From Streptomyces sp. NBC_00659 (lineage in GTDB: Bacteria; Actinomycetota; Actinomycetes; Streptomycetales; Streptomycetaceae), in contig NZ_CP109031.1 of NCBI RefSeq assembly GCF_036226925.1, positions 558,001-622,000 of the forward strand: DNA of 64,000 bases, given 5' to 3'. Of the stretch, positions 1-64,000 are shown one piece after another. Below the pieces are notes generated by a model. It was given only the letters and a program-made list of their open reading frames with translations. It searched no databases and was not told the DNA's origin. The first letter of the stretch is position 1; every line of letters begins with the position of its first letter. Both the position numbers and the translations under genes were made by a program.

Positions 1-115
1 TCTCGGGTCGGTCGACACAGCGGCGAGCCTCCTCCCGCGCCCGGACCCGGCGGTCCGGTTCACGTGCCCCGGCAGCCCCGGCACGCTCCTGAAGCGGCAC
101 CGTGCGCCTGACGGA

Positions 116-262
116 CTACCCGTCCGGCCACCACGTTCGCGCGATGTCTTTTCGGACCTCGGGGCGCCGACGCTGTTCCGTCTCCCCGGGCATCTCCTCG
201 GGCGCGCGACCACGGGGCTCGGACTTCTTGTCGTGCTTCTTCTGCACCAACTCTCGACGCAT
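116..262 (-). CDS. small basic hypothetical protein (48 aa)
   Basis: A 48-residue reading frame rich in Lys, Arg and Glu that ends in a tryptophan pair (TWWPDG). The ATG at 262 is preceded by a strong purine-rich ribosome site (GAGAGGAG, then AGGAGG). Most third codon positions are G or C, as in neighbouring real genes. It has no signal peptide or membrane segment and looks soluble and possibly disordered. No family is recognised. It lies alone, downstream of the HxlR gene on the same strand. Overlapping frames on both strands are shadows. The call rests on composition and the ribosome site only. Confidence 0.45.
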   Translation of the reverse strand: MRRELVQKKHDKKSEPRGRAPEEMPGETEQRRRPEVRKDIARTWWPDG

Positions 263-407
263 CCTCCTGCTCCTCTCCCAAGTTTCGCGATATGCCCGCT
301 TTAGGCATGTTTCAACCACATTACAGAGATGCGGCCCTCCATCGCCCCACAAGGGCCCTCCCCCTTCGGCCCACTACCGACCGGGGCGGTTCGATTCGCC
401 GGGCACC

Positions 408-767
408 TCACACCTCCAGGGAATCCTGGCCGTCCTGCGGCTGGGCCTGCGCCTGCGCCCATACGGTCGCCCAGTCGCCGAGTGGGCGGAGTGCGTCACC
501 GAGGGCTGTTCCGAGGTGGGTGAGCTCATAGCCGTCGGGCGAGTTGGCAACGATCCCGCTCGACGTGAGTTCGCGGAGCCGCTGGTAGAGGACGCTGGAC
601 GACAGGCCCTCGCACCGCGCCAGCAGCGCGCGGGCACCGAGTGGCCCCTCGCGCAGCTCCCAGAGGATGCGCAGTGCCCAGCGACGGCCGAACAGGTCCA
701 TCGCGGCCATGACCGGGCGGCCGGTCACGGAGCCGCGAACCGGCACTCCTGGGCGCGGTGTCGACAT
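408..767 (-). CDS. HxlR-family winged-helix transcriptional regulator
   Basis: A 119-residue protein with the HxlR winged-helix fold. The segment from about residue 18 (MAAMDLFGRRWALRILWEL) through the recognition helix (SSSVLYQRLRELTSSGIV) and the wing (YELTHLG) is characteristic. HxlR proteins bind DNA as dimers and usually control divergent redox or detoxification genes. It is transcribed away from the CMD/PhzF operon, with an 86-base gap that holds two near-identical 17-bp palindromes, so it most likely regulates that operon and itself. The inducer is unknown, and there is no cysteine-rich sensor segment. Confidence 0.9.
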   Translation of the reverse strand: MSTPRPGVPVRGSVTGRPVMAAMDLFGRRWALRILWELREGPLGARALLARCEGLSSSVLYQRLRELTSSGIVANSPDGYELTHLGTALGDALRPLGDWATVWAQAQAQPQDGQDSLEV

Positions 768-779
768 GACCCTCCTTGC

Positions 780-833
780 GTTTCGTTATTCGAAACACTA
801 GCGTCGGCGACCGTGCGTTTCTGATTTCGAAAC
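780..833. promoter_or_regulatory. paired 17-bp palindromic operators, probably for the HxlR regulator
   Basis: Two 17-base inverted repeats of the same form lie between the divergent HxlR and CMD genes. The first (780-796) is GTTTCG, 5 bases, CGAAAC. The second (817-833) is GTTTC, 7 bases, GAAAC. They share the consensus GTTTCNNNNTTCGAAAC and their centres are 37 bases apart. Position and symmetry fit a dimeric winged-helix repressor covering both promoters. Binding by this HxlR protein is inferred. Confidence 0.75.
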
Positions 834-853
834 AACGCCTACCGGGAGAGCCG

Positions 854-1426
854 ATGCCGCGGATAACCCCGCTGGAGCCGCCGTACACCGACCAGGCCGA
901 CGCGCTGTTCGCGCGGATGATGCCCGGGGGAGCTCCGCCCATCGGGCTGTTCCGGATGTTCGCCAGAAACCTCCCGATGACCGGCGCCATGCACGGCTGG
1001 GGCCGTTACGAGCTGGGCCGGCAGCTGACCCTCACCCTGCGGGAACGCGAGATCGTCATCGACCGGACGTGCGCGCTGTGCGGCTGCGCCTACGAATGGG
1101 GCGTGCACGTGATGACGTACGCCGAGCGGGCCGGCCTCACCCACGAGCAGACGGCGTCGCTGGTTCACGGCGGTCCCGCCGACGCGTGCTGGACGTCCGA
1201 GCGGGAACGGCTGCTCATCCTGGCCGTCGACGCGTTGCACGAGCACTCCGACATCCACGACGCGCTGTGGGCACGGCTCGCATCGGCGTTCGACGAGCTC
1301 CAGTTGCTCGACCTTCTCCTGCTGTGCGGCTGGTACCACGCCGTCAGCTTCGCCGCGCGAGCCGCGCGCCTGCCGCACGAGCCCGGCGCACCGGAGTTCG
1401 CCGACTTCCTCCCCCACTCGCGATGA
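854..1426 (+). CDS. carboxymuconolactone decarboxylase (AhpD-like) family protein
   Basis: A 190-residue protein of the CMD/AhpD fold. The signature helix carries Cys73-x2-Cys76 followed by the YEWGVHV segment with His85, the usual redox CxxC plus His arrangement (EIVIDRTCALCGCAYEW). The ATG at 854 is chosen because GGGAG lies 5 bases upstream and similarity begins there; a longer frame from the TTG at 776 would run through the operators. Such proteins are small peroxidases or hydroperoxide-linked enzymes, often paired with HxlR or TetR regulators. Its stop overlaps the PhzF start (ATGA), so the two are translationally coupled. The substrate is unknown. Confidence 0.85.
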   Translation: MPRITPLEPPYTDQADALFARMMPGGAPPIGLFRMFARNLPMTGAMHGWGRYELGRQLTLTLREREIVIDRTCALCGCAYEWGVHVMTYAERAGLTHEQTASLVHGGPADACWTSERERLLILAVDALHEHSDIHDALWARLASAFDELQLLDLLLLCGWYHAVSFAARAARLPHEPGAPEFADFLPHSR

Positions 1427-2370
1427 GTCGTCGCCCGTCCGGGTCGTCCGCTGGTCCGGAGGGCCTTCCCGTCACGCTCGTGCGGGCATGCTTGCGCGAG
1501 GGACGTGGCGGCAGCCCGACGGCGGTCGTGTACGAGGGGCTCTCGGTCCGGGCCGGCAGCCCGTTGACCGACGACGAGCGACGCCGCCTGCCCGCGCTGG
1601 CCGGCACCTCCCACGCGGTCTTCCTCTCGGACGACCGCTCTGCGGCGGACGGCCGGGCGTACGAACGGCCCGTGGTCTCGGCGCGCTTCTTCACCAGGGA
1701 GGGGGAACTGCCCGCGTGCGGCCACGGGACTGTGGCGGCGCTGGCCTTCCTCGCGGCACATGCGGACCGCAAGGAGTGCCGGGTCGACGTGCGGGTGTCC
1801 GGACGAGTCGTCAAGGGGCACGCGGTCCGCGGGACCTCGTCGTCCGTCCATGTCACCTTCGAGGCCGGGCCGATCGACCTGCGTAAGCCCACGTCACGGG
1901 AACTCGCGCTCCTTCTCCCCGTTCTGGGACTCCCCGCGGTGAGTTCCTCAGGGGCCTGCGTCGCCACGCTGGGACGTCCGCGGCTGCTGGTCCCCGTCAC
2001 CGACCGATCCGCTCTCGCAGCCCTGTCCCCCGCTCCCGACCGGCTCGCCGCCGCGTGTGACCGTCTGGGCCTGCTGGGCTGCTTCGCCCACTCCCCTGTG
2101 CCGGCCACGGCCCGGGCCGAGGCCCGCATGTTCGCTCCATCGATCGGCGTACCCGAGGACATCGCCAACGTGAACAGCTCCGCCTGCCTGGCCGCCCACC
2201 TGTTCGCCCGACACGGCACCACCCGGATCGACGTCGACATGGGCGATGCCCTGGGCTTTCCTTCCACGGTCACCACCGGCACACGCCACGGTTCCCAGGG
2301 TTCGCCGAGTCAGCCTGTCGACATCACCGGCGCCGCACGGATCGGGCAAGTGCTCCACCTGTCCAGGTGA
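1423..2370 (+). CDS. PhzF-family isomerase
   Basis: A 315-residue protein of the PhzF/diaminopimelate epimerase-like fold, with the two-lobe pattern: an N-terminal FFTREGELPACGHGTVAAL segment (about residues 89-107) and a C-terminal ARMFAPSIGVPEDIANVNS segment. In well-studied PhzF a glutamate in a SET motif acts as the base. Here the corresponding place reads GTSHAVF, so that Glu appears replaced by His, which may mean altered chemistry. The start overlaps the stop of the CMD gene by four bases. No phenazine genes are near, so this is more likely a general isomerase of the family than a phenazine enzyme. Confidence 0.85.
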   Translation: MSRRPSGSSAGPEGLPVTLVRACLREGRGGSPTAVVYEGLSVRAGSPLTDDERRRLPALAGTSHAVFLSDDRSAADGRAYERPVVSARFFTREGELPACGHGTVAALAFLAAHADRKECRVDVRVSGRVVKGHAVRGTSSSVHVTFEAGPIDLRKPTSRELALLLPVLGLPAVSSSGACVATLGRPRLLVPVTDRSALAALSPAPDRLAAACDRLGLLGCFAHSPVPATARAEARMFAPSIGVPEDIANVNSSACLAAHLFARHGTTRIDVDMGDALGFPSTVTTGTRHGSQGSPSQPVDITGAARIGQVLHLSR

Positions 2371-2561
2371 CAGGCTTCGGCAAATCGATCTGCAAGCGCC
2401 GCAACGAGTCGAGCGAACGATCAATGCCCTCAAGGGCTTTCGGGCCGTGGGCACCCGTTTCGACAGGCGAGCGTACGTCGTCCACGGAACCGTGACGGTC
2501 GCTGCCGTCCGACTGTGAGTACGTGTGTGTGCCGCACCGGGAGCCTCACCAAGGGTGGCTG

Positions 2562-3071
2562 TCAGACACGGACAGCACCAGCGACAACGCGGGGAACGAT
2601 CAGATGGTGAAATGGCTGAATAGCCTTGAAGTACAAGCGTCCGACCGGGCGGTGGAACCGAACGACCGTCGTGCACACGCCTTCCCACCCTCCACCAGAG
2701 GAAGACGGACGAACCGCGAAAGAGGAACGGAAGTCCAGGTGCTTGTCGTCGTCTCCGCACAAGACCTCGGCCTCGGTCACGGCCAGCAATCGGAAGGGCC
2801 CCATCTTCAGGCCGGGCTCGATCCGGATGTCCTGCACCGGGACGCGCTTCTGCGACTGGAGTCCGAAGGGCGCCATCAACATGTCCCGCAGGGTAAGCAG
2901 CCTGTGCACCCACTCAGGAGTCCCGGTGAAGACCATACGGGTGAACTCGATCGCGCTGGTATCTGCCGGGAGATCCACGGCCACCGCATCCACATGGTCA
3001 TAGCCGCCGAGACTTGCCACGGCACTCTCGACAACGGGCCTCGTGTGTTTACGGACTTGCACGTCAGCCAT
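2562..3071 (-). CDS. DUF2867 domain-containing protein
   Basis: A 169-residue soluble protein with the layout of the DUF2867 family: WVHRLLTLRDMLMAPFGL in the first half, a GDDDKHLDFRSSF strand, and a C-terminal FHRPVGRLYFKAIQPFHHLIV segment. The biochemical role of DUF2867 is unknown; it often occurs fused or next to NmrA-like NAD(P)-binding proteins. That matches the NmrA-like remnant immediately upstream on the same strand (3105-3603), so the two probably once formed an operon. No signal peptide was seen. Confidence 0.75.
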   Translation of the reverse strand: MADVQVRKHTRPVVESAVASLGGYDHVDAVAVDLPADTSAIEFTRMVFTGTPEWVHRLLTLRDMLMAPFGLQSQKRVPVQDIRIEPGLKMGPFRLLAVTEAEVLCGDDDKHLDFRSSFAVRPSSSGGGWEGVCTTVVRFHRPVGRLYFKAIQPFHHLIVPRVVAGAVRV

Positions 3072-3104
3072 GATCAGGATCCCTCCCCCGTGATGGTCCT
3101 ACCC

Positions 3105-3603
3105 CTATGCCCCTGATTCTTCACCACCATCGGGGGCGGACCGCGCTCCACGCGCCGTCATCCGCCGGACAGCGGGCTGTGCGAGGGTTGCCGTGAGCAC
3201 GGATTGCGGTGCGCGGCCCAGCAGTTGACGCAGATCACCGTCGGTGCGGGACATGAAGCCGGCCGCGATGGCGGAGTAGGTTCCCACCAGCATCGGTGCC
3301 TGAAACGGCTCGGCGCCGGGGGCGGCGACGCGCGCGGGTCCGGGAGAGGGGCTCCGGCTCGTAGGTGACGTGCGGGCCGTACGCGCGGGCCAGATCGGCG
3401 CCGCCGATGGCCTGCTCGCCGACGAGTTCATGGATGCGCCCCGCATGAGCGGGTGCCTCCACCGTCACGCGTGCCGCGGCATCGGCCAGATCCGCCCGTG
3501 CAACAGCGGCCAGTCGGCCCTCGCCGAGCGGGGCGGTGATCCGCCGGCCCGGGGTGGCTTCTCTCGCGAGGCGGTGCTGCCGGCGCAGCGTGTCGTCGGG
3601 CAC
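3105..3603 (-). pseudogene. remnant of an NmrA-like NAD(P)-binding oxidoreductase
   Basis: Two adjoining frames each carry part of the C-terminal half of an NmrA/SDR-type protein. One holds ITAPLGEGRLAAVARADLAD followed by a GRIHELVGEQAIGGADLA segment. The other, after a frameshift near 3340, holds FQAPMLVGTYSAIAAGFMS and TDGDLRQLLGRAPQS. The nucleotide-binding N-terminal half (GxxGxxG) is absent, so the gene is both truncated and frameshifted. It sits directly upstream of the DUF2867 gene in the same orientation, a common pairing. Family assignment is by motif memory. Confidence 0.6.
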
Positions 3604-3962
3604 GCGCCGGTCAGTCGGCCACAGCCTGTTCGGGTCAGGCAGGTGTCGAGGTCGGGCAGGAAGCGCAGGGCGACGATGGGCGGCCGCGCCGACGGGGTCC
3701 GCTCCACGAGAGCAGCACGGACGTGGCGCTCCAGGTTCGTGCTGCTCCCCGTCAAGTTCTTCCGTTCAGTCTGCTGAAGCCCGGTGGGGCAGCGGTCCTT
3801 CTCGCTTCGACAGCACGAGCCGGTTTCTCATGTCAGTGGGTTTCGGCTCCCGTTGGCGAGCGTTCGGGCATGATCTGTCAGTGTGATTCGGCCCCCATCA
3901 GTGCGTCGTGGTGTGTGGCTCTGGCGACGGTCTCGCCCCATGAGGGCACCAGTGACGGGGAG
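3604..3962. other. gene-poor decayed stretch between two gene remnants
   Basis: No frame here shows convincing protein character. Open frames on both strands have no recognisable motifs. It is probably the eroded remainder of the neighbouring truncated genes. Confidence 0.4.
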
Positions 3963-4112
3963 ATGCGTGTGATCGTCTGGGTGAACGGCGCGTTTGGCAG
4001 CGGGAAGAGCACACTGGTCGATGAACTGCGTCCGCGTTGGCCCGAGGCACTGGTCTACGACCTGGCGGGAGGGGGTTGTTCCGGCCGTGCGCCATTCCCC
4101 TCCGGCCAGTAG
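3963..4112 (+). pseudogene. N-terminal fragment of a P-loop ATPase/kinase
   Basis: The frame begins MRVIVWVNGAFGSGKSTLVDEL, a clean Walker A (GAFGSGKST) at the extreme N-terminus, followed by RWPEALVYDLAGGG, and then stops after 49 residues. Full-length relatives (small AAA or kinase-like ATP/GTP-binding proteins) run about 170-200 residues with a Walker B and lid. Everything after the first helix is missing, and the following sequence belongs to the convergent IMP dehydrogenase gene. It is a 3'-truncated remnant. Confidence 0.65.
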
Positions 4113-4136
4113 TCCTCGATGGGCCTCGGCGGCTTG

Positions 4137-5633
4137 TCAGGAGACCGTCGTCGGGGCGTCTCGCAGGGTGACGTTGGCGTGGCTCTCCTGGAAGCTCTGG
4201 TCCGAGACGAGCGTCAGCCGGGCCGTGGACTGGAACTCCGGCAGGGTGGCGGAGCCGCAGGAGACCATCGTGGTCTTGAGCTTGGCGACGGTCAGGGCGA
4301 GCCCTTCGTCGAGGTCGCCCGCGTAGGGGACGTAGCCGTCCACGCCTTCCTCGAAGACCAGCCCCTGGCCTCCCTGGCCGTAACGCTGCCAGTTGCGGGC
4401 ACGGTTGGAGCCCTCGCCCCAGTACTCCTTCACGAAGCCGTCGCGGGTGGGCAGTTTCGCGCCGGCCGCTTGGTCGAAGCGTGCGAAGTATCGCCCCATC
4501 ATGACGAAGTCGGCCCCCATCGCCAGCGCCAGGGCCACGTGGTAGTCGTGGACCAGGCCGCCGTCGGAGCAGATCGGCACATACTCGCCGGTGCGCTCTC
4601 GGAAGGCGTCTCGGGCTGCCGCGACGTCCAGCACAGCGCTGGCCTGGCCGCGGCCGATGCCCTTCTGGTCTCGAGTGATGCAGATGGAACCGCCGCCCAC
4701 ACCGACCTTGACGAAGTCCGCCCCCGCCTCGGCGAGGAAGGTGAACGCCTCGCCGTCGACCACGTTGCCGCCGCCGACCGGGATCTCGGGATAGTGCTTC
4801 TTCACCCAGTTCAGGGCCTGTGCCTGCCAGTCGCTGTAGCCGTCGGACGAGTCGAAGCACAAGGCGTCCGCGCCCGCCTCCACCAGGGCCGGAATGCGCT
4901 CCTGGTAGTCATGGGTGTTGACGCCCGCGCCCACACGCAGGCGCTTGGCGGCGTCCACGACCTGGTTCGGGAATCGCTTGTTGTCCGTGTAGTCGGACCG
5001 GAACACCAGATACTGCAGGTTGCCCTCGCCGTCCACCACTGGGAGGCAGTCCAGCCGTTCGTCCCACAGCCGGGCGTTGGCCTCGGAAAGCGTGGCGTCA
5101 GGCCCGGCATGGGGCAGGTCGGCGATGGCGGTCATGCGCTCGCTGACCGGTTCGGCGAGGTCGTGGCGTTGCGGGTGGAAGTCGCGGGAGGTCACCAGGC
5201 CGAGCAGGCGTCCGGCGGCGGTCCCGTCGTGGGTGACCGCGGCGGTGCTGTGACCTGTGCGGCGCATGACGTCGACGAGGAGGCCCAGGCTGTCGTCGGG
5301 CCGGACGTTCGTATCGCTGGTGACGAATCCGGCCTTGAAGTTCTTCACTTGGCAGACCGCGGCGACCTGGTCCTGGATCGACTGGTTGTGGTGCAGGAAG
5401 CTCAGACCGCCGTTGCGAGCGAGCGCGATCGCGAGTTCCGGTGTGCTGACGGCCTGCATGATCGCGGACGTGAACGGGGAGTGCAGCTCGATCGCCGACG
5501 GCTCGCCCACGATGTGCCGCACCAGAGGCGTGCGCAGCTCGACCGTCGTGGGCGAGCAGTCGGTCCGGGTCCGGTTGGGCAAGAGCAGAAACTCGTTGAA
5601 CGTCCGTGAGACCTCGGCGATGATCTGTGCCAC
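4137..5633 (-). CDS. guaB: IMP dehydrogenase
   Basis: A 498-residue enzyme that would oxidise IMP to XMP with NAD, the committed step to GMP. The barrel and inserted CBS pair (about residues 100-220) are intact. The catalytic loop GGGSICITR places the nucleophile at Cys318. The distal flap contains the Arg417-Tyr418 pair (NWQRYGQ) that marks dehydrogenases rather than GMP reductases, followed by FEEGVDGYVPYAGDL. The GTG start at 5633 is chosen because a perfect AGGAGG lies 5 bases upstream. The sequence differs from the housekeeping actinobacterial GuaB2 pattern (SICITR rather than SICTTR), so it may be a second, divergent IMPDH. It stands alone. Confidence 0.85.
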   Translation of the reverse strand: MAQIIAEVSRTFNEFLLLPNRTRTDCSPTTVELRTPLVRHIVGEPSAIELHSPFTSAIMQAVSTPELAIALARNGGLSFLHHNQSIQDQVAAVCQVKNFKAGFVTSDTNVRPDDSLGLLVDVMRRTGHSTAAVTHDGTAAGRLLGLVTSRDFHPQRHDLAEPVSERMTAIADLPHAGPDATLSEANARLWDERLDCLPVVDGEGNLQYLVFRSDYTDNKRFPNQVVDAAKRLRVGAGVNTHDYQERIPALVEAGADALCFDSSDGYSDWQAQALNWVKKHYPEIPVGGGNVVDGEAFTFLAEAGADFVKVGVGGGSICITRDQKGIGRGQASAVLDVAAARDAFRERTGEYVPICSDGGLVHDYHVALALAMGADFVMMGRYFARFDQAAGAKLPTRDGFVKEYWGEGSNRARNWQRYGQGGQGLVFEEGVDGYVPYAGDLDEGLALTVAKLKTTMVSCGSATLPEFQSTARLTLVSDQSFQESHANVTLRDAPTTVS

Positions 5634-5913
5634 TCGTTCCTCCTGACCCGTCGGCCGGGCCCGACTGCCCCGCCGTGAAGAGCGCCCCCGTGTCCCAGGA
5701 CCCGGGCAGGCAGGGGTCGGCAAGGCAGCAGTGGAGGTGCCACAAACCGCGGCAGAGCCCTGACCGGCCCGTGGAACGAACGGGTGCGGTCGTGACCTGG
5801 CACCTTATCGATTGGCCGACCGCAGCACGAATCGTGCCCCTCAGTGACACCACGAAGGAGTGGTGGCTCGGTGAACGTCACCCGTCCGCCGGAGCCGCTG
5901 CCCCGGTGGCGGT

Positions 5914-6195
5914 TCATCCCGCCCGCACAGACGGATCCCTCGCCCCCGGTTCCGCCTCCAGAACGGCGATCTGCTCGGGGAAGTCCCCGGCCAGGGCGGG
6001 GAACAGACCCCGTTCCTCCACCTGGGTGTGCGGGCCGAGCACGGTCGCGAACTCCCGGGCTGTCCGCGCCATCTCCGCCGCGCCACCCTCCTGGTGAGCG
6101 GGGCGGAGGTGGCTGATCAGGCGGACGGCCTCGTCGTGTTCGCGGGTCAGCTCGTCGATCGTCGTCAGGGACTGGCAGCCGCAGTACTCACACAC
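5914..6195 (-). CDS. hemerythrin (HHE cation-binding) domain protein
   Basis: A 93-residue protein opening with a Cys-rich tag (CEYCGCQ), then TRELxHDE-type helices: His20 in LTREHDEAV, His29 and His34 in LISHLRPAH, and a second helix with HTQVEERGLFP. These supply the His/Glu ligands of a di-iron hemerythrin site, though the protein is short and ends just after the second helix pair. The start is GTG at 6195 with GGGAG upstream. It follows narK by 47 bases on the same strand, so it is co-transcribed with the nitrate/nitrite transporter. Hemerythrins of this sort bind O2 or NO; an NO-sensing or scavenging role fits the context. Confidence 0.8.
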   Translation of the reverse strand: MCEYCGCQSLTTIDELTREHDEAVRLISHLRPAHQEGGAAEMARTAREFATVLGPHTQVEERGLFPALAGDFPEQIAVLEAEPGARDPSVRAG

Positions 6196-6242
6196 CGGGC
6201 TTCTCCCTGTCCTTCGTCGCCGTCGGTCCCGTGCGTTCGCCG

Positions 6243-7535
6243 TCAGGCCGGGTGGCCGACGGTGCGGTGCTCGCCCGCGCTCGTGGTGCCCGGCGTGCTC
6301 CCGCGGGCTTCCACGGCGGCGCGAACACCGGTCAGCGTGTAGATCAGCGCCACGGCGGCCACGACCGCGAGCAGGGCGAGACCGGCCGCGTACGTGCCGT
6401 ACGCGCCGTACAGCGAACCCATCAGCAGGGGCGGCAGGAAGCCGCCGAGGCCGCCCGCGGCACCGACCACACCGGTGACCGAGCCGACCTGGTCGGCCGG
6501 GGTCAGCAGCGCCACCAAGGCGAAGACCGCTCCGCTGGCCGCACCGAGCGCGGCCGCCATGGCGAGGAAGGCGACGGTCCCCAGCGGCGCCAGCGCCGGT
6601 GTGGACGACTGCACGAGCGCTCCCGCCACCACCACGGCCAGCGAGCCGGCCACCACCCGCACCGGGCCGATACGGTCCGACAGCCAGCCACCCATCGGGC
6701 GCATCGCCACCGCGAGGAGCACGAACCCGGCCATGCGGTTCGCGGCGTCCGCCTGGGTCAGGCCGTAGCCGGTCTTGAGGTAGGTGGGCAGGTAGACGGA
6801 GAAGGCGACATAGCCGCCGAAGGCCACGGCGTAGAGCGCGGACGCCTGCCACGTGATGCCCAGCCTGGCGGTGGCGGCCAGCCGGCGGCCCAGCGGCTCG
6901 GTCGGGACGGTACGGCCGGGTGCGTCGCGCAGCAGCAGCGCGGCGACGACGGCGTAGACGGCCAGGACCGCGGCGGTGATCAGGAACGGTGTGGTCGTAC
7001 CGTGCGCGTCGACCAGCTTCACGGTGGTCAGGGCGCTGATGGCGGTGCCGCCCATGCCGGCGCCGAAGATGCCGATGGCCAGGCCGCGCCGCTCGGGCGG
7101 GAACCAGGCGTTCACCAGGGGCACGCCGACGGCGAAGGTGGTGCCACCGACACCGAGGAAGAACCCGCCGATCAGCAACGCGGTGAGGGAAGAGTGCCCG
7201 GCCAGGCCGAGGTAGAGCACCGGCAGGATGGTGACGGCCGACACGGTCGGGAACATGATGCGACCGCCGTACCGGTCGGTCAGCGCGCCGACCGGGACAC
7301 GGCCCAGGGAACCGACCACGACGGGCACCGCCACCAGCAGCGACTGCTGGAACGACGACAGCTCGAGTGTGTCCTTGAACCGGGGACCGAGCGGGCTGAC
7401 CAGGGCCCAGGCCCAGAAGTTCACGGCAAAGCCGACGGTGGCCAGAGCCAGCATCAGCCACGCCTGCCGGGACACCGGTGCCTCCGACGGCGAGCTGCCG
7501 TCCTTCGACTTCAATGGCTGGACCATGCTGTCCAT
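6243..7535 (-). CDS. narK: NarK-type nitrate/nitrite MFS transporter
   Basis: A 430-residue integral membrane protein of the major facilitator superfamily with about 12 hydrophobic helices. Nitrate-porter features include the early FAVNFWAWALVSPLGPRFK segment and glycine-rich helices such as GIFGAGMGGTAISAL and GVVGAAGGLGGFLPPL, which correspond to the nitrate signature motifs of the NNP family. It would import nitrate and/or exchange it for nitrite. ATG at 7535 is used; the next ATG three codons in is also possible because the purine-rich stretch lies very close. It is followed by hemerythrin. A dormancy-box-like palindrome lies about 115 bases upstream. Confidence 0.93.
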   Translation of the reverse strand: MDSMVQPLKSKDGSSPSEAPVSRQAWLMLALATVGFAVNFWAWALVSPLGPRFKDTLELSSFQQSLLVAVPVVVGSLGRVPVGALTDRYGGRIMFPTVSAVTILPVLYLGLAGHSSLTALLIGGFFLGVGGTTFAVGVPLVNAWFPPERRGLAIGIFGAGMGGTAISALTTVKLVDAHGTTTPFLITAAVLAVYAVVAALLLRDAPGRTVPTEPLGRRLAATARLGITWQASALYAVAFGGYVAFSVYLPTYLKTGYGLTQADAANRMAGFVLLAVAMRPMGGWLSDRIGPVRVVAGSLAVVVAGALVQSSTPALAPLGTVAFLAMAAALGAASGAVFALVALLTPADQVGSVTGVVGAAGGLGGFLPPLLMGSLYGAYGTYAAGLALLAVVAAVALIYTLTGVRAAVEARGSTPGTTSAGEHRTVGHPA

Positions 7536-7649
7536 CCCCTCCCTCTCACGGTGGTGCCGCAGCACCGGGATCCCCCAGGCACCGCAGGCCTCTCGCCGGC
7601 GGGCCGGAACCCCACCGACCACCATGGGCCCGCGTTCCTCCCCGTACAT

Positions 7650-7664
7650 GGGGCCATGAGTCCC
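7650..7664. promoter_or_regulatory. candidate DevR/OsdR-type dormancy box upstream of narK
   Basis: GGGGCCATGAGTCCC is an imperfect palindrome in the divergent gap between narK and the PNPOX-like gene. It resembles the DevR half-site pattern GGGxC...GTCCC and the sites in the narG control region. Assignment to a DevR-type regulator is inferred. Confidence 0.45.
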
Positions 7665-7789
7665 TGCCTCCCGGTCGGACGGTCCCTGATGAGGACCCAA
7701 CCGTTCCTCCACAAGGCCCCCTTCGCCTCCCCCGGACCAGGACCGCCCGGCCCTACACGGTCCTGGGCAGACGGAGAGGCGATGCTTCG

Positions 7790-8065
7790 ATGTCCCAGGA
7801 CGACGCCTTGCACGAACTCGACCGGCGGGAGTGCGTACGCCTCCCGGCCAAGGTCCCGGTCGGCCGCGTGGTGTACGCCCGACAGGCACTGCCCGCGGTC
7901 CTTCCCGTCAACTTCCGCCTGGACACGGACAGTTCTGTCCTGCTGCGCACCACGTCGGATCTCGTCCGCGTGACGGACGGCGCAGTCGTCGCGTTCGAGG
8001 CGGCCGGGCGCAGTCAGTGCGTCCGCCCGGTCCCCGTATCGGTCCGGATGTCAGTATCGATGTGA
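7790..8065 (+). pseudogene. truncated pyridoxamine 5'-phosphate oxidase-like flavin-binding protein
   Basis: The 91-residue frame starts MSQDDALHELDRRECVRLP and continues through PVGRVVYARQALPAVLPVNF and LLRTTSDLVRVTDGAVVAFE, the first two-thirds of an actinobacterial PNPOX-like split-barrel protein. Intact relatives are around 140 residues and continue with a GWSVVVTG strand. Here the reading departs from the family after VVAFEA into an Arg/Val-rich tail and stops. Its end overlaps the convergent Acg-type gene by 15 bases, which suggests a deletion joined them. Such proteins often belong to hypoxia regulons in actinobacteria. The short protein could still be made. Confidence 0.65.
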
Positions 8066-9067
8066 GCGATCTTCCGGATCCGGCCTCGTGGCAGAACCCG
8101 GTACGAGGTCTGCGCAGGCACGCGGTGTGGGGCCCGCGTCGGTGCCGTATCCGAAGCGGATGAGCACCTGCGGCCCGCACCGCCGCTTCGCTCCGGCCAT
8201 CGCGGCCCGCAGGTCCGGCCACTCCATCGCCTGGTGCAGCACCGAGGTACGCACCCCGCGCCGGGTCGCCGCGAGCAGCACTCGCTCCAGGGCCTGCCCT
8301 GCTCTCAGCCAGTCCTCCCGCCAGTCGTAGGGCGTCCACAACAGGGCCACCTGGGCGTGGCGTTCGAAACGCAGGGCCGGCATCCGCGGCACGGGCAGCC
8401 CGCCGGTGAAGTCACGCACCGGCATCCGGCCGGACATGTCCCGCGCGCCCAGGGCTGTGATCGGAACGCCGTACATCGCGTCGCTTCCCGGCACGGTGAT
8501 CCAGGTGCGCTCCTCGTCCGCGCGAGCCGGGTCGGCGGCGTTGCGGACCTCGGCCGCCTGCGTCAGGCGCAGCAGACGCCGGGTTCCGATGATGTCGGGA
8601 ACCTCCAGGTGCGCGCCCTCGGCCCGCGCCGAACTCGTCATCTCGAGCACGATCGGCTCCGGCACCGGGCGACCGGTGAAGGGCATCCTGCTCGTGTGTC
8701 GACGCTCGATCTGCTCGTACAGATCGCGCAAGGGCAACTGCGCGTCAGCGACAGGCCGAGCCAGCCGTACGGTGGCCAGCAGGTCCGGATCGTCCGGGGA
8801 CGGACAGAGCCGGACGACCGGATCCCAGCCGAGATGCTCGGCCGCCACCCGGAGGTTGAAGACGGCCGCGCCCACGGACAGGTGCTGGGCGCGCAGCCGG
8901 GGATCTGCCCTGGGCAGCGGTCGACGTCGGTCAAGACGGACCTGGATCAATCCGGTGTCCGGGTCCAGGCCGAACCGCCAGGGTTGCGTGTTGTGTATCG
9001 ACGGCGCCGCCACCGCCGCGGCCAGCAGGGCATGAACCGTTGCGGCGTCGGATTTCCGGGTCTGCAT
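8051..9067 (-). CDS. Acg-type nitroreductase-family FMN-binding protein
   Basis: A 338-residue protein with the tandem half-nitroreductase layout of the Acg family: AAVAAPSIHNTQPWRF near the N-terminus, RHTSRMPFTGRPVP in the middle, and VLLAATRRGVRTSVLHQAMEWPDLR in the second half. In Mycobacterium tuberculosis acg belongs to the DosR dormancy regulon and binds FMN without clear reductase activity. Its place beside nitrate respiration genes fits that. The ATG at 9067 has GAAGGAG upstream. A 10-bp inverted repeat follows in the 5' region. The C-terminal tail (SATRPDPEDRSHRY) overlaps the end of the truncated PNPOX gene and may be altered. Confidence 0.88.
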   Translation of the reverse strand: MQTRKSDAATVHALLAAAVAAPSIHNTQPWRFGLDPDTGLIQVRLDRRRPLPRADPRLRAQHLSVGAAVFNLRVAAEHLGWDPVVRLCPSPDDPDLLATVRLARPVADAQLPLRDLYEQIERRHTSRMPFTGRPVPEPIVLEMTSSARAEGAHLEVPDIIGTRRLLRLTQAAEVRNAADPARADEERTWITVPGSDAMYGVPITALGARDMSGRMPVRDFTGGLPVPRMPALRFERHAQVALLWTPYDWREDWLRAGQALERVLLAATRRGVRTSVLHQAMEWPDLRAAMAGAKRRCGPQVLIRFGYGTDAGPTPRACADLVPGSATRPDPEDRSHRY

Positions 9068-9100
9068 CGAGGCTCCTTCGCAGCGTTCTCCTCCGTTGCG

Positions 9101-9139
9101 TCAACCCTCCGACGTCGCCCCCTTCAAGAGGAGGGTTGA
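9101..9139. repeat. 10-bp inverted repeat upstream of the Acg-type gene
   Basis: TCAACCCTCC (9101-9110) and GGAGGGTTGA (9130-9139) are perfect complements separated by 19 bases, 34 bases upstream of the Acg-type start, in the gap to the next divergent gene. It could be an operator for either gene or a hairpin in the leader. Confidence 0.6.
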
Positions 9140-9297
9140 ACGGCCCCACCCTGCGGGCCATGCGGCCTCGATCGGCGAGGTGGACGGCGCGGCGAGAGTT
9201 CTCGACGGCCACAGCGGTCGCGGTGATCACCGGCATCACCGCCGCGTCGCTGCTCACCCTGCCGGACGAGCCCTCGGCAGCGCATAGGGTGTCGTCC

Positions 9298-9828
9298 ATG
9301 ACCAGCCAACGGGGCGTCCCGCGGAACGAGTTCGTCATGGCGGACGGACTGAGTCCGGCCGACGTCCGGCGCGTTCACCGCGAGGCGCTCCGTGTCCTGC
9401 GCTCCGACATCGACTCGGCCGACCTCGACGCCTACAGCGACGAACCTTGGCCGCCTGCCGTACTCAACTCCTACGAACGCGCGTTGTCCCTCGCCCGTGA
9501 GCAGGTCGCCGACGGCACTCGTTCCCGGCGGGGCGACCTCGGCATGGGAATCGACATCGACGTGCGCGACGACGAGCAGTTCGGCGTGCTCCTGGACCTG
9601 GTTCCTTACACGATCAACGCGGACGGCCGGCACGGCGACTGCTCGATATTCGGCGCCGGCGACACAGGAACCTCCCTGTGCATCGCCGTCACTCGAGAGC
9701 AGGAGACAGCGCTCCTTTCCCGACTGGCCGCACTGGGGGTCCCCTCGCCGGTCCTCGCCCCCCTGCCACAACGAAGGCGACGCCGGGGGGTGTTCGGGTT
9801 CGGACGCGCGAAGCCGGACAACCGGTGA
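9298..9828 (+). CDS. hypothetical protein (176 aa)
   Basis: A soluble protein, Asp/Glu-rich in its first two-thirds (LSPADVRRVHREALRVLRSDIDS), with a central RGDLGMGIDIDVRDDEQFGVLLDL segment and a basic tail (PQRRRRRGVFGFGRAKP). The family was not recognised. The ATG at 9298 is chosen because the sequence looks protein-like from there. A more upstream in-frame start would add a hydrophobic stretch (TATAVAVITGITAASLLTL), so an N-terminal membrane or signal segment is a possible alternative. It is transcribed away from the Acg-type gene. Confidence 0.6.
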   Translation: MTSQRGVPRNEFVMADGLSPADVRRVHREALRVLRSDIDSADLDAYSDEPWPPAVLNSYERALSLAREQVADGTRSRRGDLGMGIDIDVRDDEQFGVLLDLVPYTINADGRHGDCSIFGAGDTGTSLCIAVTREQETALLSRLAALGVPSPVLAPLPQRRRRRGVFGFGRAKPDNR

Positions 9829-9887
9829 GGTGAGGTGCGGCCCCATGTCGCATGGAGGCTGCCGACGGCTGTACCCCCGTCGCCTCC

Positions 9888-10265
9888 TCAGCGCGGTGAT
9901 CTGCGGGGCCTGTCGTCCCTGCCGATCAGGAAACGCGCTGTCGGCACCGGGGCACACGGCGTCCGACCCACCTGATGGAGTTGCCGGTAACGGGCCACCC
10001 TCTGCTCCAGACCGGTCGGGTCGACTCCATCGGTCGTGGTCAGAACGACCGGTCCTCGCCATCCTTCAGGTGCGGCGAGTGTCAGCACGCGACCGTCCGG
10101 GGTGTAGGCGGCCGTGTACTCACCCTCCGACACATCAACGGCTTCCAGGTAGTTCGTGGCATGCTCGAAGGACTCGAAGACGAGCAGGTCTTCGTCTCGG
10201 TCGAAGACGAGCACGGTGTCGGGAGAAAGATCCATGCCGACCACTGTGACAACCACTCCTGTCAT
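9888..10265 (-). CDS. hypothetical protein
   Basis: A frame of up to 125 residues. The core (LVFDRDEDLLVFESFEHATNYLEAVDVSEGEYTAAY, then a PEGWRGPVVLTTTD strand) reads like a small two-layer alpha/beta protein; no family was recognised. Translation may begin at 10265 or at the internal ATG at 10235 (MDLSPDTVLVFD), where the convincing sequence begins; neither has a strong ribosome site. It lies downstream of the CopD-like gene in the same orientation. Confidence 0.6.
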   Translation of the reverse strand: MTGVVVTVVGMDLSPDTVLVFDRDEDLLVFESFEHATNYLEAVDVSEGEYTAAYTPDGRVLTLAAPEGWRGPVVLTTTDGVDPTGLEQRVARYRQLHQVGRTPCAPVPTARFLIGRDDRPRRSPR

Positions 10266-10295
10266 GCTCCACCGAAATAGACGGCGCGGGTCGGG

Positions 10296-10742
10296 TCAGG
10301 TAGTGGGCAGGGCGGTGGCGAGCAGGACGACGCCGAGTGAGCCGACGAGGGAGACGACCGCCAGGGAACGGGCCAGATCCGGGCGGCCCCTGGCCTGGGC
10401 GATGCCGTGGCCCGCCGCGGCGATCATCACCACGGCGAACAGGGCGAGTTTGGCCGCCAGGGTGCGGCCGTAGCCGGGCTCGGCGAGCGAGGACCAGGTG
10501 ACGCCCCTGTGCCAGGCCATGGCCCAGCCCGTGCACAGCTGCACCGGAAGGAACACCGCCCCGGTCAGCATCCCGAACCGGCGACCCGCGGCGGAGGTGA
10601 AGCGGTCCTTGGGCTCCGGGGGGAGCAGACGGCGGGCCAGCGGCAGGATCACCAGGGACAGGGCCAGTTGCCCACCGACCCACAGGACGGCGCCCGTCAC
10701 ATGCGCGAAGCGCACCAGGGACCACCAGCCGACGGTGTCCAT
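10296..10742 (-). CDS. CopD-like integral membrane protein
   Basis: A 148-residue protein with four hydrophobic helices. It starts WWSLVRFAHVTGAVLWVGGQLAL, a histidine-bearing first helix of the type found in CopD/YjgN-like copper or haem membrane proteins, followed by FGMLTGAVFLPVQLCTGWAMAWH and LAAKLALFAVVMIAAAGHGIA. His13, His78 and His112 lie in or beside helices and could bind a metal or haem. Its ATG overlaps the stop of the NirK fusion (ATGA), so the two are translationally coupled, which suggests a role in copper supply or electron delivery to the nitrite reductase. Function is inferred. Confidence 0.75.
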   Translation of the reverse strand: MDTVGWWSLVRFAHVTGAVLWVGGQLALSLVILPLARRLLPPEPKDRFTSAAGRRFGMLTGAVFLPVQLCTGWAMAWHRGVTWSSLAEPGYGRTLAAKLALFAVVMIAAAGHGIAQARGRPDLARSLAVVSLVGSLGVVLLATALPTT

Positions 10743-13384
10743 CAGCCGCTCACCTCCACCATGCCGTGTGCGCCGGCCTCGGCGTGGCGCATGTCGTGGT
10801 CGACGAAGGCGTAGTGGCCGGCCTCGGGGAACGTCGTCTCGACGAAGCCGCCCTGCGCCGTGCCCAGGTCGAGCACTTGGGCGCCGCCCGCCTGGTCCGG
10901 CCGGAGCAGGTAGGCGCCCTCCTTGTACACGGTGTCGAAGACGGTGCCGACGATGTGGAAGGCGATGCCGTCGCTCGGCCCGGCGGCGACGACCCAGAAG
11001 CGCGCCCTTTCACCGGCCTTCGCCTTCAGGGGCCGCTGGGTGTACTGGTCGGCGACGCCGTTGAACACCCAGGCGTCCGGGGTGTCCTGGCGCATCTTCG
11101 TCACCTGGGCGGTACTGCCCGGCGTACCGAGGTAGAGCTCGGAGGAGACCAGTACGTATGCGTGGTCGACCTTCTTCAGGCCGGGCGGGTCGATGACGAC
11201 GGCGCCGTACATGCCGTTGCCCATGTGCTGGAGCATCGGTGCGGTGCTGCAGTGGTACAGCCAGGCTCCGGCCCTCTCGGCGCGGAAGCGGTAGACCAGG
11301 TGCTCGCCGGGCTGGATCGTGCGCATGGGCGTGTCGGGTGCGAGGGAGCCTGCGTGGAAGTCGATGCCGTGGCCCATGCCGGTGTCGTCGTTGACGAGGG
11401 TGACCTCGAAGACGTCGCCGACCCTGCCATGCAGGGTGGGGCCCGGCGCGGTGCCGCCGAAGGTCCACATCCGCTGCTTCACGCCCGGGGCCACCTCGAT
11501 CTCGGTGTGAGCGGCGTGCAGCTCGGCCCTGTGCACCGCACCGCCCGGCGCGGGGGCCAGGTCGGCGGTGCGTGGCTGCCAGCCGGTGGAGAAGTCGGCG
11601 GAGAGGTCCAGGCCGTCGGTGGCGGCGGCCGGCATGTGCCCGTCGTGTCCGGTCGGCGTGTGTCCCGTCCGTCCGGTGGCGGGCGTCGCCGTGCCTCCCT
11701 TCTTCACGACGATGTCCAAGGTCATCCCGGCCGCGCGGTGGCCCGGCAGGGTGCACCACGCCTGACGGCCCGTGGTGACCGGTCCGAGGTCGAGCACCCT
11801 GCTGTGCCCCTTGGCGAGCATCGGGGTGGCGGGGCCGTTCTCCACCTTGAGGTCGTGCCGCTGGGAGTCGGTGTTGGTGACCTTCAGCCGCAGGTCGGTG
11901 CCCGCCGCGACCTCGATCAGGGGCGGGCGGATCCGCATGTCGGCCAGGGTCACGGCGACGGTACGGCTCGCTCCGGAGCCCCCGCCCGCCGCCCCGGCGG
12001 CGACGTCCGAACCGCCCGCGCCGCCACCGCTGTTCGCCACCAGCACGGCCAGCACGGTCACCACGGCACCCGCGGCGGTGCCCCACAGCACGGGACGCCG
12101 TGCCCCGCCGGCCCGGCCGGCCTCCCGCAGGAGCCCGCGGCCGCTGCGGACGAGCACGGACACCACCAGGGCGAGGAACGCGGCCCCGGCCGTCCCTGCG
12201 AGGAGCGCGCCCGCGGTGCCGGCGGGGTGGGGCAGCGGCAGTGCCGACAAGGCGACGCCGAGGTTGAGGACGGTCAGCCGCAGCGGCCAGTACCGCTCCA
12301 GCATCGCCCTCAGCGCGGCCCGCTCCTTCGGGCCGGAGGAGAGCACGATGGGGAGGAGATAGGTCAGGGCCCCGAAGAGGACCTGGGCGACCAGCCCGAC
12401 GAGCAGCACCGGGATCAGGGAGCCGATGTCGTGCTGTACCTGCGCGAGCGGTCGCGCGACCAGGAGCCCCAGGTCGACGACCACGCCGACGGCCAGCCAT
12501 GCCAGGGCCGCGGCCAGCATCCACGCGGCGGCCGCCGAGATCGCGGGCCTCCTGCGCACCGTACGGGCGAACAGGTGCCCGGTGACGGCGACCCCGGCCG
12601 CGTACAGGGCCATGCCCAGTGCGGCGGCGGGACGCCGGCCGGCCGCCAGTCCGGCGACCGCGGTCAGCAGGCCGCCGCCGGTCAGCAGCAGCACCCGGCG
12701 CGCCAGCCGGGTGGTGCGCTCGGCCATGCGCACGCCGAGCACGGTGGGCCAGAGCATGAACAGCGTGCCCAGCACGGGCAGTCCGATCCAGCCGAGGAGC
12801 GTCACGTGCACATGGGCCAGCTTCAGCCCGGTGTAGTGCTGCGGGCCGGCCTTCCCGGTGGCCAGCAGCCAGCCCAGGACCGCCCCGACGATCAGCGCCG
12901 CCGCGGCCGCCCGGTAGTAGTCGGCGATCGGGGCGAGCCGTCCGCCGAGCGCTCCCCGGCCCATGCGGACGAGTACCACCAGGTGCGCGGTGATGCCGGT
13001 GACCAGCAGCGCACACCCGGCGCCGGTCAGGACAGGCAGATCCGTCCACACTCCGGTGAGGACACCCACCGCCCCGATGTTGACTCCGGCCAGCCGGCCG
13101 TTGCTCCACCGCCGGTCGGGCAGCCGGGTGTGGAGCATGGCGACCGCGAAGTGCTCGCTCCACACCACGATCGCCGTGGTCGCGGCGCCGAGCAGGAACA
13201 GGTGGATCGCGAGCCAGCGGGCAACCGGCAGCGTCTGCTGGGCACTCGCCGCCGACAGCGCGAGCACCGCCCAGGCCGCCACGAGTGCGTGGGCGGCCAG
13301 GTGACGGCCGCGTTGTCCGGACGCCTTGAACCTGCTGGGCGGTCGGGTACCGTCGGCAGCCGGTTCATCGTTCTTGCTGTGCAC
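10742..13384 (-). CDS. nirK: membrane-anchored cupredoxin/copper nitrite reductase fusion
   Basis: An 880-residue three-part protein. Residues 30-450 are about 12 hydrophobic helices with conserved-looking histidines (KLAHVHVTLLGWIGLPVLGT, VQHDIGSL). Residues 475-562 form a cupredoxin with a type 1 copper set, His510, Cys544, His549 and Met554 (WCTLPGHRAAGM). Residues 610-880 are a two-domain NirK of AniA style: type 1 ligands His672, Cys712, His720, Met725; type 2 ligands His677, His711, His863; catalytic Asp675 and His810. It should reduce nitrite to NO outside the membrane, taking electrons through the extra cupredoxin. GTG at 13384 is chosen for GGAG 4 bases upstream, giving a 20-base overlap with the radical SAM gene. 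Confidence 0.87.
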   Translation of the reverse strand: MHSKNDEPAADGTRPPSRFKASGQRGRHLAAHALVAAWAVLALSAASAQQTLPVARWLAIHLFLLGAATTAIVVWSEHFAVAMLHTRLPDRRWSNGRLAGVNIGAVGVLTGVWTDLPVLTGAGCALLVTGITAHLVVLVRMGRGALGGRLAPIADYYRAAAAALIVGAVLGWLLATGKAGPQHYTGLKLAHVHVTLLGWIGLPVLGTLFMLWPTVLGVRMAERTTRLARRVLLLTGGGLLTAVAGLAAGRRPAAALGMALYAAGVAVTGHLFARTVRRRPAISAAAAWMLAAALAWLAVGVVVDLGLLVARPLAQVQHDIGSLIPVLLVGLVAQVLFGALTYLLPIVLSSGPKERAALRAMLERYWPLRLTVLNLGVALSALPLPHPAGTAGALLAGTAGAAFLALVVSVLVRSGRGLLREAGRAGGARRPVLWGTAAGAVVTVLAVLVANSGGGAGGSDVAAGAAGGGSGASRTVAVTLADMRIRPPLIEVAAGTDLRLKVTNTDSQRHDLKVENGPATPMLAKGHSRVLDLGPVTTGRQAWCTLPGHRAAGMTLDIVVKKGGTATPATGRTGHTPTGHDGHMPAAATDGLDLSADFSTGWQPRTADLAPAPGGAVHRAELHAAHTEIEVAPGVKQRMWTFGGTAPGPTLHGRVGDVFEVTLVNDDTGMGHGIDFHAGSLAPDTPMRTIQPGEHLVYRFRAERAGAWLYHCSTAPMLQHMGNGMYGAVVIDPPGLKKVDHAYVLVSSELYLGTPGSTAQVTKMRQDTPDAWVFNGVADQYTQRPLKAKAGERARFWVVAAGPSDGIAFHIVGTVFDTVYKEGAYLLRPDQAGGAQVLDLGTAQGGFVETTFPEAGHYAFVDHDMRHAEAGAHGMVEVSG

Positions 13385-14639
13385 GGTGCTCCTTGCCGCC
13401 GGGGGCGGCGGTCGGACGGGGACGGACAGGCGGCTGCGCGTAGGCACCGCCGGCCAGCAGTGCGGCCAGTTCCCGCTGGTGGGGGAAGGACCCGGGGACG
13501 TAGCCGCACCACGGCTCCTCGGCGTAGGGGTCGCCGGTGACGCCGTAGGCGCGCGAGCGGGAGCCGCCGCAGACCCGGCGGAACTCGCACGCCCCGCACC
13601 TGCCGCCCAGCCTGCCCGCGTCCCGCAGACCGGTGAACAGTTCGGAGGTGCGGTAGATCTCCGTCAGCGGCCGCTCGCGAACGCTGCCCGCGCCGAGCGG
13701 CAGGAATCCGCTGGGGTGGACGGATCCGGTGTGCGAGACGAAGACGAATCCACGGCCCGCGTTGACGTCGAGCGGCGGACGCCTGACCCGGCGCGCTCCG
13801 GTGTCCAGTCCCAGGTCGGCGGCGCGGTCACGCAACTCCCTGTACAGCGGGCCGAGTCCCAGCACCGCGAGATGGTCGTCGCCCTTGTCCGCGAGGATCT
13901 GCCGCTGGAGCGCGACCCGGCGGAAATGATGGGCTTCGGTGGTCTTGGCGGGGATGGTCAGGCCCACGTCGTGGACGAAGTTGAGAACGTCCTCGACCTC
14001 GCCGGGCGTCAGCACGCCGAGGCCCCGGCCCCGGCCGGTGGGTACCAGGAAGAAGGCACTCCACAGCATCGCCCCGTGCTCGGCGACCAGGCGGACGATG
14101 TCGGGGAGGTCGTGCAGGTTGTGCCGGGTGACCGTGGTGTTGATCTGCACCTTCATACCGAGGGCGCGAGCCGTGTCCCAGGCGTCCAGGGTCCAGCGGA
14201 ACACTCCGGGCACTCCGCGGAAGGCGTCGTGGAGTTCGGCGGTGGAGCCGTCCAGGCTGAGGGAGAGCCCGGACGCGCCCGCGGCGTGCACGGCGCGCAG
14301 TCGCTCCGCGGTGAGCGTCGGGGTACCGGAGGGCGAGACGGCGACCCGGACCCCGATGCTCCTGCCGTAGGCGATGAGGTCCGTCAGGTCGGGGCGCTGG
14401 AAGGGGTCCCCTCCGGTGATCACGAACAGGGGGGCCGGCTTCCCGAAGGAGGCCACCTGGCGCAGCAGGTCCTGAGCGGCGACGGTGTCCAGTTCCCGCG
14501 GGTCGCGGTCGGGCACTGCCTCGGCACGGCAGTGGAGACAGGCCAGCGGGCAGGCCCGGGTGGACTCCCAGATGACGATGAAGGGCCGCTGCTCCGCGTC
14601 GTGGCGCTGACGGCGGATGGCGTGCGTGGCGGCGTTCAT
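13365..14639 (-). CDS. radical SAM/SPASM protein (TIGR04053-like)
   Basis: A 424-residue protein. The radical SAM cluster motif is Cys30-x3-Cys34-x2-Cys37 (ESTRACPLACLHCRAE), followed by the GGDPFQRPDL SAM-binding segment. The C-terminal CGACEFRRVCGG with further cysteines (EPWCGY) matches a SPASM-type auxiliary iron-sulfur domain. ATG at 14639 has GGAAGGA upstream. It is the first gene of an overlapping operon with the NirK fusion and the CopD-like protein, and diverges from narGHJI. Related proteins (NirJ, PqqE-like) modify haem d1 precursors or peptides; no haem d1 genes or precursor peptide are visible here, so the substrate is unknown. Confidence 0.85.
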   Translation of the reverse strand: MNAATHAIRRQRHDAEQRPFIVIWESTRACPLACLHCRAEAVPDRDPRELDTVAAQDLLRQVASFGKPAPLFVITGGDPFQRPDLTDLIAYGRSIGVRVAVSPSGTPTLTAERLRAVHAAGASGLSLSLDGSTAELHDAFRGVPGVFRWTLDAWDTARALGMKVQINTTVTRHNLHDLPDIVRLVAEHGAMLWSAFFLVPTGRGRGLGVLTPGEVEDVLNFVHDVGLTIPAKTTEAHHFRRVALQRQILADKGDDHLAVLGLGPLYRELRDRAADLGLDTGARRVRRPPLDVNAGRGFVFVSHTGSVHPSGFLPLGAGSVRERPLTEIYRTSELFTGLRDAGRLGGRCGACEFRRVCGGSRSRAYGVTGDPYAEEPWCGYVPGSFPHQRELAALLAGGAYAQPPVRPRPTAAPGGKEHRAQQER

Positions 14640-15118
14640 CGCGCGGTCCTTCCCGGCGTCCTGCGGGTGTGTCCGGCCGCCCTGGAGTCAGGGCAGACGA
14701 GCGGGGCGGCCGGACGGTGACCGGGCCGGACCGCGCGCGGCTCCCACCGTGAGCGGCAGCGGTGGGATCGGCCTCGAGGGCGGGCGATGTGGTCGTGCAC
14801 GGGATTCCTCCGAATCGGTCGCCGTCAGCGTCCACCGGCGGCGGTGGTCGGCGCGGCGGCCGATGGTCTTCTCGAACGGGGCCGATGGGCCCTTTTCCTG
14901 ACGGGTGCACAGGGCCGACGGTCCCTTTCGGCGACAGGCGTCCAGGGGTGCGAAGGTCCCCGTTCGCGGCAGTGGCGCCAGGCCCGGCCGCCGCCGACCG
15001 GACCCGGCACAGGGGCCGTTCGGCCCTGTTGCGACCGTCCGGAGTGGGCCGGAAAGCGGTCCGGCAGGGACGGCCGGACCCAAGTGCGCCGAGGTCCGTG
15101 GCGTCTAGCGTCCCAGCC
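14640..15118. promoter_or_regulatory. divergent control region of the nitrate and nitrite reductase operons
   Basis: A 479-base gap between the radical SAM/nirK operon and narGHJI. It holds a run of GGGCC...GGCCC-type imperfect palindromes: GGGCCGATGGGCCC at 14879-14892, AGGGCCGACGGTCCCT at 14911-14926, a weaker GGGG...TCCCC at 14945-14961, GGGCCGTTCGGCCC at 15013-15026, and GGGACGGCCGGACCC at 15067-15081. They resemble dormancy boxes of DevR/OsdR response regulators, known to control hypoxia and nitrate genes in actinobacteria. Spacing of about 32-50 bases suggests multiple dimers. Regulator identity is inferred; no such regulator lies in the window. Confidence 0.6.
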
Positions 15119-18100
15119 ATGGAGAACGATCAGAACGTACGAGGGCAGGCGTCGCGCGCCGGTGAGAGCTGGCCGCTGGCCGCCCGGCGGCTGCTCACCC
15201 GCCGTGAGGTGTCGGCCGACGGCCGCGCCGTGTTCGGCGAGGGCGACCCGAAGTGGGAGGGCTTCTACCGCAACCGGTGGGCGCACGACAAGGTCGTACG
15301 GTCCACACACGGCGTCAACTGCACCGGGTCCTGCTCGTGGATGGTGTACGTCAAGGACGGCATCATCACCTGGGAACACCAGGCCACCGACTATCCGTCG
15401 ATCGGCACGGACTGCCCCGAGTACGAGCCGCGCGGCTGCCCGCGCGGAGCGTCGTTCTCCTGGTACACCTACTCCCCCAGCCGGGTCCGCTACCCCTATG
15501 TGCGCGGCACGCTGCTGAAGATGTGGCGCGAGGCACGCAAGCGGCTCGGCGACCCGGTCGCGGCCTGGGCGGAGATCACCTCCGACCCGGCGAAGGCGCG
15601 GGCGTACAAGCGGGCCCGCGGCAAGGGCGGTCTGGTGCGCGCCGACTGGGACGAGGTGAGCGAGCTGGTCGCCGCCGCCCACGTCCACACGGTCAAGGCC
15701 TACGGTCCGGACCGGGTGGCGGGCTTCTCCCCGATCCCGGCGATGTCGATGGCGTCGTTCGCGGCCGGCACCCGGTTCATGTCGCTGATCGGCGGCACGC
15801 TGCTGTCGTTCTACGACTGGTACGCCGACCTGCCGATCGCCTCCCCGCAGGTCTTCGGCGACCAGACCGACGTCCCCGAGGCGGCCGACTGGTGGAACGC
15901 CGGCTACCTGGTGATGTGGGGCTCCAACATCCCCGTCACCCGCACGCCCGACGCGCACTTCCTCACCGAGACCCGTTACAACGGCACGAAGGTCGTCGCG
16001 GTCAGCCCCGACTACGCCGACAACGTCAAGCACGCCGACGAATGGCTCTCCCCGCACCCCGGAACGGACGGGGCGCTGGCGATGGCCATGGGCCACGTGA
16101 TCCTGCGCGAGTTCCTGGTCGACCGCGAAGTGCCTTACTTCCAGAAGTACTTGAGGACGTTCACGGACGCTCCTTTCCTGGTGACCCTGCGCGAGCACGA
16201 GCTGGGACTGGTCCCGGACGGGTTCCTGACCGCCGCCGACCTCGGGCACGACGAGGGGACCGAGGAGAACGCGGGGTCCAAGACCGTCCTCCTGGACAGC
16301 GTGACCGGCGAAGCCGTCGTGCCGAACGGTTCGCTCGGCTTCCGGTGGGGAGAGACCGGCGCGGGCCGCTGGAACCTCGAACTGGGCGATGTCGTACCCG
16401 AGTTGAGCCTGCTGGAGCGGGCCGAGGACACCGTCGCCGTCGCGCTGCCCCGGTTCGACGAGGGTGCCACCGAAGGCGGCTCGACGATGGTGCGCGGGGT
16501 TCCCGTCCGCAGGATCGATGGACGGCTCGTGACCACGGTGTTCGATCTGATGCTGGCCCAGTACGGCGTGGCTCGTCCGGGCCTGCCGGGCAACTGGCCC
16601 TCGTCGTACGAGGACGCGTCCGAGCCGTACACGCCGGCCTGGCAGGAGACGATCACGTCGGTCCCGGCCGAGCAGGCGGCCCGGATCGCCCGGGAGTTCG
16701 CCCGCAACGCCGAGCGCACCAACGGCCGTTCGATGATCGCGATGGGAGCGGGCACCAACCACTGGTTCCACTCCGACACCATCTACCGTGCCTTCCTCGC
16801 ACTGACCACCATGACCGGCTGCCAGGGCGTCAACGGTGGCGGCTGGGCGCACTACGTCGGCCAGGAGAAGGTCCGCCCGGTCACCGGGCAGCAGCACCTG
16901 TCGTTCGCCTTCGACTGGCAGCGGCCCACCCGGCACATGGCCGGCACCTCGTACTGGTACCTCAACACCGACCAGTGGCGCTACGAGGCCATCGGGCCCG
17001 ACGAGTTGGCGTCGCCGCTGGGCGAGGGACGCTTCGCGGGCAAGTCCACCGCCGACTGTCTGGCCCAGGCGATCCGCATGGGCTGGACCCCCGGTCACCC
17101 CGGCTTCAACCGCAACCCCCTCGACCTCACCGACGAGGCGGCCGCCGCCGGGCGTCCCGTCGCCGAGCACATCGTCGACGAACTCAAGTCCGGGCGGCTG
17201 CGGTTCGCCGCCGAGGACCCCGACGACCCCGCCAACTTCCCCCGCGTACTGACCGTCTGGCGGGCCAACCTGCTGGGCTCCTCCGGCAAGGGCAACGAGT
17301 ACTTCCTGCGCCATCTGCTGGGCACGGACGCGGCGGTCCGCTCCGAGGAGACCCCGCCCGAGGCACGCCCGCAGGACGTGGTGTGGCGGGAGGAGGCCCC
17401 CGAGGGCAAGCTCGACCTGCTGGTCACCATGGACTTCCGGATGACCTCGACCAGCCTGCTCTCCGACGTCGTCCTGCCGGCCGCCACCTGGTACGAGAAG
17501 GACGACCTGTCCAGCACGGACATGCACCCCTTCGTGCACGCCTTCACCCCGGCCATCGCCCCGCCCTGGCAGGCCCGCACCGACTACGACACGTTCCTGA
17601 CCATCGCCGACAAGTTCAGCGAACTGGCCGGTGAGCACCTCGGCACCCGCACCGACGTCCTGGCCGTACCGCTGCTGCACGACACTCCCGACGAACTCGC
17701 CCAGCCGGGTGGGGTCGTTCGGGACTGGAAGGCCGGCGAGTGCGAGCCGGTGCCCGGCCGGACCATGCCCAAGCTCGTCGTCATCGAGCGGGACTACGCG
17801 GCGGTGGCACAGAAGATGCGGGCCATCGGCCCCCTCCTCGACACCCTCGGCACCACCACCAAGGGCGTCACCGTCCACCCGAACCAGGAACTGGACGACC
17901 TGCGCCACCGCAACGGCACCGTCCGGGACGGAGTCGCCGCCGGGCGCCCCTCACTGGCCACCGCCTCCGACATGTGCGAGGCGATCCTCGCCCTGTCCGG
18001 CACCACCAACGGGCGCCTGGCCACCGAGGGCTTCCGCGAGCTGGAACGGCAGACCGGCAGCAAGGGTCTCGTGGAGCTCGCCGCCGAACGGGAGGGCGAG

Positions 18101-18826
18101 CGCATCACATTCGCCGACACCCGCACCCAGCCCCGCGCCGTGATGACGTCGTACGAGTGGTCGGGCAGCGAGGCCGGCGGGCGGCGCTACTCGGCGTTCG
18201 TCATCAACACCGAGCACAAGAAGCCCTGGCACACCCTCACCGGACGGCAGCACTTCTTCGTCCAGCACGACTGGATGGCCGAGTTCGGCGAACAACTCCC
18301 GGTCTACCGGCCCCCGTTGAACACGCCCAAGCACTACGGAGACGATCAGCTGCACGAGGACGGCCGGGCGGAGGTCACGGTCCGCTATCTGACCCCGCAC
18401 TCGAAGTGGTCCATCCACTCCAACTACCAGGACAACGCCCACATGCTGGCGCTGTCACGGGGCGGTCCGGTGATCTGGATGTCCACCGCCGATGCCGAGA
18501 AGATCGGCGTCAAGGACAACGAGTGGATCGAGGCGTACAACCGCAACGGTGTCGTCGCCGCCCGCTCCGTGGTCAGCCACCGCATGCCCGAGGGCACGGT
18601 GTACATGTACCACGCCCAGGACCGCAACGTGAACGTGCCGAAGACCGAGGTCAGCGGCAGGCGCGGCGGCATCCACAACTCCCTGACCCGCCTGCTGATC
18701 AAGCCCACGCATCTGGCGGGCGGCTACGCCCAGTTCACGTACGCCTTCAACTACTACGGCCCGACCGGCAACCAGCGCGACGAGGTCACCGTCATCCGCC
18801 GTCGCAGCCAGCAAGTGGAGTACTGA
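15119..18826 (+). CDS. narG: respiratory nitrate reductase alpha subunit
   Basis: A 1,235-residue molybdenum-bisMGD catalytic subunit that reduces nitrate to nitrite on the cytoplasmic face. The FS0 cluster ligands are His64, Cys68, Cys72 and Cys107, with exactly the spacing of the E. coli protein (4, 4, 35). The molybdenum ligand is Asp237 in SFYDWYADLP. The rest is full length, including the C-terminal SIHSNYQDNAHMLALSRGGP and GRRGGIHNSLTRLLIKPTH segments. ATG at 15119 is the start used; a longer open frame upstream would run through the control region. Its stop is one base before narH. First gene of the narGHJI-VKOR operon. Confidence 0.98.
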   Translation: MENDQNVRGQASRAGESWPLAARRLLTRREVSADGRAVFGEGDPKWEGFYRNRWAHDKVVRSTHGVNCTGSCSWMVYVKDGIITWEHQATDYPSIGTDCPEYEPRGCPRGASFSWYTYSPSRVRYPYVRGTLLKMWREARKRLGDPVAAWAEITSDPAKARAYKRARGKGGLVRADWDEVSELVAAAHVHTVKAYGPDRVAGFSPIPAMSMASFAAGTRFMSLIGGTLLSFYDWYADLPIASPQVFGDQTDVPEAADWWNAGYLVMWGSNIPVTRTPDAHFLTETRYNGTKVVAVSPDYADNVKHADEWLSPHPGTDGALAMAMGHVILREFLVDREVPYFQKYLRTFTDAPFLVTLREHELGLVPDGFLTAADLGHDEGTEENAGSKTVLLDSVTGEAVVPNGSLGFRWGETGAGRWNLELGDVVPELSLLERAEDTVAVALPRFDEGATEGGSTMVRGVPVRRIDGRLVTTVFDLMLAQYGVARPGLPGNWPSSYEDASEPYTPAWQETITSVPAEQAARIAREFARNAERTNGRSMIAMGAGTNHWFHSDTIYRAFLALTTMTGCQGVNGGGWAHYVGQEKVRPVTGQQHLSFAFDWQRPTRHMAGTSYWYLNTDQWRYEAIGPDELASPLGEGRFAGKSTADCLAQAIRMGWTPGHPGFNRNPLDLTDEAAAAGRPVAEHIVDELKSGRLRFAAEDPDDPANFPRVLTVWRANLLGSSGKGNEYFLRHLLGTDAAVRSEETPPEARPQDVVWREEAPEGKLDLLVTMDFRMTSTSLLSDVVLPAATWYEKDDLSSTDMHPFVHAFTPAIAPPWQARTDYDTFLTIADKFSELAGEHLGTRTDVLAVPLLHDTPDELAQPGGVVRDWKAGECEPVPGRTMPKLVVIERDYAAVAQKMRAIGPLLDTLGTTTKGVTVHPNQELDDLRHRNGTVRDGVAAGRPSLATASDMCEAILALSGTTNGRLATEGFRELERQTGSKGLVELAAEREGERITFADTRTQPRAVMTSYEWSGSEAGGRRYSAFVINTEHKKPWHTLTGRQHFFVQHDWMAEFGEQLPVYRPPLNTPKHYGDDQLHEDGRAEVTVRYLTPHSKWSIHSNYQDNAHMLALSRGGPVIWMSTADAEKIGVKDNEWIEAYNRNGVVAARSVVSHRMPEGTVYMYHAQDRNVNVPKTEVSGRRGGIHNSLTRLLIKPTHLAGGYAQFTYAFNYYGPTGNQRDEVTVIRRRSQQVEY

Positions 18827-18827
18827 C

Positions 18828-20384
18828 ATGCCCCGTGGCGAAGCCACCATCGGACGCGTCATGGCCCAGATCGCCATGGTGATGAACCTCGACAAGTGCA
18901 TCGGCTGCCACACCTGCTCGGTCACCTGCAAGCAGACGTGGACCAACCGCACCGGTGTCGAGTACGCGTGGTTCAACAACGTCGAGACCAAGCCCGGCGT
19001 CGGCTACCCCCGCCGCTACGAGGACCAGGAGCACTGGAAGGGCGGCTGGATGCTCGACAAGCGCGGACGGCTCGTCCTGCGCTCCGGAGGCCGTCTGAAG
19101 CGACTGCTGTCGCTGTTCTCCAACCCCGACCTGCCGTCCATCGAGGACTACTACGAGCCGGTCACCTACGACTACGACAACCTGGTCAGCGCCCCGGCGG
19201 GCCCGGACATGCCGGTGGCCCGCCCCCGTTCGGTCCTCACCGGCAAGCCCACCGCCATCACCTGGGGCGCCAACTGGGAGGACGGCCTCGGCGGAGCGGG
19301 CGAGAACGCCGGCGCCGACCCCAACCTCAGCAGCGAATGGGCCGAGAAGGTCAAGTTCGAGTTCGAGCAGACCTTCCTCTTCCATCTCCCGCGCCTGTGC
19401 GAGCACTGCCTCAACCCGGCCTGTGTGTCGGCCTGTCCGTCCGGCGCGATGTACAAGCGGGTCGAGGACGGCATCGTCCTGGTCGACCAGGACAAGTGCC
19501 GCGGCTGGCGGATGTGCGTGACGGCGTGCCCGTACAAGAAGGTGTACGTCAACCACGCCACCGGCAAGGCCGAGAAGTGCACCTTCTGCTTCCCGCGGAT
19601 CGAGGCCGGCCAGCCCACCGTCTGCTCCGAGACCTGTGTCGGACGCCTGCGCTACCTCGGACTGCTCCTCTACGACGCCGACCGGGTCGGCGAGGCCGCG
19701 GCCACCCCTGACGAGAAGGACCTGCTGGACGCCCAGCGCGGCGTCTTCCTCGACCCGCGCGACCCCGAAGTCATCGCGGCCGCACGGGAGTCCGGCATCC
19801 CCGAGGACTGGCTGGACGCGGCCCGCCGCTCCCCGGTGTACGACCTGGTCATGCGGTACAAGGTGGCACTGCCGCTGCACCCGGAGTACCGCACCCTGCC
19901 GATGGTCTGGTACGTGCCCCCGCTGTCGCCCGTGCTGGACGCCGTGGACGCGGCGGGCGGGAACCAGGACGACCCCGACCATGTCTTCGCCGCCGTCACC
20001 CGGCTGCGCATCCCGCTGGAGTACCTGGCGGAGCTGTTCACGGCCGGGGACGCGGACGTGGTCGGCGGAGTGCTGATGAAGCTCACCGCACTGCGTTCCT
20101 TCATGCGCGAGCGCACCCTGGGCGAGGAGGGTGACGAGGCGGTGCTCAAGGCCGTGGGCCTCACCGTCCGGGACGCGGAGGACATGCACCGGCTGCTCGC
20201 GATCGCGAAGTACGCCGACCGCTATGTGGTCCCCGCCGCGCACAAGGAGGACGCCGCCGCCCTCACCGCCATGGAGAACCGCTGCCCGGTCGAGTCGTCC
20301 GGCGCCCCGGAGGACACCGGTGGCGGACGGGTGATGCTCGGAATCCCCACCCTGCGCCGCAAGAACACCGGAGACCGACCGTGA
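18828..20384 (+). CDS. narH: respiratory nitrate reductase beta subunit
   Basis: A 518-residue electron-transfer subunit with four iron-sulfur clusters. The first set is Cys24, Cys27, Cys30 and Cys34 (DKCIGCHTCSVTCKQ). Later sets include CEHCLNPACVSACPSG and CRGWRMCVTACPYKK, where Trp replaces a Cys and so builds the [3Fe-4S] centre, as in E. coli NarH, and CTFCFPR. It passes electrons from NarI haem to NarG. The ATG is one base after the narG stop, and the end overlaps narJ by four bases. An internal start near residue 12 is possible. Confidence 0.98.
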   Translation: MPRGEATIGRVMAQIAMVMNLDKCIGCHTCSVTCKQTWTNRTGVEYAWFNNVETKPGVGYPRRYEDQEHWKGGWMLDKRGRLVLRSGGRLKRLLSLFSNPDLPSIEDYYEPVTYDYDNLVSAPAGPDMPVARPRSVLTGKPTAITWGANWEDGLGGAGENAGADPNLSSEWAEKVKFEFEQTFLFHLPRLCEHCLNPACVSACPSGAMYKRVEDGIVLVDQDKCRGWRMCVTACPYKKVYVNHATGKAEKCTFCFPRIEAGQPTVCSETCVGRLRYLGLLLYDADRVGEAAATPDEKDLLDAQRGVFLDPRDPEVIAAARESGIPEDWLDAARRSPVYDLVMRYKVALPLHPEYRTLPMVWYVPPLSPVLDAVDAAGGNQDDPDHVFAAVTRLRIPLEYLAELFTAGDADVVGGVLMKLTALRSFMRERTLGEEGDEAVLKAVGLTVRDAEDMHRLLAIAKYADRYVVPAAHKEDAAALTAMENRCPVESSGAPEDTGGGRVMLGIPTLRRKNTGDRP

Positions 20385-21172
20385 GCCCGCTGCCCGCAAC
20401 CATTCCCGCCCTCGTCCGCACCCGTGTCCGGGCGGCCGTACGCCGCCCGGCACGGCTCACGCCGCAGGAGGCCGAGGCGCGCACGCTGCTGCTGCGGCTG
20501 TGCTCGCTGTTTCTCCAGTACCCGGACGCCGAACTCACCGCCGCCCGGCCGGTCCTGACCGCAGCCGTCGAGGCGCTGCCCCCCTCACCCGCCGCCGAGG
20601 ATCTGGCCTCCTTCACGGCCTGGCTCGCCTCGCAGGAGCCGGACGCGCTGGAGCGCCACTACGTCGAGATGTTCGACCTGCGGCGCAAGAGCAGCCTCTA
20701 CCTCACCTACTACCTGCACGGCGACACCCGCCGCCGCGGGATGGCCCTGCTCACCCTGAACCAGCGTTACAAGGCCGCCGGCTGGGACACCGACGGGGGT
20801 GAACTGCCCGACCACCTCCCGGTCGTGCTGGAGTTCGCCGCCCTCACCGGCACCGGCCCGGGCGAGGCGCCGCTGCGTCAGCACCGGCGCGGACTGGAAC
20901 TGATCCACCAGGCGCTGAACGACGCCGACTCCCCCTACCGGCACGTACTGGGGGCACTGCTCACCCTGCTCCCGCCGCCCACCGAGGCGGACCGGGCCGC
21001 GGTGGCCCAGCTGATCGCCGAGGGGCCGCCCGACGAGGAGGTCGGACTCGACCCCTACGGAACCTACGGGGAGGGGGAGTTCGCCCCTCCCGGCACGTTC
21101 GTGCCCCCGATACCCGCCCCGCCGACCCGTGTGCCGGCCCACCCGACCAGCCGTACGGAAGGCCCCCGATGA
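20381..21172 (+). CDS. narJ: nitrate reductase molybdenum cofactor assembly chaperone
   Basis: A 263-residue all-helical chaperone of the NarJ/TorD family that binds apo-NarG and allows cofactor insertion; not part of the final enzyme. Typical segments are LLRLCSLFLQYPDAEL, LERHYVEMFDLRRKSSLYLTYYLHGDTRRRG and LPDHLPVVLEFAAL. GTG at 20381 overlaps the narH stop (GTGA) and the end overlaps the narI start. The C-terminus is proline-rich (PPGTFVPPIPAPPTRVPAHP), a common extension in actinobacteria. Confidence 0.97.
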   Translation: MSPLPATIPALVRTRVRAAVRRPARLTPQEAEARTLLLRLCSLFLQYPDAELTAARPVLTAAVEALPPSPAAEDLASFTAWLASQEPDALERHYVEMFDLRRKSSLYLTYYLHGDTRRRGMALLTLNQRYKAAGWDTDGGELPDHLPVVLEFAALTGTGPGEAPLRQHRRGLELIHQALNDADSPYRHVLGALLTLLPPPTEADRAAVAQLIAEGPPDEEVGLDPYGTYGEGEFAPPGTFVPPIPAPPTRVPAHPTSRTEGPR

Positions 21173-21951
21173 ACGCCCCGCTCCTCCCCGTGGCCGCCGC
21201 CTCCGTGAGCGGCGCCGGTCTGCTCCTGTGGGTCGCCGTCCCGTACATCTGTCTCGCGGTGTTCGTAGTCGGGCACATCTGGCGTTACCGGCAGGACCAG
21301 TTCGGGTGGACCTCCCGTACCAGCCAGCTCTTCGAACACCGCTGGCTGCGCTGGGCCAGTCCGCTGTTCCACCTGGGTGCCTTCATGGTGATCGGCGGAC
21401 ATGTCGTGGGGCTCGCGATCCCCGACTCGTGGACCGAGGCCGCCGGCATCTCCGAGCACGCGTACCACACCACGGCCGTCTGGGCGGGCTCGGTCGCGGG
21501 CGTCGCCATGGTCGCGGGGCTCGGCATGCTGTGCGCCCGACGGCTGCTGACCCGGCGGATCCGGCTGGGCACCGACCGCAGCGACAAGGTCCTCTTCCCG
21601 CTCCTGTCCGCCACCGTCCTGCTGGGCATCACCGCCACCGCCACGCACAACGTCTTCGGCCCCGGCTACGACTACCGTTCCACCGTCTCCGTATGGTTCC
21701 GTGGCCTGTTCACTCTCCAGCCGCAGCCGGAGGCCATCTCCGGGGCCCCGCTGCTGTTCCAGCTGCACGCCCTGAGCGCCTGTCTGCTCTTCGCCGCCTG
21801 GCCGTTCACCCGCCTCGTGCACGTGTGGAGCGCGCCGATCGGATACCTCGCCCGGCCGTACCTGGTCTACCGCAGGCGGACCGCACCGGCGACAGCCCCG
21901 ACGGCCGCGGGCCGGACCCGGCGGGCCTCCCACTCCGGGCGAGCCCGATGA
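21169..21951 (+). CDS. narI: respiratory nitrate reductase gamma subunit (cytochrome b)
   Basis: A 260-residue membrane subunit with five hydrophobic helices that oxidises menaquinol. The four haem-b ligands are visible and correctly spaced: His68 and His78 (FHLGAFMVIGGH, ten apart) and His200 and His218 (eighteen apart), as in the E. coli protein. ATG at 21169 overlaps the narJ stop and the end overlaps the VKOR start, so five genes are translationally chained. The arginine-rich C-terminal tail is probably cytoplasmic. Confidence 0.97.
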   Translation: MNAPLLPVAAASVSGAGLLLWVAVPYICLAVFVVGHIWRYRQDQFGWTSRTSQLFEHRWLRWASPLFHLGAFMVIGGHVVGLAIPDSWTEAAGISEHAYHTTAVWAGSVAGVAMVAGLGMLCARRLLTRRIRLGTDRSDKVLFPLLSATVLLGITATATHNVFGPGYDYRSTVSVWFRGLFTLQPQPEAISGAPLLFQLHALSACLLFAAWPFTRLVHVWSAPIGYLARPYLVYRRRTAPATAPTAAGRTRRASHSGRAR

Positions 21952-22583
21952 GCCGGGGTCCCACGCTCTCGGCGCGGTCCACGACGGCCGCGGCCACGCA
22001 CACAGCGGGCGCCGGCCGCCGGACGGGCCTGGTGATGCTCCTCACCGGGATCATCGGCTGGCTCGCCTCCTTCCAGCTCACGGTGGACGACTGGCGACTG
22101 CTCCGCGACCCCACCTACCAACCACCGTGCAACATCAGCCCGGTCGTGAGCTGCGGCAGCGTCATGTCCAGCTCGCAGGGCAGCCTGTTCGGCTTCCCCA
22201 ACATGCTGCTCGGGCTGGGCGCCTTCGCCGCCGTGGCCGTCCTGGGCCTGGCCGTCCTCACCGGCGCCCGACTGCACCGCGGGCTCTGGCTCGCGCTGGA
22301 CGCCGGGGCGCTATTGGGAGTGGTGTTCGTCCACTGGCTCATCGCGCAGTCGCTCTACGAACTCAACAAGATCTGCCCCTACTGCGCCGTTGTGTGGATC
22401 GCCACCATCGCTCTGTTCTGGTACGTCACCGTGCACTGCCTGGAACGCGGAATCCTGCTCGCTCCACGCCGTGTGCTGGTGATCGTCCGGGACACGCACT
22501 GGATGCTGCTCGGCGCCTGGTACGGGGTGATCGCACTGCTCGTCCTCACCCGCTTCTGGCCGTACTGGAGCAGCTTGCTGTGA
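21948..22583 (+). CDS. vitamin K epoxide reductase (VKOR)-like quinone-linked thiol oxidase
   Basis: A 211-residue membrane protein with the bacterial VKOR fold. The loop cysteines are Cys61 and Cys69 (CNISPVVSCG), and the quinone-proximal CxxC is Cys143-Pro-Tyr-Cys146 (KICPYCAVVWI), with four or five helices. VKOR homologues pass electrons from a DsbA-type protein to menaquinone. Its ATG overlaps the narI stop, so it is the fifth gene of the nar operon, which is unusual. No DsbA partner is fused or nearby. A long inverted repeat follows. Confidence 0.92.
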   Translation: MSRGPTLSARSTTAAATHTAGAGRRTGLVMLLTGIIGWLASFQLTVDDWRLLRDPTYQPPCNISPVVSCGSVMSSSQGSLFGFPNMLLGLGAFAAVAVLGLAVLTGARLHRGLWLALDAGALLGVVFVHWLIAQSLYELNKICPYCAVVWIATIALFWYVTVHCLERGILLAPRRVLVIVRDTHWMLLGAWYGVIALLVLTRFWPYWSSLL

Positions 22584-22620
22584 CCCGCCCCCGCCGCACC
22601 GCTGTCGCGTGCCAGTCCGG

Positions 22621-22678
22621 CGCGCCTCCGTATGACGCGCCTCCGTATGCCCGCTCGCGTGGCCGGGCATACGGAGGC
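22621..22678. terminator. 15-bp stem-loop with a duplicated left arm, between convergent genes
   Basis: GCCTCCGTATGCCCG (22639-22653) pairs perfectly with CGGGCATACGGAGGC (22664-22678) around a 10-base loop. A 14-base copy of the left arm (CGCGCCTCCGTATG) occurs twice, at 22621-22634 and 22636-22649. It sits between the convergent nar operon and GH92 gene and probably terminates both. Confidence 0.75.
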
Positions 22679-22701
22679 TGTGCGCCGGGGTGGGCGGTGG
22701 C

Positions 22702-25476
22702 TCAGCTCGGGAGTTTCCAGTTCTGGGCGGCCGTGCCGTTGCAGGTGTAGAGCTGGAGTTGGGTGCCGGTCGTCGTCGTGGAGCCGGGGTCGTCCAGGCA
22801 CAACTTCGACTGGGGATTGATCAGCGATCCATTGGCGCCCGCGGTCCATTGCTGGGCACCGGTGCCGTTGCACGTCCACAGCTGGATCAGGGTCCCGTTG
22901 GTGGTGCCGCTGTGGTCGACGTCCAGGCATTTGCCGAGGGTCCGGACCGTTCCGTCGCCGGCGACGATCCAGTCCTGGGCGTAGGTGTTGTTGCAGGTCC
23001 AGATCTGGACGTGGTTGCCGTCGGTGGTCGAGGAACTCGCGTCGTCGACGCACAGGTTCGAGGCCACCGCGGAGGTGACGGGACCGATCCGCGGCGAGGC
23101 CGGGGCCGGGGTGTCACCCGCGTAGGAGGGCGGAGCGGCGGACGCGGCCGTCGCCCAGGAGGTGTTGGCGCTGGTTCCGAGGGTGTAGTTCAGCGTGCCG
23201 CCGGCGGTGATCGCCGAGGTGGGGGCGTAGGCGTTGTTCCAGGCAGAGCCGTTCCACGTCGCGGACTGGACGTAGGGGGCGTTGTCGGCGGCGCCGTTGC
23301 CGTTGATCGTCAGTGTGTTGCCCGACGGGAGTGTGATCACCGCTTGGGTGAACAAGGGGGAGCCCAGGGCGAGATCGGAGGTGCCGGGCGTCTCGGGGAA
23401 CATGCCGAGTGCGGACCACACGTACCACGCGCTCATCGCGCCGAGGTCGTCGTTGCCGTCGGCCAGCCCGCCGGGGGTGTTCGCCCAGATCTGCTGCTGG
23501 ATCGCCCGGACGGTGCCCTGGGTCTTGTAGGGCTGCCCGATGTAGTCGTACTCCCACGGCAGTTCGATGCTGGGTTCGTTGCCGACCCACGCATAGCCCT
23601 TGTCACCGGTGTAGCTGCGCAGCACGGTGTCCAGATAGTGGCTCATCGCCGTGTTGCCGCCCTTGGCGCGCGCCAGGCCGGCGATGTTGAACGGGATCAT
23701 CCCGGTGTAGATCCAGGAGTCGGCCTCGACCATGTCGGTGCCGCTGGTGGGGTCGAAGCCGCCGGTCCAGGAGCCGCTCGCGTTGCGCGGCTCGACGAAG
23801 CCGGAGGCCGGGTTGAGTACGTTGCGCCAGTTCTGGGCACGGTTGGCGTACGTCTTCTGGTTGTTGGTGTCGCCGAGCGCTCCGGCCAGTGCGGAGATGG
23901 CGAAGTCGGCGGTGTTGTACTCCAGCGTCGTGGCCACGGGGCCGTAGAAGTTGCAGCAGCCGTAGCTGCCGTCGTGCGGCATGTATCCGGGCGAGTTCAG
24001 GTAGTTGAGGCCCGGCCGGTCGTTGTTGGTCGTGCTCGCCTGTCTGACCATGTCGGCCAGAGCGGTCGTGGTGTCGAAGTCCCTGGCGCCGAAGGCGTAG
24101 TAGTCGGCGAGGATGGCGTCCGCCGGGTCACCGACCATCACGTAGGACTCGCCGTTGTTCTCCGACCACTTGGGGAAGATCCCGGTCTGGGCGTAGTCGT
24201 CGACCATCGACTGTGCCGTGTCCGAGGCGACCTGGGGGGCGACCAGCGCTTCCAGTTGGGCCTGTGAACGGTAGATGTCCCAGCCGGAGTAGTTGGCGTA
24301 GGCGGCCTTGTGGCCGGTGTCCACGGTGTGGGTCCTGCCGTCAAATCCGTAGTACTGGCCGTTGGTGTCGCTGATGACGTTCGGGTGCAGCAGCGAGTGG
24401 TAGAGCGCGGTGTAGAAGCTCTGTTGCTGTGCGGCTGTTCCGCCGGCGATCTGTATCTTGCCCAGTGCGCTGTTCCAGGCGTTCTGCGCGGCGGTGCGGG
24501 TCGCGGTGAAGTCCCACCCCGTGTTCTCCGCGGCCCGGTTGGCCGTCGCGTTGGCCACCGAGACGTAGGAGATGCCGACCTTGGCCTGCACCACCGGGTT
24601 GCTCGTGGTGTTGAAGGTGACGTAGCCGTTCGAGGCGGCGGCGTCCGGAGAGGCGCTGTCCTCGGCGGTCTTCGGGGCGGTGGGGGTGGGGATCTTGCCG
24701 TGGAGCACGGGCTTGTTGGGCTTTTCGGCCGCGTTCTTGGACGCCGTGCCCGGCTTCGCCGGCTTGGCGGCCGGCGTCTTGGCGACCGAGCTGCCCTGCG
24801 AGGCGAACGGCTGGTCGAAGACCATGTCGAAGTACACGGTGTACGTGTTCCCCGCACCGCAGAAGCGACCGCTGGTGACCTGACCGCTCACCTCGGTGTT
24901 CGAGACTTTGGTGAACTGCGTTGCGCTGGCGCCGTTCTGACTGCCCGTGAGTTTGAAGATCAGGTTGGCCTGGGCGGTCGAGGGGAAGGTGAAGCGCGCC
25001 ATCCCGCTGCGTGTCGTGGTGGTCAGTTCGGTGGTCACCTGGTTGTTGAGCGCGACCTTGTACGAACCGGCGGACGCCGACTCGTTGGCGTGCGAGAACG
25101 CGTCCGTCGCTCCGGTGTTCACGGTGCCGACCGTGGGCAGCACGGGTATGTCTCCGGCCGCGCCGCAGCCGGGCCCGGCGATGTGGGTGAGGCTGAAGCC
25201 GGTGATGGACGAGTCGTTGTACTCGTATCCGCCACCGGGGGGCCGCGACGGCGTGTCCGGGCTCCACTGCACCATGCCGAAGGGCACGTCGGCGCCGGGA
25301 AAGTCGTTGGCCTCGTTCGACGTTCCGATGAACGGGTTGACCACGGTGGCCGGAGACGCGACGAGCGCGGCCTTTCCGGCCGCCCACGCGGGTGCGCACA
25401 GCCCGGCCATGGCCAGTGCCACGGCCGCGAATAAGCCGATCGCGGCCGTTCCGGGGGGTCTCGACAGTCGTGTCAC
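22702..25476 (-). CDS. secreted GH92 alpha-mannosidase with ricin-type lectin domain
   Basis: A 924-residue exo-alpha-mannosidase of glycoside hydrolase family 92 (calcium-dependent, usually alpha-1,2). A Sec signal peptide (about residues 1-32, ending CAPAWA) precedes the family opening VNPFIGTSNEANDFPGADVPFGMVQ-like segment. Later family segments include HSLLHPNVISDTNGQYYGFDG, YSGWDIYRSQAQLEAL and EADSWIYTGMIPFN. The last 128 residues form a ricin B-type beta-trefoil with three repeats ending in QDW, QQW or QNW. GTG at 25476 follows GAGGAG. Two identical 12-bp palindromes upstream imply LacI-type control by a sugar. It stands alone. Confidence 0.93.
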   Translation of the reverse strand: MTRLSRPPGTAAIGLFAAVALAMAGLCAPAWAAGKAALVASPATVVNPFIGTSNEANDFPGADVPFGMVQWSPDTPSRPPGGGYEYNDSSITGFSLTHIAGPGCGAAGDIPVLPTVGTVNTGATDAFSHANESASAGSYKVALNNQVTTELTTTTRSGMARFTFPSTAQANLIFKLTGSQNGASATQFTKVSNTEVSGQVTSGRFCGAGNTYTVYFDMVFDQPFASQGSSVAKTPAAKPAKPGTASKNAAEKPNKPVLHGKIPTPTAPKTAEDSASPDAAASNGYVTFNTTSNPVVQAKVGISYVSVANATANRAAENTGWDFTATRTAAQNAWNSALGKIQIAGGTAAQQQSFYTALYHSLLHPNVISDTNGQYYGFDGRTHTVDTGHKAAYANYSGWDIYRSQAQLEALVAPQVASDTAQSMVDDYAQTGIFPKWSENNGESYVMVGDPADAILADYYAFGARDFDTTTALADMVRQASTTNNDRPGLNYLNSPGYMPHDGSYGCCNFYGPVATTLEYNTADFAISALAGALGDTNNQKTYANRAQNWRNVLNPASGFVEPRNASGSWTGGFDPTSGTDMVEADSWIYTGMIPFNIAGLARAKGGNTAMSHYLDTVLRSYTGDKGYAWVGNEPSIELPWEYDYIGQPYKTQGTVRAIQQQIWANTPGGLADGNDDLGAMSAWYVWSALGMFPETPGTSDLALGSPLFTQAVITLPSGNTLTINGNGAADNAPYVQSATWNGSAWNNAYAPTSAITAGGTLNYTLGTSANTSWATAASAAPPSYAGDTPAPASPRIGPVTSAVASNLCVDDASSSTTDGNHVQIWTCNNTYAQDWIVAGDGTVRTLGKCLDVDHSGTTNGTLIQLWTCNGTGAQQWTAGANGSLINPQSKLCLDDPGSTTTTGTQLQLYTCNGTAAQNWKLPS

Positions 25477-25531
25477 GGGGCTTCTCCTCTACTCGGAAGT
25501 GGAGCGGGAGTGGAGCGGAAGTGGGACGATT

Positions 25532-25595
25532 GACAACGTTGTCTTTCCGCGAGGCGCGTGGCACTTGAGCGGTAATCGAGGTCGACAACGTTGTC
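25532..25595. promoter_or_regulatory. two identical LacI-type operators upstream of the GH92 gene
   Basis: The perfect palindrome GACAACGTTGTC occurs at 25532-25543 and again at 25584-25595, 52 bases apart, starting 56 bases upstream of the GH92 start. This form is typical of LacI-family operators controlling Streptomyces glycoside hydrolases. No LacI gene lies in the window, so the repressor is encoded elsewhere. Confidence 0.85.
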
Positions 25596-25782
25596 GCATC
25601 GTCGAGATGGGGCGCCTGGCGATGCGGGACGCATGGGCGGAACCCTGGGCCGCGAGCACCTGGGGCGCGGACGGGAACTGTTCGTGAAGCTAGCTACAGG
25701 GCAGGGGCATGTCAACGATTCGCGCAGAGGCCGGGTCCGCGTCGGAGATGCGGCGCCCACTCATCGGACGGACCGTTGATAT

Positions 25783-25962
25783 ATGACACATCCACTCGTA
25801 CCCCCGGGCGAGACCCCTCCCGTCGAGGGCTGCATCGCCGAAGCGCATCAGGAACTGCCCGACGGCGGGATATGGGAACACCCTTACGTCTGGCTCAGCT
25901 TGATTGTCGTGGTCTCGGTGATCGTCGCCGGATACTTCGTGGCCCGGATCAGCGGGTACTGA
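25783..25962 (+). CDS. small DUF6480-like membrane protein (59 aa)
   Basis: A 59-residue protein starting MTHPLVPPGETPPVEG, the proline/glutamate opening seen in Streptomyces DUF6480 proteins, followed after an acidic linker by one transmembrane helix (WLSLIVVVSVIVAGYFVAR). The N-terminus is probably cytoplasmic or disordered. The function of the family is unknown. The gene is monocistronic, with a short GC-rich stem-loop 24 bases after the stop. The ATG at 25783 is preceded by an AT-containing stretch (TTGATAT) rather than a good ribosome site. Confidence 0.75.
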   Translation: MTHPLVPPGETPPVEGCIAEAHQELPDGGIWEHPYVWLSLIVVVSVIVAGYFVARISGY

Positions 25963-25986
25963 GCCGGCCACGCTGGTTCTGGGCCG

Positions 25987-26006
25987 CCGCGGAGTCGCCT
26001 CCGCGG
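25987..26006 (+). terminator. short GC-rich stem-loop after the DUF6480-like gene
   Basis: CCGCGGAG (25987-25994), loop TCGC, CTCCGCGG (25999-26006), a perfect 8-bp stem 24 bases after the stop, without a U tract. The rest of the gap to 26308 shows no gene in any frame; its last part carries the ribosome site (AGGGAG) of the next gene. Confidence 0.5.
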
Positions 26007-26308
26007 AGACCGCGCGGTCCACGGTCTGACGCAGGCATTGCCCCCGCCCCGGACGGAGGGCGAACGCACGACGACGTACCGACGGCCAGGCGGAGACGAT
26101 CCACCCCAGTGTCTTCGAACAGCGCCCTCGCAAGCGGAGGACGAGGACACGGAAGGCAAGGACCGGCAGAACGCTTGAAGCAGGCATTCGCGTTGAGAGG
26201 TGTCAGACCGGCACCGAGCGCGGACGGGGATGTCAGAGCCCTGTGACAGGGTGAGTCCCGGACGGAAGATTCGTCCGGGACCGATCCCGAAGACCCAGGG
26301 AGCAGCAC

Positions 26309-28402
26309 GTGACCAGCCCCGACACCGCCCCGCTCGGGCAGCGTACGACGCGGCGACGCTCGGACCTCGCCACGATCAAGGCTTGGTGGCGGGAGCTCGA
26401 AGGGGACGGGTTCCTCGTGCTGCCGCCGCCGAACCGGGCCCGCTACACCCAGTCCGAAGGCCATGGTGACGCGGCGGAACTCCTCGAGGCGAGGGGGCTC
26501 AGCGGCCCCGTCTCCTTCGCGTACTGGCACTGGCAGTCCCACCGGCATGCCTTCGACCGCTCCGGCTCCCTGACGGGCGAGCTGCTGCTGCACTGGGGCG
26601 GCGATCACGCCGCCGTCGCCGCCGGACTCGGCGAGGGGCCGACCGGTTTCCGGGTCCTCGACGGCGGGCCGAAGAGCGCCTTCCGGCTGGACCGGATCAC
26701 ACCCCGGGACGAGGCGGGCCTGCCCGGCCCCGGAGATCCCGACGGCGTGCGCCAGTTCCTCGCGGTGCTCGACGAACCGGTGGACCGCAGCGCTCTCTCC
26801 CTCCGGTACCGGCCGCTGTCACCGGCCGAGGCCGCGTGGCTCCACGAACGGCTGCGCGACCCCCTGGACCTCTCCGCCGCGACGCGGTTCGTGGTCTCGC
26901 TGGAGCGGCGGGACGAACTCACACCCGACGAGACGGATCGGCTGCTGACCGCCTGGCGGCTGGAGCGTGAAGGGCCGCTGACGGAGTGGGGCGCCTGGCG
27001 GGAACTGCTCCACGCGCTGCTGCGCCACGGCCGTGCGGAGGCGTGGGAGCTGGTCGCCGACCTCGGCGCCGCGGCGTCCGGTGTCCTGCGGCAGATGCCG
27101 TCCGAGCGGGGCTTGGCCGTGGTGCGGGAGTGCTCGCTCGCGGGCGACCGCGGTTCGGTCCACTCCTGGCTGGCGCTGCACCGGTCGCTCCGCGAGCCCG
27201 ACGCGGTACGGGCCGCCGCCGATCTCGCGGCGGCACTCGCCACGTCTGGTGCCCCGGAGACTTCCCTGCGCGGGTTGTACGACGCGCTGATCGGGGCCGT
27301 CACCGCAGACTGGCGCCGGGAGACAGGGGCGGACCACCGCGCCGGCCTCTCCTACGCGGCGCTCTCGGCGGTCCGCTTCGGCACCGACGAACGGCTGCCC
27401 CACGCCCTGCGCGTCCTCGCGGCGGGCGCAGCCCGCGACCAGGTGGATCTCGTACGGGAGGAGTCGCTCCGGCCCGGCGGTACCGTGCCCGTCGGCACAG
27501 ACACCGCCGAGGTGCTGGCCGCCGTGGAGCGCTACGAGGCCGTCCGGGACGGGCTTCTGTCCGGCACCGGCACCGATCTCACCGCCTCCGAGGGGGCGGT
27601 GAGCCGCGTGTGGCACCGGTACCGGACGCTCACCGACACCGATGTGCGCTGGTTGCGGGAGCAGGTGGCCGATCCGGCCACCGGTCTGCAGGGACTCGGC
27701 TTCTGCCTCGAACTCCTCCTCGCCCACGGCAAGGCCACGGAGGCCGATGTCGAGGCGCTGCTGCCGCGTCGGCTCAAGGACCTCACCAAGACGTACCGGA
27801 CCACGTACACCGAGTGGCGCCACCCGCTCGTCACCTTGACCTGCCTCGCCCTCGACCTGGACCATCCGGCCGCGGGAAAGCTGGTCACCTGGTGGAACGG
27901 AGCCCGGCCGGTGTGGAAGGACAAGGTGCGGCTCCTCACCCACCTCGGCGCCCCCGACGAGGCCAAGGCCGCCGAGCTGTGGGACTTCGTCACCTCGCCC
28001 TCCCACGACGTGGGCCAGCTGATGACCTGGGTCCTGGTCCGGGCCCGCCTCGACGGGGAGCATCCGCTGCTCGTGGCCGACCGGCTGCTCGGCACCCCGG
28101 GCGTCAACGGTCACGTCCTGCGCCGGGTGCTGATCGGTGTGGCCGACCCCGGACAACCGCTGTGGCACTACTCCATCAGCCCTCACAGCCGGAGCTGGTG
28201 GCAGCGAGCCATGGACGTCGCGGACCACCCCGGCCTGTCGCCGCAGGCCCGCGCCATCGGACTGCAAGCCGCCCGCGAGCACTTGCTGATCCGTAACCCG
28301 GACCAGCTGAGCCCGAAGCCGGCCCAGGCCGAACGCGCGGCGGCCCAGGCCTGGTTCGACCGCCACACCGTCGGCCGGGGCGAGGCCACGCCGTTGCGTT
28401 GA
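26309..28402 (+). CDS. large hypothetical protein, probably helical-repeat
   Basis: A 697-residue soluble protein starting at GTG 26309 with AGGGAG upstream. The first 100 residues hold a tryptophan-rich motif (AYWHWQSHRHAFDRSGSL). The long remainder is Leu/Ala/Arg-rich with regular amphipathic helices (AWRELLHALLRHGRAEAWELVADLGAA; GLGFCLELLLAHGKATEADVEALL), as in HEAT- or TPR-like scaffolds, and ends in WWQRAMDVADHPGLSPQARAIG. There are no catalytic motifs, signal peptide or membrane segment. I do not recognise the family. It stands alone, followed by a strong hairpin. Confidence 0.7.
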   Translation: MTSPDTAPLGQRTTRRRSDLATIKAWWRELEGDGFLVLPPPNRARYTQSEGHGDAAELLEARGLSGPVSFAYWHWQSHRHAFDRSGSLTGELLLHWGGDHAAVAAGLGEGPTGFRVLDGGPKSAFRLDRITPRDEAGLPGPGDPDGVRQFLAVLDEPVDRSALSLRYRPLSPAEAAWLHERLRDPLDLSAATRFVVSLERRDELTPDETDRLLTAWRLEREGPLTEWGAWRELLHALLRHGRAEAWELVADLGAAASGVLRQMPSERGLAVVRECSLAGDRGSVHSWLALHRSLREPDAVRAAADLAAALATSGAPETSLRGLYDALIGAVTADWRRETGADHRAGLSYAALSAVRFGTDERLPHALRVLAAGAARDQVDLVREESLRPGGTVPVGTDTAEVLAAVERYEAVRDGLLSGTGTDLTASEGAVSRVWHRYRTLTDTDVRWLREQVADPATGLQGLGFCLELLLAHGKATEADVEALLPRRLKDLTKTYRTTYTEWRHPLVTLTCLALDLDHPAAGKLVTWWNGARPVWKDKVRLLTHLGAPDEAKAAELWDFVTSPSHDVGQLMTWVLVRARLDGEHPLLVADRLLGTPGVNGHVLRRVLIGVADPGQPLWHYSISPHSRSWWQRAMDVADHPGLSPQARAIGLQAAREHLLIRNPDQLSPKPAQAERAAAQAWFDRHTVGRGEATPLR

Positions 28403-28531
28403 CGGCCGCTGCCCCGGGGCGGCGGCCGCGAGCAAGGCAGTGAACGAGCAGGGCCCTGAACCACCGTGCGCGGTCCTACTTGTGTCCCGGAGTCCCGCGG
28501 TACGGCTCATATCGGCGACACGAGGCGTGGT

Positions 28532-28562
28532 GGTGGGTCCACGCGGGGCGCGCGGACCCACC
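28532..28562. terminator. bidirectional stem-loop between convergent genes
   Basis: GGTGGGTCC (28532-28540) and GGACCCACC (28554-28562) form a perfect 9-bp stem with a 13-base GC-rich loop, between the ends of the 697-residue protein gene and the small membrane protein gene. Confidence 0.7.
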
Positions 28563-28570
28563 GCGGGAGG

Positions 28571-28756
28571 TCAATGGTCCCGCGTCCACCACATGATCCC
28601 GGCGATCAACGCCGAACCGGTCGCGGTGGCGATCCCGCGGACCAGGCCGAACAGGGCCGTGCGGCCGAGGCGCAGGGCGGTGGGGCCGTCGTCCTGGCCG
28701 CGGCGCTTATCGGATTCGGCGTCGTCGTTCAACCGGTCGTTCGTTCCGTTGTTCAT
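28571..28756 (-). CDS. small hypothetical membrane protein (61 aa)
   Basis: A charged N-terminal half (NDRLNDDAESDKRRGQDDG) followed by one hydrophobic helix (LFGLVRGIATATGSALIAGIMWW) and a short TRDH tail. ATG at 28756 is chosen because AAAGGA lies 6 bases upstream; the longer open frame has no other good start. No family was recognised. It is convergent with the 697-residue protein gene and shares a terminator with it. Confidence 0.65.
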   Translation of the reverse strand: MNNGTNDRLNDDAESDKRRGQDDGPTALRLGRTALFGLVRGIATATGSALIAGIMWWTRDH

Positions 28757-29104
28757 CTTGGTCCTTTCGTGGCGGCGGCTGCCGATCGCTGTGGAGCAAT
28801 CGGTGAGAAGGAGCACGCGAAGCCCCTTTTGTGGCGAACCGAGACACCTGTGCGGGCCCAGCGCATACGCTCCTGACGGCATCGCGTGAGCGGCGGGGAG
28901 GCAGAGCGTGACCGTTGGTATTCCGGTAGGCCGAACACCCTTGAGCGATCGGGGGAGTTCGGCTGGGGCCAGCCTGCACCGGAGCGGGGAGGACCGGCCC
29001 CGGTGGCGGTCGATGCCGGAATCACCGGGTGATTGCGCAGGCCGGAGGCGGTTCCGGCACGGTGGCGCCGGAGTTCACCGGAGCTCCGGCCGCCGGGTGA
29101 GCGG

Positions 29105-32100
29105 ATGACGCCGGCCCCGGGCGGCAGCGACGAGGCGAGCGTGCGGCGTGCCTTGCTGGGGCGGCATCTGCGTGAGCTGCGTGTCGAAGCCGGCCTGACC
29201 CAGGAGGCTCTGGCCCGCCGGAGCGGCTGGGCCGGTTCGACCGTCTCCGACCTCGAGAACGGCCGGGGCACCAGGGTTCCGGACCGCGCCCTGTTCGACT
29301 CGTACGTCAGAACGTGCCTGGCCCGGTTGAAGATCGGCCGAAGGGAGACGCAGAACCGAGCGGAAAACCTGCTCGGCGACTATCTGGCGCTGAAGAGCCT
29401 GCTCGCCCACCGCACCGGTTCCGATCGAGGATCCGGCGGCACTCAAGGTCGCGTTGACGAACGATGCCCCTATCCGGGACTGCACGCCTTCACCGAGGAC
29501 ACCGCCGCCTGGTTCTTCGGCCGCACCGCTCAGGTCGAGGAACTTCTCAGACTCCTGAAGAACCGCCTCGACGGCGGACCGCCGCTGTTCGTCACCGGAG
29601 CGTCGGGGGCCGGCAAGTCCTCCCTGCTGAGTGCCGGCCTGGTCCCGGCGCTGCGCCGAGGAGAGCTGTCCCCGTACGACGCCGGTGGCTCGACGGCGCT
29701 GCGCATCACCCCCGGCCCGCACCCGCTGGAGGCGCTGCGCCGGCTGGACGGGCTCGATCGTCCGCCGGCGGACGAGAACAGCCGGACCAGTCAACCAGTG
29801 CTGATCGTCGATCAGTTCGAGGAGATCTTCACCCAGTGCGCCGATCAGGAGGAACGGCGTCGCTTCGTGGCCCGGCTCATCGAGCGGGCCGCCGGCGAGG
29901 CGGGCGGCCGCGGGCCGGCCCCGGTGGTGCTGGCCGTGCGCGCGGACTACTTACACCGCTGCATCGCCGTACCGGGACTGGCGGGAGTGGTCGGCTCGGG
30001 CAGTCTCGTCCTGGGGCCGATGAGCGAGCCGGAACTTCGCGAGGCGGTCGTGGGCCCGGCGCGCACCGCGGGTCTGGAACTCGAACCGGGTCTGGTGGAA
30101 ACCCTGTTGCGCGACCTGGGCGTTCAGGACGGCGGTCACGACGCAGGATCCCTGCCGCTGCTGGCGCATGCGCTGCGGGCGACCTGGGCACAGGGCGACG
30201 GCCGCTGCATGACCCTGGCCGGCTACCGGGCGTCCGGCGGAATCCGGGACGCGGTGGCCAATACGGCCCAGGGGACGTACGACGCCCTCGACCCCGACCA
30301 GCGGCAGGCGGCCCGGCGGCTGCTGCTCCGGCTGGTCAGGGTGGACGAGGGCGGCGAGGCGGTGCGCCGCAGGGTCCGCGAGGACGAACTGGCCCACGAA
30401 GGCGGTCCGGCTCGGGTGGCCTTGGCACGGCTGGTGGACAAACGCCTGGTCACCGCCGACGACGGGGTCGTCCAGATCACGCACGAGGCGCTTGTACGGG
30501 CCTGGGATCTGCTGCGTGACTGGCTCGCCGAGGACCGCGACTGGCTGCGGGCGCACCGCGACCTCACTGCCGCCGCCGAGTCCTGGCAGGCTCTCGGACG
30601 CGATCCGGGGAGCCTGTACCGCGGCCACCGGCTCGTTCGTGCCGCGGACATGGCCCAGGGGCGGCGTGCCGACCTCAATCCGCTGGAGAGCACGTTCCTG
30701 GCGGAGAGTGAGGCGGCGGCACGGGCCGAGATCCAGGCGGCGACCGCGCGGGCCGAAGCCGCGCTGCGCAGCAATCGGCGGTTACGACGTCTCACCGCGG
30801 TCCTCGCGCTGCTGGTCGTCTCCGCGCTCACCGCGACTCTGCTGGCGGGCTGGCAGTGGCGGACCGCCGAGGCGGAGCGCAGGACGGCCGACGACCAGAG
30901 TCGCACCGCCAGAGCGAGCAGCCTTGCGGCGGACTCCCGCGCGGCACTCGCGACCCGGCCCGAGCTGGCCGGCCTCCTGGCCCTGGCCGGGCTGCGTTTC
31001 CGGTCGAACGCGACGACCGCCGCGAGCGCGCAGGGCGCCCTGGCGGCACCCGTGCACCCTGTACGGCCGCTGATCGGCCACACGGGCGGGGTCACCGCGG
31101 TGGCGTACCACCCCGACGGCCGCACGGTGGCCACCGGCGGCAGGGACCACACCGTCCGACTGTGGCGTGCCGACCACGGCTGGAAGGCGACCGTTCTCGC
31201 CGGGCACACCGGCGAGGTCACCGCCGTGGCCTTCAGCCCCGACGGGAAGACCTTGGCCACGGGCTCCCTCGACGGCACCGCCCGCCTGTGGGACGCCCGC
31301 ACCGGTGAGAGCGTCATCCGGCTGACGGCGCACGCGGGCCCGGTCACCTCCGTCGCGCTCGGCCCCGACGGCAGGACCCTGGCCACCGGTTCGGAAAGCG
31401 GCACCACGCAGTTGTGGGAATCCCGTACGGGCCGGCCGCTCGCCACCCTGACCGGCCACACCGGCAGAGTGGGCTCGGTGGCGTTCAGTCCCGACGGCCG
31501 CACGCTGGCAACCGGCAGTTGGGACGACACGGCCCGGCTGTGGGACCTGCGGAGCGACAGGGGCACCGCCGTCCTGAGCGGTCACGGGAGAGAGGTGTTC
31601 TCCGTGGCGTTCAGTCCCGACGGCAGGACGCTGGCGGCGGGCTCCGCGGACGGTGCGGCCCGCCTCTGGGACGTGCGCACCCGGCGTCCCTCGGCCACTC
31701 TGCACGGACACACACGTGTGGTGAGCTCGGTGGCGTTCAGCCCCGACGGCCGCACGCTGGTGACCGGAAGCCGGGACGGCACCGCCCGGCTGTGGGACCT
31801 GCGCACCCGGAAGGGTTCCGTCCTGGAGGGCCATACGGACGCCGTCAACGCGGTGGCCTTCGGTCCGGACGGGAAGTCCGTCGCCACGGCCTCCTCCGAC
31901 GGCACCGCCCGGACATGGGGCATCGCGGTCCGGCGAGCGTTCAGGGAACTGACCGGTCACAGCGGCTACCTCGATGCTGTGGCGTTCGGCCCCGACGGCC
32001 GCACGCTGGCGACCGGGAGCAGGGACGGCACCGTCCGGCTGTGGGACCCGGACAGCGGCCGTACGGTCGCCGTACTCCCCCAGGGACCGCACGTGCTCGC

Positions 32101-32944
32101 GGTGGGGTTCAGTCCCCGTGACCCCGTGCTGGCGGCCGGAGACGAAGAGGGCCGTACGCGCCTCTGGGACACCCGCACCCACCGCGCCCTCGCCACCCTG
32201 CGAGGACATGTCGCCGCCGTGGACTCGGTGGCGTTCAGCCCCGACGGGAAGACGCTGGCGACCGCCTCCACCGACGGCACCGCCCGGTTGTGGGACACCC
32301 GTACCCACCGCTGCGTCGGCACCCTGTACGGCCACGACGGCTGGGTGGACGCGGTGCGGTTCAGCCCCGACGGAAGGACGCTGGCGACGGCGTCCACCGA
32401 CGGCACGGCCCGCCTGTGGGACCTGCGGACTCACCGCACCACCGCGCGCTTCGACGTCGGCGCCATCGTCAACGGGGCGGCGTTCAGCCCCGACGGGAAG
32501 ACCCTGGCCATCGCCACGAACGACGGCACCACCCGCCTGTGGGACATCGCGGCCCACTCCGTCGTCCGCACCCTCGCACGGCAGGACGCCCCGGTGACGA
32601 CGGTGGTGTTCAGCCCGGACGGCGGCACGGTCGCGATCGGGAGCCGGGACCGTACGGCACCCGCACGCCTCTTCGACGTACGGGACGGACACCTCGTGAC
32701 CACCCTCGGCGCCACGTCCGGCTGGGTCACCTCGGTGGCGTTCAGCCCGGACGGCACGCTCCTGGCCACCGCCTCCTGGGACAGGGCCGCCAGGATCATC
32801 CCCGTACCCGGGCAATGGGCCGACGAACTGTGCCGCAGGGCGGGCCGCAACCTCACGCACCAGGAATGGGAACGACACGTCGGAGACACGCCCTACAGGC
32901 GCCTGTGCCCGCAGTACCCGCCCGGCCGCACCCGGACCCGGTGA
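29105..32944 (+). CDS. XRE-HTH / nSTAND ATPase / WD40 repeat protein
   Basis: A 1,279-residue signalling protein. An N-terminal helix-turn-helix of XRE type (LRELRVEAGLTQEALARRSG, about residues 15-75) is followed by CPYPGLHAFTEDTAAWFFGR and an nSTAND-type NTPase with Walker A GASGAGKSS (about 165-173) and Walker B LIVDQFEE (about 233). A single hydrophobic helix lies near 563-583. From about 658 to 1228 are 14 WD40 repeats (FSPDGRTLATGSxDGTARLWD pattern), enough for two seven-bladed propellers. STAND proteins are ligand-triggered switches, some of them anti-phage. ATG at 29105 is used; an in-frame start at 29033 would add an Arg-rich stretch. No partner effector adjoins it. Confidence 0.9.
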   Translation: MTPAPGGSDEASVRRALLGRHLRELRVEAGLTQEALARRSGWAGSTVSDLENGRGTRVPDRALFDSYVRTCLARLKIGRRETQNRAENLLGDYLALKSLLAHRTGSDRGSGGTQGRVDERCPYPGLHAFTEDTAAWFFGRTAQVEELLRLLKNRLDGGPPLFVTGASGAGKSSLLSAGLVPALRRGELSPYDAGGSTALRITPGPHPLEALRRLDGLDRPPADENSRTSQPVLIVDQFEEIFTQCADQEERRRFVARLIERAAGEAGGRGPAPVVLAVRADYLHRCIAVPGLAGVVGSGSLVLGPMSEPELREAVVGPARTAGLELEPGLVETLLRDLGVQDGGHDAGSLPLLAHALRATWAQGDGRCMTLAGYRASGGIRDAVANTAQGTYDALDPDQRQAARRLLLRLVRVDEGGEAVRRRVREDELAHEGGPARVALARLVDKRLVTADDGVVQITHEALVRAWDLLRDWLAEDRDWLRAHRDLTAAAESWQALGRDPGSLYRGHRLVRAADMAQGRRADLNPLESTFLAESEAAARAEIQAATARAEAALRSNRRLRRLTAVLALLVVSALTATLLAGWQWRTAEAERRTADDQSRTARASSLAADSRAALATRPELAGLLALAGLRFRSNATTAASAQGALAAPVHPVRPLIGHTGGVTAVAYHPDGRTVATGGRDHTVRLWRADHGWKATVLAGHTGEVTAVAFSPDGKTLATGSLDGTARLWDARTGESVIRLTAHAGPVTSVALGPDGRTLATGSESGTTQLWESRTGRPLATLTGHTGRVGSVAFSPDGRTLATGSWDDTARLWDLRSDRGTAVLSGHGREVFSVAFSPDGRTLAAGSADGAARLWDVRTRRPSATLHGHTRVVSSVAFSPDGRTLVTGSRDGTARLWDLRTRKGSVLEGHTDAVNAVAFGPDGKSVATASSDGTARTWGIAVRRAFRELTGHSGYLDAVAFGPDGRTLATGSRDGTVRLWDPDSGRTVAVLPQGPHVLAVGFSPRDPVLAAGDEEGRTRLWDTRTHRALATLRGHVAAVDSVAFSPDGKTLATASTDGTARLWDTRTHRCVGTLYGHDGWVDAVRFSPDGRTLATASTDGTARLWDLRTHRTTARFDVGAIVNGAAFSPDGKTLAIATNDGTTRLWDIAAHSVVRTLARQDAPVTTVVFSPDGGTVAIGSRDRTAPARLFDVRDGHLVTTLGATSGWVTSVAFSPDGTLLATASWDRAARIIPVPGQWADELCRRAGRNLTHQEWERHVGDTPYRRLCPQYPPGRTRTR
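31076..32790 (+). repeat. 14 tandem WD40-encoding repeats
   Basis: About 123-126-base units within the STAND gene, each coding for one WD40 blade. Several units are near-identical at the DNA level around the codons for FSPDGKTLAT and DGTARLWD, so this is a likely site of recombination, unit-number change and assembly error. Confidence 0.9.
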
Positions 32945-33358
32945 CCGCTCCGGGGTCAGCGGGCGGGGTGAACTCGGGCTGGTCCAGCAGGCGCAGCCGC
33001 CTTCCGTCGGGCCGGCGGCGGACGACCTGCGCCCGGGCGCCCGCCCCGTCCTTCGGCGGGGTCGAGGTGAGAGCGCTGTCGCCGCCGACCAGCGTCGGCA
33101 GGGGGACCCGGTGAAGCCGCCGTCGACCAGCGTCTCCGCCGCGAGCGGGGGCTCCGTCGCGGCCGCGCGCCCGTGAACGCGGCCCCGAACGCGCCCCCGA
33201 TCAAGGACTGCTCCGAGTGGAGCCCATGAGTGGTGGACCTATGGTCACGCGTCCAGGCTGGCCCACGTGGTGCCCGCCCGCAGCAGGCGGTGGCGGGCGG
33301 AGCCTGCGCCGGTGTCGCGACATCGGCGTGGCCGGGGACGTCGGAGAAACGGGATCGT
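32945..33358. other. gene-poor gap before the tandem hydrolases
   Basis: No convincing forward gene is seen. On the minus strand around 32960-33140 there is a protein-like stretch (ETLVDGGFTGSP, then PPKDGAGARAQVVRRRPDGR) without a start or clear end, possibly a decayed gene. The last bases may carry the ribosome site (GGAGA) of the next gene. Confidence 0.4.
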
Positions 33359-35125
33359 ATGAGGGAACAGGGCATCGGAACGGGCTGTCCGCCCACCGTC
33401 GGCGGGGCGGGCGGCGAGCGCCGGAACAGCGGAGACGGCGGCAGTAGCCGGAACAGCGGGAGCGGCGGTCGCTGGAACGGCGGTGGCGGTGGCCGTCACG
33501 AGGGCGACGTCCATAGCGGCGGCTCCGGGGCCGAACCGGTGCGGACACCGTACCGGTTCACGCGGCGGCGCTCCCGGCACGCACGGCACGCACGCACCAG
33601 ACTGGCTGTCGTCACGGCGGGCGTGGCCCTCCTCGGCGTCCTGGCCCCGACACCTGGCCACGCCGTGACAGCGTCCGAGAGCGGACCGAGGCCCGGGGCG
33701 CCCACGCGATTCGTACCCGGCCCCTGCCCGGAGACGCCCGAACCGGTCCCGGGACGGTGCGGGTTCCTGGAGGTTCCCGAGAGCCGCGCCCGGCCCGGCG
33801 GGCGGACGGTCCGGCTGGCCGTCGCGATCATCCCGGCCGTCTCGGCGAAGCCGTCCGCGGATCCGGTCGTGTTCATGGCCGACGGTCCCGGGGGTGACGC
33901 GTTCGACGACATGCCGTTCGTGATCGGCGCGGGCGTGAACCAGGACCGCGATCTGATCGTCATGACCCAGCGCGGGACGCTCTACGCGCAGCCGAACCTC
34001 GCCTGCCCGGAGATCGACCGCTTCTACGCGGAGTCCGTCGGGCTGCGCTACGACGCGGCGTCGACCGGACGGCGCCTGGTGCGCGCGACCAGACAGTGCC
34101 GGGACCGACTCACCGGCGAAGGTGTCGACCTGAGCGCCTACAACACCACCGAGAACGCCGCCGACTTCGCCGACCTGCGCAAGGCGCTCGGGATCCGCCG
34201 GTGGAACGTCTACGGATACTCCTACGGCACCGACCTCGGGCTCACCTACCTCCGCCGCCACCCCCAGGGCATCCGTTCGGTGGCGATCGACTCGGTGGTA
34301 CCTCCCCGGATCGTCAGTCTGCCGTGGACCTGGGACAGCGCCCGGGAAGGCATCGACACCGTCTTCGCCGCCTGCGCGGCCCAGCCGGCGTGCAGCCACC
34401 GCTACCCGAACCTCTCACTCACGCTGACCCAGCAGGTCCGGCGGCTCGAGGCACACCCCCTGACCGTGATGGCACAGCCTCCGGCGGGAGGTGCGCCGGT
34501 CAAGGTCGTCCTCGACGGGGGCGCGCTCGTCAATCTGCTCGTCGCCAACGCCGTCCCGGCCGTCGACGTACCCGCGGCGCTCGACGAACTCGCGCACGGC
34601 GATCCGGGGCGCTTCGCCCGGGCCCGCGCCGCCGGCGCCACACCCGCCGTCGGCGCGTTCGCGCACGGCCTCACACAGTCCGTGGCCTGCAGCGAGTGGG
34701 TGCCGGGCTATTCGCAGGCCGACCTGCTCGCGGCCGGCCGCCGGGCCTTCCCCGGGTGGCCCGACTCGGTGCTGGCCCAGGCGCCCCAGCTCCCCTTCCA
34801 GCACGAGGCGTGCCGCGTCTGGAACGTCCCGGACCGCACGCCTGTCCAGCGGGTGACGACCGTCAGCAACGTGCCGGCGCTCGTGCTCTCAGGAACGTTC
34901 GACGCCAAGACGGGGGCCCGTTGGGGCGCGTACGCGGCCCGCACCCTGTCCCGCTCGACCACCGTGCGGATTCCCGGAATCGGCCACTGGGTGGTCCCCC
35001 AGTCGCCGTGCGCGGCGAGCGTCCTGACCTCGTTCCTCACACGTCCCACCGCGCCCGACACCCGCTGTGTCGCGAGCCTGACGCCGAAACCGTTCACCAT
35101 CGTCCCCGCTCTGGAGAAGTCATGA
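33359..35125 (+). CDS. secreted alpha/beta hydrolase (TAP-like), first of a tandem pair
   Basis: Up to 588 residues. A Gly/Asn/Arg-rich leader precedes a basic, hydrophobic signal sequence (RTRLAVVTAGVALLGVLAPTPGHA). The mature enzyme has the SGNH-unrelated alpha/beta hydrolase order: strand LIVMTQRGT, nucleophile elbow GYSYGTD (Ser near 287), and the C-terminal TAP-like domain with Asp in LVLSGTFDAKT and His in GIGHWVV. Relatives are tripeptidyl aminopeptidases or proline iminopeptidase-like exported hydrolases. The start is uncertain: ATG 33359 (GGAGA upstream) or a GTG near 33538, which would remove the low-complexity leader. It overlaps the next paralogue by ATGA. Confidence 0.82.
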   Translation: MREQGIGTGCPPTVGGAGGERRNSGDGGSSRNSGSGGRWNGGGGGRHEGDVHSGGSGAEPVRTPYRFTRRRSRHARHARTRLAVVTAGVALLGVLAPTPGHAVTASESGPRPGAPTRFVPGPCPETPEPVPGRCGFLEVPESRARPGGRTVRLAVAIIPAVSAKPSADPVVFMADGPGGDAFDDMPFVIGAGVNQDRDLIVMTQRGTLYAQPNLACPEIDRFYAESVGLRYDAASTGRRLVRATRQCRDRLTGEGVDLSAYNTTENAADFADLRKALGIRRWNVYGYSYGTDLGLTYLRRHPQGIRSVAIDSVVPPRIVSLPWTWDSAREGIDTVFAACAAQPACSHRYPNLSLTLTQQVRRLEAHPLTVMAQPPAGGAPVKVVLDGGALVNLLVANAVPAVDVPAALDELAHGDPGRFARARAAGATPAVGAFAHGLTQSVACSEWVPGYSQADLLAAGRRAFPGWPDSVLAQAPQLPFQHEACRVWNVPDRTPVQRVTTVSNVPALVLSGTFDAKTGARWGAYAARTLSRSTTVRIPGIGHWVVPQSPCAASVLTSFLTRPTAPDTRCVASLTPKPFTIVPALEKS

Positions 35126-36714
35126 TGTCCATCCGTCCGCCGCGCGGTCGCGGCACCGCGCGACGGCTCCCCGCCGCGCTGGCGGGGGCCACGGCCGGCC
35201 TCCTGGTCGCCGGTCTCGCCGCCTCCCCCGCCGAGGCCGGGCCCGGGACCACGACGACTCCGGGCACGGTCGCCCGGACGGCCGGCCACTCCCGCTTCGT
35301 ACCGGGCCCCTGTCCACGGACCGCGGACCCCGTCCCCGTTCTGGCCGGGGCGAACTGCGGCACGCTCACCGTGCCCGAGAACCGCTCCCGCCCCCGGGGG
35401 CGGAAGATCACCCTCTCCGTCGCCATCGTGCCGGCCGCCACCCGCAGACACGCGTCCGACCCGATCGTGTGGTTGGCCGGCGGGCCCGGCGACGACGCCG
35501 TCTCCGAGGCCCAACTGGCGGTCGACGGCGGCCTGAACCGCGACCGGGACGTCATCTTCATGTCCCAGCGCGGGACCTACTCCGCCGACCCGGTGCTCAC
35601 CTGTCCGAACATCGACGAGTTCAACGCCCGCGCCGTCGGCCTCGTCTTCAACGCCCCCTCCACCGGGCGTCTGCACGTGCAGGCGACGCGGGCCTGCCGC
35701 GACCGACTGGTACGGCGCACCGCCGACCTCGGCGCCTACAACACCACCGAGAGCGCCGCCGACTACGCCGACCTGCGCGTCGCCCTGGGCATCAGGCTCT
35801 GGAACGTGTTCGGCATCTCGTACGGCACCGACCTGGCCCTGACGTACATGCGCACGCACCCGCAGGGCGTCCGGTCCGTCGGCATCGACGGCGTGCTGCC
35901 GCCCTCCCTGGCCGGGGGCGCGGTGACCTGGAAGGCCGCGCGCGAGGGCTTCGACGGCCTGTTCGCGGCCTGCGCGCGGCAGCCCGCGTGCAACCAGCGC
36001 TATCCGCATCTGTCGAGGACCTTCCAGGGCCTGGTGAGCAAGCTCGAAGCCCATCCGGTCACCACCCACGTCACCGTCCCCGGACAGCCCGGACCGGTGA
36101 AGGTCGTCATCGACGGCGGCACGCTGGTGACCTGGCTGACCTCCGCCACCCACCTGGCGCCCGGAGTGCCGCGCTCCATCGACGAGTTGGCGCACGGCAA
36201 CCCGCAGCGCATCGCCGAGCAGTGGGCCGGGGGCAAGCTCAGCCCGCAGGCCGTCGGCCGGGTCGCGCACGGGCTCGCCTACGGCGTCTTCTGCGGCGAG
36301 TGGACACCATACGAGACCCAGGCCGAGGTGATCCGGGCGGGCCGGCGTGTGTTCCCCACGTTCCCCCGCTCCGTCCTCGCCAACGCGCCGCAGCTCGCCT
36401 TCCTCCACGACGACTGCCGAGCCTGGAACGTCCCCGCACAACCGCGTGCCGTCCGCAGTGTCGTACGCAGTGACATCCCCACCCTGGTCATGTCGGCCGG
36501 CTTCGACGCGCAGACCGCGCCGAGCAACGGGCCCTACGTGGCGCGCACTCTGAGCCGCTCCACCACCGTCAAGGTCCCGTACGTCGCCCACGTCGCGTTC
36601 GCCGAATCACCCTGCGCGCAGACGATCACCCGGTCGTTCTTCGACACGCCGACGGCACCGGACAAGTCCTGCCTCGCGGGCCTTCAGCCCCCGCGGTTCG
36701 AGATCGCGCCGTAG
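35122..36714 (+). CDS. secreted alpha/beta hydrolase (TAP-like), second of a tandem pair
   Basis: A 530-residue paralogue of the preceding protein, colinear along its whole mature length (RFVPGPCP, LDRDRDVIFMSQRGTY-type strand, YNTTESAADYADLR). The signal peptide is clear (LPAALAGATAGLLVAGLAASPAEA). The nucleophile elbow is GISYGTD (Ser near 233), the acid is Asp in MSAGFDAQT and the base is His in YVAHVAF. ATG 35122 overlaps the stop of the first copy and has GGAG upstream, so the two are translationally coupled. The order and coupling point to a tandem duplication. Substrates are unknown; exported peptidase is the best guess. Confidence 0.87.
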   Translation: MMSIRPPRGRGTARRLPAALAGATAGLLVAGLAASPAEAGPGTTTTPGTVARTAGHSRFVPGPCPRTADPVPVLAGANCGTLTVPENRSRPRGRKITLSVAIVPAATRRHASDPIVWLAGGPGDDAVSEAQLAVDGGLNRDRDVIFMSQRGTYSADPVLTCPNIDEFNARAVGLVFNAPSTGRLHVQATRACRDRLVRRTADLGAYNTTESAADYADLRVALGIRLWNVFGISYGTDLALTYMRTHPQGVRSVGIDGVLPPSLAGGAVTWKAAREGFDGLFAACARQPACNQRYPHLSRTFQGLVSKLEAHPVTTHVTVPGQPGPVKVVIDGGTLVTWLTSATHLAPGVPRSIDELAHGNPQRIAEQWAGGKLSPQAVGRVAHGLAYGVFCGEWTPYETQAEVIRAGRRVFPTFPRSVLANAPQLAFLHDDCRAWNVPAQPRAVRSVVRSDIPTLVMSAGFDAQTAPSNGPYVARTLSRSTTVKVPYVAHVAFAESPCAQTITRSFFDTPTAPDKSCLAGLQPPRFEIAP

Positions 36715-36742
36715 AGCGAGACCCATCAAGCCTGGGGAGACC

Positions 36743-36786
36743 GGGGCGGGCGAGCAGCCGAGCACGCGGCGCTCGCCCGCCCCTTT
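36743..36786 (+). terminator. 13-bp stem-loop terminator after the hydrolase pair
   Basis: GGGGCGGGCGAGC (36743-36755) and GCTCGCCCGCCCC (36771-36783) are perfect complements followed by TTT, 28 bases after the stop of the second hydrolase. Confidence 0.85.
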
Positions 36787-36839
36787 CGCGGCATCCGAGG
36801 ACGCGGCTCCGGGCCACTCCCCGCCTGGTCCGCCGGAGG

Positions 36840-37598
36840 TCAGGGGCGCGTGGCCGGAGCGGTACGGGTGGCCGGGGCCTGGGAGAAGTTGGCGGCTGCC
36901 ACGACCTCGGGCCGGCGCACGTATCCGCCGACGCTCTCGACGCGGACCACGAGCGCCAGTGGCGACGTCGTGTCGTACGCCTTGGCCAGTGCGCGGATCT
37001 CACCGCGGGCGAAGAGCTGGGTCGCGCCCGAGGTGGCCAGGAGCGCGCAGCCCGCGATCATGATCAAGCGGCTCCCCGCCGCGAAGGGATTGTGCGCCAG
37101 CACGACGATGGCATGATCCACGAGCGTCGCCGTGTCCACGTCCGACTCGCCGTACTCCTCGCCGCTCTCCACGCCGACGATGCGGTATTCGTCGGGGAAC
37201 TGCCGGAAGACGTACGGCGGGTCGAGCCGGTCGGTCATCAGCGTCCAGACGCCGTTGTGCACCGGCCCGCCGATCACGACCAGGTTCTCCTCGGCGTCCG
37301 ACGCCATGGCGAAGGCCCTGGCCCGAACCGTCGCCGCCTCGTGCAACCCCAGGTCCTGGGAGAGGAACTGCCGCAGGTTCATGGCGGCGAGGGCATCGGT
37401 CTCCGGGATCTTCGGGTACGCGGACGACGACCCGCCCGACTCCCCTACGACCATCACGACCCGGCGGTCCCGGTCCAGCCGCCACACACGCGCCGCCGGT
37501 GTCCTCGTCCGGTAGTGGTGGAGCAGGGCGCGGCCGAGCCAGCCGACGCCGAACGCCACCAGAGAGGCCACGAGGTTGACCGCCAGATCCTGCCGCAC
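36840..37598 (-). CDS. hypothetical membrane-anchored protein with a GGPxxN segment
   Basis: A 252-residue protein from GTG 37598 (GGGGGAG upstream). An N-terminal hydrophobic anchor (LAVNLVASLVAFGVGWLGRALL) is followed by a soluble alpha/beta domain: VVMVVGESGG, then DAEENLVVIGGPVHNGVW, then LVDHAIVVLAHNPFAAGSRLIMIAGC. The GGP-x-x-N and HNPF...IAGC pattern resembles a nucleotide- or ligand-binding Rossmann-like domain found in membrane-tethered actinobacterial proteins, but I do not recognise a named family. No catalytic residues can be assigned. Confidence 0.7.
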   Translation of the reverse strand: MRQDLAVNLVASLVAFGVGWLGRALLHHYRTRTPAARVWRLDRDRRVVMVVGESGGSSSAYPKIPETDALAAMNLRQFLSQDLGLHEAATVRARAFAMASDAEENLVVIGGPVHNGVWTLMTDRLDPPYVFRQFPDEYRIVGVESGEEYGESDVDTATLVDHAIVVLAHNPFAAGSRLIMIAGCALLATSGATQLFARGEIRALAKAYDTTSPLALVVRVESVGGYVRRPEVVAAANFSQAPATRTAPATRP

Positions 37599-37680
37599 GA
37601 CCGGCTCCCCCCACCCTCGTCCGCACGTCAACGAGCAGTCTGCACCACGGTGTTGGCCAGGGGGAGGAAAACGGCAGCAC

Positions 37681-37718
37681 GGCAGGCCCGGACCCCGGCG
37701 AAGGGGTCCGGGCCTGCC
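37681..37718 (-). terminator. 16-bp stem-loop terminator
   Basis: GGCAGGCCCGGACCCC (37681-37696), loop GGCGAA, GGGGTCCGGGCCTGCC (37703-37718). The stem is perfect over 16 bp. It lies just downstream of the AMIN-like gene on the minus strand and upstream of the anchored protein gene, so it isolates the two. Confidence 0.85.
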
Positions 37719-37759
37719 GTCCGAACGCTCAGCGGCGCTCTCGAGCGACGGTCCGGCAG

Positions 37760-38272
37760 TCAGCCGCACCGGTTGGTGTGGCTGAAGTCCAGGACCACGC
37801 GCTCGGGGCTGTGCAGCTTGAACACCTTGTACGCGGGCTTGGTCTGGAACGCGGTTCCGAAGGAGACGACTCCCTCGAAGTCCCCGGTCAGGGCCAGCCC
37901 CTTCAGCTTGTACAACGGGATCTTCACCAGTCGGGGCCCCCGGTACACGGAGTTGCCCGCGCTGTTGTGCGCGACCGCGGGAGAGAGCCTGATGTTCAGG
38001 AAGTACTTCCCCGCGAGCGGGACCTTCTTGCCTGAAGGGTCATAGCGGAGGGTGCTGACCCGGCTCACGGCGACGGACGGGGTACCGCCCTGGACGTCGA
38101 TGACGAGCCGGTCGTAGGTGCAGTGCCCGGCCCAGCGGGCGTTGACGACGCGGGCGGGTGACGTAGGCGTGGCGGCTGCCTTCGGCTGGGCTGCCGCGGA
38201 GGCGGGGATCGTGGCGCCGACGGCGGCGAGAATGGTGCCGGCGACAATGGCTGCGCGGGATGGGTGGTGCAT
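37760..38272 (-). CDS. secreted AMIN-like domain protein
   Basis: A 170-residue protein with a Sec signal peptide (MHHPSRAAIVAGTILAAVGATIPASAAA). The mature part begins with the strand ARWAGHCTYDRLVIDVQGG, then YDPSGKKVPLAGKYFLNIRL and YKVFKLHSPERVVLDFSHTNRC, the layout of the AMIN-like domain of actinobacterial envelope proteins, thought to bind cell-wall glycan. Cysteines near both ends (GHC, NRC) could form a disulfide. ATG 38272 is preferred over the upstream in-frame start because the signal peptide begins there. Confidence 0.8.
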   Translation of the reverse strand: MHHPSRAAIVAGTILAAVGATIPASAAAQPKAAATPTSPARVVNARWAGHCTYDRLVIDVQGGTPSVAVSRVSTLRYDPSGKKVPLAGKYFLNIRLSPAVAHNSAGNSVYRGPRLVKIPLYKLKGLALTGDFEGVVSFGTAFQTKPAYKVFKLHSPERVVLDFSHTNRCG

Positions 38273-38486
38273 GACGCCCCCAGTTGCTCCTGGTGAAGGG
38301 GACACACTATTTCACTAGGGAAGACATGCCCGGGGTACGAATGGTTGCACTGCCGGAGACTTATTGTGGCGCATTCGCGCCAGTGGCCGGATCAAGCCTC
38401 GGCGGCGGCCGTACGCACGGCCGCGCACGGCCCCGCCGGGGTGCCCGGCGCGGCAGTCGCCGGCCACGTCGAGCACCCCGGTCCCC

Positions 38487-39611
38487 TCACCCGGAGTGAA
38501 GGATCCGGAAGCGACCGGGTTCCGCCCGTACTCGCTCGACGACCTGGACCGGTGCCCATGACCACTGCCAGACGCCGATGCCCGGAACCCGGGAGAACCT
38601 GATCCGCCCGCGGGTCCCCTCGACGTCGACGCCCGGCCAGGCCGCGGCGATGCGTGCCCGGTCCGCGCCCTGGGATCGCAGCACGTCGGCGAGGACGGTG
38701 ACCGTGTCGTAGCCCTCGAAGGCGACGAAGGAGGGCGCCTGGCCCAGCCGCTCACTCAGGGCCCTCTCGACGCGCGCGCCGAGTGGGCTCAGGCGCTCCG
38801 GCAGGTAGCGCAGGAACGGGACGGCGGCCCCGTCGTCGCCCGCCGACGTGACCCATTCGGCGAACTCCGGCTGCCCGGCCGGAGCACCGATCGTGATCCC
38901 GGGCAGGCGCCGGTCACGACGGACCGACGTGGCGATCGACACCGCGGGTTCCGGATGACCGACCAGGAGAAGCAGTGCCGTCGCGCGATGGCGGACGAGT
39001 TCGTCGCACACGGCCGCGGGAGTCAGTGCGCGCATGTCGAGTTCGACGACGGAACCACCGTGTGCGGCGAGGTGGTTCCGCAGGATGCCGGCCCCGGACG
39101 CCCAGTAGACACTCGGCTCGGTCGCCACGGCGATACGGGTGTGGCCCGCGCCGAGGAGAAAGTCCGCGTAGATCGTCCAGCCGTGGGACTGAGCCGGGGC
39201 GAGGCGCGCGACCCAAGGCGTCGGCCGCTCGGTCAGCGTGTCGAGCACCGCCGACGAGCAGAGGAACGGCACACCGAGTGCGTCGGCCCGGGCGGCAGCA
39301 GCCCGAGCGACGACGCTGTGATACTCCCCCGCCAGGGCGGCCACCCCCAGCCCGGCCAGTTCGTCCACGGCCGCCGCGGCCTTCTGCGGATCGGCCGCGG
39401 TGTCGCGGACCAGCAGTTCGAGAGGTCTCCCGGCCACGCCGCCGGTGTCATTGACTTCGTGAACGGCCAGCTCGAGTCCGGTGAGCAGGTGCCGGCCGGC
39501 CTCGGCCCAGCCGGGCCGGGTCAGCGGTACGAGAGCACCGATCCGGACGGATGATCCGTCGGTCGGCGTCTCCGCGGACGGCGACACGGGCGGCGGCGGT
39601 GGCGTCTTCAT
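38487..39611 (-). CDS. periplasmic-binding-protein-like (Leu/Ile/Val type) protein without signal peptide
   Basis: A 374-residue type I periplasmic-binding fold, as in branched-chain amino acid receptors: VRIGALVPLTRPGWAEAGRHLLTGLELAVHEVN, GVAALAGEYHSVVARAAAA and SFVAFEGYDTVTVLADVLRSQGA are characteristic. The N-terminus is a short proline-rich leader (MKTPPPPPVSPSAETPTDG) with no hydrophobic signal or lipobox, so it is probably cytoplasmic. No ABC permease or ATPase is nearby. It may be a soluble sensor rather than a transport receptor. The ligand is unknown. Confidence 0.82.
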   Translation of the reverse strand: MKTPPPPPVSPSAETPTDGSSVRIGALVPLTRPGWAEAGRHLLTGLELAVHEVNDTGGVAGRPLELLVRDTAADPQKAAAAVDELAGLGVAALAGEYHSVVARAAAARADALGVPFLCSSAVLDTLTERPTPWVARLAPAQSHGWTIYADFLLGAGHTRIAVATEPSVYWASGAGILRNHLAAHGGSVVELDMRALTPAAVCDELVRHRATALLLLVGHPEPAVSIATSVRRDRRLPGITIGAPAGQPEFAEWVTSAGDDGAAVPFLRYLPERLSPLGARVERALSERLGQAPSFVAFEGYDTVTVLADVLRSQGADRARIAAAWPGVDVEGTRGRIRFSRVPGIGVWQWSWAPVQVVERVRAEPGRFRILHSG

Positions 39612-39713
39612 GCGTCGGTGTCTCCCGTGAACCTGCGCGGCACGTCATGGGCGTCAGACCCGGCCGTCGAAGAGGGCCCGGCCCGCGGAGCGAGGCCGGA
39701 CCGTCGAAGGCGG

Positions 39714-39750
39714 CCGGCCACGGAGCGAAGTACTGCCGCTCCGTGGCCGG
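39714..39750 (-). terminator. 14-bp stem-loop terminator after the GH31 gene
   Basis: CCGGCCACGGAGCG (39714-39727), 9-base loop, CGCTCCGTGGCCGG (39737-39750), a perfect stem 33 bases beyond the stop of the GH31 gene. Confidence 0.85.
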
Positions 39751-39782
39751 AACCCGGGTCGCTCCAGGAGGCTACTTGCCCC

Positions 39783-42700
39783 CTACTGAATGGTGACGGT
39801 GATCGGGGCACGCACGCTGCGGCGCGGGAGCGTGATGGTCAGCACCTTCGAGGTGTCGTCCCAGTGGTACGCCTGCGGGGACAGGTGCGCACTGGTCGCC
39901 GTGACCTTGGTGGGCGCGTGCGCCGCCATGAGTGCGATCGTCCACCGGCGGGTCCGCACCTGACCGGCGAAGGAGCCCCGCGCCGGACCGATCGACACCG
40001 TGTGACGCTCTCCCTTCTGCCGGTACCGGACCGTCGTCGTGGCGCTCCTGCCCTTGGGGTCGCTCACCCCGTCGTCCTCGTAGAGGCGCAGCGATCCCGG
40101 CCGACCGGCGGCGATGCCGAGCGTGACGTCGGTCAGCGGGTTCCCGTCGTTGCCGGTCACGTCGTGGGTGCGCGTGGGCAGGATGCCGCCCGCCTTGATG
40201 AAGACCGGCATCGAGTCCAGGCCCGTGGTGACGTCCTGGGTGCTTCCGCCGGTGTACGTCTCACCCGTGAAGTAGTCCGTCCACCGACCGGGCGGGAACC
40301 ATACCGAAGTGGTGGCGGAGGTGCCCGGCGTGGTCACAGGGGCGACGAGGATGTCGGAGCCGTAGAAGTACTCGCTGTCGGCGGCAGCGTACGCCTGGGG
40401 CTCGTCGGGATACTCCAGGTAGGTGGGGCGGACGATGGGCACGCCGGTGCGGTTCGCCTCCTCGGCGAGCGTGTAGGTGTAAGGCACCAGGTTCTCGCGC
40501 AGATTGAGGAACTTGTCGGCCGACTGCCGCGCCGCGGTCCCGTACTGCCAGGGCAGCCGGTCGCTGTGATTGCTGTGCAGCCGGTCGATGGGCTGGAACG
40601 CGCCGAACTGGACCCAGCGGGCGTACAGGTCGTCGGGCAGTTTGCGGGTGGTGCGGCTCTGCCCGCCCTCGGTGTACTTCTCCGAACCGGTGAGCCCTGT
40701 CGTGTCGTTGTGCCCGCCGATGTCGTGGGTGACGGCCGCCATTCCGGTCGCGGCGGACTCCCCGGGGGTGTAGCCGACCTCCAGCTTCAACACGCCCCAG
40801 GTCGAGGAGGTGTCACCGGTGAAGTGGACGGTACTGCGCTTGTCGGCCCACGGCCCGGTCGGCAGCCCCTGCTGGCCGCTGTACCCGGCCGCCTGCAACG
40901 AACCGTAGGCCCGGGAGAGAACGAATCCGCGGCCGAGGTTCGCGGAACTGGCAGTGGCGTACTGCTGGTTGATCCACGCGTCGGGTGTGACGCCCCTCAG
41001 TGACGACCGCGACGCGTCGCAGCACCAGTCGAGCCACCAGAAGTCGTTCCCCTGCCGGTCCATCGTCCGGTGCAGGTCCATGTACGCCTTGAGCTGGTCC
41101 GGGTCGCCGAAGTCGAAGGTGTAGCAGTTGTTCTCGACGGCGGCTCCCGAGGCGCAACCACCCTTGGTCAGCTTGCCCTTGGCCGTGGCCTGCGCCTGGG
41201 CGAACTGGGGATCGGACGCGAGGATGCTGGGGTGCACGTTGAGCGTGTTGTGCAGTCCCTGCGAAGCAGACCAGTCGAAGAAGCCCTGGGGATCAGGGAA
41301 CTTCGCGGGATCCATCTCCCAACCGCTCCAGGTGTTCACGGCTTTGAAGTCCGTGTCGGTCACCAGGACGTCCAGCGGTGTGCCTTCGGAGCGGAACGCC
41401 GGGAGGATGGTGTTCTCGTAGTCTGCGGCGGTGCGGTCGATGTACTCCGAGTACCAGACGCCGTAGGCCCATTGCGGCAGCAGTGCGGGCGGACCGGTCA
41501 GTGTGGCCAGGTCGGTGAGTCCCCGCTTGTAGTCGTGTCCGTAGCCGAAGACGTAGCCGTCCTGGTAGGGCGTGCCGCCGTGGTCGGGGCGGGGGGCCGT
41601 CTTGTGAGCCGTGGCGTCGTACACCGCGGACGTCGTGTCGTCGAGGAGGTACCAGCCGTCCTGGTTGAGCAGGCCGGGCGTGGTGGGCACGGAGCTCTCG
41701 TTGCCGGTCACACCGTCGAGGCCCCGGCGGTATCCGCCGAGCGCGAGGTGCGGCGGGGGCGCGGCCGTACCGGGGGCGGCCACCGAGACGGTGTCCGCGT
41801 TGATGTGACAGCTTGCCGCGTCGGGACAGCCGAGGGTGATGTCGTTGGTGCCCGCGGTGAGGGTGACGGGCAGCGCGGCGGTCTGCCAGTCGTCCCAGTC
41901 CTTCGTCGTGGGGAACGACAAGGTACCGCCGGCCCCGGCGGCGGACACGGAGGCGGTGCGCCGCTGGTGGAGGCCGTCGCCGCCGACGCCGTTGGCGTAC
42001 CGCACGCGGAGGGTGTAGACGCCGTCGGCGGGCACGCCGACCACGTGGGTCGTCAGACTCGATCCTTGGTGGAGGTCGCCGACGAAGCCGCCGCCCGCGT
42101 ATCCCTTGTGATCGGTGGCGCCGACCGCCGCACCGCCGATGCGTCCGGCTTCCGCCTCGCAGCTCGCGCCGTACGCGCAGTCCGTGATCGCGGTGCTGGA
42201 GACGGGCGGGAAGCTGTCGCCGGGCCGGACGAGCGCGACGCTGTCGACATTGACATCGCCGGAGTCCGAGGCGGTCCGGGTCAGGGCGAGGGTGTGATGG
42301 CCCGCGCCGAGCCGGACGCTTGCCGAAGTGGTGTTCCAGGTGTCCCAGTTCGCCGTGACCGGCAAGGACATCGTCTGCTGTGCGCCGCCGTCCACGGTGA
42401 GTGTCAAGGTGCGGGTGCGGGTCTGGCCGTCACCGCCGAGGGAGTTGGCGTAGCGCAGGTCGAACTGATAGGTCCCGCCGTCCTTGACATCGATGTCAGC
42501 GGATGCCGAACTGCCTGTGCCCTCGAATCCCGCGGCGAACCCGCTCCCGGTGTGGCCACCGTGGTCGGAGGCGACGGAGAGCCCGTCGAGACGAAGACTC
42601 TCGGCCTCGCACAGGGTCCCGAGCGCGCAGGTCAGACGCTGCCAGGGAGCGGAGGTCACGGGAGTGCCGCCCGCCACCGACCGCAGGGAGAGGTTCTGGG

Positions 42701-43112
42701 CGTCGAAGGGGCCCGAGCCGACCTTGTAGCGCAGGCTCATCGCGCTCGTCTCGATGGTGAGCCAGCCGTTGGACGTCGTCGCGCTGTACGCGGCCGGCTC
42801 GAACCCTTCGCGGCCGATCGCGTTGAACGTCGGTTCGTCGGTGAACTTCCGGTCACCCGCGTATTCGGTACGGATCAGGGTGGGCGAGAGGATCTCGAAG
42901 CGGGCGTTCCCCGAGGAGACGGCCGGGATGCGCCGAGTGTGCGCAGCGCCGGCTGACGGTAAGTCGGCACCTGTCAGCGTCATGGCGGCGGACACGGCGA
43001 GGACGGCTGCGACGCTTGCCTGCCCTCGTACGTATCTCAGCCGTCGCCTCTTCGACGCCTTTGCTGTCTTCGACGTCTTTGAGGCCTTGGATGTCCTTGC
43101 CGCGGTCTTCAT
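39783..43112 (-). CDS. secreted GH31 glycosidase with two CBM35-like modules
   Basis: A 1,109-residue exported enzyme. A Lys/Arg-rich n-region (KTSKTAKASKRRRLRYVRG) and hydrophobic core give the signal peptide. Two tandem carbohydrate-binding modules start CEAESLRLDG (about 165-295) and CEAEAGRIGG (about 312-415). The GH31 barrel follows: ALLPQWAYGVWYSEY, nucleophile Asp in FWWLDWCCD (near 690), acid/base region HFTGDTSSTW (near 767), SHDIGGH-like THDIGGHND, and the C-terminal beta domain DILVAPVTTPG. GH31 enzymes act on alpha-glucosides, xylosides or galactosaminides; specificity cannot be read here. The start is uncertain (ATG 43112 or the nearby GTG). No transporter adjoins it. Confidence 0.9.
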   Translation of the reverse strand: MKTAARTSKASKTSKTAKASKRRRLRYVRGQASVAAVLAVSAAMTLTGADLPSAGAAHTRRIPAVSSGNARFEILSPTLIRTEYAGDRKFTDEPTFNAIGREGFEPAAYSATTSNGWLTIETSAMSLRYKVGSGPFDAQNLSLRSVAGGTPVTSAPWQRLTCALGTLCEAESLRLDGLSVASDHGGHTGSGFAAGFEGTGSSASADIDVKDGGTYQFDLRYANSLGGDGQTRTRTLTLTVDGGAQQTMSLPVTANWDTWNTTSASVRLGAGHHTLALTRTASDSGDVNVDSVALVRPGDSFPPVSSTAITDCAYGASCEAEAGRIGGAAVGATDHKGYAGGGFVGDLHQGSSLTTHVVGVPADGVYTLRVRYANGVGGDGLHQRRTASVSAAGAGGTLSFPTTKDWDDWQTAALPVTLTAGTNDITLGCPDAASCHINADTVSVAAPGTAAPPPHLALGGYRRGLDGVTGNESSVPTTPGLLNQDGWYLLDDTTSAVYDATAHKTAPRPDHGGTPYQDGYVFGYGHDYKRGLTDLATLTGPPALLPQWAYGVWYSEYIDRTAADYENTILPAFRSEGTPLDVLVTDTDFKAVNTWSGWEMDPAKFPDPQGFFDWSASQGLHNTLNVHPSILASDPQFAQAQATAKGKLTKGGCASGAAVENNCYTFDFGDPDQLKAYMDLHRTMDRQGNDFWWLDWCCDASRSSLRGVTPDAWINQQYATASSANLGRGFVLSRAYGSLQAAGYSGQQGLPTGPWADKRSTVHFTGDTSSTWGVLKLEVGYTPGESAATGMAAVTHDIGGHNDTTGLTGSEKYTEGGQSRTTRKLPDDLYARWVQFGAFQPIDRLHSNHSDRLPWQYGTAARQSADKFLNLRENLVPYTYTLAEEANRTGVPIVRPTYLEYPDEPQAYAAADSEYFYGSDILVAPVTTPGTSATTSVWFPPGRWTDYFTGETYTGGSTQDVTTGLDSMPVFIKAGGILPTRTHDVTGNDGNPLTDVTLGIAAGRPGSLRLYEDDGVSDPKGRSATTTVRYRQKGERHTVSIGPARGSFAGQVRTRRWTIALMAAHAPTKVTATSAHLSPQAYHWDDTSKVLTITLPRRSVRAPITVTIQ

Positions 43113-43484
43113 ACGCACATCCGTTCTGCTCTCAGCAGGAGGACACGTCCCCCTGTGCCGGTCGAGATCCGGAGTTGCCTGACCGCTCGCGGGCAGTGGT
43201 CGAGCTGCGGCGTCCTCCGAAGGTGCGGCGGTGCAGCGGTGCGAGGTGCGGGTGCGAGGTGACACGGGTCTTCGGCCCGTGTTTGAAGAGACCAGCCCGT
43301 GACGTGGAGACCGGCCCGGCCCGAAGAGATCAACCCTGGGAATCAGAGCATGTCGACTCTCGCGGTGTCCATATGCCCGACCGCATCCGGACTCGGCCCG
43401 ATGACATGGCCGAACCCGACCTCTCCCTTCCCCGTGACGAAACCCATGGGCGTTGGCATAAGACCGTTGGCACAAGAGCCCGCG
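43113..43484. other. intergenic region upstream of the GH31 gene
   Basis: No gene is seen. A small hairpin lies at 43262-43282 (ACACGGG, 7 bases, CCCGTGT, then TTT), probably the terminator of the TetR gene. The rest should carry the GH31 promoter. No LacI-type palindrome like that of the GH92 gene was found. Confidence 0.5.
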
Positions 43485-44228
43485 TCAGGGTTTCCGTGTC
43501 TTCGCGGGGTCGGGGTAGCGCCGGGCGCTTGCCCAGGCGAGCTGCTCGGCCGCGCTGTTCAGCAGGGTGTCGAGGACGACGGGGTAGGCACTGTGGGTCA
43601 TCCGTCCGGCCAGGAGCCGTGCCGTGGCCGCGATGTGCGGGTGGGTGCCCGCGGGCAGCTCGGCGTACGTGGACTGCCACATCTCCTCGTCCGCCGCGCG
43701 GGCCTCGTCCGTCAGCGCCAGTGACCCGGCGTCCAGGGCGGCGAAGGCGAGGGTGAGGTCGATGAACGCGTGGTAGACGACGACCGCGTCCACGTCCGGG
43801 AAGCCGGCGCCGCGCAGGATGCCCAGGATCGTCTCGTCCACCGCGATCTCCCGCGGCCGGCCGGTGACCCGGCTGGCGGTCAGCACGGCGGCCTGGGGAT
43901 GCGCGAGATAGGAGGCGTGAATGGCCTGGCCGAGCGCCCGCAGGTCGGCCCGCCACTCTCCGGTGGCCGTCCAGACGTCCAGCGCCTGCCCCATCAGCTC
44001 CTCGCCGATGGCCCTGGTCAGGTCGTCGAGGCCGGCGAAGTAGCGGTAGAGGGTGCTGGGGTCGGCGCCGAGGGCGGTGCCGAGCCTGCGTGCCGTCAGC
44101 CCGGTGCTGCCGTGCTCGCGCAGCATCCGCAACGCCGTCCGCACGATCAGCTTCTCGGACAGCACCGTGCCCTGCCGGGTCGGCCGGCGTCTGCGCCGTT
44201 CCGTCTCCGGAACCACCTGTTTCGCCAT
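43485..44228 (-). CDS. TetR-family transcriptional regulator
   Basis: A 247-residue repressor. The helix-turn-helix spans about residues 24-72 (IVRTALRMLREHGSTGLTARRLGTALGADPSTLYRYF), the TetR N-terminal signature. The C-terminal ligand/dimer domain has helices DLRALGQAIHASYLAHPQAAVL and MTHSAYPVVLDTLLNSAAEQLAW. It diverges from the saccharopine dehydrogenase-like gene across a 126-base gap, so that gene is the likely target. No strong palindrome was seen in the gap, and the ligand is unknown. Confidence 0.93.
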   Translation of the reverse strand: MAKQVVPETERRRRRPTRQGTVLSEKLIVRTALRMLREHGSTGLTARRLGTALGADPSTLYRYFAGLDDLTRAIGEELMGQALDVWTATGEWRADLRALGQAIHASYLAHPQAAVLTASRVTGRPREIAVDETILGILRGAGFPDVDAVVVYHAFIDLTLAFAALDAGSLALTDEARAADEEMWQSTYAELPAGTHPHIAATARLLAGRMTHSAYPVVLDTLLNSAAEQLAWASARRYPDPAKTRKP

Positions 44229-44354
44229 GCCGACCCTCTCTGCTCACCGCGCGGCGAGCGCCCTTATGCCAACGTGATTGACCTTAACCGAGGACATCCC
44301 GTTGCATCTGTCCAGCCCGGAGACATGCGTCCCCGGCGACGAAAGGTGTGTGAC

Positions 44355-45578
44355 ATGCGAGTACTTCTCGTGGGCGCGGGCGGCGTGGGCACAGCCGTCA
44401 CTCGGATCGCGGCCCGTCGCGGCTTCGTGACCCACATGGTGGTCGCTGACTACGATCTCGCCCGCGCCGAAGCGGCCGTGGCGGCGATCGAGGAGCACGG
44501 GGACCGGTTCAGCGCGAGGCGCCTGGACGCCTCCGACGAGGACGCGGTACGCCGGGCGCTCACCGAGGAGAGGTGCGACGCGCTTCTCAACGCGACCGAT
44601 CCGCGGTTCGTGATGCCGCTGTTCAACGCGGCCCGCGCCGCGGGTACCCACTACCTCGACATGGCGATGTCCCTGTCCGCGCCGCACGCCACCCACCCTT
44701 ACGAGCAGTGCGGGGTCAAGCTCGGCGACGCACAGTTCGAACAGGCCGATTCCTGGGAGCGTTCCGGACGACTGGCCCTCGTCGGCATGGGCGTGGAGCC
44801 TGGTCTGTCGGACGTCTTCGCCCGGTACGCGGCCGACGAACTCTTCGACGAGATCGAGGAGATCGGTGTCCGCGACGGCGCCGACCTGACCGTCGAGGGG
44901 TACGACTTCGCCCCGTCCTTCAGTATCTGGACGACCATCGAGGAGTGCCTCAATCCCCCGGTGGTCTACGAGAAGGACCGTGGCTGGTTCACCACCGCCC
45001 CCTTCAGTGAACCCGAGGTCTTCGACTTCCCCGAGGGCATCGGTCCGGTGGAGTGCGTCAACGTCGAGCACGAGGAGGTCCTGCTCATCCCCCGCTGGGT
45101 CGACGCCCGCCGGGTGACGTTCAAGTACGGCCTCGGCGACGACTTCATCGCCAAGCTGAAGACCCTCCACGAGCTGGGCCTCGACTCCACCAGGAAGGTC
45201 ACCGTCCCTTCGGAGAACGGGCCGGTGGAGGTCTCCCCGCGCGACGTGGTCGCCGCCTGTCTGCCCGACCCGGCCACACTGGGCGACCGCATGACCGGCA
45301 AGACCTGTGCGGGCACCTGGGTCAAGGGAACGAAGGACGGCTCGGCCCGCGAGGTGTACCTCTATCACGTGGTCGACAATCAGTGGTCGATGCGTGAGTA
45401 CGGGTCCCAGGCGGTGGTGTGGCAGACGGCGGTCAATCCTGTCATCGCCCTCGAACTCATCGCGGGCGGAGCCTGGTCGGCGAGCGGTGTCCTCGGCCCG
45501 GAGGCTCTGCCGCCCCGCCCCTTCCTCGACCTGCTCAACGAGTACGGCTCGCCGTGGGGCCTGCGCGAGGAGGTCTGA
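44355..45578 (+). CDS. saccharopine dehydrogenase-family oxidoreductase
   Basis: A 407-residue NAD(P)-dependent enzyme. The N-terminal Rossmann motif is VLLVGAGGVGTAV (Gly8-x-Gly-x-x-Gly) with the partner strand VVADYDLARAE, then the dimer/substrate domain (VGMGVEPGLSDVFARYAADELF). Members include saccharopine reductase, lysine 6-dehydrogenase and carboxynorspermidine synthase. This one is most like the lysine 6-dehydrogenase/carboxynorspermidine branch, but the substrate is not assigned. ATG 44355 has AAAGG upstream. It is preceded by a divergent TetR and followed by thpR 59 bases on. Confidence 0.85.
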   Translation: MRVLLVGAGGVGTAVTRIAARRGFVTHMVVADYDLARAEAAVAAIEEHGDRFSARRLDASDEDAVRRALTEERCDALLNATDPRFVMPLFNAARAAGTHYLDMAMSLSAPHATHPYEQCGVKLGDAQFEQADSWERSGRLALVGMGVEPGLSDVFARYAADELFDEIEEIGVRDGADLTVEGYDFAPSFSIWTTIEECLNPPVVYEKDRGWFTTAPFSEPEVFDFPEGIGPVECVNVEHEEVLLIPRWVDARRVTFKYGLGDDFIAKLKTLHELGLDSTRKVTVPSENGPVEVSPRDVVAACLPDPATLGDRMTGKTCAGTWVKGTKDGSAREVYLYHVVDNQWSMREYGSQAVVWQTAVNPVIALELIAGGAWSASGVLGPEALPPRPFLDLLNEYGSPWGLREEV

Positions 45579-45637
45579 GGCACCGGGCGTGGCCCATGGC
45601 ACACGGCGAGGGCGTCGTCACCGGCGGAAGGTGCGGT

Positions 45638-46246
45638 ATGAAGTCTGCTGTGCATGATCAGACGCGACCCGCGACCGTTCGGGTGTTCATCGCCCTCGCC
45701 CCGCCCGACCCCGCGAAGGAAGAACTGGCCCGGGAACTGCGCCCCGCCTACGGCACACACCCTCATATGCGGTGGAACCGCATCGAGGACTGGCACATCA
45801 CCCTGGCGTTCCTGGGGGAGCTGCCGGTCGGGACGGTTCCGCTCCTGCGCCCGCCGCTCGCCGGCCTCGCGGCGGGCCGCCGGTCACCCTCGCTGGCCCT
45901 GTGCGGCGGCGGCCACTTCGACGACCGTGTGCTGTGGAGCGGAATCGACGGAGACCTCGACGAGCTGCACGCCCTCGCCATGGATGTGCGTACCACCGTC
46001 AAGGACTGCGGAGTCGTCCTCGAGGAACGGCCCTTCCGTCCGCATCTGACGCTGGCCCGCGCCCGCAGGGGAGACCGGTCCTCGGCGGGCGAGATCGCCC
46101 AGGGGCTCGCCGGGTTCACCGGTCGCCGGTGGCCCGCCGAACGGTTGCACCTGGTCGGCAGCAACGTCGGCCGCAGCAGCGGACCGATCCACTACAGCGA
46201 CATCGAGGCGTGGCCCTTCGGCGACGGGCGCTCCCCCGGTTCCTGA
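45638..46246 (+). CDS. thpR: RNA 2',3'-cyclic phosphodiesterase (2'-5' RNA ligase family)
   Basis: A 202-residue 2H phosphoesterase with both HxT motifs: His53-Ile-Thr55 (DWHITLAFLG) and His136-Leu-Thr138 (FRPHLTLARA), arranged as in ThpR/LigT. It opens 2',3'-cyclic phosphates on RNA; the ligase activity is a side reaction. ATG 45638 has GGAAGG upstream. It follows the saccharopine dehydrogenase-like gene in the same direction and is convergent with the LCP gene. Confidence 0.9.
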   Translation: MKSAVHDQTRPATVRVFIALAPPDPAKEELARELRPAYGTHPHMRWNRIEDWHITLAFLGELPVGTVPLLRPPLAGLAAGRRSPSLALCGGGHFDDRVLWSGIDGDLDELHALAMDVRTTVKDCGVVLEERPFRPHLTLARARRGDRSSAGEIAQGLAGFTGRRWPAERLHLVGSNVGRSSGPIHYSDIEAWPFGDGRSPGS

Positions 46247-46278
46247 GTCGCCGGCCCGGCCGCTTCGCACGGGCCGCG

Positions 46279-47976
46279 TCACTCGTCGGAGTCCGGCTTG
46301 TTCCGCGCCGCCGCGTAGGCCTGTGCCGGAGTCATGGGGACTCCATTGAGGCTGACCGTCTTGTAGGGGCTGACGTCGGCGCATTTCTTGGCCTCGGCGG
46401 TGGAGGCGTGGGCGTCGGCGACCGCGGTCTTGCTGTCGGCCGGGGCGGACGACGAGCCGCCGGGGTAGGTGCTGCCGCTGGGCCAGTCACTGCCGACCAC
46501 CAGGACCAGACCCGGGCCGGTGCCCTGCTTCAGATGCGAGGCGGACAGCCCCAGGGCCTTGGCGGCCGTCAGGGCCTCGCCCTTCTGACCGGTGCCGTAG
46601 GTGAGGGTCGTGGTGGTGGCCGAGGCCGGGGCGTTGGCCGTGGTCGTCCTCGGGCTGAAGCCCTTCTCGGTGAGAGTGGCCGCGACCACGGAGGCGCGGC
46701 CGGTGATCCCGGTACCGTTCTCCACCGTCACGCCGACCTCGGAGGCGGGTACGGCCGGTGTGGTGTCGGTGGGCTTCGCGGTCGCGGCGGCCGCCGCGGA
46801 CTTCTTGCCCGATCCGGTGGTCAGCGACTTGTCGTCGGCGATCGTCGCGAACAGGCTCTTCGCGCCCGCGCCCACCACCACACGGTTGCGGTCGGCAGGG
46901 TCGGGCGCCGTCTGCATCGTCGTGAAGGTCATCCGCTTGGTCGGAACCTTGTCCAGGTCGGACGCGAGCCCGATGAGCTTCTTCACGCTGCCCAGGCCTT
47001 CGTCCACGGTCAGGGCCTTGGTGGCGGCGTCCGCGAGGTGGTAGACGGCGCCGGGGTCGGTGAGGGTGCCCGCGCTCTTGAACTTGCGGATCATCGCGCT
47101 GAGGAAGATGTGCTGGGAGACGGTGCGGCCCAGGTCGCTGCCGTCGCCGAAGCCGTGCCGGGAACGGACGAACTGCAGCGCCGCCTCGCCCTTGAGCGTG
47201 TGGCTGCCCCCGGACAGTTTCAGGTGCGAGTAGGTGTCGTACACGTCGTCGCTGACACACACGGAGACGCCGCCGACGGCGTCGGACATCTTGACCACGC
47301 CGGAGAAGTCGAGTTTGACGAAGTGGCTGATCGGGATGCCGGTGAGCTGGTGAACCGTCGCCACCTGGCAGGCCGGGCCGTACTGCAGCGCGCTGTTGAT
47401 CTGGCCGTAGTAGCCGGCCGTCGACTTTCCGGTCTCACTGTCCTTGCAGGCGGGGACACGGGTCATGGTGTCACGCGGGATGCTCATCACGGTGGCGTTG
47501 GAACGGTCGGCGGACACGTGCACCACCATCTGCACATCGGCGTTGCTGCCGGTCTGCACCCCGGTCCGGGCGCAGCCGCCGCCGAGCTTGCAGTCCGCCT
47601 TGCTCGTCCGGCCGTCCGAGCCCATCACCAGGATGTCGATCGGGGTGCGGCCGAAGGCGTCCGCCTTCTCCGTCCCGCCCTTGCCGTCCAGGGGGAGGGT
47701 GTCGAGGTTGCCGTTCAGGTGCTCGTAGAACCACCAGCCGACGCCCGCCGTGCCCAGCACCAGGAGTGCGACACATATCCCGGCGGTCCTCAGTACTCGC
47801 CTGCCGCGCCCCGCCCGGCGTGTGCGTCTGCCGCCGTGCGAGCGGGAGGCCGTTCTGGATGCGGACCGGTCGCCCGGAAGGCCGGTTCCGTCGGGCTGCG
47901 ACGTGCCTTGTCCGGGAACCCGCGACGTTCGGTTGCGTGTCGCCTGGCCGCCCGAGCCGTCCCAGGGGTCGCTCAT
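46279..47976 (-). CDS. LCP (LytR-CpsA-Psr) family cell-wall glycopolymer transferase
   Basis: A 565-residue type II membrane protein. A basic, disordered cytoplasmic head (residues 1-60) is followed by one membrane helix (VLRTAGICVALLVLGTAGVGWWF). The LCP domain begins TPIDILVMGSDGR and contains VMSIPRDT and LQFVRSRHG, the arginine-rich polyprenyl-phosphate site. A LytR C-terminal domain follows (VGVTVENGTGITGRASVVAATLTEKGF). It attaches teichoic acid-like or capsular polymers to peptidoglycan. ATG 47976 is preferred over an upstream in-frame ATG because GGGAG precedes it. Confidence 0.93.
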   Translation of the reverse strand: MSDPWDGSGGQATRNRTSRVPGQGTSQPDGTGLPGDRSASRTASRSHGGRRTRRAGRGRRVLRTAGICVALLVLGTAGVGWWFYEHLNGNLDTLPLDGKGGTEKADAFGRTPIDILVMGSDGRTSKADCKLGGGCARTGVQTGSNADVQMVVHVSADRSNATVMSIPRDTMTRVPACKDSETGKSTAGYYGQINSALQYGPACQVATVHQLTGIPISHFVKLDFSGVVKMSDAVGGVSVCVSDDVYDTYSHLKLSGGSHTLKGEAALQFVRSRHGFGDGSDLGRTVSQHIFLSAMIRKFKSAGTLTDPGAVYHLADAATKALTVDEGLGSVKKLIGLASDLDKVPTKRMTFTTMQTAPDPADRNRVVVGAGAKSLFATIADDKSLTTGSGKKSAAAAATAKPTDTTPAVPASEVGVTVENGTGITGRASVVAATLTEKGFSPRTTTANAPASATTTTLTYGTGQKGEALTAAKALGLSASHLKQGTGPGLVLVVGSDWPSGSTYPGGSSSAPADSKTAVADAHASTAEAKKCADVSPYKTVSLNGVPMTPAQAYAAARNKPDSDE

Positions 47977-48324
47977 CTCCCACTCCCATGAACACTCGGG
48001 CCCGTCGGCTCCGGCCATCAGGAGTTAAGGCCGAGCGTGAACTGCGGTCTACGGGCGGATGAAGCGCGCGTCTGTCCGGGTTGCGTAGTTGCGCAATCTA
48101 ACAAATCGACGGCCGGGTCAGCCGCGATCCTCTCGCGATGCGCGGGTGAGGCTTCTCATGGCACCCGTGGGGCAGTTGATGGAACCGTCTCCTCAAGGGA
48201 GACGTCCGTCCGAGCCGTTCCGTTCCGCGGATGCCCCGGTTTCGGACCCGGCTCCCCCACACCGTCGTACGCCACCGACGCACCCGTGCGCCGATCCGGC
48301 CGCGTTCCCGGCTCCCGGGAGTCG
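47977..48324. other. intergenic region upstream of the LCP gene
   Basis: No gene is seen. It should hold the LCP promoter. A small palindrome TTGCGCAA lies at 48089-48096, preceded by a second TTGCG at 48081, a possible regulator site. Confidence 0.4.
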
Positions 48325-48774
48325 TCAGAGTCCGTGCAGGCCGGCCGCCAACAGCGGCCATGTGGCCGCGAATCCGGGGTGCAGACGAAGCGAGTCGATC
48401 TCCGCGGGGGCGCACCACCGGTAGGCGGCGCCTTCGCCGTCGCCACGACGCGGGGAGAACGACTCGGTGACCTCCGCGACGACGGTGTGGTAGGCCCAGC
48501 CGCCGTGATCGTCGACGAAGGTGTGGATCCGACGGAGTGCGGGAACACCGCCGAGTTCCTCCGCGAACTCCCTGCGGGCCCCGTCCCAGGGGCCTTCACC
48601 CGCGTGCAGCGCGCCGCCCGGAGTGCTCCAGGTGCGGCCGTGATGGACCCGCCAGGAGCGACGCTGGAGCAGGAACCGGCCGTCCTGGCGCAGGAGCAGT
48701 CCCGCCGCGCCGTGGGGGCCCCAATGACGGCACCCACGCCGGTCCCTGACATATCCGCGACCGCTGTCGGCCAT
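48325..48774 (-). CDS. NUDIX hydrolase
   Basis: A 149-residue NUDIX protein. The box runs from Gly54 with Glu60 and the metal-binding REFAEELGG (Arg68-Glu69...Glu72-Glu73), after RTWSTPGGALHAGEGPWDGA. The substrate (nucleoside diphosphate derivative) is unknown. ATG 48774 has GGGAGG 4 bases upstream; the longer open frame is a shadow of the divergent gene. It diverges from the DUF6131 gene. Confidence 0.9.
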   Translation of the reverse strand: MADSGRGYVRDRRGCRHWGPHGAAGLLLRQDGRFLLQRRSWRVHHGRTWSTPGGALHAGEGPWDGARREFAEELGGVPALRRIHTFVDDHGGWAYHTVVAEVTESFSPRRGDGEGAAYRWCAPAEIDSLRLHPGFAATWPLLAAGLHGL

Positions 48775-48979
48775 GCTGCCTCCCTTGCTCCGCAGGATGC
48801 GACGCGCCTTCATTGTCGGCGGACCTGCGGCCGTACCGATGACGGTCGCGGGAGGGACGGCAAGCGTGCGAGCGGGCGGGCGGGCGGCTCGCACCCATCC
48901 CGTGTTTGCCTCGCACGACGCAGGAAACCCGGCGGGAGAAGGGACGCCCGCAGACGACGTCCCACCATCGGAGGACGCC

Positions 48980-49135
48980 ATGATCATCCTCGGAGTCATC
49001 CTGCTCGTCATCGGCCTCGTCGCCGGTATCGGAATCCTGTGGACCATCGGGATCATCCTGGTCGCTGTCGGTGTCCTGCTGTGGATCCTGGGAGCGGTCG
49101 GCCGCGAGGTCGGTGGGCGACGCCATTACTACTAG
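48980..49135 (+). CDS. small DUF6131 membrane protein (51 aa)
   Basis: A 51-residue protein made of two hydrophobic helices (MIILGVILLVIGLVAGIGI; LWTIGIILVAVGVLLWILG) and a basic tail, GRRHYY, matching DUF6131. A perfect GGAGG lies 5 bases before the ATG. The family is common in actinobacteria and often stress-related; its function is unknown. Confidence 0.88.
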   Translation: MIILGVILLVIGLVAGIGILWTIGIILVAVGVLLWILGAVGREVGGRRHYY

Positions 49136-49422
49136 GCCGCGTGACCGCAGGTCGCACGACCCGGTGTCGACCGAGATCATTCTCGCGACCGGCGCTGTCT
49201 CCTGACGGACTGGCATCGGCTTCATCCGGTGGGCTACGTTGTGCAGCCATGACTACCGGGACGGCCTTGCGCCACACACGGTTTGGTGACCCGGTGCTCT
49301 TCTGAGCGCCGTACGGGCCGGTGTCGGCCCGCTGTCGGACCGAGGATCTTGCGCTGCCGCGCGGGCCCCGCCTCCATCGTGTTGATCACAGGCTCGACAC
49401 GTCAACCACGACAGGAGAGTTC

Positions 49423-50157
49423 ATGCCCACCAGGATGCTGCAGATTCCCACTGCGGACGGACAGGCCGACGCGTTAGCCACCTTCCCCGACGGAGGCGGG
49501 CGGCACCCGGGGGTGCTGATGTACCCGGACGCCTTCGGGATTCGGCCCGTGCTGCGGGAGATGGCCCGCGAACTGGCCGGGCACGGGTACTACGTACTCG
49601 TCCCCAACTTCTTCTACAGGCACGGCCCCGCACCGGTGATCGAACTTCCCGAGCACATCGGAGAAGAGGTCCGGCCCACGCTCTTCCCCAAGCTGATGCC
49701 CATGATCGAGGCGCACACCGCAGAACGTGTCCTGAGCGACGCCGACGCCTATCTCGAGTTCCTCACCGCTCGGCCCGAGGTCAGCGCCGGACCGGTCGCG
49801 GTGACCGGCTACTGCATCGGCGGCCTCCTGGCGACGCGCACCGCCGCGGCCCACCCCGGCCAGGTAGCCGCCCTCGCCGCGTTCCACGGCCCGGTGGGAG
49901 CCGGCGGCCCCGACAGCCTCTCCAAGCTCACCGCCGAGGTCCACTTCGGCCACGCCGAGAGCGACTTGACGCCCGAGGCCCTCGACGAGCTCAACCAGTC
50001 CCTGGACACGGCGGGTGTCGGCTACACCTCCGAGATCTACCCCGGCACCATCCACGGCTTCACCATGTCCGACACCGATGCCTTCAACCCCGCCGCACTG
50101 CAGCTTCACTGGGACCGCCTGCTGCCCCTTCTCGGCCGCACCCTGACCAAGAGCTGA
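49423..50157 (+). CDS. dienelactone hydrolase family protein
   Basis: A 244-residue alpha/beta hydrolase with a cysteine nucleophile. The triad is Cys131 in GYCIGG, Asp181 in GHAESDLTPE and His211 in GTIHGFT. The N-terminal part (VLMYPDAFGIRPVLREMARELA, then NFFYRHGP) is typical of the DLH family. ATG 49423 follows AGGAGAG. No chlorocatechol pathway genes are near, so the substrate may be another lactone or ester. It stands alone. Confidence 0.9.
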   Translation: MPTRMLQIPTADGQADALATFPDGGGRHPGVLMYPDAFGIRPVLREMARELAGHGYYVLVPNFFYRHGPAPVIELPEHIGEEVRPTLFPKLMPMIEAHTAERVLSDADAYLEFLTARPEVSAGPVAVTGYCIGGLLATRTAAAHPGQVAALAAFHGPVGAGGPDSLSKLTAEVHFGHAESDLTPEALDELNQSLDTAGVGYTSEIYPGTIHGFTMSDTDAFNPAALQLHWDRLLPLLGRTLTKS

Positions 50158-50297
50158 GGCCTCCGGCCCGAGCCGCTGTCCATGTCGACGGCTTGCACGC
50201 GCGTCGGCCGCCGAAGGACGGATGCGTCATCGCGCGACGGCCCACCACCCCGTCCTCCGCTACGAGCCCGAGCCGCGTCCTGACATGATCCGGTGGT

Positions 50298-50996
50298 ATG
50301 ACCGCGATACCTTCCGACGGCCTTGCCGCCACCTTCGCACGTCTGGGTGGTGAGGACGACAGACAGGTCTGGAGCGAGCTGTGGGACGGCTTGTACCACC
50401 AGCCACGCATCGGCAGCGACAGCCTCACCGCCCTCCCCTACCTGGCCGAGATCGCGGACGGCCGCGCCCCCGGCGAACCGGACGAAGCCGTCGAACTGGC
50501 GGGCCTCATCGCGTCGACGGCCGACCACGAGCACTGCGTGCGCTACGCCGAAGAGCTCGCCGTCCTCCTCCCGGTGGCCCGCCGCCTGCTGGAGGCGGCG
50601 CGCGAGTCCGCCGTGGTGTTCGTGGACCTCCTCCGGTGCGTCCTGGCCCTCGAGGGGGAACGGATCTGGAGCACGGGGCTGTTGGAAGGCCTGTACCAGC
50701 ACGAGTACGAGATCGAGTGCCCGAAGTGCACGTCGGAACTGTTCATCGCCTTCGGTGACCGCGGCACCTTCGCCTCGGCCGGCGACTACGTGACGTCCGA
50801 CCCGGCCAAGACGGCCCTGCTGCCCGCCGATCCGGCCACCCTCGCTCCCTTCCCCACGCGCCTGCACCGCGCCGCGGCACAGGCCGGACACGAGGACATC
50901 GCACGCGGCATCACGTACCTCTTCGGCCGGGCCACCTGCCCGGACTGCGGTGCCGTCTTCCCTGTCGAGGACCAGGTCGAGGCGAGCCGGATATGA
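50298..50996 (+). CDS. hypothetical zinc-ribbon protein
   Basis: A 232-residue soluble protein. A helical N-terminal half (VWSELWDGLYHQPRIGSDSLTALPYLAEIA) is followed by a split zinc ribbon: Cys141-x2-Cys144 (IECPKCTSEL) and a second CPDC near 214-217, 70 residues apart. No family name is recognised, but such proteins often go with HEAT-repeat partners in Streptomyces. Its end overlaps the start of the next, broken gene by ATGA. Confidence 0.72.
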   Translation: MTAIPSDGLAATFARLGGEDDRQVWSELWDGLYHQPRIGSDSLTALPYLAEIADGRAPGEPDEAVELAGLIASTADHEHCVRYAEELAVLLPVARRLLEAARESAVVFVDLLRCVLALEGERIWSTGLLEGLYQHEYEIECPKCTSELFIAFGDRGTFASAGDYVTSDPAKTALLPADPATLAPFPTRLHRAAAQAGHEDIARGITYLFGRATCPDCGAVFPVEDQVEASRI

Positions 50997-51607
50997 GTGA
51001 GGCTCCCGCGCGGATCGAAGCCGTGGACTGGACAGCCCTCAGTACCTCCTGAGCGACTGCGCGCCCTTCTCGACGCACCGCCGGCGGGCCGGCCCTTCGC
51101 ACCACGGAGCCTGGCCCTCGCCTACGGGCGGCTGACCGGCGACCGCGAGCCCGCACTGCGACCGCTCCTTCCCCAGCTCGGCGAGCCGTACGGCCAGGAA
51201 GGCGTCGCCGCACGGCCGGCGGAACTGGGCCCGGCGGCAGTCCCGTACGTCGGACGGTTGCGTGAGCTCCTGACCGGCACGCGCAGGGCCGGCTGCCGCT
51301 GCGCGCCGGTGAGGCACCGTCGCGGATCACCGGTCGGAGCGACGAGGTGGTCCCGGCCCTCGTCCGGGCCATCACCCGGTTCGCCGAGCAGGGCGGCGCC
51401 TGTCCGGCGGTCATCGAAACAGTGCGGCTGCCGGCGGAGACGGGCGCGGACGCGGCTCCCGCGCGGCCCGCCCTCAGTGCCTTCCTCGACGCCGACGTAC
51501 GGCCCGTGAGACACGGCACCTGGCGCTCCGTCCCGGAGGACGACGCGCTGTGCGAGGCCGCACGCGCGGCACTGCTCGCCACCTCGGCACCGGGTGGTGC
51601 CGCCTGA
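50993..51607 (+). pseudogene. frameshifted gene (HEAT-repeat-like) coupled to the zinc-ribbon gene
   Basis: The ATG at 50993 overlaps the preceding stop and opens MSEAPARIEAVDWTALSTS, then stops. The sequence continues in a second frame (PERLRALLDAPPAGRPFAPRSLALAYGRLTGDREPALRPLLPQLG and onwards) to about 51330, then switches back to the first frame (PALVRAITRFAEQGGACPAVIETV) up to 51607. The joined protein would be about 200 residues of regular Leu/Ala-rich helices, as in HEAT repeats. At least two frameshifts are needed, so it is a pseudogene unless they are sequencing errors. Confidence 0.72.
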
Positions 51608-51681
51608 CAGCACCGGGGCAGCCGGGCCCCTTGTTGCCCGGCACCGGCACGGACCAGTCCCCGACCGGCCCCGGACAGCGA

Positions 51682-51716
51682 GAAACCCTGTCCCGCACAC
51701 CGCGGGACAGGGTTTC
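51682..51716. terminator. 15-bp perfect stem-loop
   Basis: GAAACCCTGTCCCGC (51682-51696), loop ACACC, GCGGGACAGGGTTTC (51702-51716). This is one of the strongest hairpins in the window, 75 bases after the frameshifted gene. A second terminator-like hairpin follows at 51751-51767 (CCCCGC, AGGAA, GCGGGG, then CGTCTTT). Confidence 0.85.
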
Positions 51717-51937
51717 GACAGAGCGCCGGGCAGGCCTTGCACCTGCATTTCCCCGCAGGAAGCGGGGCGTCTTTCCTTGGACCACCGACGCATCACCAAC
51801 CGGAGTGACTTCCTCCGACCGGCTCTGACGAAATAGTAGCGCACGCATGTACGGGCGATGTCCTGCCCACCCATGAGCATGGAGACCGGCCGCACCTCCT
51901 GCCGCCAGCCGCTGGGGAGCTCTGGGCCGCTCGCCGA

Positions 51938-52927
51938 TCAGCGTTCGCGGATCGCCGGAAGTACCTTGTCGGCGATGGCGAGGAGAGCGCTGTCGTCGGG
52001 GAGGGCTCCGGACTCGCTCCACACGGTGATGTCGCAGTAGCCGCCCCGGTCCTTACGGTCGAGGGCCACGGTCAGGTTCCTGGCCAGGGGGCCCTGTTCG
52101 ACCGGACCGCCGGTAGTGCCGCTCCCGCCGCTGATCCGAATCCGCATGGTGTGATCCGAGAACAGGACCGCGGGCCGGCCCAGAACCGTGAGGGTCTTGA
52201 TGTCCTGCTCGGTCCCGTACTTCATCAGCTTCACGTATTGGTCGATCGTCAGATGGTTGTACGTGGCCGAGACATTCACGGTGTACGTGTCGAACTCGAC
52301 CTCGGCCTCCGGCGCGGCCACCTTCCCGTCGGTCAGAGGAGCGGTGTTGTTGGTGCCGGAGACACTGGTCGCGGTCTCCGCGGGCGTTCCGAGGAGCTTG
52401 GGCAGGTACGGCCGGTTGAGCGCCTCGCAGAGCTCTTCACCGGTCACGGGCCGGGGCGTCCGCCGGTAGACCTTCGGCAGCTCCTCGTGTTCCGCGCCAT
52501 GACACGAGACGGCCGTCGGGGTGCTGACGTCGGACGGCATCACGCGGGGGCCCAGCCACACCGCAGCCCCGAGCGCCCCGAACAAGGCTAGGGCCGCGAC
52601 GGCCTGGCCCCACGCGTTGTGGTCCTTCCGCGGAGCGGCCGGGCCAGGGCGCGGCCCGACTGCGGTCCGGGCTGGGGCGTCGGCAGCGACCGCCACCCCG
52701 GCCGTGGAGGCGGCCGGACCGGGGTTCCGGCGAGCGCGCAGGGCCCGGACCACCTCGTGGACGCGTACGGCGGTGAACACGAGGAACACCGCACCGATAC
52801 CGGCCGGGACCAGCTCCTGATCGCGGACGGCGAGATACATGATGCGTACGCCGAAAACCGACCCGACCACGATGAGCAGAGGCTCACGGACCCAGAACGG
52901 CAGGACACGCAGGAGGAGACCGAGCAT
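51938..52927 (-). CDS. DUF6215-like membrane protein
   Basis: A 329-residue protein with three hydrophobic segments near the N-terminus (VREPLLIVVGSVFGVRIMYLA; GIGAVFLVFTAVRVHEVVRAL; and after a disordered linker AVAALALFGALGAAVWLG) and an extracytoplasmic domain with cysteines (VSCHGAEHEELPKVYRR, ELCEALNRPYLPKLLG, GGYCDITVWSESG). Features agree with DUF6215 proteins; the function is unknown. ATG 52927 is chosen because the hydrophobic stretch begins there. It diverges from another membrane protein gene. Confidence 0.72.
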   Translation of the reverse strand: MLGLLLRVLPFWVREPLLIVVGSVFGVRIMYLAVRDQELVPAGIGAVFLVFTAVRVHEVVRALRARRNPGPAASTAGVAVAADAPARTAVGPRPGPAAPRKDHNAWGQAVAALALFGALGAAVWLGPRVMPSDVSTPTAVSCHGAEHEELPKVYRRTPRPVTGEELCEALNRPYLPKLLGTPAETATSVSGTNNTAPLTDGKVAAPEAEVEFDTYTVNVSATYNHLTIDQYVKLMKYGTEQDIKTLTVLGRPAVLFSDHTMRIRISGGSGTTGGPVEQGPLARNLTVALDRKDRGGYCDITVWSESGALPDDSALLAIADKVLPAIRER

Positions 52928-53009
52928 CCGACGATCCCACCACACCAAGATCACAATCGCCGTGGTGGAAGCCACAGTTCCGGGCACGTGCGGCGAATTG
53001 GTGCGGCGA

Positions 53010-53054
53010 AATCGGCTTGATCGCCTGGATCGCCTGGACCGGCTCAACTGGCTC
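53010..53054. repeat. five degenerate 9-bp tandem repeats
   Basis: AATCGGCTT, GATCGCCTG, GATCGCCTG, GACCGGCTC and AACTGGCTC lie end to end in the gap between two divergent membrane protein genes. They may be a replication-slippage tract or part of a regulator site. Confidence 0.6.
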
Positions 53055-53168
53055 AACACACACCGGGACCGGCGCACCCGTCAGACGGGTGCCGCTCGAG
53101 GGCTGACCGGCACGCGTCAAGCGGTAGGGTGCAGAGCCTTCCCGCGGTCTTCACGGAGGTACACACCC

Positions 53169-53897
53169 ATGTTCCTGTACCGGGCGATGCTGACGTTCGG
53201 CACCCTCGCCCTGTTCGTCGGCATCGGCCTGCTCTACGACCACGACTATCTGCTGGGTGCCCTGCTGCTGGCGGCCGGCGTGGTGTCGGGCGTGATCCCG
53301 ATCGCCACGGGTGTCGCGCGCGCCCTGGCCGCGTGGCGGTATCAGGGCGAAGACATGGGGGCCCTCGCCGACCCGGTGCTGCGCAAGCGGCTGCGGATCC
53401 TCGGCGGTGTACTGAGCGCGCTGGGCCTGGTGGTGTTCGTCGCGGGGGTGGTGATCGAGTCGCTGGTCTGGGCCACCAACCACGACGACCCGCCGATCCC
53501 GATGCCGGTGCTGATGCTCGTCGGGCTGATCCCGGCCGGTCTGCTGTGCTTGCTGGGGTACGCCCTGGTGAACGCGGGCCGGCTGACCTTCGCCGGCGAC
53601 GCCGAGGGCGTGGATTCCGGCTATCGGCTGGGTTGGATCCTGGTGGGGTTCTGTGTCATCGTCGGCGGCTCGGTGACCGACCCCCGGTTGTCCTGGCAGA
53701 TCGCCGGAGGTATCGCGATCCCGACCGGCGTCCTGGCACTGGCGTCCTGCCTGGCGTTGCGAGCGCTGCGCGGGCCGATGGCAGAGATCCAGTCGAAGTT
53801 CTGGGCCGCCCACAGGGCCGCGGCGCGGGAGCAGGCGATCCGCGCCGGGCGGATCGACGCCGCCGGGCAGAGCCTGCCACAGCCTCCGCAGCAGTGA
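53169..53897 (+). CDS. hypothetical integral membrane protein
   Basis: A 242-residue protein with about six hydrophobic helices (YRAMLTFGTLALFVGIGLLY; LLGALLLAAGVVSGVIPIATG; ILGGVLSALGLVVFVAGVVI; and so on) and a charged C-terminus (KFWAAHRAAAREQAIRAGRI). No family or motif is recognised. ATG 53169 has GGAGG about 10 bases upstream. A strong terminator starts two bases after the stop. Confidence 0.75.
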   Translation: MFLYRAMLTFGTLALFVGIGLLYDHDYLLGALLLAAGVVSGVIPIATGVARALAAWRYQGEDMGALADPVLRKRLRILGGVLSALGLVVFVAGVVIESLVWATNHDDPPIPMPVLMLVGLIPAGLLCLLGYALVNAGRLTFAGDAEGVDSGYRLGWILVGFCVIVGGSVTDPRLSWQIAGGIAIPTGVLALASCLALRALRGPMAEIQSKFWAAHRAAAREQAIRAGRIDAAGQSLPQPPQQ

Positions 53898-53898
53898 C

Positions 53899-53923
53899 GA
53901 GGGCCGCGCGTCGCGCGGCCCTC
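53899..53923 (+). terminator. stem-loop terminator after the membrane protein gene
   Basis: GAGGGCCGCGCG (53899-53910) pairs with CGCGCGGCCCTC (53912-53923). The inner pairs must open to form a 3-base loop, giving an 11-bp stem. It begins directly after the stop codon. Confidence 0.8.
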
Positions 53924-54815
53924 ATTGGTCCCCGGCGGCTGGTCATCGGCGTTCACTCTGTCTGCGTACATCGCGCAGGCGTCAGGTCGGACCGGCCGTC
54001 GACCAGCAACCGAACGCCCAACTTCAGTGCCCTGTCCTGGAGTTGCGCATCCGACCGCCTCCGATCACGTGCGACCGCCTCCGATTCGCGTCCTCCGGCA
54101 GTCCGAGGCCGATGCCTGTGCCGTCGAGATCGCACGATGGCATCCGCGGCACGCATCCGTGACTTCTTCAGTCAACTCGGCCAGGCCGGACCCGAGTTCC
54201 TGACAGAGGGGCACCGCCTCGCGGCTTGCTCGCCGGGCTCGCGGAGGTTTCCGAGCGGTCCGCGGAGGCGGTTGTCCATCTCTCGCGCGGTACGACAAAT
54301 CCATCTCGAGGGAACGGCGGGCACGCGGGGTTCATACGCCGTATCGCGCCCCGCCCGGCATATGCCGCTTTAACCGCGCCACCAAGGCCCAATTGACCAG
54401 GGCGGCCGACGCGGCTCACTCCCACGAAAACTCCTGGTCGCAGGCCCGGCGAGACAGCGCCCGCCTTCCCCGTGCCCAAGACGGCTCGGCGCACCGGGCC
54501 GGTCCGGTGATCCGGTGTACGCCTCGGCGCTGTCGGCGATGGGCGGCCCCAACATCACGCCCGGGGTGAATATCTTCGGAAAAGCCTTCTTTCGCGCCGT
54601 TGTGGTCGAAGTATCGCCTTCCCAATACTTCGAGTGGCCGCAGCCCCGCCAAGAGCTCAGGCCACCAGCCGAAAACGCGCAGCCCGCTCCCGCTCCCCGG
54701 GCCGGCGCACCTCCCCGCTCCCCGCTCCCCGCTCCTCCCGCTCTCCAGGCCGGTCGGATCTCCGCTCCCCTTTGCCGACCCGCCTGTACACGTCCCTGCC
54801 CTGAGGAGAAGTCCG
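53924..54815. promoter_or_regulatory. long upstream region of the lanthipeptide cluster
   Basis: About 890 bases with no convincing gene. It contains two direct copies of CGACCGCCTCCGAT (54052-54065 and 54072-54085, a 20-base period) and, in a locally AT-richer stretch, the inverted repeat TCGAAGTAT, 10 bases, ATACTTCGA at 54606-54633. The latter is about 180 bases upstream of the LanKC start and is the best candidate operator. The ribosome site of LanKC (GAGGAGA) is at about 54803. Confidence 0.5.
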
Positions 54816-57521
54816 ATGGACAACCGGTACGAGGCCTACGCCTACGCAGACCCGATCTTCTACGACTCACCCCGACGCTGGGGCGCTCAGGAGGAGTTCG
54901 CGGCCGTCAGCCGGCCGCTGCCCGCCGGCTGGGAGGGCGGGGACCTGGAGATCTGGGCGGTGGTACGCCCCCAGGACGTGCAACTGCCCCCGCAGGGCTG
55001 GAAGATCCACGTGTCCTCGTGTGCGGAGGACGCCGAGGCGGTACTGGAACAGGTCTACGACTACTGTCTGCGCGAGCACATCACGTTCAAGTTCCTGCGT
55101 GGGCTGCCCATCCTGCAGATGCAGAACTCCAAGTACTCCCCGCGCGGTTCGAGCGGAAAGTTCTGCACGCTCTACCCGGTGGACGACGCCGAGCTGCGGC
55201 GGTGCCTGGAGGGCCTCGGACCGCTGCTGGCCGGACGCCGCGGCCCGTACATCCTCAGCGATCTGCGCTGGGGGGAGGGACCGCTGTATCTGCGCTACGG
55301 GGGATTCGCCGAGCGCCACTGTCACAACGACGCCGGTCAGCGGGTGCTGGCACTCGAAGACCCGGACGGCCGGCTGGTCCCCGATGTCCGCGGCGCCGGT
55401 TTCTCGGTCCCCGGCTGGGCGCCCGTACCCGCGTTCGTCGAGGGCGCCATCGCCGAGCGCAACGCCCCGCAGGCGCCCACGCTCCCCTACACCGTCGAAC
55501 GCGTCCTGCACTTCTCCAACGCGGGCGGTGTCTACCTGGGCCGCAAGGACGCGGACAGTCCGCAGGTCGTGCTCAAAGAGGCACGCCCCCACGCGGGTCT
55601 TGACCAGCGCGGAGTCGACGCCGTCACCCGGCTCCAGCAGGAACACGACATGATGGCCCGCCTGGCCGGCTCACCCGGGGTCCCCGCACTGCACGAACTG
55701 CTGACCGTGTGGGAACACCGTTTCCTGGTCCAGGAATTCGTCGAGGGAAAGTCACTGAGCGAGTGGCTGACCGCGAAGTACCCACTCATCCATCCGGACG
55801 CCGACGACACGACGGTCGCCGAGTACACCCGCGAGGCGATCGAGATCGTGGGCCGGATCGAGCACGTCCTGAAGGCCATGCATGCCCGCGGGGTGGTCTT
55901 CGGAGACCTCCACCCCCGCAACCTGATCATCCGGCCGAACGGCGACATCTGTTTCATCGACTTCGAACTCGCCAGCCCTGTCGACGCTTTCGTGCGTCCG
56001 GCGCTGGGCGCCGCGGGCTTCACCGCGCCGAAGGGATACACCGGACCGGAGATCGACCTGTACGGACTGGCCGCGATCCGCCTGTGGTTGTTCCTGCCGC
56101 TTGCCCAACTGCCCACCCTGGACGCGGGCAAGAGCACCGAACTCGCCGACGTCATCGAGCGCCGGTTCCCCGTGCCCCCCGGGTACACCGCCGAGATCCG
56201 CCGCATGCTGGCCCCCTCCCCCTCGGACGGCCGCACCCCGAGGCCCGAACTGGGCCTGCACAGGGCCGAGACACAGGCCCTGCTCAGCGGGCCGCAGGCC
56301 GACTGGCCGGCCATCCGCGACTCGCTCGCGGCCGGTATCCGGGCGATGGCCACCCCTCACCGCGGCGACCGGCTCTTCCCTGGCGACATCGCCCAGTTCA
56401 CCCAGGGCAGCCTGGGACTCGCCCACGGAGCGGCGGGTGTCCTGTACGCCCTCCACGCGACGGGCGCCGGAACGGACGGCGAACACGTCCGGTGGCTCGT
56501 CGACGCCGCCCACACCCGCCCGGCCCAGCCCGGTCTCTACACCGGCGGACACGGCGTGGCCTACACCCTCGACCTTCTCGGCGAACGGGACGCCGCCCTC
56601 GATCTGCTGCGTCGGCTCGCCCACACCACTCCGGACGGCCCGCCGGGCCCTGACCTGTCGTCGGGCCTCGCCGGCATCGCCCTGACCCTGTCGCACTTCG
56701 CCACGGCCACCGGCGACCCCCACCTGCTGGACACCGCCCTCGTGCACGCCCAGGCCGCGGCCGACGAACTGGAGAAGGAGGGCCCTTCGAGCGGGCGCCG
56801 CAAGGCCGGCCTGATGAACGGAGCGTCCGGTGCGGCCCTCGCCCTGGTCCGCCTCTACGAACGTACCGGCGATCACGCTCTCCTCGAACGGGCCCAGACG
56901 CTGCTCGAACTGGACCTCGAGCGATGTGTGACGGCGGCGGACGGCACCGTCCAGGTCCTCGACGAGTACCGGGTACTCCCGTACATCGAGACCGGCAGCA
57001 CCGGCATCGGACTGGTTCTCGACGCCCTCCTCGGCCATCATCCCGCCAGTCCGACGGCCCGCTACCGGACGCCGATCAGCCGCGCGGCCGAACCCGAATT
57101 CATCATCCAGCCCGGCCTGTTCAACGGCCGCGCGGGGCTCCTCGGCTACCTCGCCCTCACCAGGCCCCAGCCGCACCCTCCGGGCGTTCGGCCCTCCCCG
57201 CCCCCGCGCACCCCGGACGACGTGGAAGCGGCCGCCCACCGCCAGACCGCGCTGGACCGCCACCGCAGGCTCCTGGCCCTCCACCAGATCTCGTACCAGG
57301 GCCACCTCGCCTTCCCGGGCGACCAGCTCCTGCGGCTCTCCGCGGACCTGGCGACCGGCTCCGCCGGAGTGCTCCTGGCCCTGGGCACCGCCCTGGCCGG
57401 CACCCCCTTCCTCCCCTGGACCGGTGGAGCCGGACCCGTGCCGACGAGCGCGACCCGAACGGCTCCGGCCACGGCCGGCCACCGCCCTGTCTCCGCCGGG
57501 CGCACGGCCGGCCACGCCTGA
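54816..57521 (+). CDS. class III lanthipeptide synthetase (LanKC)
   Basis: A 901-residue three-domain enzyme. The N-terminal lyase domain (1 to about 210) opens RYEAYAYADPIFYDSP, as in RamC/AmfT. The Ser/Thr kinase-like domain (about 225-500) has the ATP lysine Lys254 (VVLKEA), catalytic Asp364 (FGDLHPRN) and metal-binding Asp382 (FIDFE). The C-terminal cyclase-like domain (from about 528) has glycine motifs (LAHGAAGVLYAL, SSGLAGIALTL, NGASGAALAL) but lacks the zinc Cys/His ligands of class IV, which makes it class III. It phosphorylates Ser/Thr of the precursor, eliminates phosphate and forms lanthionine/labionin rings. ATG 54816 follows GAGGAGA. The precursor follows 103 bases on. Confidence 0.95.
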   Translation: MDNRYEAYAYADPIFYDSPRRWGAQEEFAAVSRPLPAGWEGGDLEIWAVVRPQDVQLPPQGWKIHVSSCAEDAEAVLEQVYDYCLREHITFKFLRGLPILQMQNSKYSPRGSSGKFCTLYPVDDAELRRCLEGLGPLLAGRRGPYILSDLRWGEGPLYLRYGGFAERHCHNDAGQRVLALEDPDGRLVPDVRGAGFSVPGWAPVPAFVEGAIAERNAPQAPTLPYTVERVLHFSNAGGVYLGRKDADSPQVVLKEARPHAGLDQRGVDAVTRLQQEHDMMARLAGSPGVPALHELLTVWEHRFLVQEFVEGKSLSEWLTAKYPLIHPDADDTTVAEYTREAIEIVGRIEHVLKAMHARGVVFGDLHPRNLIIRPNGDICFIDFELASPVDAFVRPALGAAGFTAPKGYTGPEIDLYGLAAIRLWLFLPLAQLPTLDAGKSTELADVIERRFPVPPGYTAEIRRMLAPSPSDGRTPRPELGLHRAETQALLSGPQADWPAIRDSLAAGIRAMATPHRGDRLFPGDIAQFTQGSLGLAHGAAGVLYALHATGAGTDGEHVRWLVDAAHTRPAQPGLYTGGHGVAYTLDLLGERDAALDLLRRLAHTTPDGPPGPDLSSGLAGIALTLSHFATATGDPHLLDTALVHAQAAADELEKEGPSSGRRKAGLMNGASGAALALVRLYERTGDHALLERAQTLLELDLERCVTAADGTVQVLDEYRVLPYIETGSTGIGLVLDALLGHHPASPTARYRTPISRAAEPEFIIQPGLFNGRAGLLGYLALTRPQPHPPGVRPSPPPRTPDDVEAAAHRQTALDRHRRLLALHQISYQGHLAFPGDQLLRLSADLATGSAGVLLALGTALAGTPFLPWTGGAGPVPTSATRTAPATAGHRPVSAGRTAGHA

Positions 57522-57624
57522 CCACGTCACCACAACGCGCAGCGGTATCAGCCGAGTTGCGCACCCCAGATTCCCGGCCGCCCGGCCGGGTGATCCACCC
57601 GTCAGTGAACGAAGGAGAACAGAC

Positions 57625-57762
57625 ATGATGATCCTCGACCTGCAGACGATGGACCTGCCCGAGACCGAGGCCACCCCGATCGACGACACCCTCGCGAGCA
57701 CCAGCTCCCTGAGCGTGCTCAACTGCGGCACCAGCACCGTGAGCACGCTCCTCTGCCTCTAG
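57625..57762 (+). CDS. class III lanthipeptide precursor peptide (SapB/AmfS-like)
   Basis: A 45-residue peptide. The leader has the conserved hydrophobic motif ILDLQTMDLPE recognised by LanKC. The core holds two SxxSxxxC units: Ser27-Ser30-Cys34 (SSLSVLNC) and Ser37-Ser40-Cys44 (STVSTLLC), the precursor pattern for labionin or lanthionine rings; SapB has two lanthionine rings. A strong GAAGGAGA lies 6 bases before the ATG. The core is hydrophobic, suggesting a surface-active peptide. The leader cleavage site is probably around residues 22-25. A hairpin follows the stop. Confidence 0.95.
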   Translation: MMILDLQTMDLPETEATPIDDTLASTSSLSVLNCGTSTVSTLLCL

Positions 57763-57796
57763 CAGGCACCGCCCCGTGAGGGGCGTACGCAGCGCA

Positions 57797-57829
57797 GCCG
57801 GCCGGGCCGCCACCAGCGGCCCGGCCGGT
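57797..57829 (+). terminator. 13-bp stem-loop between precursor and exporter genes
   Basis: CCGGCCGGGCCGC (57798-57810), loop CACCA, GCGGCCCGGCCGG (57816-57828), with a flanking G-T pair. No U tract follows. In lanthipeptide operons such hairpins let precursor RNA exceed that of the downstream exporter. The rest of the gap to 58065 shows no other gene. Confidence 0.75.
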
Positions 57830-58065
57830 CGCCCATCAGGGCCTGTACCCGCAACAACACGGACGGCGGCACAGCCCACACCCCAATCCCAAGGCAGCCC
57901 ATCCACCACCACCGCGCTCCCTCGGCGAACCCGACCGGCTTCCGCGGCTCCGCCACCCCGGCCCGACCCCGACTGTTCAGCCGGCCTCAGCCCCAGCAGC
58001 CCTCCCTCCGCCGGGTGCGTGTGCCGTACACGACGACGCCCCCTCGCCCACCAGAGAGGTTCCCC

Positions 58066-59826
58066 GTGGCCGACGAGCCTGCTCCCCACGCTCTCCACAC
58101 AACGGGCCCGCTGCGGCTGCGCCGTGAGCTGACGGCCGAACCCGGCCCCCTCACCGTCGCACTGCTCCTCGCACTCGCGGCCACCGCCTCCGCCCTCGCC
58201 CTCCCCCTCTTCCTCCAGGACGTCATCACCGACTTCTCCGGCCATCACCCACTCACAGGTCACATCACCCTGATGTGCGCCACCGCCGCGGCCGGCGCCC
58301 TCACCCAGGCATGCTCAGGCTTCCTGCTCGCCCGCATCGGCGAACGCATGGCGTACAGGCTGCGCATCACCTTGATGGAACACGCGCTGCGCCTGCCCCT
58401 GCCCGTCGTCCGGACCCAGGGCACCGGCGAACTCGCCGCCCGGATCACCTCCGACGCGCTCCTGCTGCGCCAGATCGTGGACGTGGCCAGCCAGTTGCCC
58501 CTGGCCACCGTGACCATCGCGGCGACCCTGGGCGTGATGCTGTGGATCGACTGGGTCCTCACCGTGGTCACCCTTGTCTCCCTGTCCGCCCTGACCCTCA
58601 TGGTGATGCTGGTACTGCGCCGTATGCGGGCCAACGTGACCGGCCAGCAGGACGCCGTCGGACACATCGCCCAGCGCTTCACCGCGAACCTGGAGGCCCT
58701 CACCACGATCAAGGCCAACCGGGCCGAGCCGCTGGCCACCCGCGCCCTCGCCGAGGACGCCGAACGGCTGCGTTCCGTCTCCCTGGAAGGCGCCCGGCTG
58801 GGCACGCTGATCCCCGCCGTGCTCACCCTCGGCAACCAGCTCGCCATGATCGCCGTGATCCTCACCGGAGGCGCGCGCCTCGCCGCGGGCGACATCACCG
58901 CGGCCGCGTTCGCCGCGTTCCTCCTCTATCTGCTGCAGGCCATCCCGTCCGTCAACACGCTGGCCACCGGCCTCGGCCGGCTTCAGTCCGGGCTGGCCGC
59001 CCGCGACCGCTGCAACGACCTGCTGCTCCTGCCGCCGGAGAACGACCCCACCGACGACGACCAGGCCGCCCCCACCCCCCTGCCCAACGCACCCGCCGTC
59101 GCCTTCGACTCCGTCTCCTACACCCATGCCGGAGCCGGCCGGCCCACCTTGCGGAGCATCTCCTTCGCCACCGCCCGCACCGGGCTCACGGCCGTGGTGG
59201 GCGCGTCGGGGGCCGGCAAAACCACCACGCTCTCCCTCATCGACCGGTTCATCCGGCCCTCCTCGGGCACCATCACGGTCCTGGGTCACGACATGCGGCA
59301 CTGGCCCCTGGACGCCCTCCGCACCCGCATCACCTACGTCGACCAGGCCTTCACCCTGCTGGAGGCCACCGCCCGCGAGAACCTCCAGCTCGGCCGCACC
59401 ACCCCCGCCACGGACGCCGAACTCACCACCGCCCTCGACGCCGTCGGACTCACCGACGACATCACCCGCCTCCCCCAGGGACTCGACACCCATCTCGGCC
59501 GCGAGACCGACCTCTCCGGCGGCCAGAGGCAACGCATGGCGCTCGCCCGTGCCCTGCTCTCCGACGCCGACATCGTGCTGCTCGACGAACCCACCAGCCA
59601 ACTCGACGGCCTCAACGAACAACGCTTCCGGACCGTCATCGAAAAGCTGGCGACGACCCGCGCGGTCATCGTCGTCGCCCACCGGCTCACCACTGTGCAG
59701 CACGCCGAGCACGTGATCATGCTCGATCAGGGCACCGTCACCGACACCGGCAACCACCCCGCACTCCTCGCGCGCTGCACCCCCTACCAGCAGCTCATCG
59801 CCAGCCAGGCCATCTCCGGACCCTGA
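58066..59826 (+). CDS. ABC transporter (fused membrane and ATP-binding domains), lanthipeptide exporter
   Basis: A 586-residue half-transporter with six membrane helices in the first 310 residues (LLLALAATASALALPLFLQDVI and others) and a C-terminal ATPase: Walker A GASGAGKTT (from Gly379), Q-loop YVDQAF, signature LSGGQ (about 483-487), Walker B IVLLDEP and the switch His in VAHRLTT. GTG 58066 has GAGAGG upstream. It probably works as a homodimer to export the modified lanthipeptide; the ram/amf clusters have two such genes, but only one is here. There is no N-terminal peptidase domain, so the leader is removed by another protease. Confidence 0.92.
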   Translation: MADEPAPHALHTTGPLRLRRELTAEPGPLTVALLLALAATASALALPLFLQDVITDFSGHHPLTGHITLMCATAAAGALTQACSGFLLARIGERMAYRLRITLMEHALRLPLPVVRTQGTGELAARITSDALLLRQIVDVASQLPLATVTIAATLGVMLWIDWVLTVVTLVSLSALTLMVMLVLRRMRANVTGQQDAVGHIAQRFTANLEALTTIKANRAEPLATRALAEDAERLRSVSLEGARLGTLIPAVLTLGNQLAMIAVILTGGARLAAGDITAAAFAAFLLYLLQAIPSVNTLATGLGRLQSGLAARDRCNDLLLLPPENDPTDDDQAAPTPLPNAPAVAFDSVSYTHAGAGRPTLRSISFATARTGLTAVVGASGAGKTTTLSLIDRFIRPSSGTITVLGHDMRHWPLDALRTRITYVDQAFTLLEATARENLQLGRTTPATDAELTTALDAVGLTDDITRLPQGLDTHLGRETDLSGGQRQRMALARALLSDADIVLLDEPTSQLDGLNEQRFRTVIEKLATTRAVIVVAHRLTTVQHAEHVIMLDQGTVTDTGNHPALLARCTPYQQLIASQAISGP

Positions 59827-59880
59827 GTCCGACGGAAGGGCGGCCAGGACAACACGACGGACGAAGGCGGCCGATCAACG

Positions 59881-59928
59881 ATGACCGGATCGAGCAGGAC
59901 AGGATCCAACAGGACCGGATCGAGCACG
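59881..59928. repeat. three degenerate 15-bp tandem repeats
   Basis: GACCGGATCGAGCAG, GACAGGATCCAACAG and GACCGGATCGAGCAC follow one another between the ABC exporter and VOC genes, with a partial fourth unit. They may be slippage or a regulatory tract. Confidence 0.6.
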
Positions 59929-59982
59929 ATCGAGCAGGATCGAAGAAGCCACCGCCACCGAGCCGCGACTAGCGTGATCGGC

Positions 59983-60615
59983 ATGACTTCCATCGCATCC
60001 ATCACCCTCGAAGTGGACGACACGACTGCCGCCGAGCAGTTCTACACCACCGCCTTCGGACTCGGCTCCCGGCTGCGCCTGCGCGCCTCCGAGGCGCCGA
60101 CTGCAGGCTTCCGCGGATTCACGCTGGCACTCACCGTCTCCCAGCCGGCCGATGTCGTGAGCCTCGTCGACGGTGCCCTCGCGGCCGGCGCCACCTCGCT
60201 GAAGCCCGTGTCGAAGTCCCTGTGGGGCTACGGCGGCGTCGTCCAGGCCCCGGACGGCACCATCTGGAAGGTCGCGACCTCGGCGAAGAAGGACTCGGGC
60301 CCGGCCACGGGCACCATCGACGAACGAGTGCTCCTGCTGGGCGTCACGGACGTGAAAGCGAGCAAGCGGTTCTACGTCGAGCAGGGGCTGACCGTCGCGA
60401 AGAGCTTCGGCGGCAAGTACGCCGAGTTCACCGCGGACGGACCGGACCAGTTCAAGCTGGCGCTGTACAAGCGTGCCGGGCTGGCCAAGGACCTCGGCGT
60501 CGCCGACGACGGCAGCGGCTCGCACAGGCTCGCCCTCACCGGCTCCGCCACGGCGTTCACCGACCCGGACGGCTTCACCTGGGAAGCCTCTTCCCTGACG
60601 TCTGCACAGTCCTGA
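59983..60615 (+). CDS. VOC-family (glyoxalase/bleomycin-resistance fold) protein
   Basis: A 210-residue protein with two beta-alpha-beta-beta-beta modules: IASITLEVDDTTAAEQFYTTAFG and LLLGVTDVKASKRFYVEQGL, each ending in a short aromatic strand (APDGTIWKVA; TDPDGFTWEAS). Metal ligands cannot be assigned with confidence; the usual first His is absent. Such proteins are lyases, dioxygenases or drug-binding proteins. ATG 59983 is chosen because the fold begins there. It follows the lanthipeptide cluster in the same direction, and a role in it is not evident. Confidence 0.85.
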   Translation: MTSIASITLEVDDTTAAEQFYTTAFGLGSRLRLRASEAPTAGFRGFTLALTVSQPADVVSLVDGALAAGATSLKPVSKSLWGYGGVVQAPDGTIWKVATSAKKDSGPATGTIDERVLLLGVTDVKASKRFYVEQGLTVAKSFGGKYAEFTADGPDQFKLALYKRAGLAKDLGVADDGSGSHRLALTGSATAFTDPDGFTWEASSLTSAQS

Positions 60616-60789
60616 CCGCCTCCCGGGCACACCGGCCCCTGAGCGGCACTCCCGCCCGCGGCACGCCGCGCCGCCGTAGTCTGTCGGCGTGGCCCGCCCT
60701 ACCCCGCCGCGCCCAGTGGACGTAGAAGAACTTCCCGTCTGGGACCTGGACGACGAACTCTGGGATGAACTCGAGTTCAGGCTTCCTGG

Positions 60790-61347
60790 TCAGCGAACCT
60801 GGTCGCTCTTCGGCCCGATGCCTTTGATCCTGGCCCGAGTTCCCTCCGGGGCGAACGAGTGGTGGAAGGTGAAGGCGTGCGGCGCGGAGCCGTGGCCGTG
60901 GAGGTGTTCCAGCCTGGAAACCCCGTCCTGCCAGGTGGGTGTCACGCCGTCGGAGACCCACCAACACACGTAATTCGGGTGTCCTGTCCTCTCGAACCAG
61001 TCGTAACGCCTGTTCAGCGCCTCACGGTGCAGACCGGTGTAGATGGCGTCGAAGGCGGGGTCCAGGTCGGTCCAGAGTGAGAGGGTCGCGGCCAGGGCGG
61101 TGGTTTCCACCGTATGGCCCTTGCCGTACCAGGTCGGTACGGCGAACTCTCCCCATGCACCCCAGTCCGCCTCGAAGAGCGCGCCCCGGTCACCGTCTGC
61201 CGCTTCAGCATGCGCGAGGTACCCGGGGTGCTGACTGATCTTCCGGTAGACGGCCTCACCGATGTCGTAGAACTCGCGCGTGAGCGGTGCGGGATCGGCG
61301 AGAGGTGACTTCAGGACGCCGAAGGTGTACAGCGCAAGGTGGGGCAT
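60790..61347 (-). CDS. DUF3291 domain-containing protein
   Basis: A 185-residue soluble protein with the DUF3291 pattern: LALYTFGVLKSPLADP at the start, HPGYLAHAEAAD, then WTDLDPAFDAIYTGLHREALNRRYDWF and a C-terminal HAFTFHHSFAP. The fold is related to the dimeric alpha/beta barrel monooxygenases (ABM); the function is unknown. ATG 61347. It is convergent with the VOC gene. Confidence 0.85.
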   Translation of the reverse strand: MPHLALYTFGVLKSPLADPAPLTREFYDIGEAVYRKISQHPGYLAHAEAADGDRGALFEADWGAWGEFAVPTWYGKGHTVETTALAATLSLWTDLDPAFDAIYTGLHREALNRRYDWFERTGHPNYVCWWVSDGVTPTWQDGVSRLEHLHGHGSAPHAFTFHHSFAPEGTRARIKGIGPKSDQVR

Positions 61348-61796
61348 GCGTCTCTCCCTGGTTGGGGGTGCCTGGTGTGGACCCGGGTCGGTGGCTTTCG
61401 CATGGGGCGAGGATTCGTGAGGCCTGACCGACTCATCCCGTCGCGGGTGGCTCAGCCTGAAGGAACTCCTGTGCGGCCGTGGGCGATCGCCGAAGACCAG
61501 GTGAAGGTAGCTGCCTCTGCGGGCCCTGTCGAAGTTGCGTTTTCCCTTTCCAAGTGGCCTCTTGCACCGGTCATTGAGGGGCTGGGGCGGTGACGGGCGG
61601 GGCCGGCCACGGGGTCGCAGTGATCCACTTCGGCCGATCGGCGCTCAAGCGGTCACAGGCGTCGACATCGCCGGCCGGCTCTTCAACCGGGGCACGCAGG
61701 AGTCCTGATCCACCCTTCGGAGCCGGTGATGTGAACGCCAGGCCCCTCGACGGCACAGTGCGCACCCCTCATCCGAATGACGCGGAGGGGCGGACG
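61348..61796. other. gene-poor region upstream of the DUF3291 gene
   Basis: No frame has convincing protein character. It is locally less GC-rich (61500-61560), as expected for a promoter. The right part adjoins a GNAT remnant and may be decayed sequence. Confidence 0.4.
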
Positions 61797-61988
61797 TCAC
61801 CGACGCGGGAGGCCGACGGAGGGAAGCGGCAGATCGCGTCGGAAGACGGCCAGGGGGCGACCGGGCCCGTTGTAGTCGTCGATGACGCTCACGTCGAAAC
61901 CGACACGGCGATGGAAGGCGATCGAGCCGGTGTTCCCGACGGACGTGATCGCCTTCACGGCCTCATGGCCCTCTTCGACCGAACTCAC
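61797..61988 (-). pseudogene. C-terminal fragment of a GNAT acetyltransferase
   Basis: A 63-residue frame carrying the end of a GNAT domain: ITSVGNTGSIAFHRRVGFDV (the conserved N-xx-S-xx-F/H-x-x-x-GF motif B segment) and DDYNGPGRPLAVFRRDLP. The acetyl-CoA pyrophosphate loop (RxxGxG/A) and the first strands are missing, and only about 80 bases separate it from the next gene, so the 5' part has been lost. It is unlikely to be functional. Confidence 0.7.
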
Positions 61989-62071
61989 CGCCGAGGACCC
62001 GTGCGACGCACAGGTCCTCGGCGGTTCGTCATCCGCTCGTACCGAGGCGCGGAAGGGCCGGGCTCAGGCGT

Positions 62072-64000
62072 TCACAGAAAGCGCCACAGGTGGTCGGCCG
62101 TTCCGTTGTCGTCGTACTGGACCACCTGCGCGCTGTTGCCGGTGGACATACGGTCCACCCCGAGGACTTTCCCGCTGTTCTTGTTCCGGATGCGGTACCA
62201 GCCGTCGCCGTCGTCGACCAGCGCCCACAGGTGATCGTCCGTTCCGTTGTCCTCGAACTGCACGACGATCGCGCTGTTGTCCATCGACATGCGGTCGACG
62301 CCGAGCACCTTGCCGCTGTTCCCGTTGCGGATGAGATGCCAGCCGTCGCCCCTCTCGATGAGCTGCCAGGCGTGGTCGCCCGTCCCCGTGTTGTCGAACT
62401 GCACCACGCGCGCGCTGTTCTCGGTCGACATCCCGTCGACGGCCAGGACCTTGCCGCTGTTCTTGTTGGCGAGTCGGCGGAAGGGCGGCTCCGGTGTCCA
62501 GGGCCTGCCGTCGGGAGCCGCCGTGGGGAACGACGTGACGCGAAGCCGCGCGGCACCCATGGGGATGAGGGTGACCGTCTCGACCGGCGCGTCACTGCGG
62601 GCGGGAGAGTCCTGCAACGGTGCGACGACGTGTTCGTCGTCCGCGACCCACTCCTGGATCCTCCGGGCCTGCGCCGCGATGGACACGGGAGTGGTGCCGG
62701 GTGTGAACGGCTGGTCCGGGACGGCGGTGCCGGTCTGCGCCGGGGTCAGGGAAGTCTCCGGCAGGAGGCCGTAGTTCCATCCGGTGGTGGCGTGGACCTC
62801 GTATGCGGGGAACCTGTCGTCTCCCGCGTAGCGGTCGTAGCGTTCGCCGATCTTCAACGAATAGGTGAGGGGGCCCCGTTCGACGCTGACCGCGCCGTGC
62901 CGGTCGGGCCACGAGCGCAGTTGAGCCTTCTGAGGCAACCGCAGGCGGACGACGTCGCCGTCGCGCCAGGTGCGGTCGATCCGCGCCCAGGACGGGCCGT
63001 CCGAGGAGGTGACCGCAGTACCGTTGACCTGTAGCTGGGGACCTTTGCACCAGCCGGGCAGACGCAGTTGCAGCGGGAAGCGCACCGGACGGGGCGTGGA
63101 GACGGTGAGGGTGATCGTGTCCTGGAAGGGATATCCCGTCTCCTCGGTGACGGTGACCGTCGTTCCGCCGGCGACCGTGGCCCGCACACGGCTCGGGGCG
63201 TAGAGCGCGGCGACCAGACCGCCGTCGGCGCTCGCGAGCCAGAGTTCCTCGGTGAAGTAGGGCCAGCCCATGCCGTAGTTGTGGGGGCAGCACCGGTACT
63301 GGTCGACGCCGGCCTGGAACGCCTGCATGGCGAAGCCGTTCTGGAACTGCCCCTGGGTCTTGGGGCGGTTGTCGAGGTCGACGCTGTTGGCGCTGGTGAT
63401 GTAGTGCACGGACTTGCCGTCGGGGTCGAGGGACGCCGGGAGCATGTTGAAGGCCAGGTCCTCACAGCGGTCCGCCCATACCGGGTCTCCGGTGATCCGA
63501 GTCAACAGCTCGTGGCTGGCCATGAATTCGACGATGCCGCAGGTCTCGAAGCCCTGCCGGGGGTCCGCGAATCCGGGGCGGTAGTTCTCGTCACCGGCCA
63601 GCCCGCCGCCGGGGAAACGCCCGTAGGCGCCCATCACGGCATCGTAGGCCTGGTACGTGGCCCGGGTGAGGTCGGCGGAGCCGGTCAGCCGCCCGTACTG
63701 AGCGGGCTCCCGGAAGCCCTGGGCGATGTTCACGTTGTGCCGGCTCGGGGTGGCCCCGGTCCAGTCGACGCCGTAGCTGTGCATCTTGGCGGCGAGATCG
63801 AGCAGGAACGCCTCGCCGGTACGGCGGTGGAGCCATACGGCGACGTCGAGGCCGTCGCCCCAACGGTAGGACACCCAGCTCGCGTTGAAGGCACCCGGAC
63901 CCTGAGCGTTCATGTAGCGGAGGAAGCGGACGAGGAACGGCACGATCCGCTGGTCGTGGGTGAATTCCTCGTGCGTCCGCAGTGCTTGCAGGAGCGGCAG
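62072..64000 (-). CDS. GH127-type beta-L-arabinofuranosidase with ricin-like domain (partial)
   Basis: The 3' part of a gene whose start lies beyond the right edge; 642 codons are visible. GH127 features include ATPSRHNVNIAQGFREPAQY, FETCGIVEFMASHELL and QYRCCPHNYGMGWP. The Glu-x-Cys of FETC and the Cys-Cys of RCCPHN match the Glu/three-Cys zinc site of HypBA1, in which one Cys is the nucleophile. A beta-sandwich domain follows and then three ricin-like repeats (NKNSGKVLGVDRMST, QVVQYDDNGTADHLWRFL). It probably removes beta-L-arabinofuranose from plant glycoproteins; secretion is expected but the signal peptide is outside the window. Confidence 0.9.
   Translation of the reverse strand: MPLLQALRTHEEFTHDQRIVPFLVRFLRYMNAQGPGAFNASWVSYRWGDGLDVAVWLHRRTGEAFLLDLAAKMHSYGVDWTGATPSRHNVNIAQGFREPAQYGRLTGSADLTRATYQAYDAVMGAYGRFPGGGLAGDENYRPGFADPRQGFETCGIVEFMASHELLTRITGDPVWADRCEDLAFNMLPASLDPDGKSVHYITSANSVDLDNRPKTQGQFQNGFAMQAFQAGVDQYRCCPHNYGMGWPYFTEELWLASADGGLVAALYAPSRVRATVAGGTTVTVTEETGYPFQDTITLTVSTPRPVRFPLQLRLPGWCKGPQLQVNGTAVTSSDGPSWARIDRTWRDGDVVRLRLPQKAQLRSWPDRHGAVSVERGPLTYSLKIGERYDRYAGDDRFPAYEVHATTGWNYGLLPETSLTPAQTGTAVPDQPFTPGTTPVSIAAQARRIQEWVADDEHVVAPLQDSPARSDAPVETVTLIPMGAARLRVTSFPTAAPDGRPWTPEPPFRRLANKNSGKVLAVDGMSTENSARVVQFDNTGTGDHAWQLIERGDGWHLIRNGNSGKVLGVDRMSMDNSAIVVQFEDNGTDDHLWALVDDGDGWYRIRNKNSGKVLGVDRMSTGNSAQVVQYDDNGTADHLWRFL

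Follow-up and report, generated by a model that had tools for sequence, protein, structure and literature searches.

A membrane-bound copper nitrite reductase with a predicted electron-transfer module of its own in Streptomyces sp. NBC_00659

How is a copper nitrite reductase (NirK) supplied with electrons in Gram-positive actinobacteria, which are not known to have a periplasmic pool of soluble cytochrome c? The question is raised by a gene in Streptomyces sp. NBC_00659, found in a window of 64,000 nucleotides, the whole stretch of DNA that was analysed. The initial annotation had described its product as a fusion of a polytopic membrane domain, a cupredoxin and NirK and had proposed an electron path from quinol to nitrite within one chain. 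The domain analysis bore out the three parts. The gene is located on the minus strand at 10742..13447 and encodes 901 residues when read from the most upstream GTG at 13447. The protein listed for the window (P0001) has 880 residues and starts at 13384, as in the initial annotation; we number residues in the 901-residue form, so that the earlier numbers are those given here minus 21.

All parts are encoded on the minus strand. In agreement with the "about 12 helices" noted earlier, AlphaFold2 predicted 12 core helices (residues 43-443, 12119..13321) and a 13th helix (residues 452-473, 12029..12094; also seen in the helix analysis) that leads to the outside. There, the cupredoxin domain (residues 492-582, 11702..11974, Pfam Cupredoxin_1) and the NirK domain (residues 626-901, 10745..11572) follow. 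Every residue that had been named for NirK was found, namely H693, C733, H741 and M746 of the type 1 copper site, H698, H732 and H884 of the type 2 site and the catalytic D696 and H831, and the cupredoxin has a second complete type 1 site formed by H531, C565, H570 and M575. In alignment A3 of 82 full-length sequences, this protein included, all of these residues, D696 and H831 among them, were kept in 82/82 except M746, where 76 sequences have Met and 6 have Leu, which shows natural variation in the axial type 1 ligand.

The NCBI profile TIGR02376 matched residues 638-901 with an E value of 3.7e-46 and 158 bits, under the cut-off of 296.3, which is a matter of book-keeping and not a biochemical feature; in just 5 of 396 genomes of the phylum did the match pass it. 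The predicted structure has the NirK fold, and the top Foldseek match of the full-length model was the three-domain cupredoxin-NirK of Hyphomicrobium denitrificans (PDB 2dv6, 6tfo), covering residues 494-901. Ligands and fold support a complete copper nitrite reductase with a predicted activity of reducing nitrite to NO. A 624-residue protein of Streptomyces yanii (P0047) has the membrane domain and the cupredoxin without NirK and may be real or truncated.

The membrane domain and the route of electrons

A fold search run with the full-length model gave matches to NirK alone, and the membrane domain was therefore modelled separately. The AlphaFold2 model and the fold search identified the 12-helix fold of haem-copper oxidase subunit I, with PDB 8zgp and 6qq6 among the matches. 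When the members of alignment A1 were scanned with oxidase profiles (hmmscan, E<=1), COX1 matched 1/20 and ccoN 2/20. A PDB sequence search with the membrane-domain profile gave no match at E<=1, and profile-profile comparison gave an E value of 0.0043 with COX1 and about 0.001 with wider oxidase sets. By sequence, the kinship with oxidases is thus weakly supported, which counts against the preferred reading given below. The NnrS profile (PF05940), considered as a possible identity of the domain, matched none of the 20 A1 members at E<=1; the genome search with it was uninformative, since its controls matched nowhere either. Four other loci, L196, L197, L198 and L200 (genomes G025, G006, G021 and G036), scored 141, 130, 130 and 99 bits with COX1, and their oxidase region has no HH or HxH motif; they apparently belong to another oxidase subunit I family without metal ligands.

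The conserved histidines noted earlier were confirmed for H82 in helix II (codon 13202..13204) and H212 in helix VI (codon 12812..12814), which are invariant in 66/66 aligned sequences, but not for the other histidines across the wider family. H82 corresponds to the low-spin haem histidine of helix II, an equivalence taken from the helix order and not from residue superposition. The CuB/FeB ligand set is incomplete, with the helix VI histidine present as H212 and the helix VII pair missing: no column of residues 243-268 holds six or more His among the 66 sequences. The haem-ligand pair of helix X is absent as well, since in residues 344-369 the sole column with at least six His is that of Y363 (6/66). 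With these ligands missing, it is unlikely that the domain actively reduces O2 or NO in the usual way.

H82 and H212 are both near the outer face and most likely hold a haem b. We give a little better than an even chance to the reading that the fusion is an NO-forming copper nitrite reductase bound to the membrane and equipped with an electron-transfer module of its own. Electrons of the respiratory chain, in the simplest case from menaquinol, would enter the membrane domain, where the haem b on H82 and H212 would take them up near the outer face. They would then move on to the cupredoxin's type 1 copper and, outside the cell, to the type 1 and the type 2 copper of NirK, where nitrite from the adjacent Nar enzyme would be reduced to NO. 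In oxidases, the partner of the helix II haem histidine sits on helix X, and in the canonical geometry the histidines of helices II and VI might be too distant to share one haem. This sharing is the weak point of the preferred reading, and the missing helix X ligands count against it. So does the NirK of Hyphomicrobium, in which, according to the accessible part of PMC4770552, the N-terminal cupredoxin is too distant to transfer electrons and a mutant in that copper site showed higher activity. Two point mutants at the invariant histidines of this oxidase fold would probe their role directly.

An oxidase or NO reductase (NOR) fold next to NirK could also handle NO, so that the membrane domain would bind, channel or consume the product of the attached enzyme. 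We regard this as improbable: no histidine is conserved in helices VII and X, which leaves neither a CuB/FeB triad nor a high-spin haem ligand of a known type, and the genome has two globin matches in frames of about 400 residues, both probably flavohaemoglobins, that could remove NO.

The supply of electrons was examined in the 9.66-Mb genome. The COX1 profile detected two oxidases and the membrane domain of the fusion, with no further match beyond these three that could be NorB. PF13442 detected a single cytochrome c frame of 270 residues with two domains, probably QcrC, and Cupredoxin_1 one other protein. With these three profiles, the genome yielded no soluble cytochrome that could donate to NirK. 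The oxidase subunit I fold, the single cytochrome c frame and the co-occurrence of the unfused form with NirK described below lend indirect support to a built-in electron path in one chain.

Association with NirK across genomes

The membrane domain was found in 56/396 genomes of the phylum (E<=0.001) and was fused to NirK in 8 of them; in the others that were fetched it is a separate protein, mostly of 400-540 residues. NirK, counted by profile match (E<=1e-25) with the ligands checked in a few cases, was found in 57/396 genomes, and 40 had both (8.1 expected). When the 8 fused genomes were removed, 48 had the domain, 49 had NirK and 32 had both (5.9 expected; Fisher p 5e-23, kinship ignored). 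The two lie within 5 kb of each other in 7 of the 48 non-fused domain genomes. In 16/56 domain genomes no NirK match was obtained at E<=1e-25, which counts against an exclusive pairing.

A search of named genomes, from which 80 of 107 matching loci were analysed, gave at least 43 fusion loci and 37 unfused ones. The named ones among 120 of 652 full-length relatives include proteins from Mycolicibacterium, Rhodococcus, Saccharomonospora, Modestobacter and Streptomyces. NirK adjoins the domain in 6 of the 37 unfused loci: L109, L112 and L128 of Nitriliruptoria and kin, and L126, L132 and L133 of Chloroflexi. The first three coincide with G326, G097 and G172 among the seven pairs within 5 kb, the contigs being identical. 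The NirK ligands are complete in five of these six neighbours, with a Gln aligned at the axial Met in L109, and they are complete in L046 (G025), another of the seven. At L035 and L116 a different copper oxidase takes the place of NirK. In a tree of 77 domains one change suffices for the fused sequences (support 99/99), and four unfused ones, left outside the groups, fall inside the fused part. From the unfused co-occurrence, the neighbouring pairs and this tree we conclude that the pairing of the domain with NirK is wider than the fusion and probably older.

Unfused copies also adjoin unrelated genes, such as those of a PLP enzyme, a GAF kinase and MopB enzymes, and this counts against the preferred reading. 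A constant partner other than NirK did not emerge among 20 scanned neighbours, which were mixed (MopB, PLP enzyme, GAF kinase, glutamine synthetase and others, some without a match). At L034, L038, L042 and L043 the unfused membrane gene is near a NarG-like match, which in L034 and L038 is a molybdopterin oxidoreductase by Pfam. Several copies of about 400 residues, some of them on short contigs and possibly fragments, have the JGI name "nitrite reductase (NO-forming)".

The membrane domain might be a mere anchor, a cofactor-free relic of an oxidase fold that keeps NirK at the cell surface while the bcc complex or another carrier delivers the electrons. This is in line with the 17/57 NirK-match genomes that have no domain match and with actinobacterial NirK proteins without the domain, mentioned in the part of PMC4770552 available. 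An anchor would not need a separate gene that tracks NirK, 12 helices far exceed what it requires, and two histidines in membrane helices are invariant in 66/66 sequences; we consider it unlikely.

The preferred reading of an own electron-transfer module can be extended, though we hold the extension for doubtful. An oxidase core with a lost active site would serve as a quinol:cupredoxin carrier, and its haem would sit between helices II and VI, a position without precedent. In both Actinomycetota and Chloroflexi, NirK would have this carrier as its general partner in the membrane, with a fusion of the two in a single lineage, and this would be the first case of a NirK that takes its electrons directly from the quinol pool. 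If the preferred reading holds, oxidase cores would be reused as plain electron carriers, the unfused gene would be identified as the partner of NirK in many genomes, and NirK would draw its electrons straight from the membrane by a new wiring.

The operon and the divergent promoter region

The fusion gene overlaps with both of its neighbours. At its start is a TIGR04053 radical SAM/SPASM protein (13365..14639, minus strand; 487.6 bits, cut-off 395) that has weaker matches to AhbC/AhbD/NirJ, and at its stop a CopD-like membrane protein of 148 residues (10296..10742, minus strand). Of the 43 fusion loci, taken from 80 of the 107, 30 have the radical SAM gene immediately upstream and 33 the CopD-like gene downstream, and 25 contain a NarG match; some loci end at a contig edge. 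H14 and H112 of the CopD-like protein are conserved in 33/34 copies and resemble a haem pair, which makes a small haem b subunit possible. The frequent CopD-like neighbour could also mean that it and the membrane domain supply the cupredoxin and NirK with copper, with a role in assembly and not in catalysis. This seems very improbable to us, since the fold is that of an oxidase and not of a copper transporter, Met and Cys are absent from the invariant columns of the membrane domain, and the CopD match itself is under the Pfam cut-off.

TIGR04053 exceeded its cut-off in 32/396 genomes, 17 of which have the membrane domain (4.5 expected), and matched at E<=1e-80 in 82. In the distant genome G347, 568 bases separate the gene from a match to the unfused membrane domain. 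Copper nitrite reductases need no haem d1; here a TIGR04053 radical SAM gene with weaker AhbC/AhbD/NirJ matches shares an operon with one, and in the extended reading above its product might even modify the haem of the membrane domain. In Catellatospora (L089, 13902-17240) the fusion gene has a TIGR04053-like gene at a distance of about 3.4 kb and, about 6 kb away, a second NirK frame.

Divergent from the NirK operon is narGHJI (15119..21951, plus strand, narG from ATG 15119), the respiratory nitrate reductase. On the minus strand follow an Acg-family (Rv3131-like) FMN oxidoreductase (8051..9067), which recurs in 23 of the 43 fusion loci, and an MFS transporter (6243..7889, Pfam MFS_1) with a homologue in 18 of them, from its context presumably for nitrate/nitrite. 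A GH92 glycosidase with a ricin-type lectin domain (22702-25476) is unrelated to the fusion gene.

The 479 bases between the two operons (14640..15118) contain three OsdR/DevR-like palindromes at 14879-14892, 14912-14925 and 15013-15026; further boxes are at 7651 and 9906. The published OsdR consensus is AGGGCCGATCGGCCCT, and narG2 of S. coelicolor is a predicted OsdR target (PMC5069765, accessible part). The tight pattern GGGMC-N4-GKCCC, picked after the box cluster and the looser list had been seen, occurs 5 times in the window (2.6 expected) and 12/100 shuffles reach 5, so there is no overall enrichment; a looser form, with one mismatch, is rarer than chance (60 found, 93 expected). Three boxes in 479 bases would be unusual, about 0.02 being expected by simple arithmetic. 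Homologous divergent regions contain a box in 15/21 cases, and the boxes are six times as dense there as elsewhere in the same loci. These boxes suggest a control of the hypoxia/NO type. The fusion gene also points to NO formation in the Streptomyces that carry it, beside an OsdR-type control region; for S. coelicolor, the accessible part of PMC4766573 reports that no gene for an NO-forming nitrite reductase was found.

Comparison with known systems

The sole description of this architecture found in our literature search is that of the actinobacterial NirK of about 900 residues, the Propionibacterium acnes type, published in 2016 (PMC4770552), with a membrane domain of about 400 residues, a cupredoxin and NirK in the same order as in the Streptomyces fusion. 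The architecture had therefore been published, but not a function of the membrane domain, which is given there as "of unknown function"; the accessible part of that paper does not mention its fold, the unfused form or the association with NirK. No description of the oxidase fold, of the pattern of two histidines or of the unfused companion of NirK was found in the literature searched, most subscription papers (e.g. Ellis 2007) being beyond reach.

The NirK of Hyphomicrobium denitrificans (2dv6, 6tfo) has the cupredoxin and NirK in common with the fusion, and the membrane domain is found only in the latter. The rmsd over both copper parts is >10 Å, which means that the model of the fusion arranges the two copper domains in another way. 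In the SAR11 nirK-cbb3 region, NirK is likewise near an oxidase-family gene, but in the accessible part of PMC12816887 this is a complete cbb3 operon several genes off, and the core is neither fused nor degenerate. In Chloroflexi, a NirK that carries cupredoxin and cytochrome domains likewise has added electron-transfer domains, but there the addition is a c-type cytochrome, known from few identical MAG sequences and with no oxidase-fold partner described in the part of PMC8756737 available.

With CcoN of cbb3 oxidases and with NorB the membrane domain shares 9-12 % identity. Unlike them, it has no conserved histidine in helix VII or X and so lacks a CuB/FeB site as well as the haem ligands known from helix X. 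The functional parallel is qNOR (8zgp, 6qq6), in which an oxidase-fold core also has extra domains and quinol is the donor. qNOR reduces NO and its haem/FeB site is functional, whereas in the fusion the reductase is the added copper enzyme.
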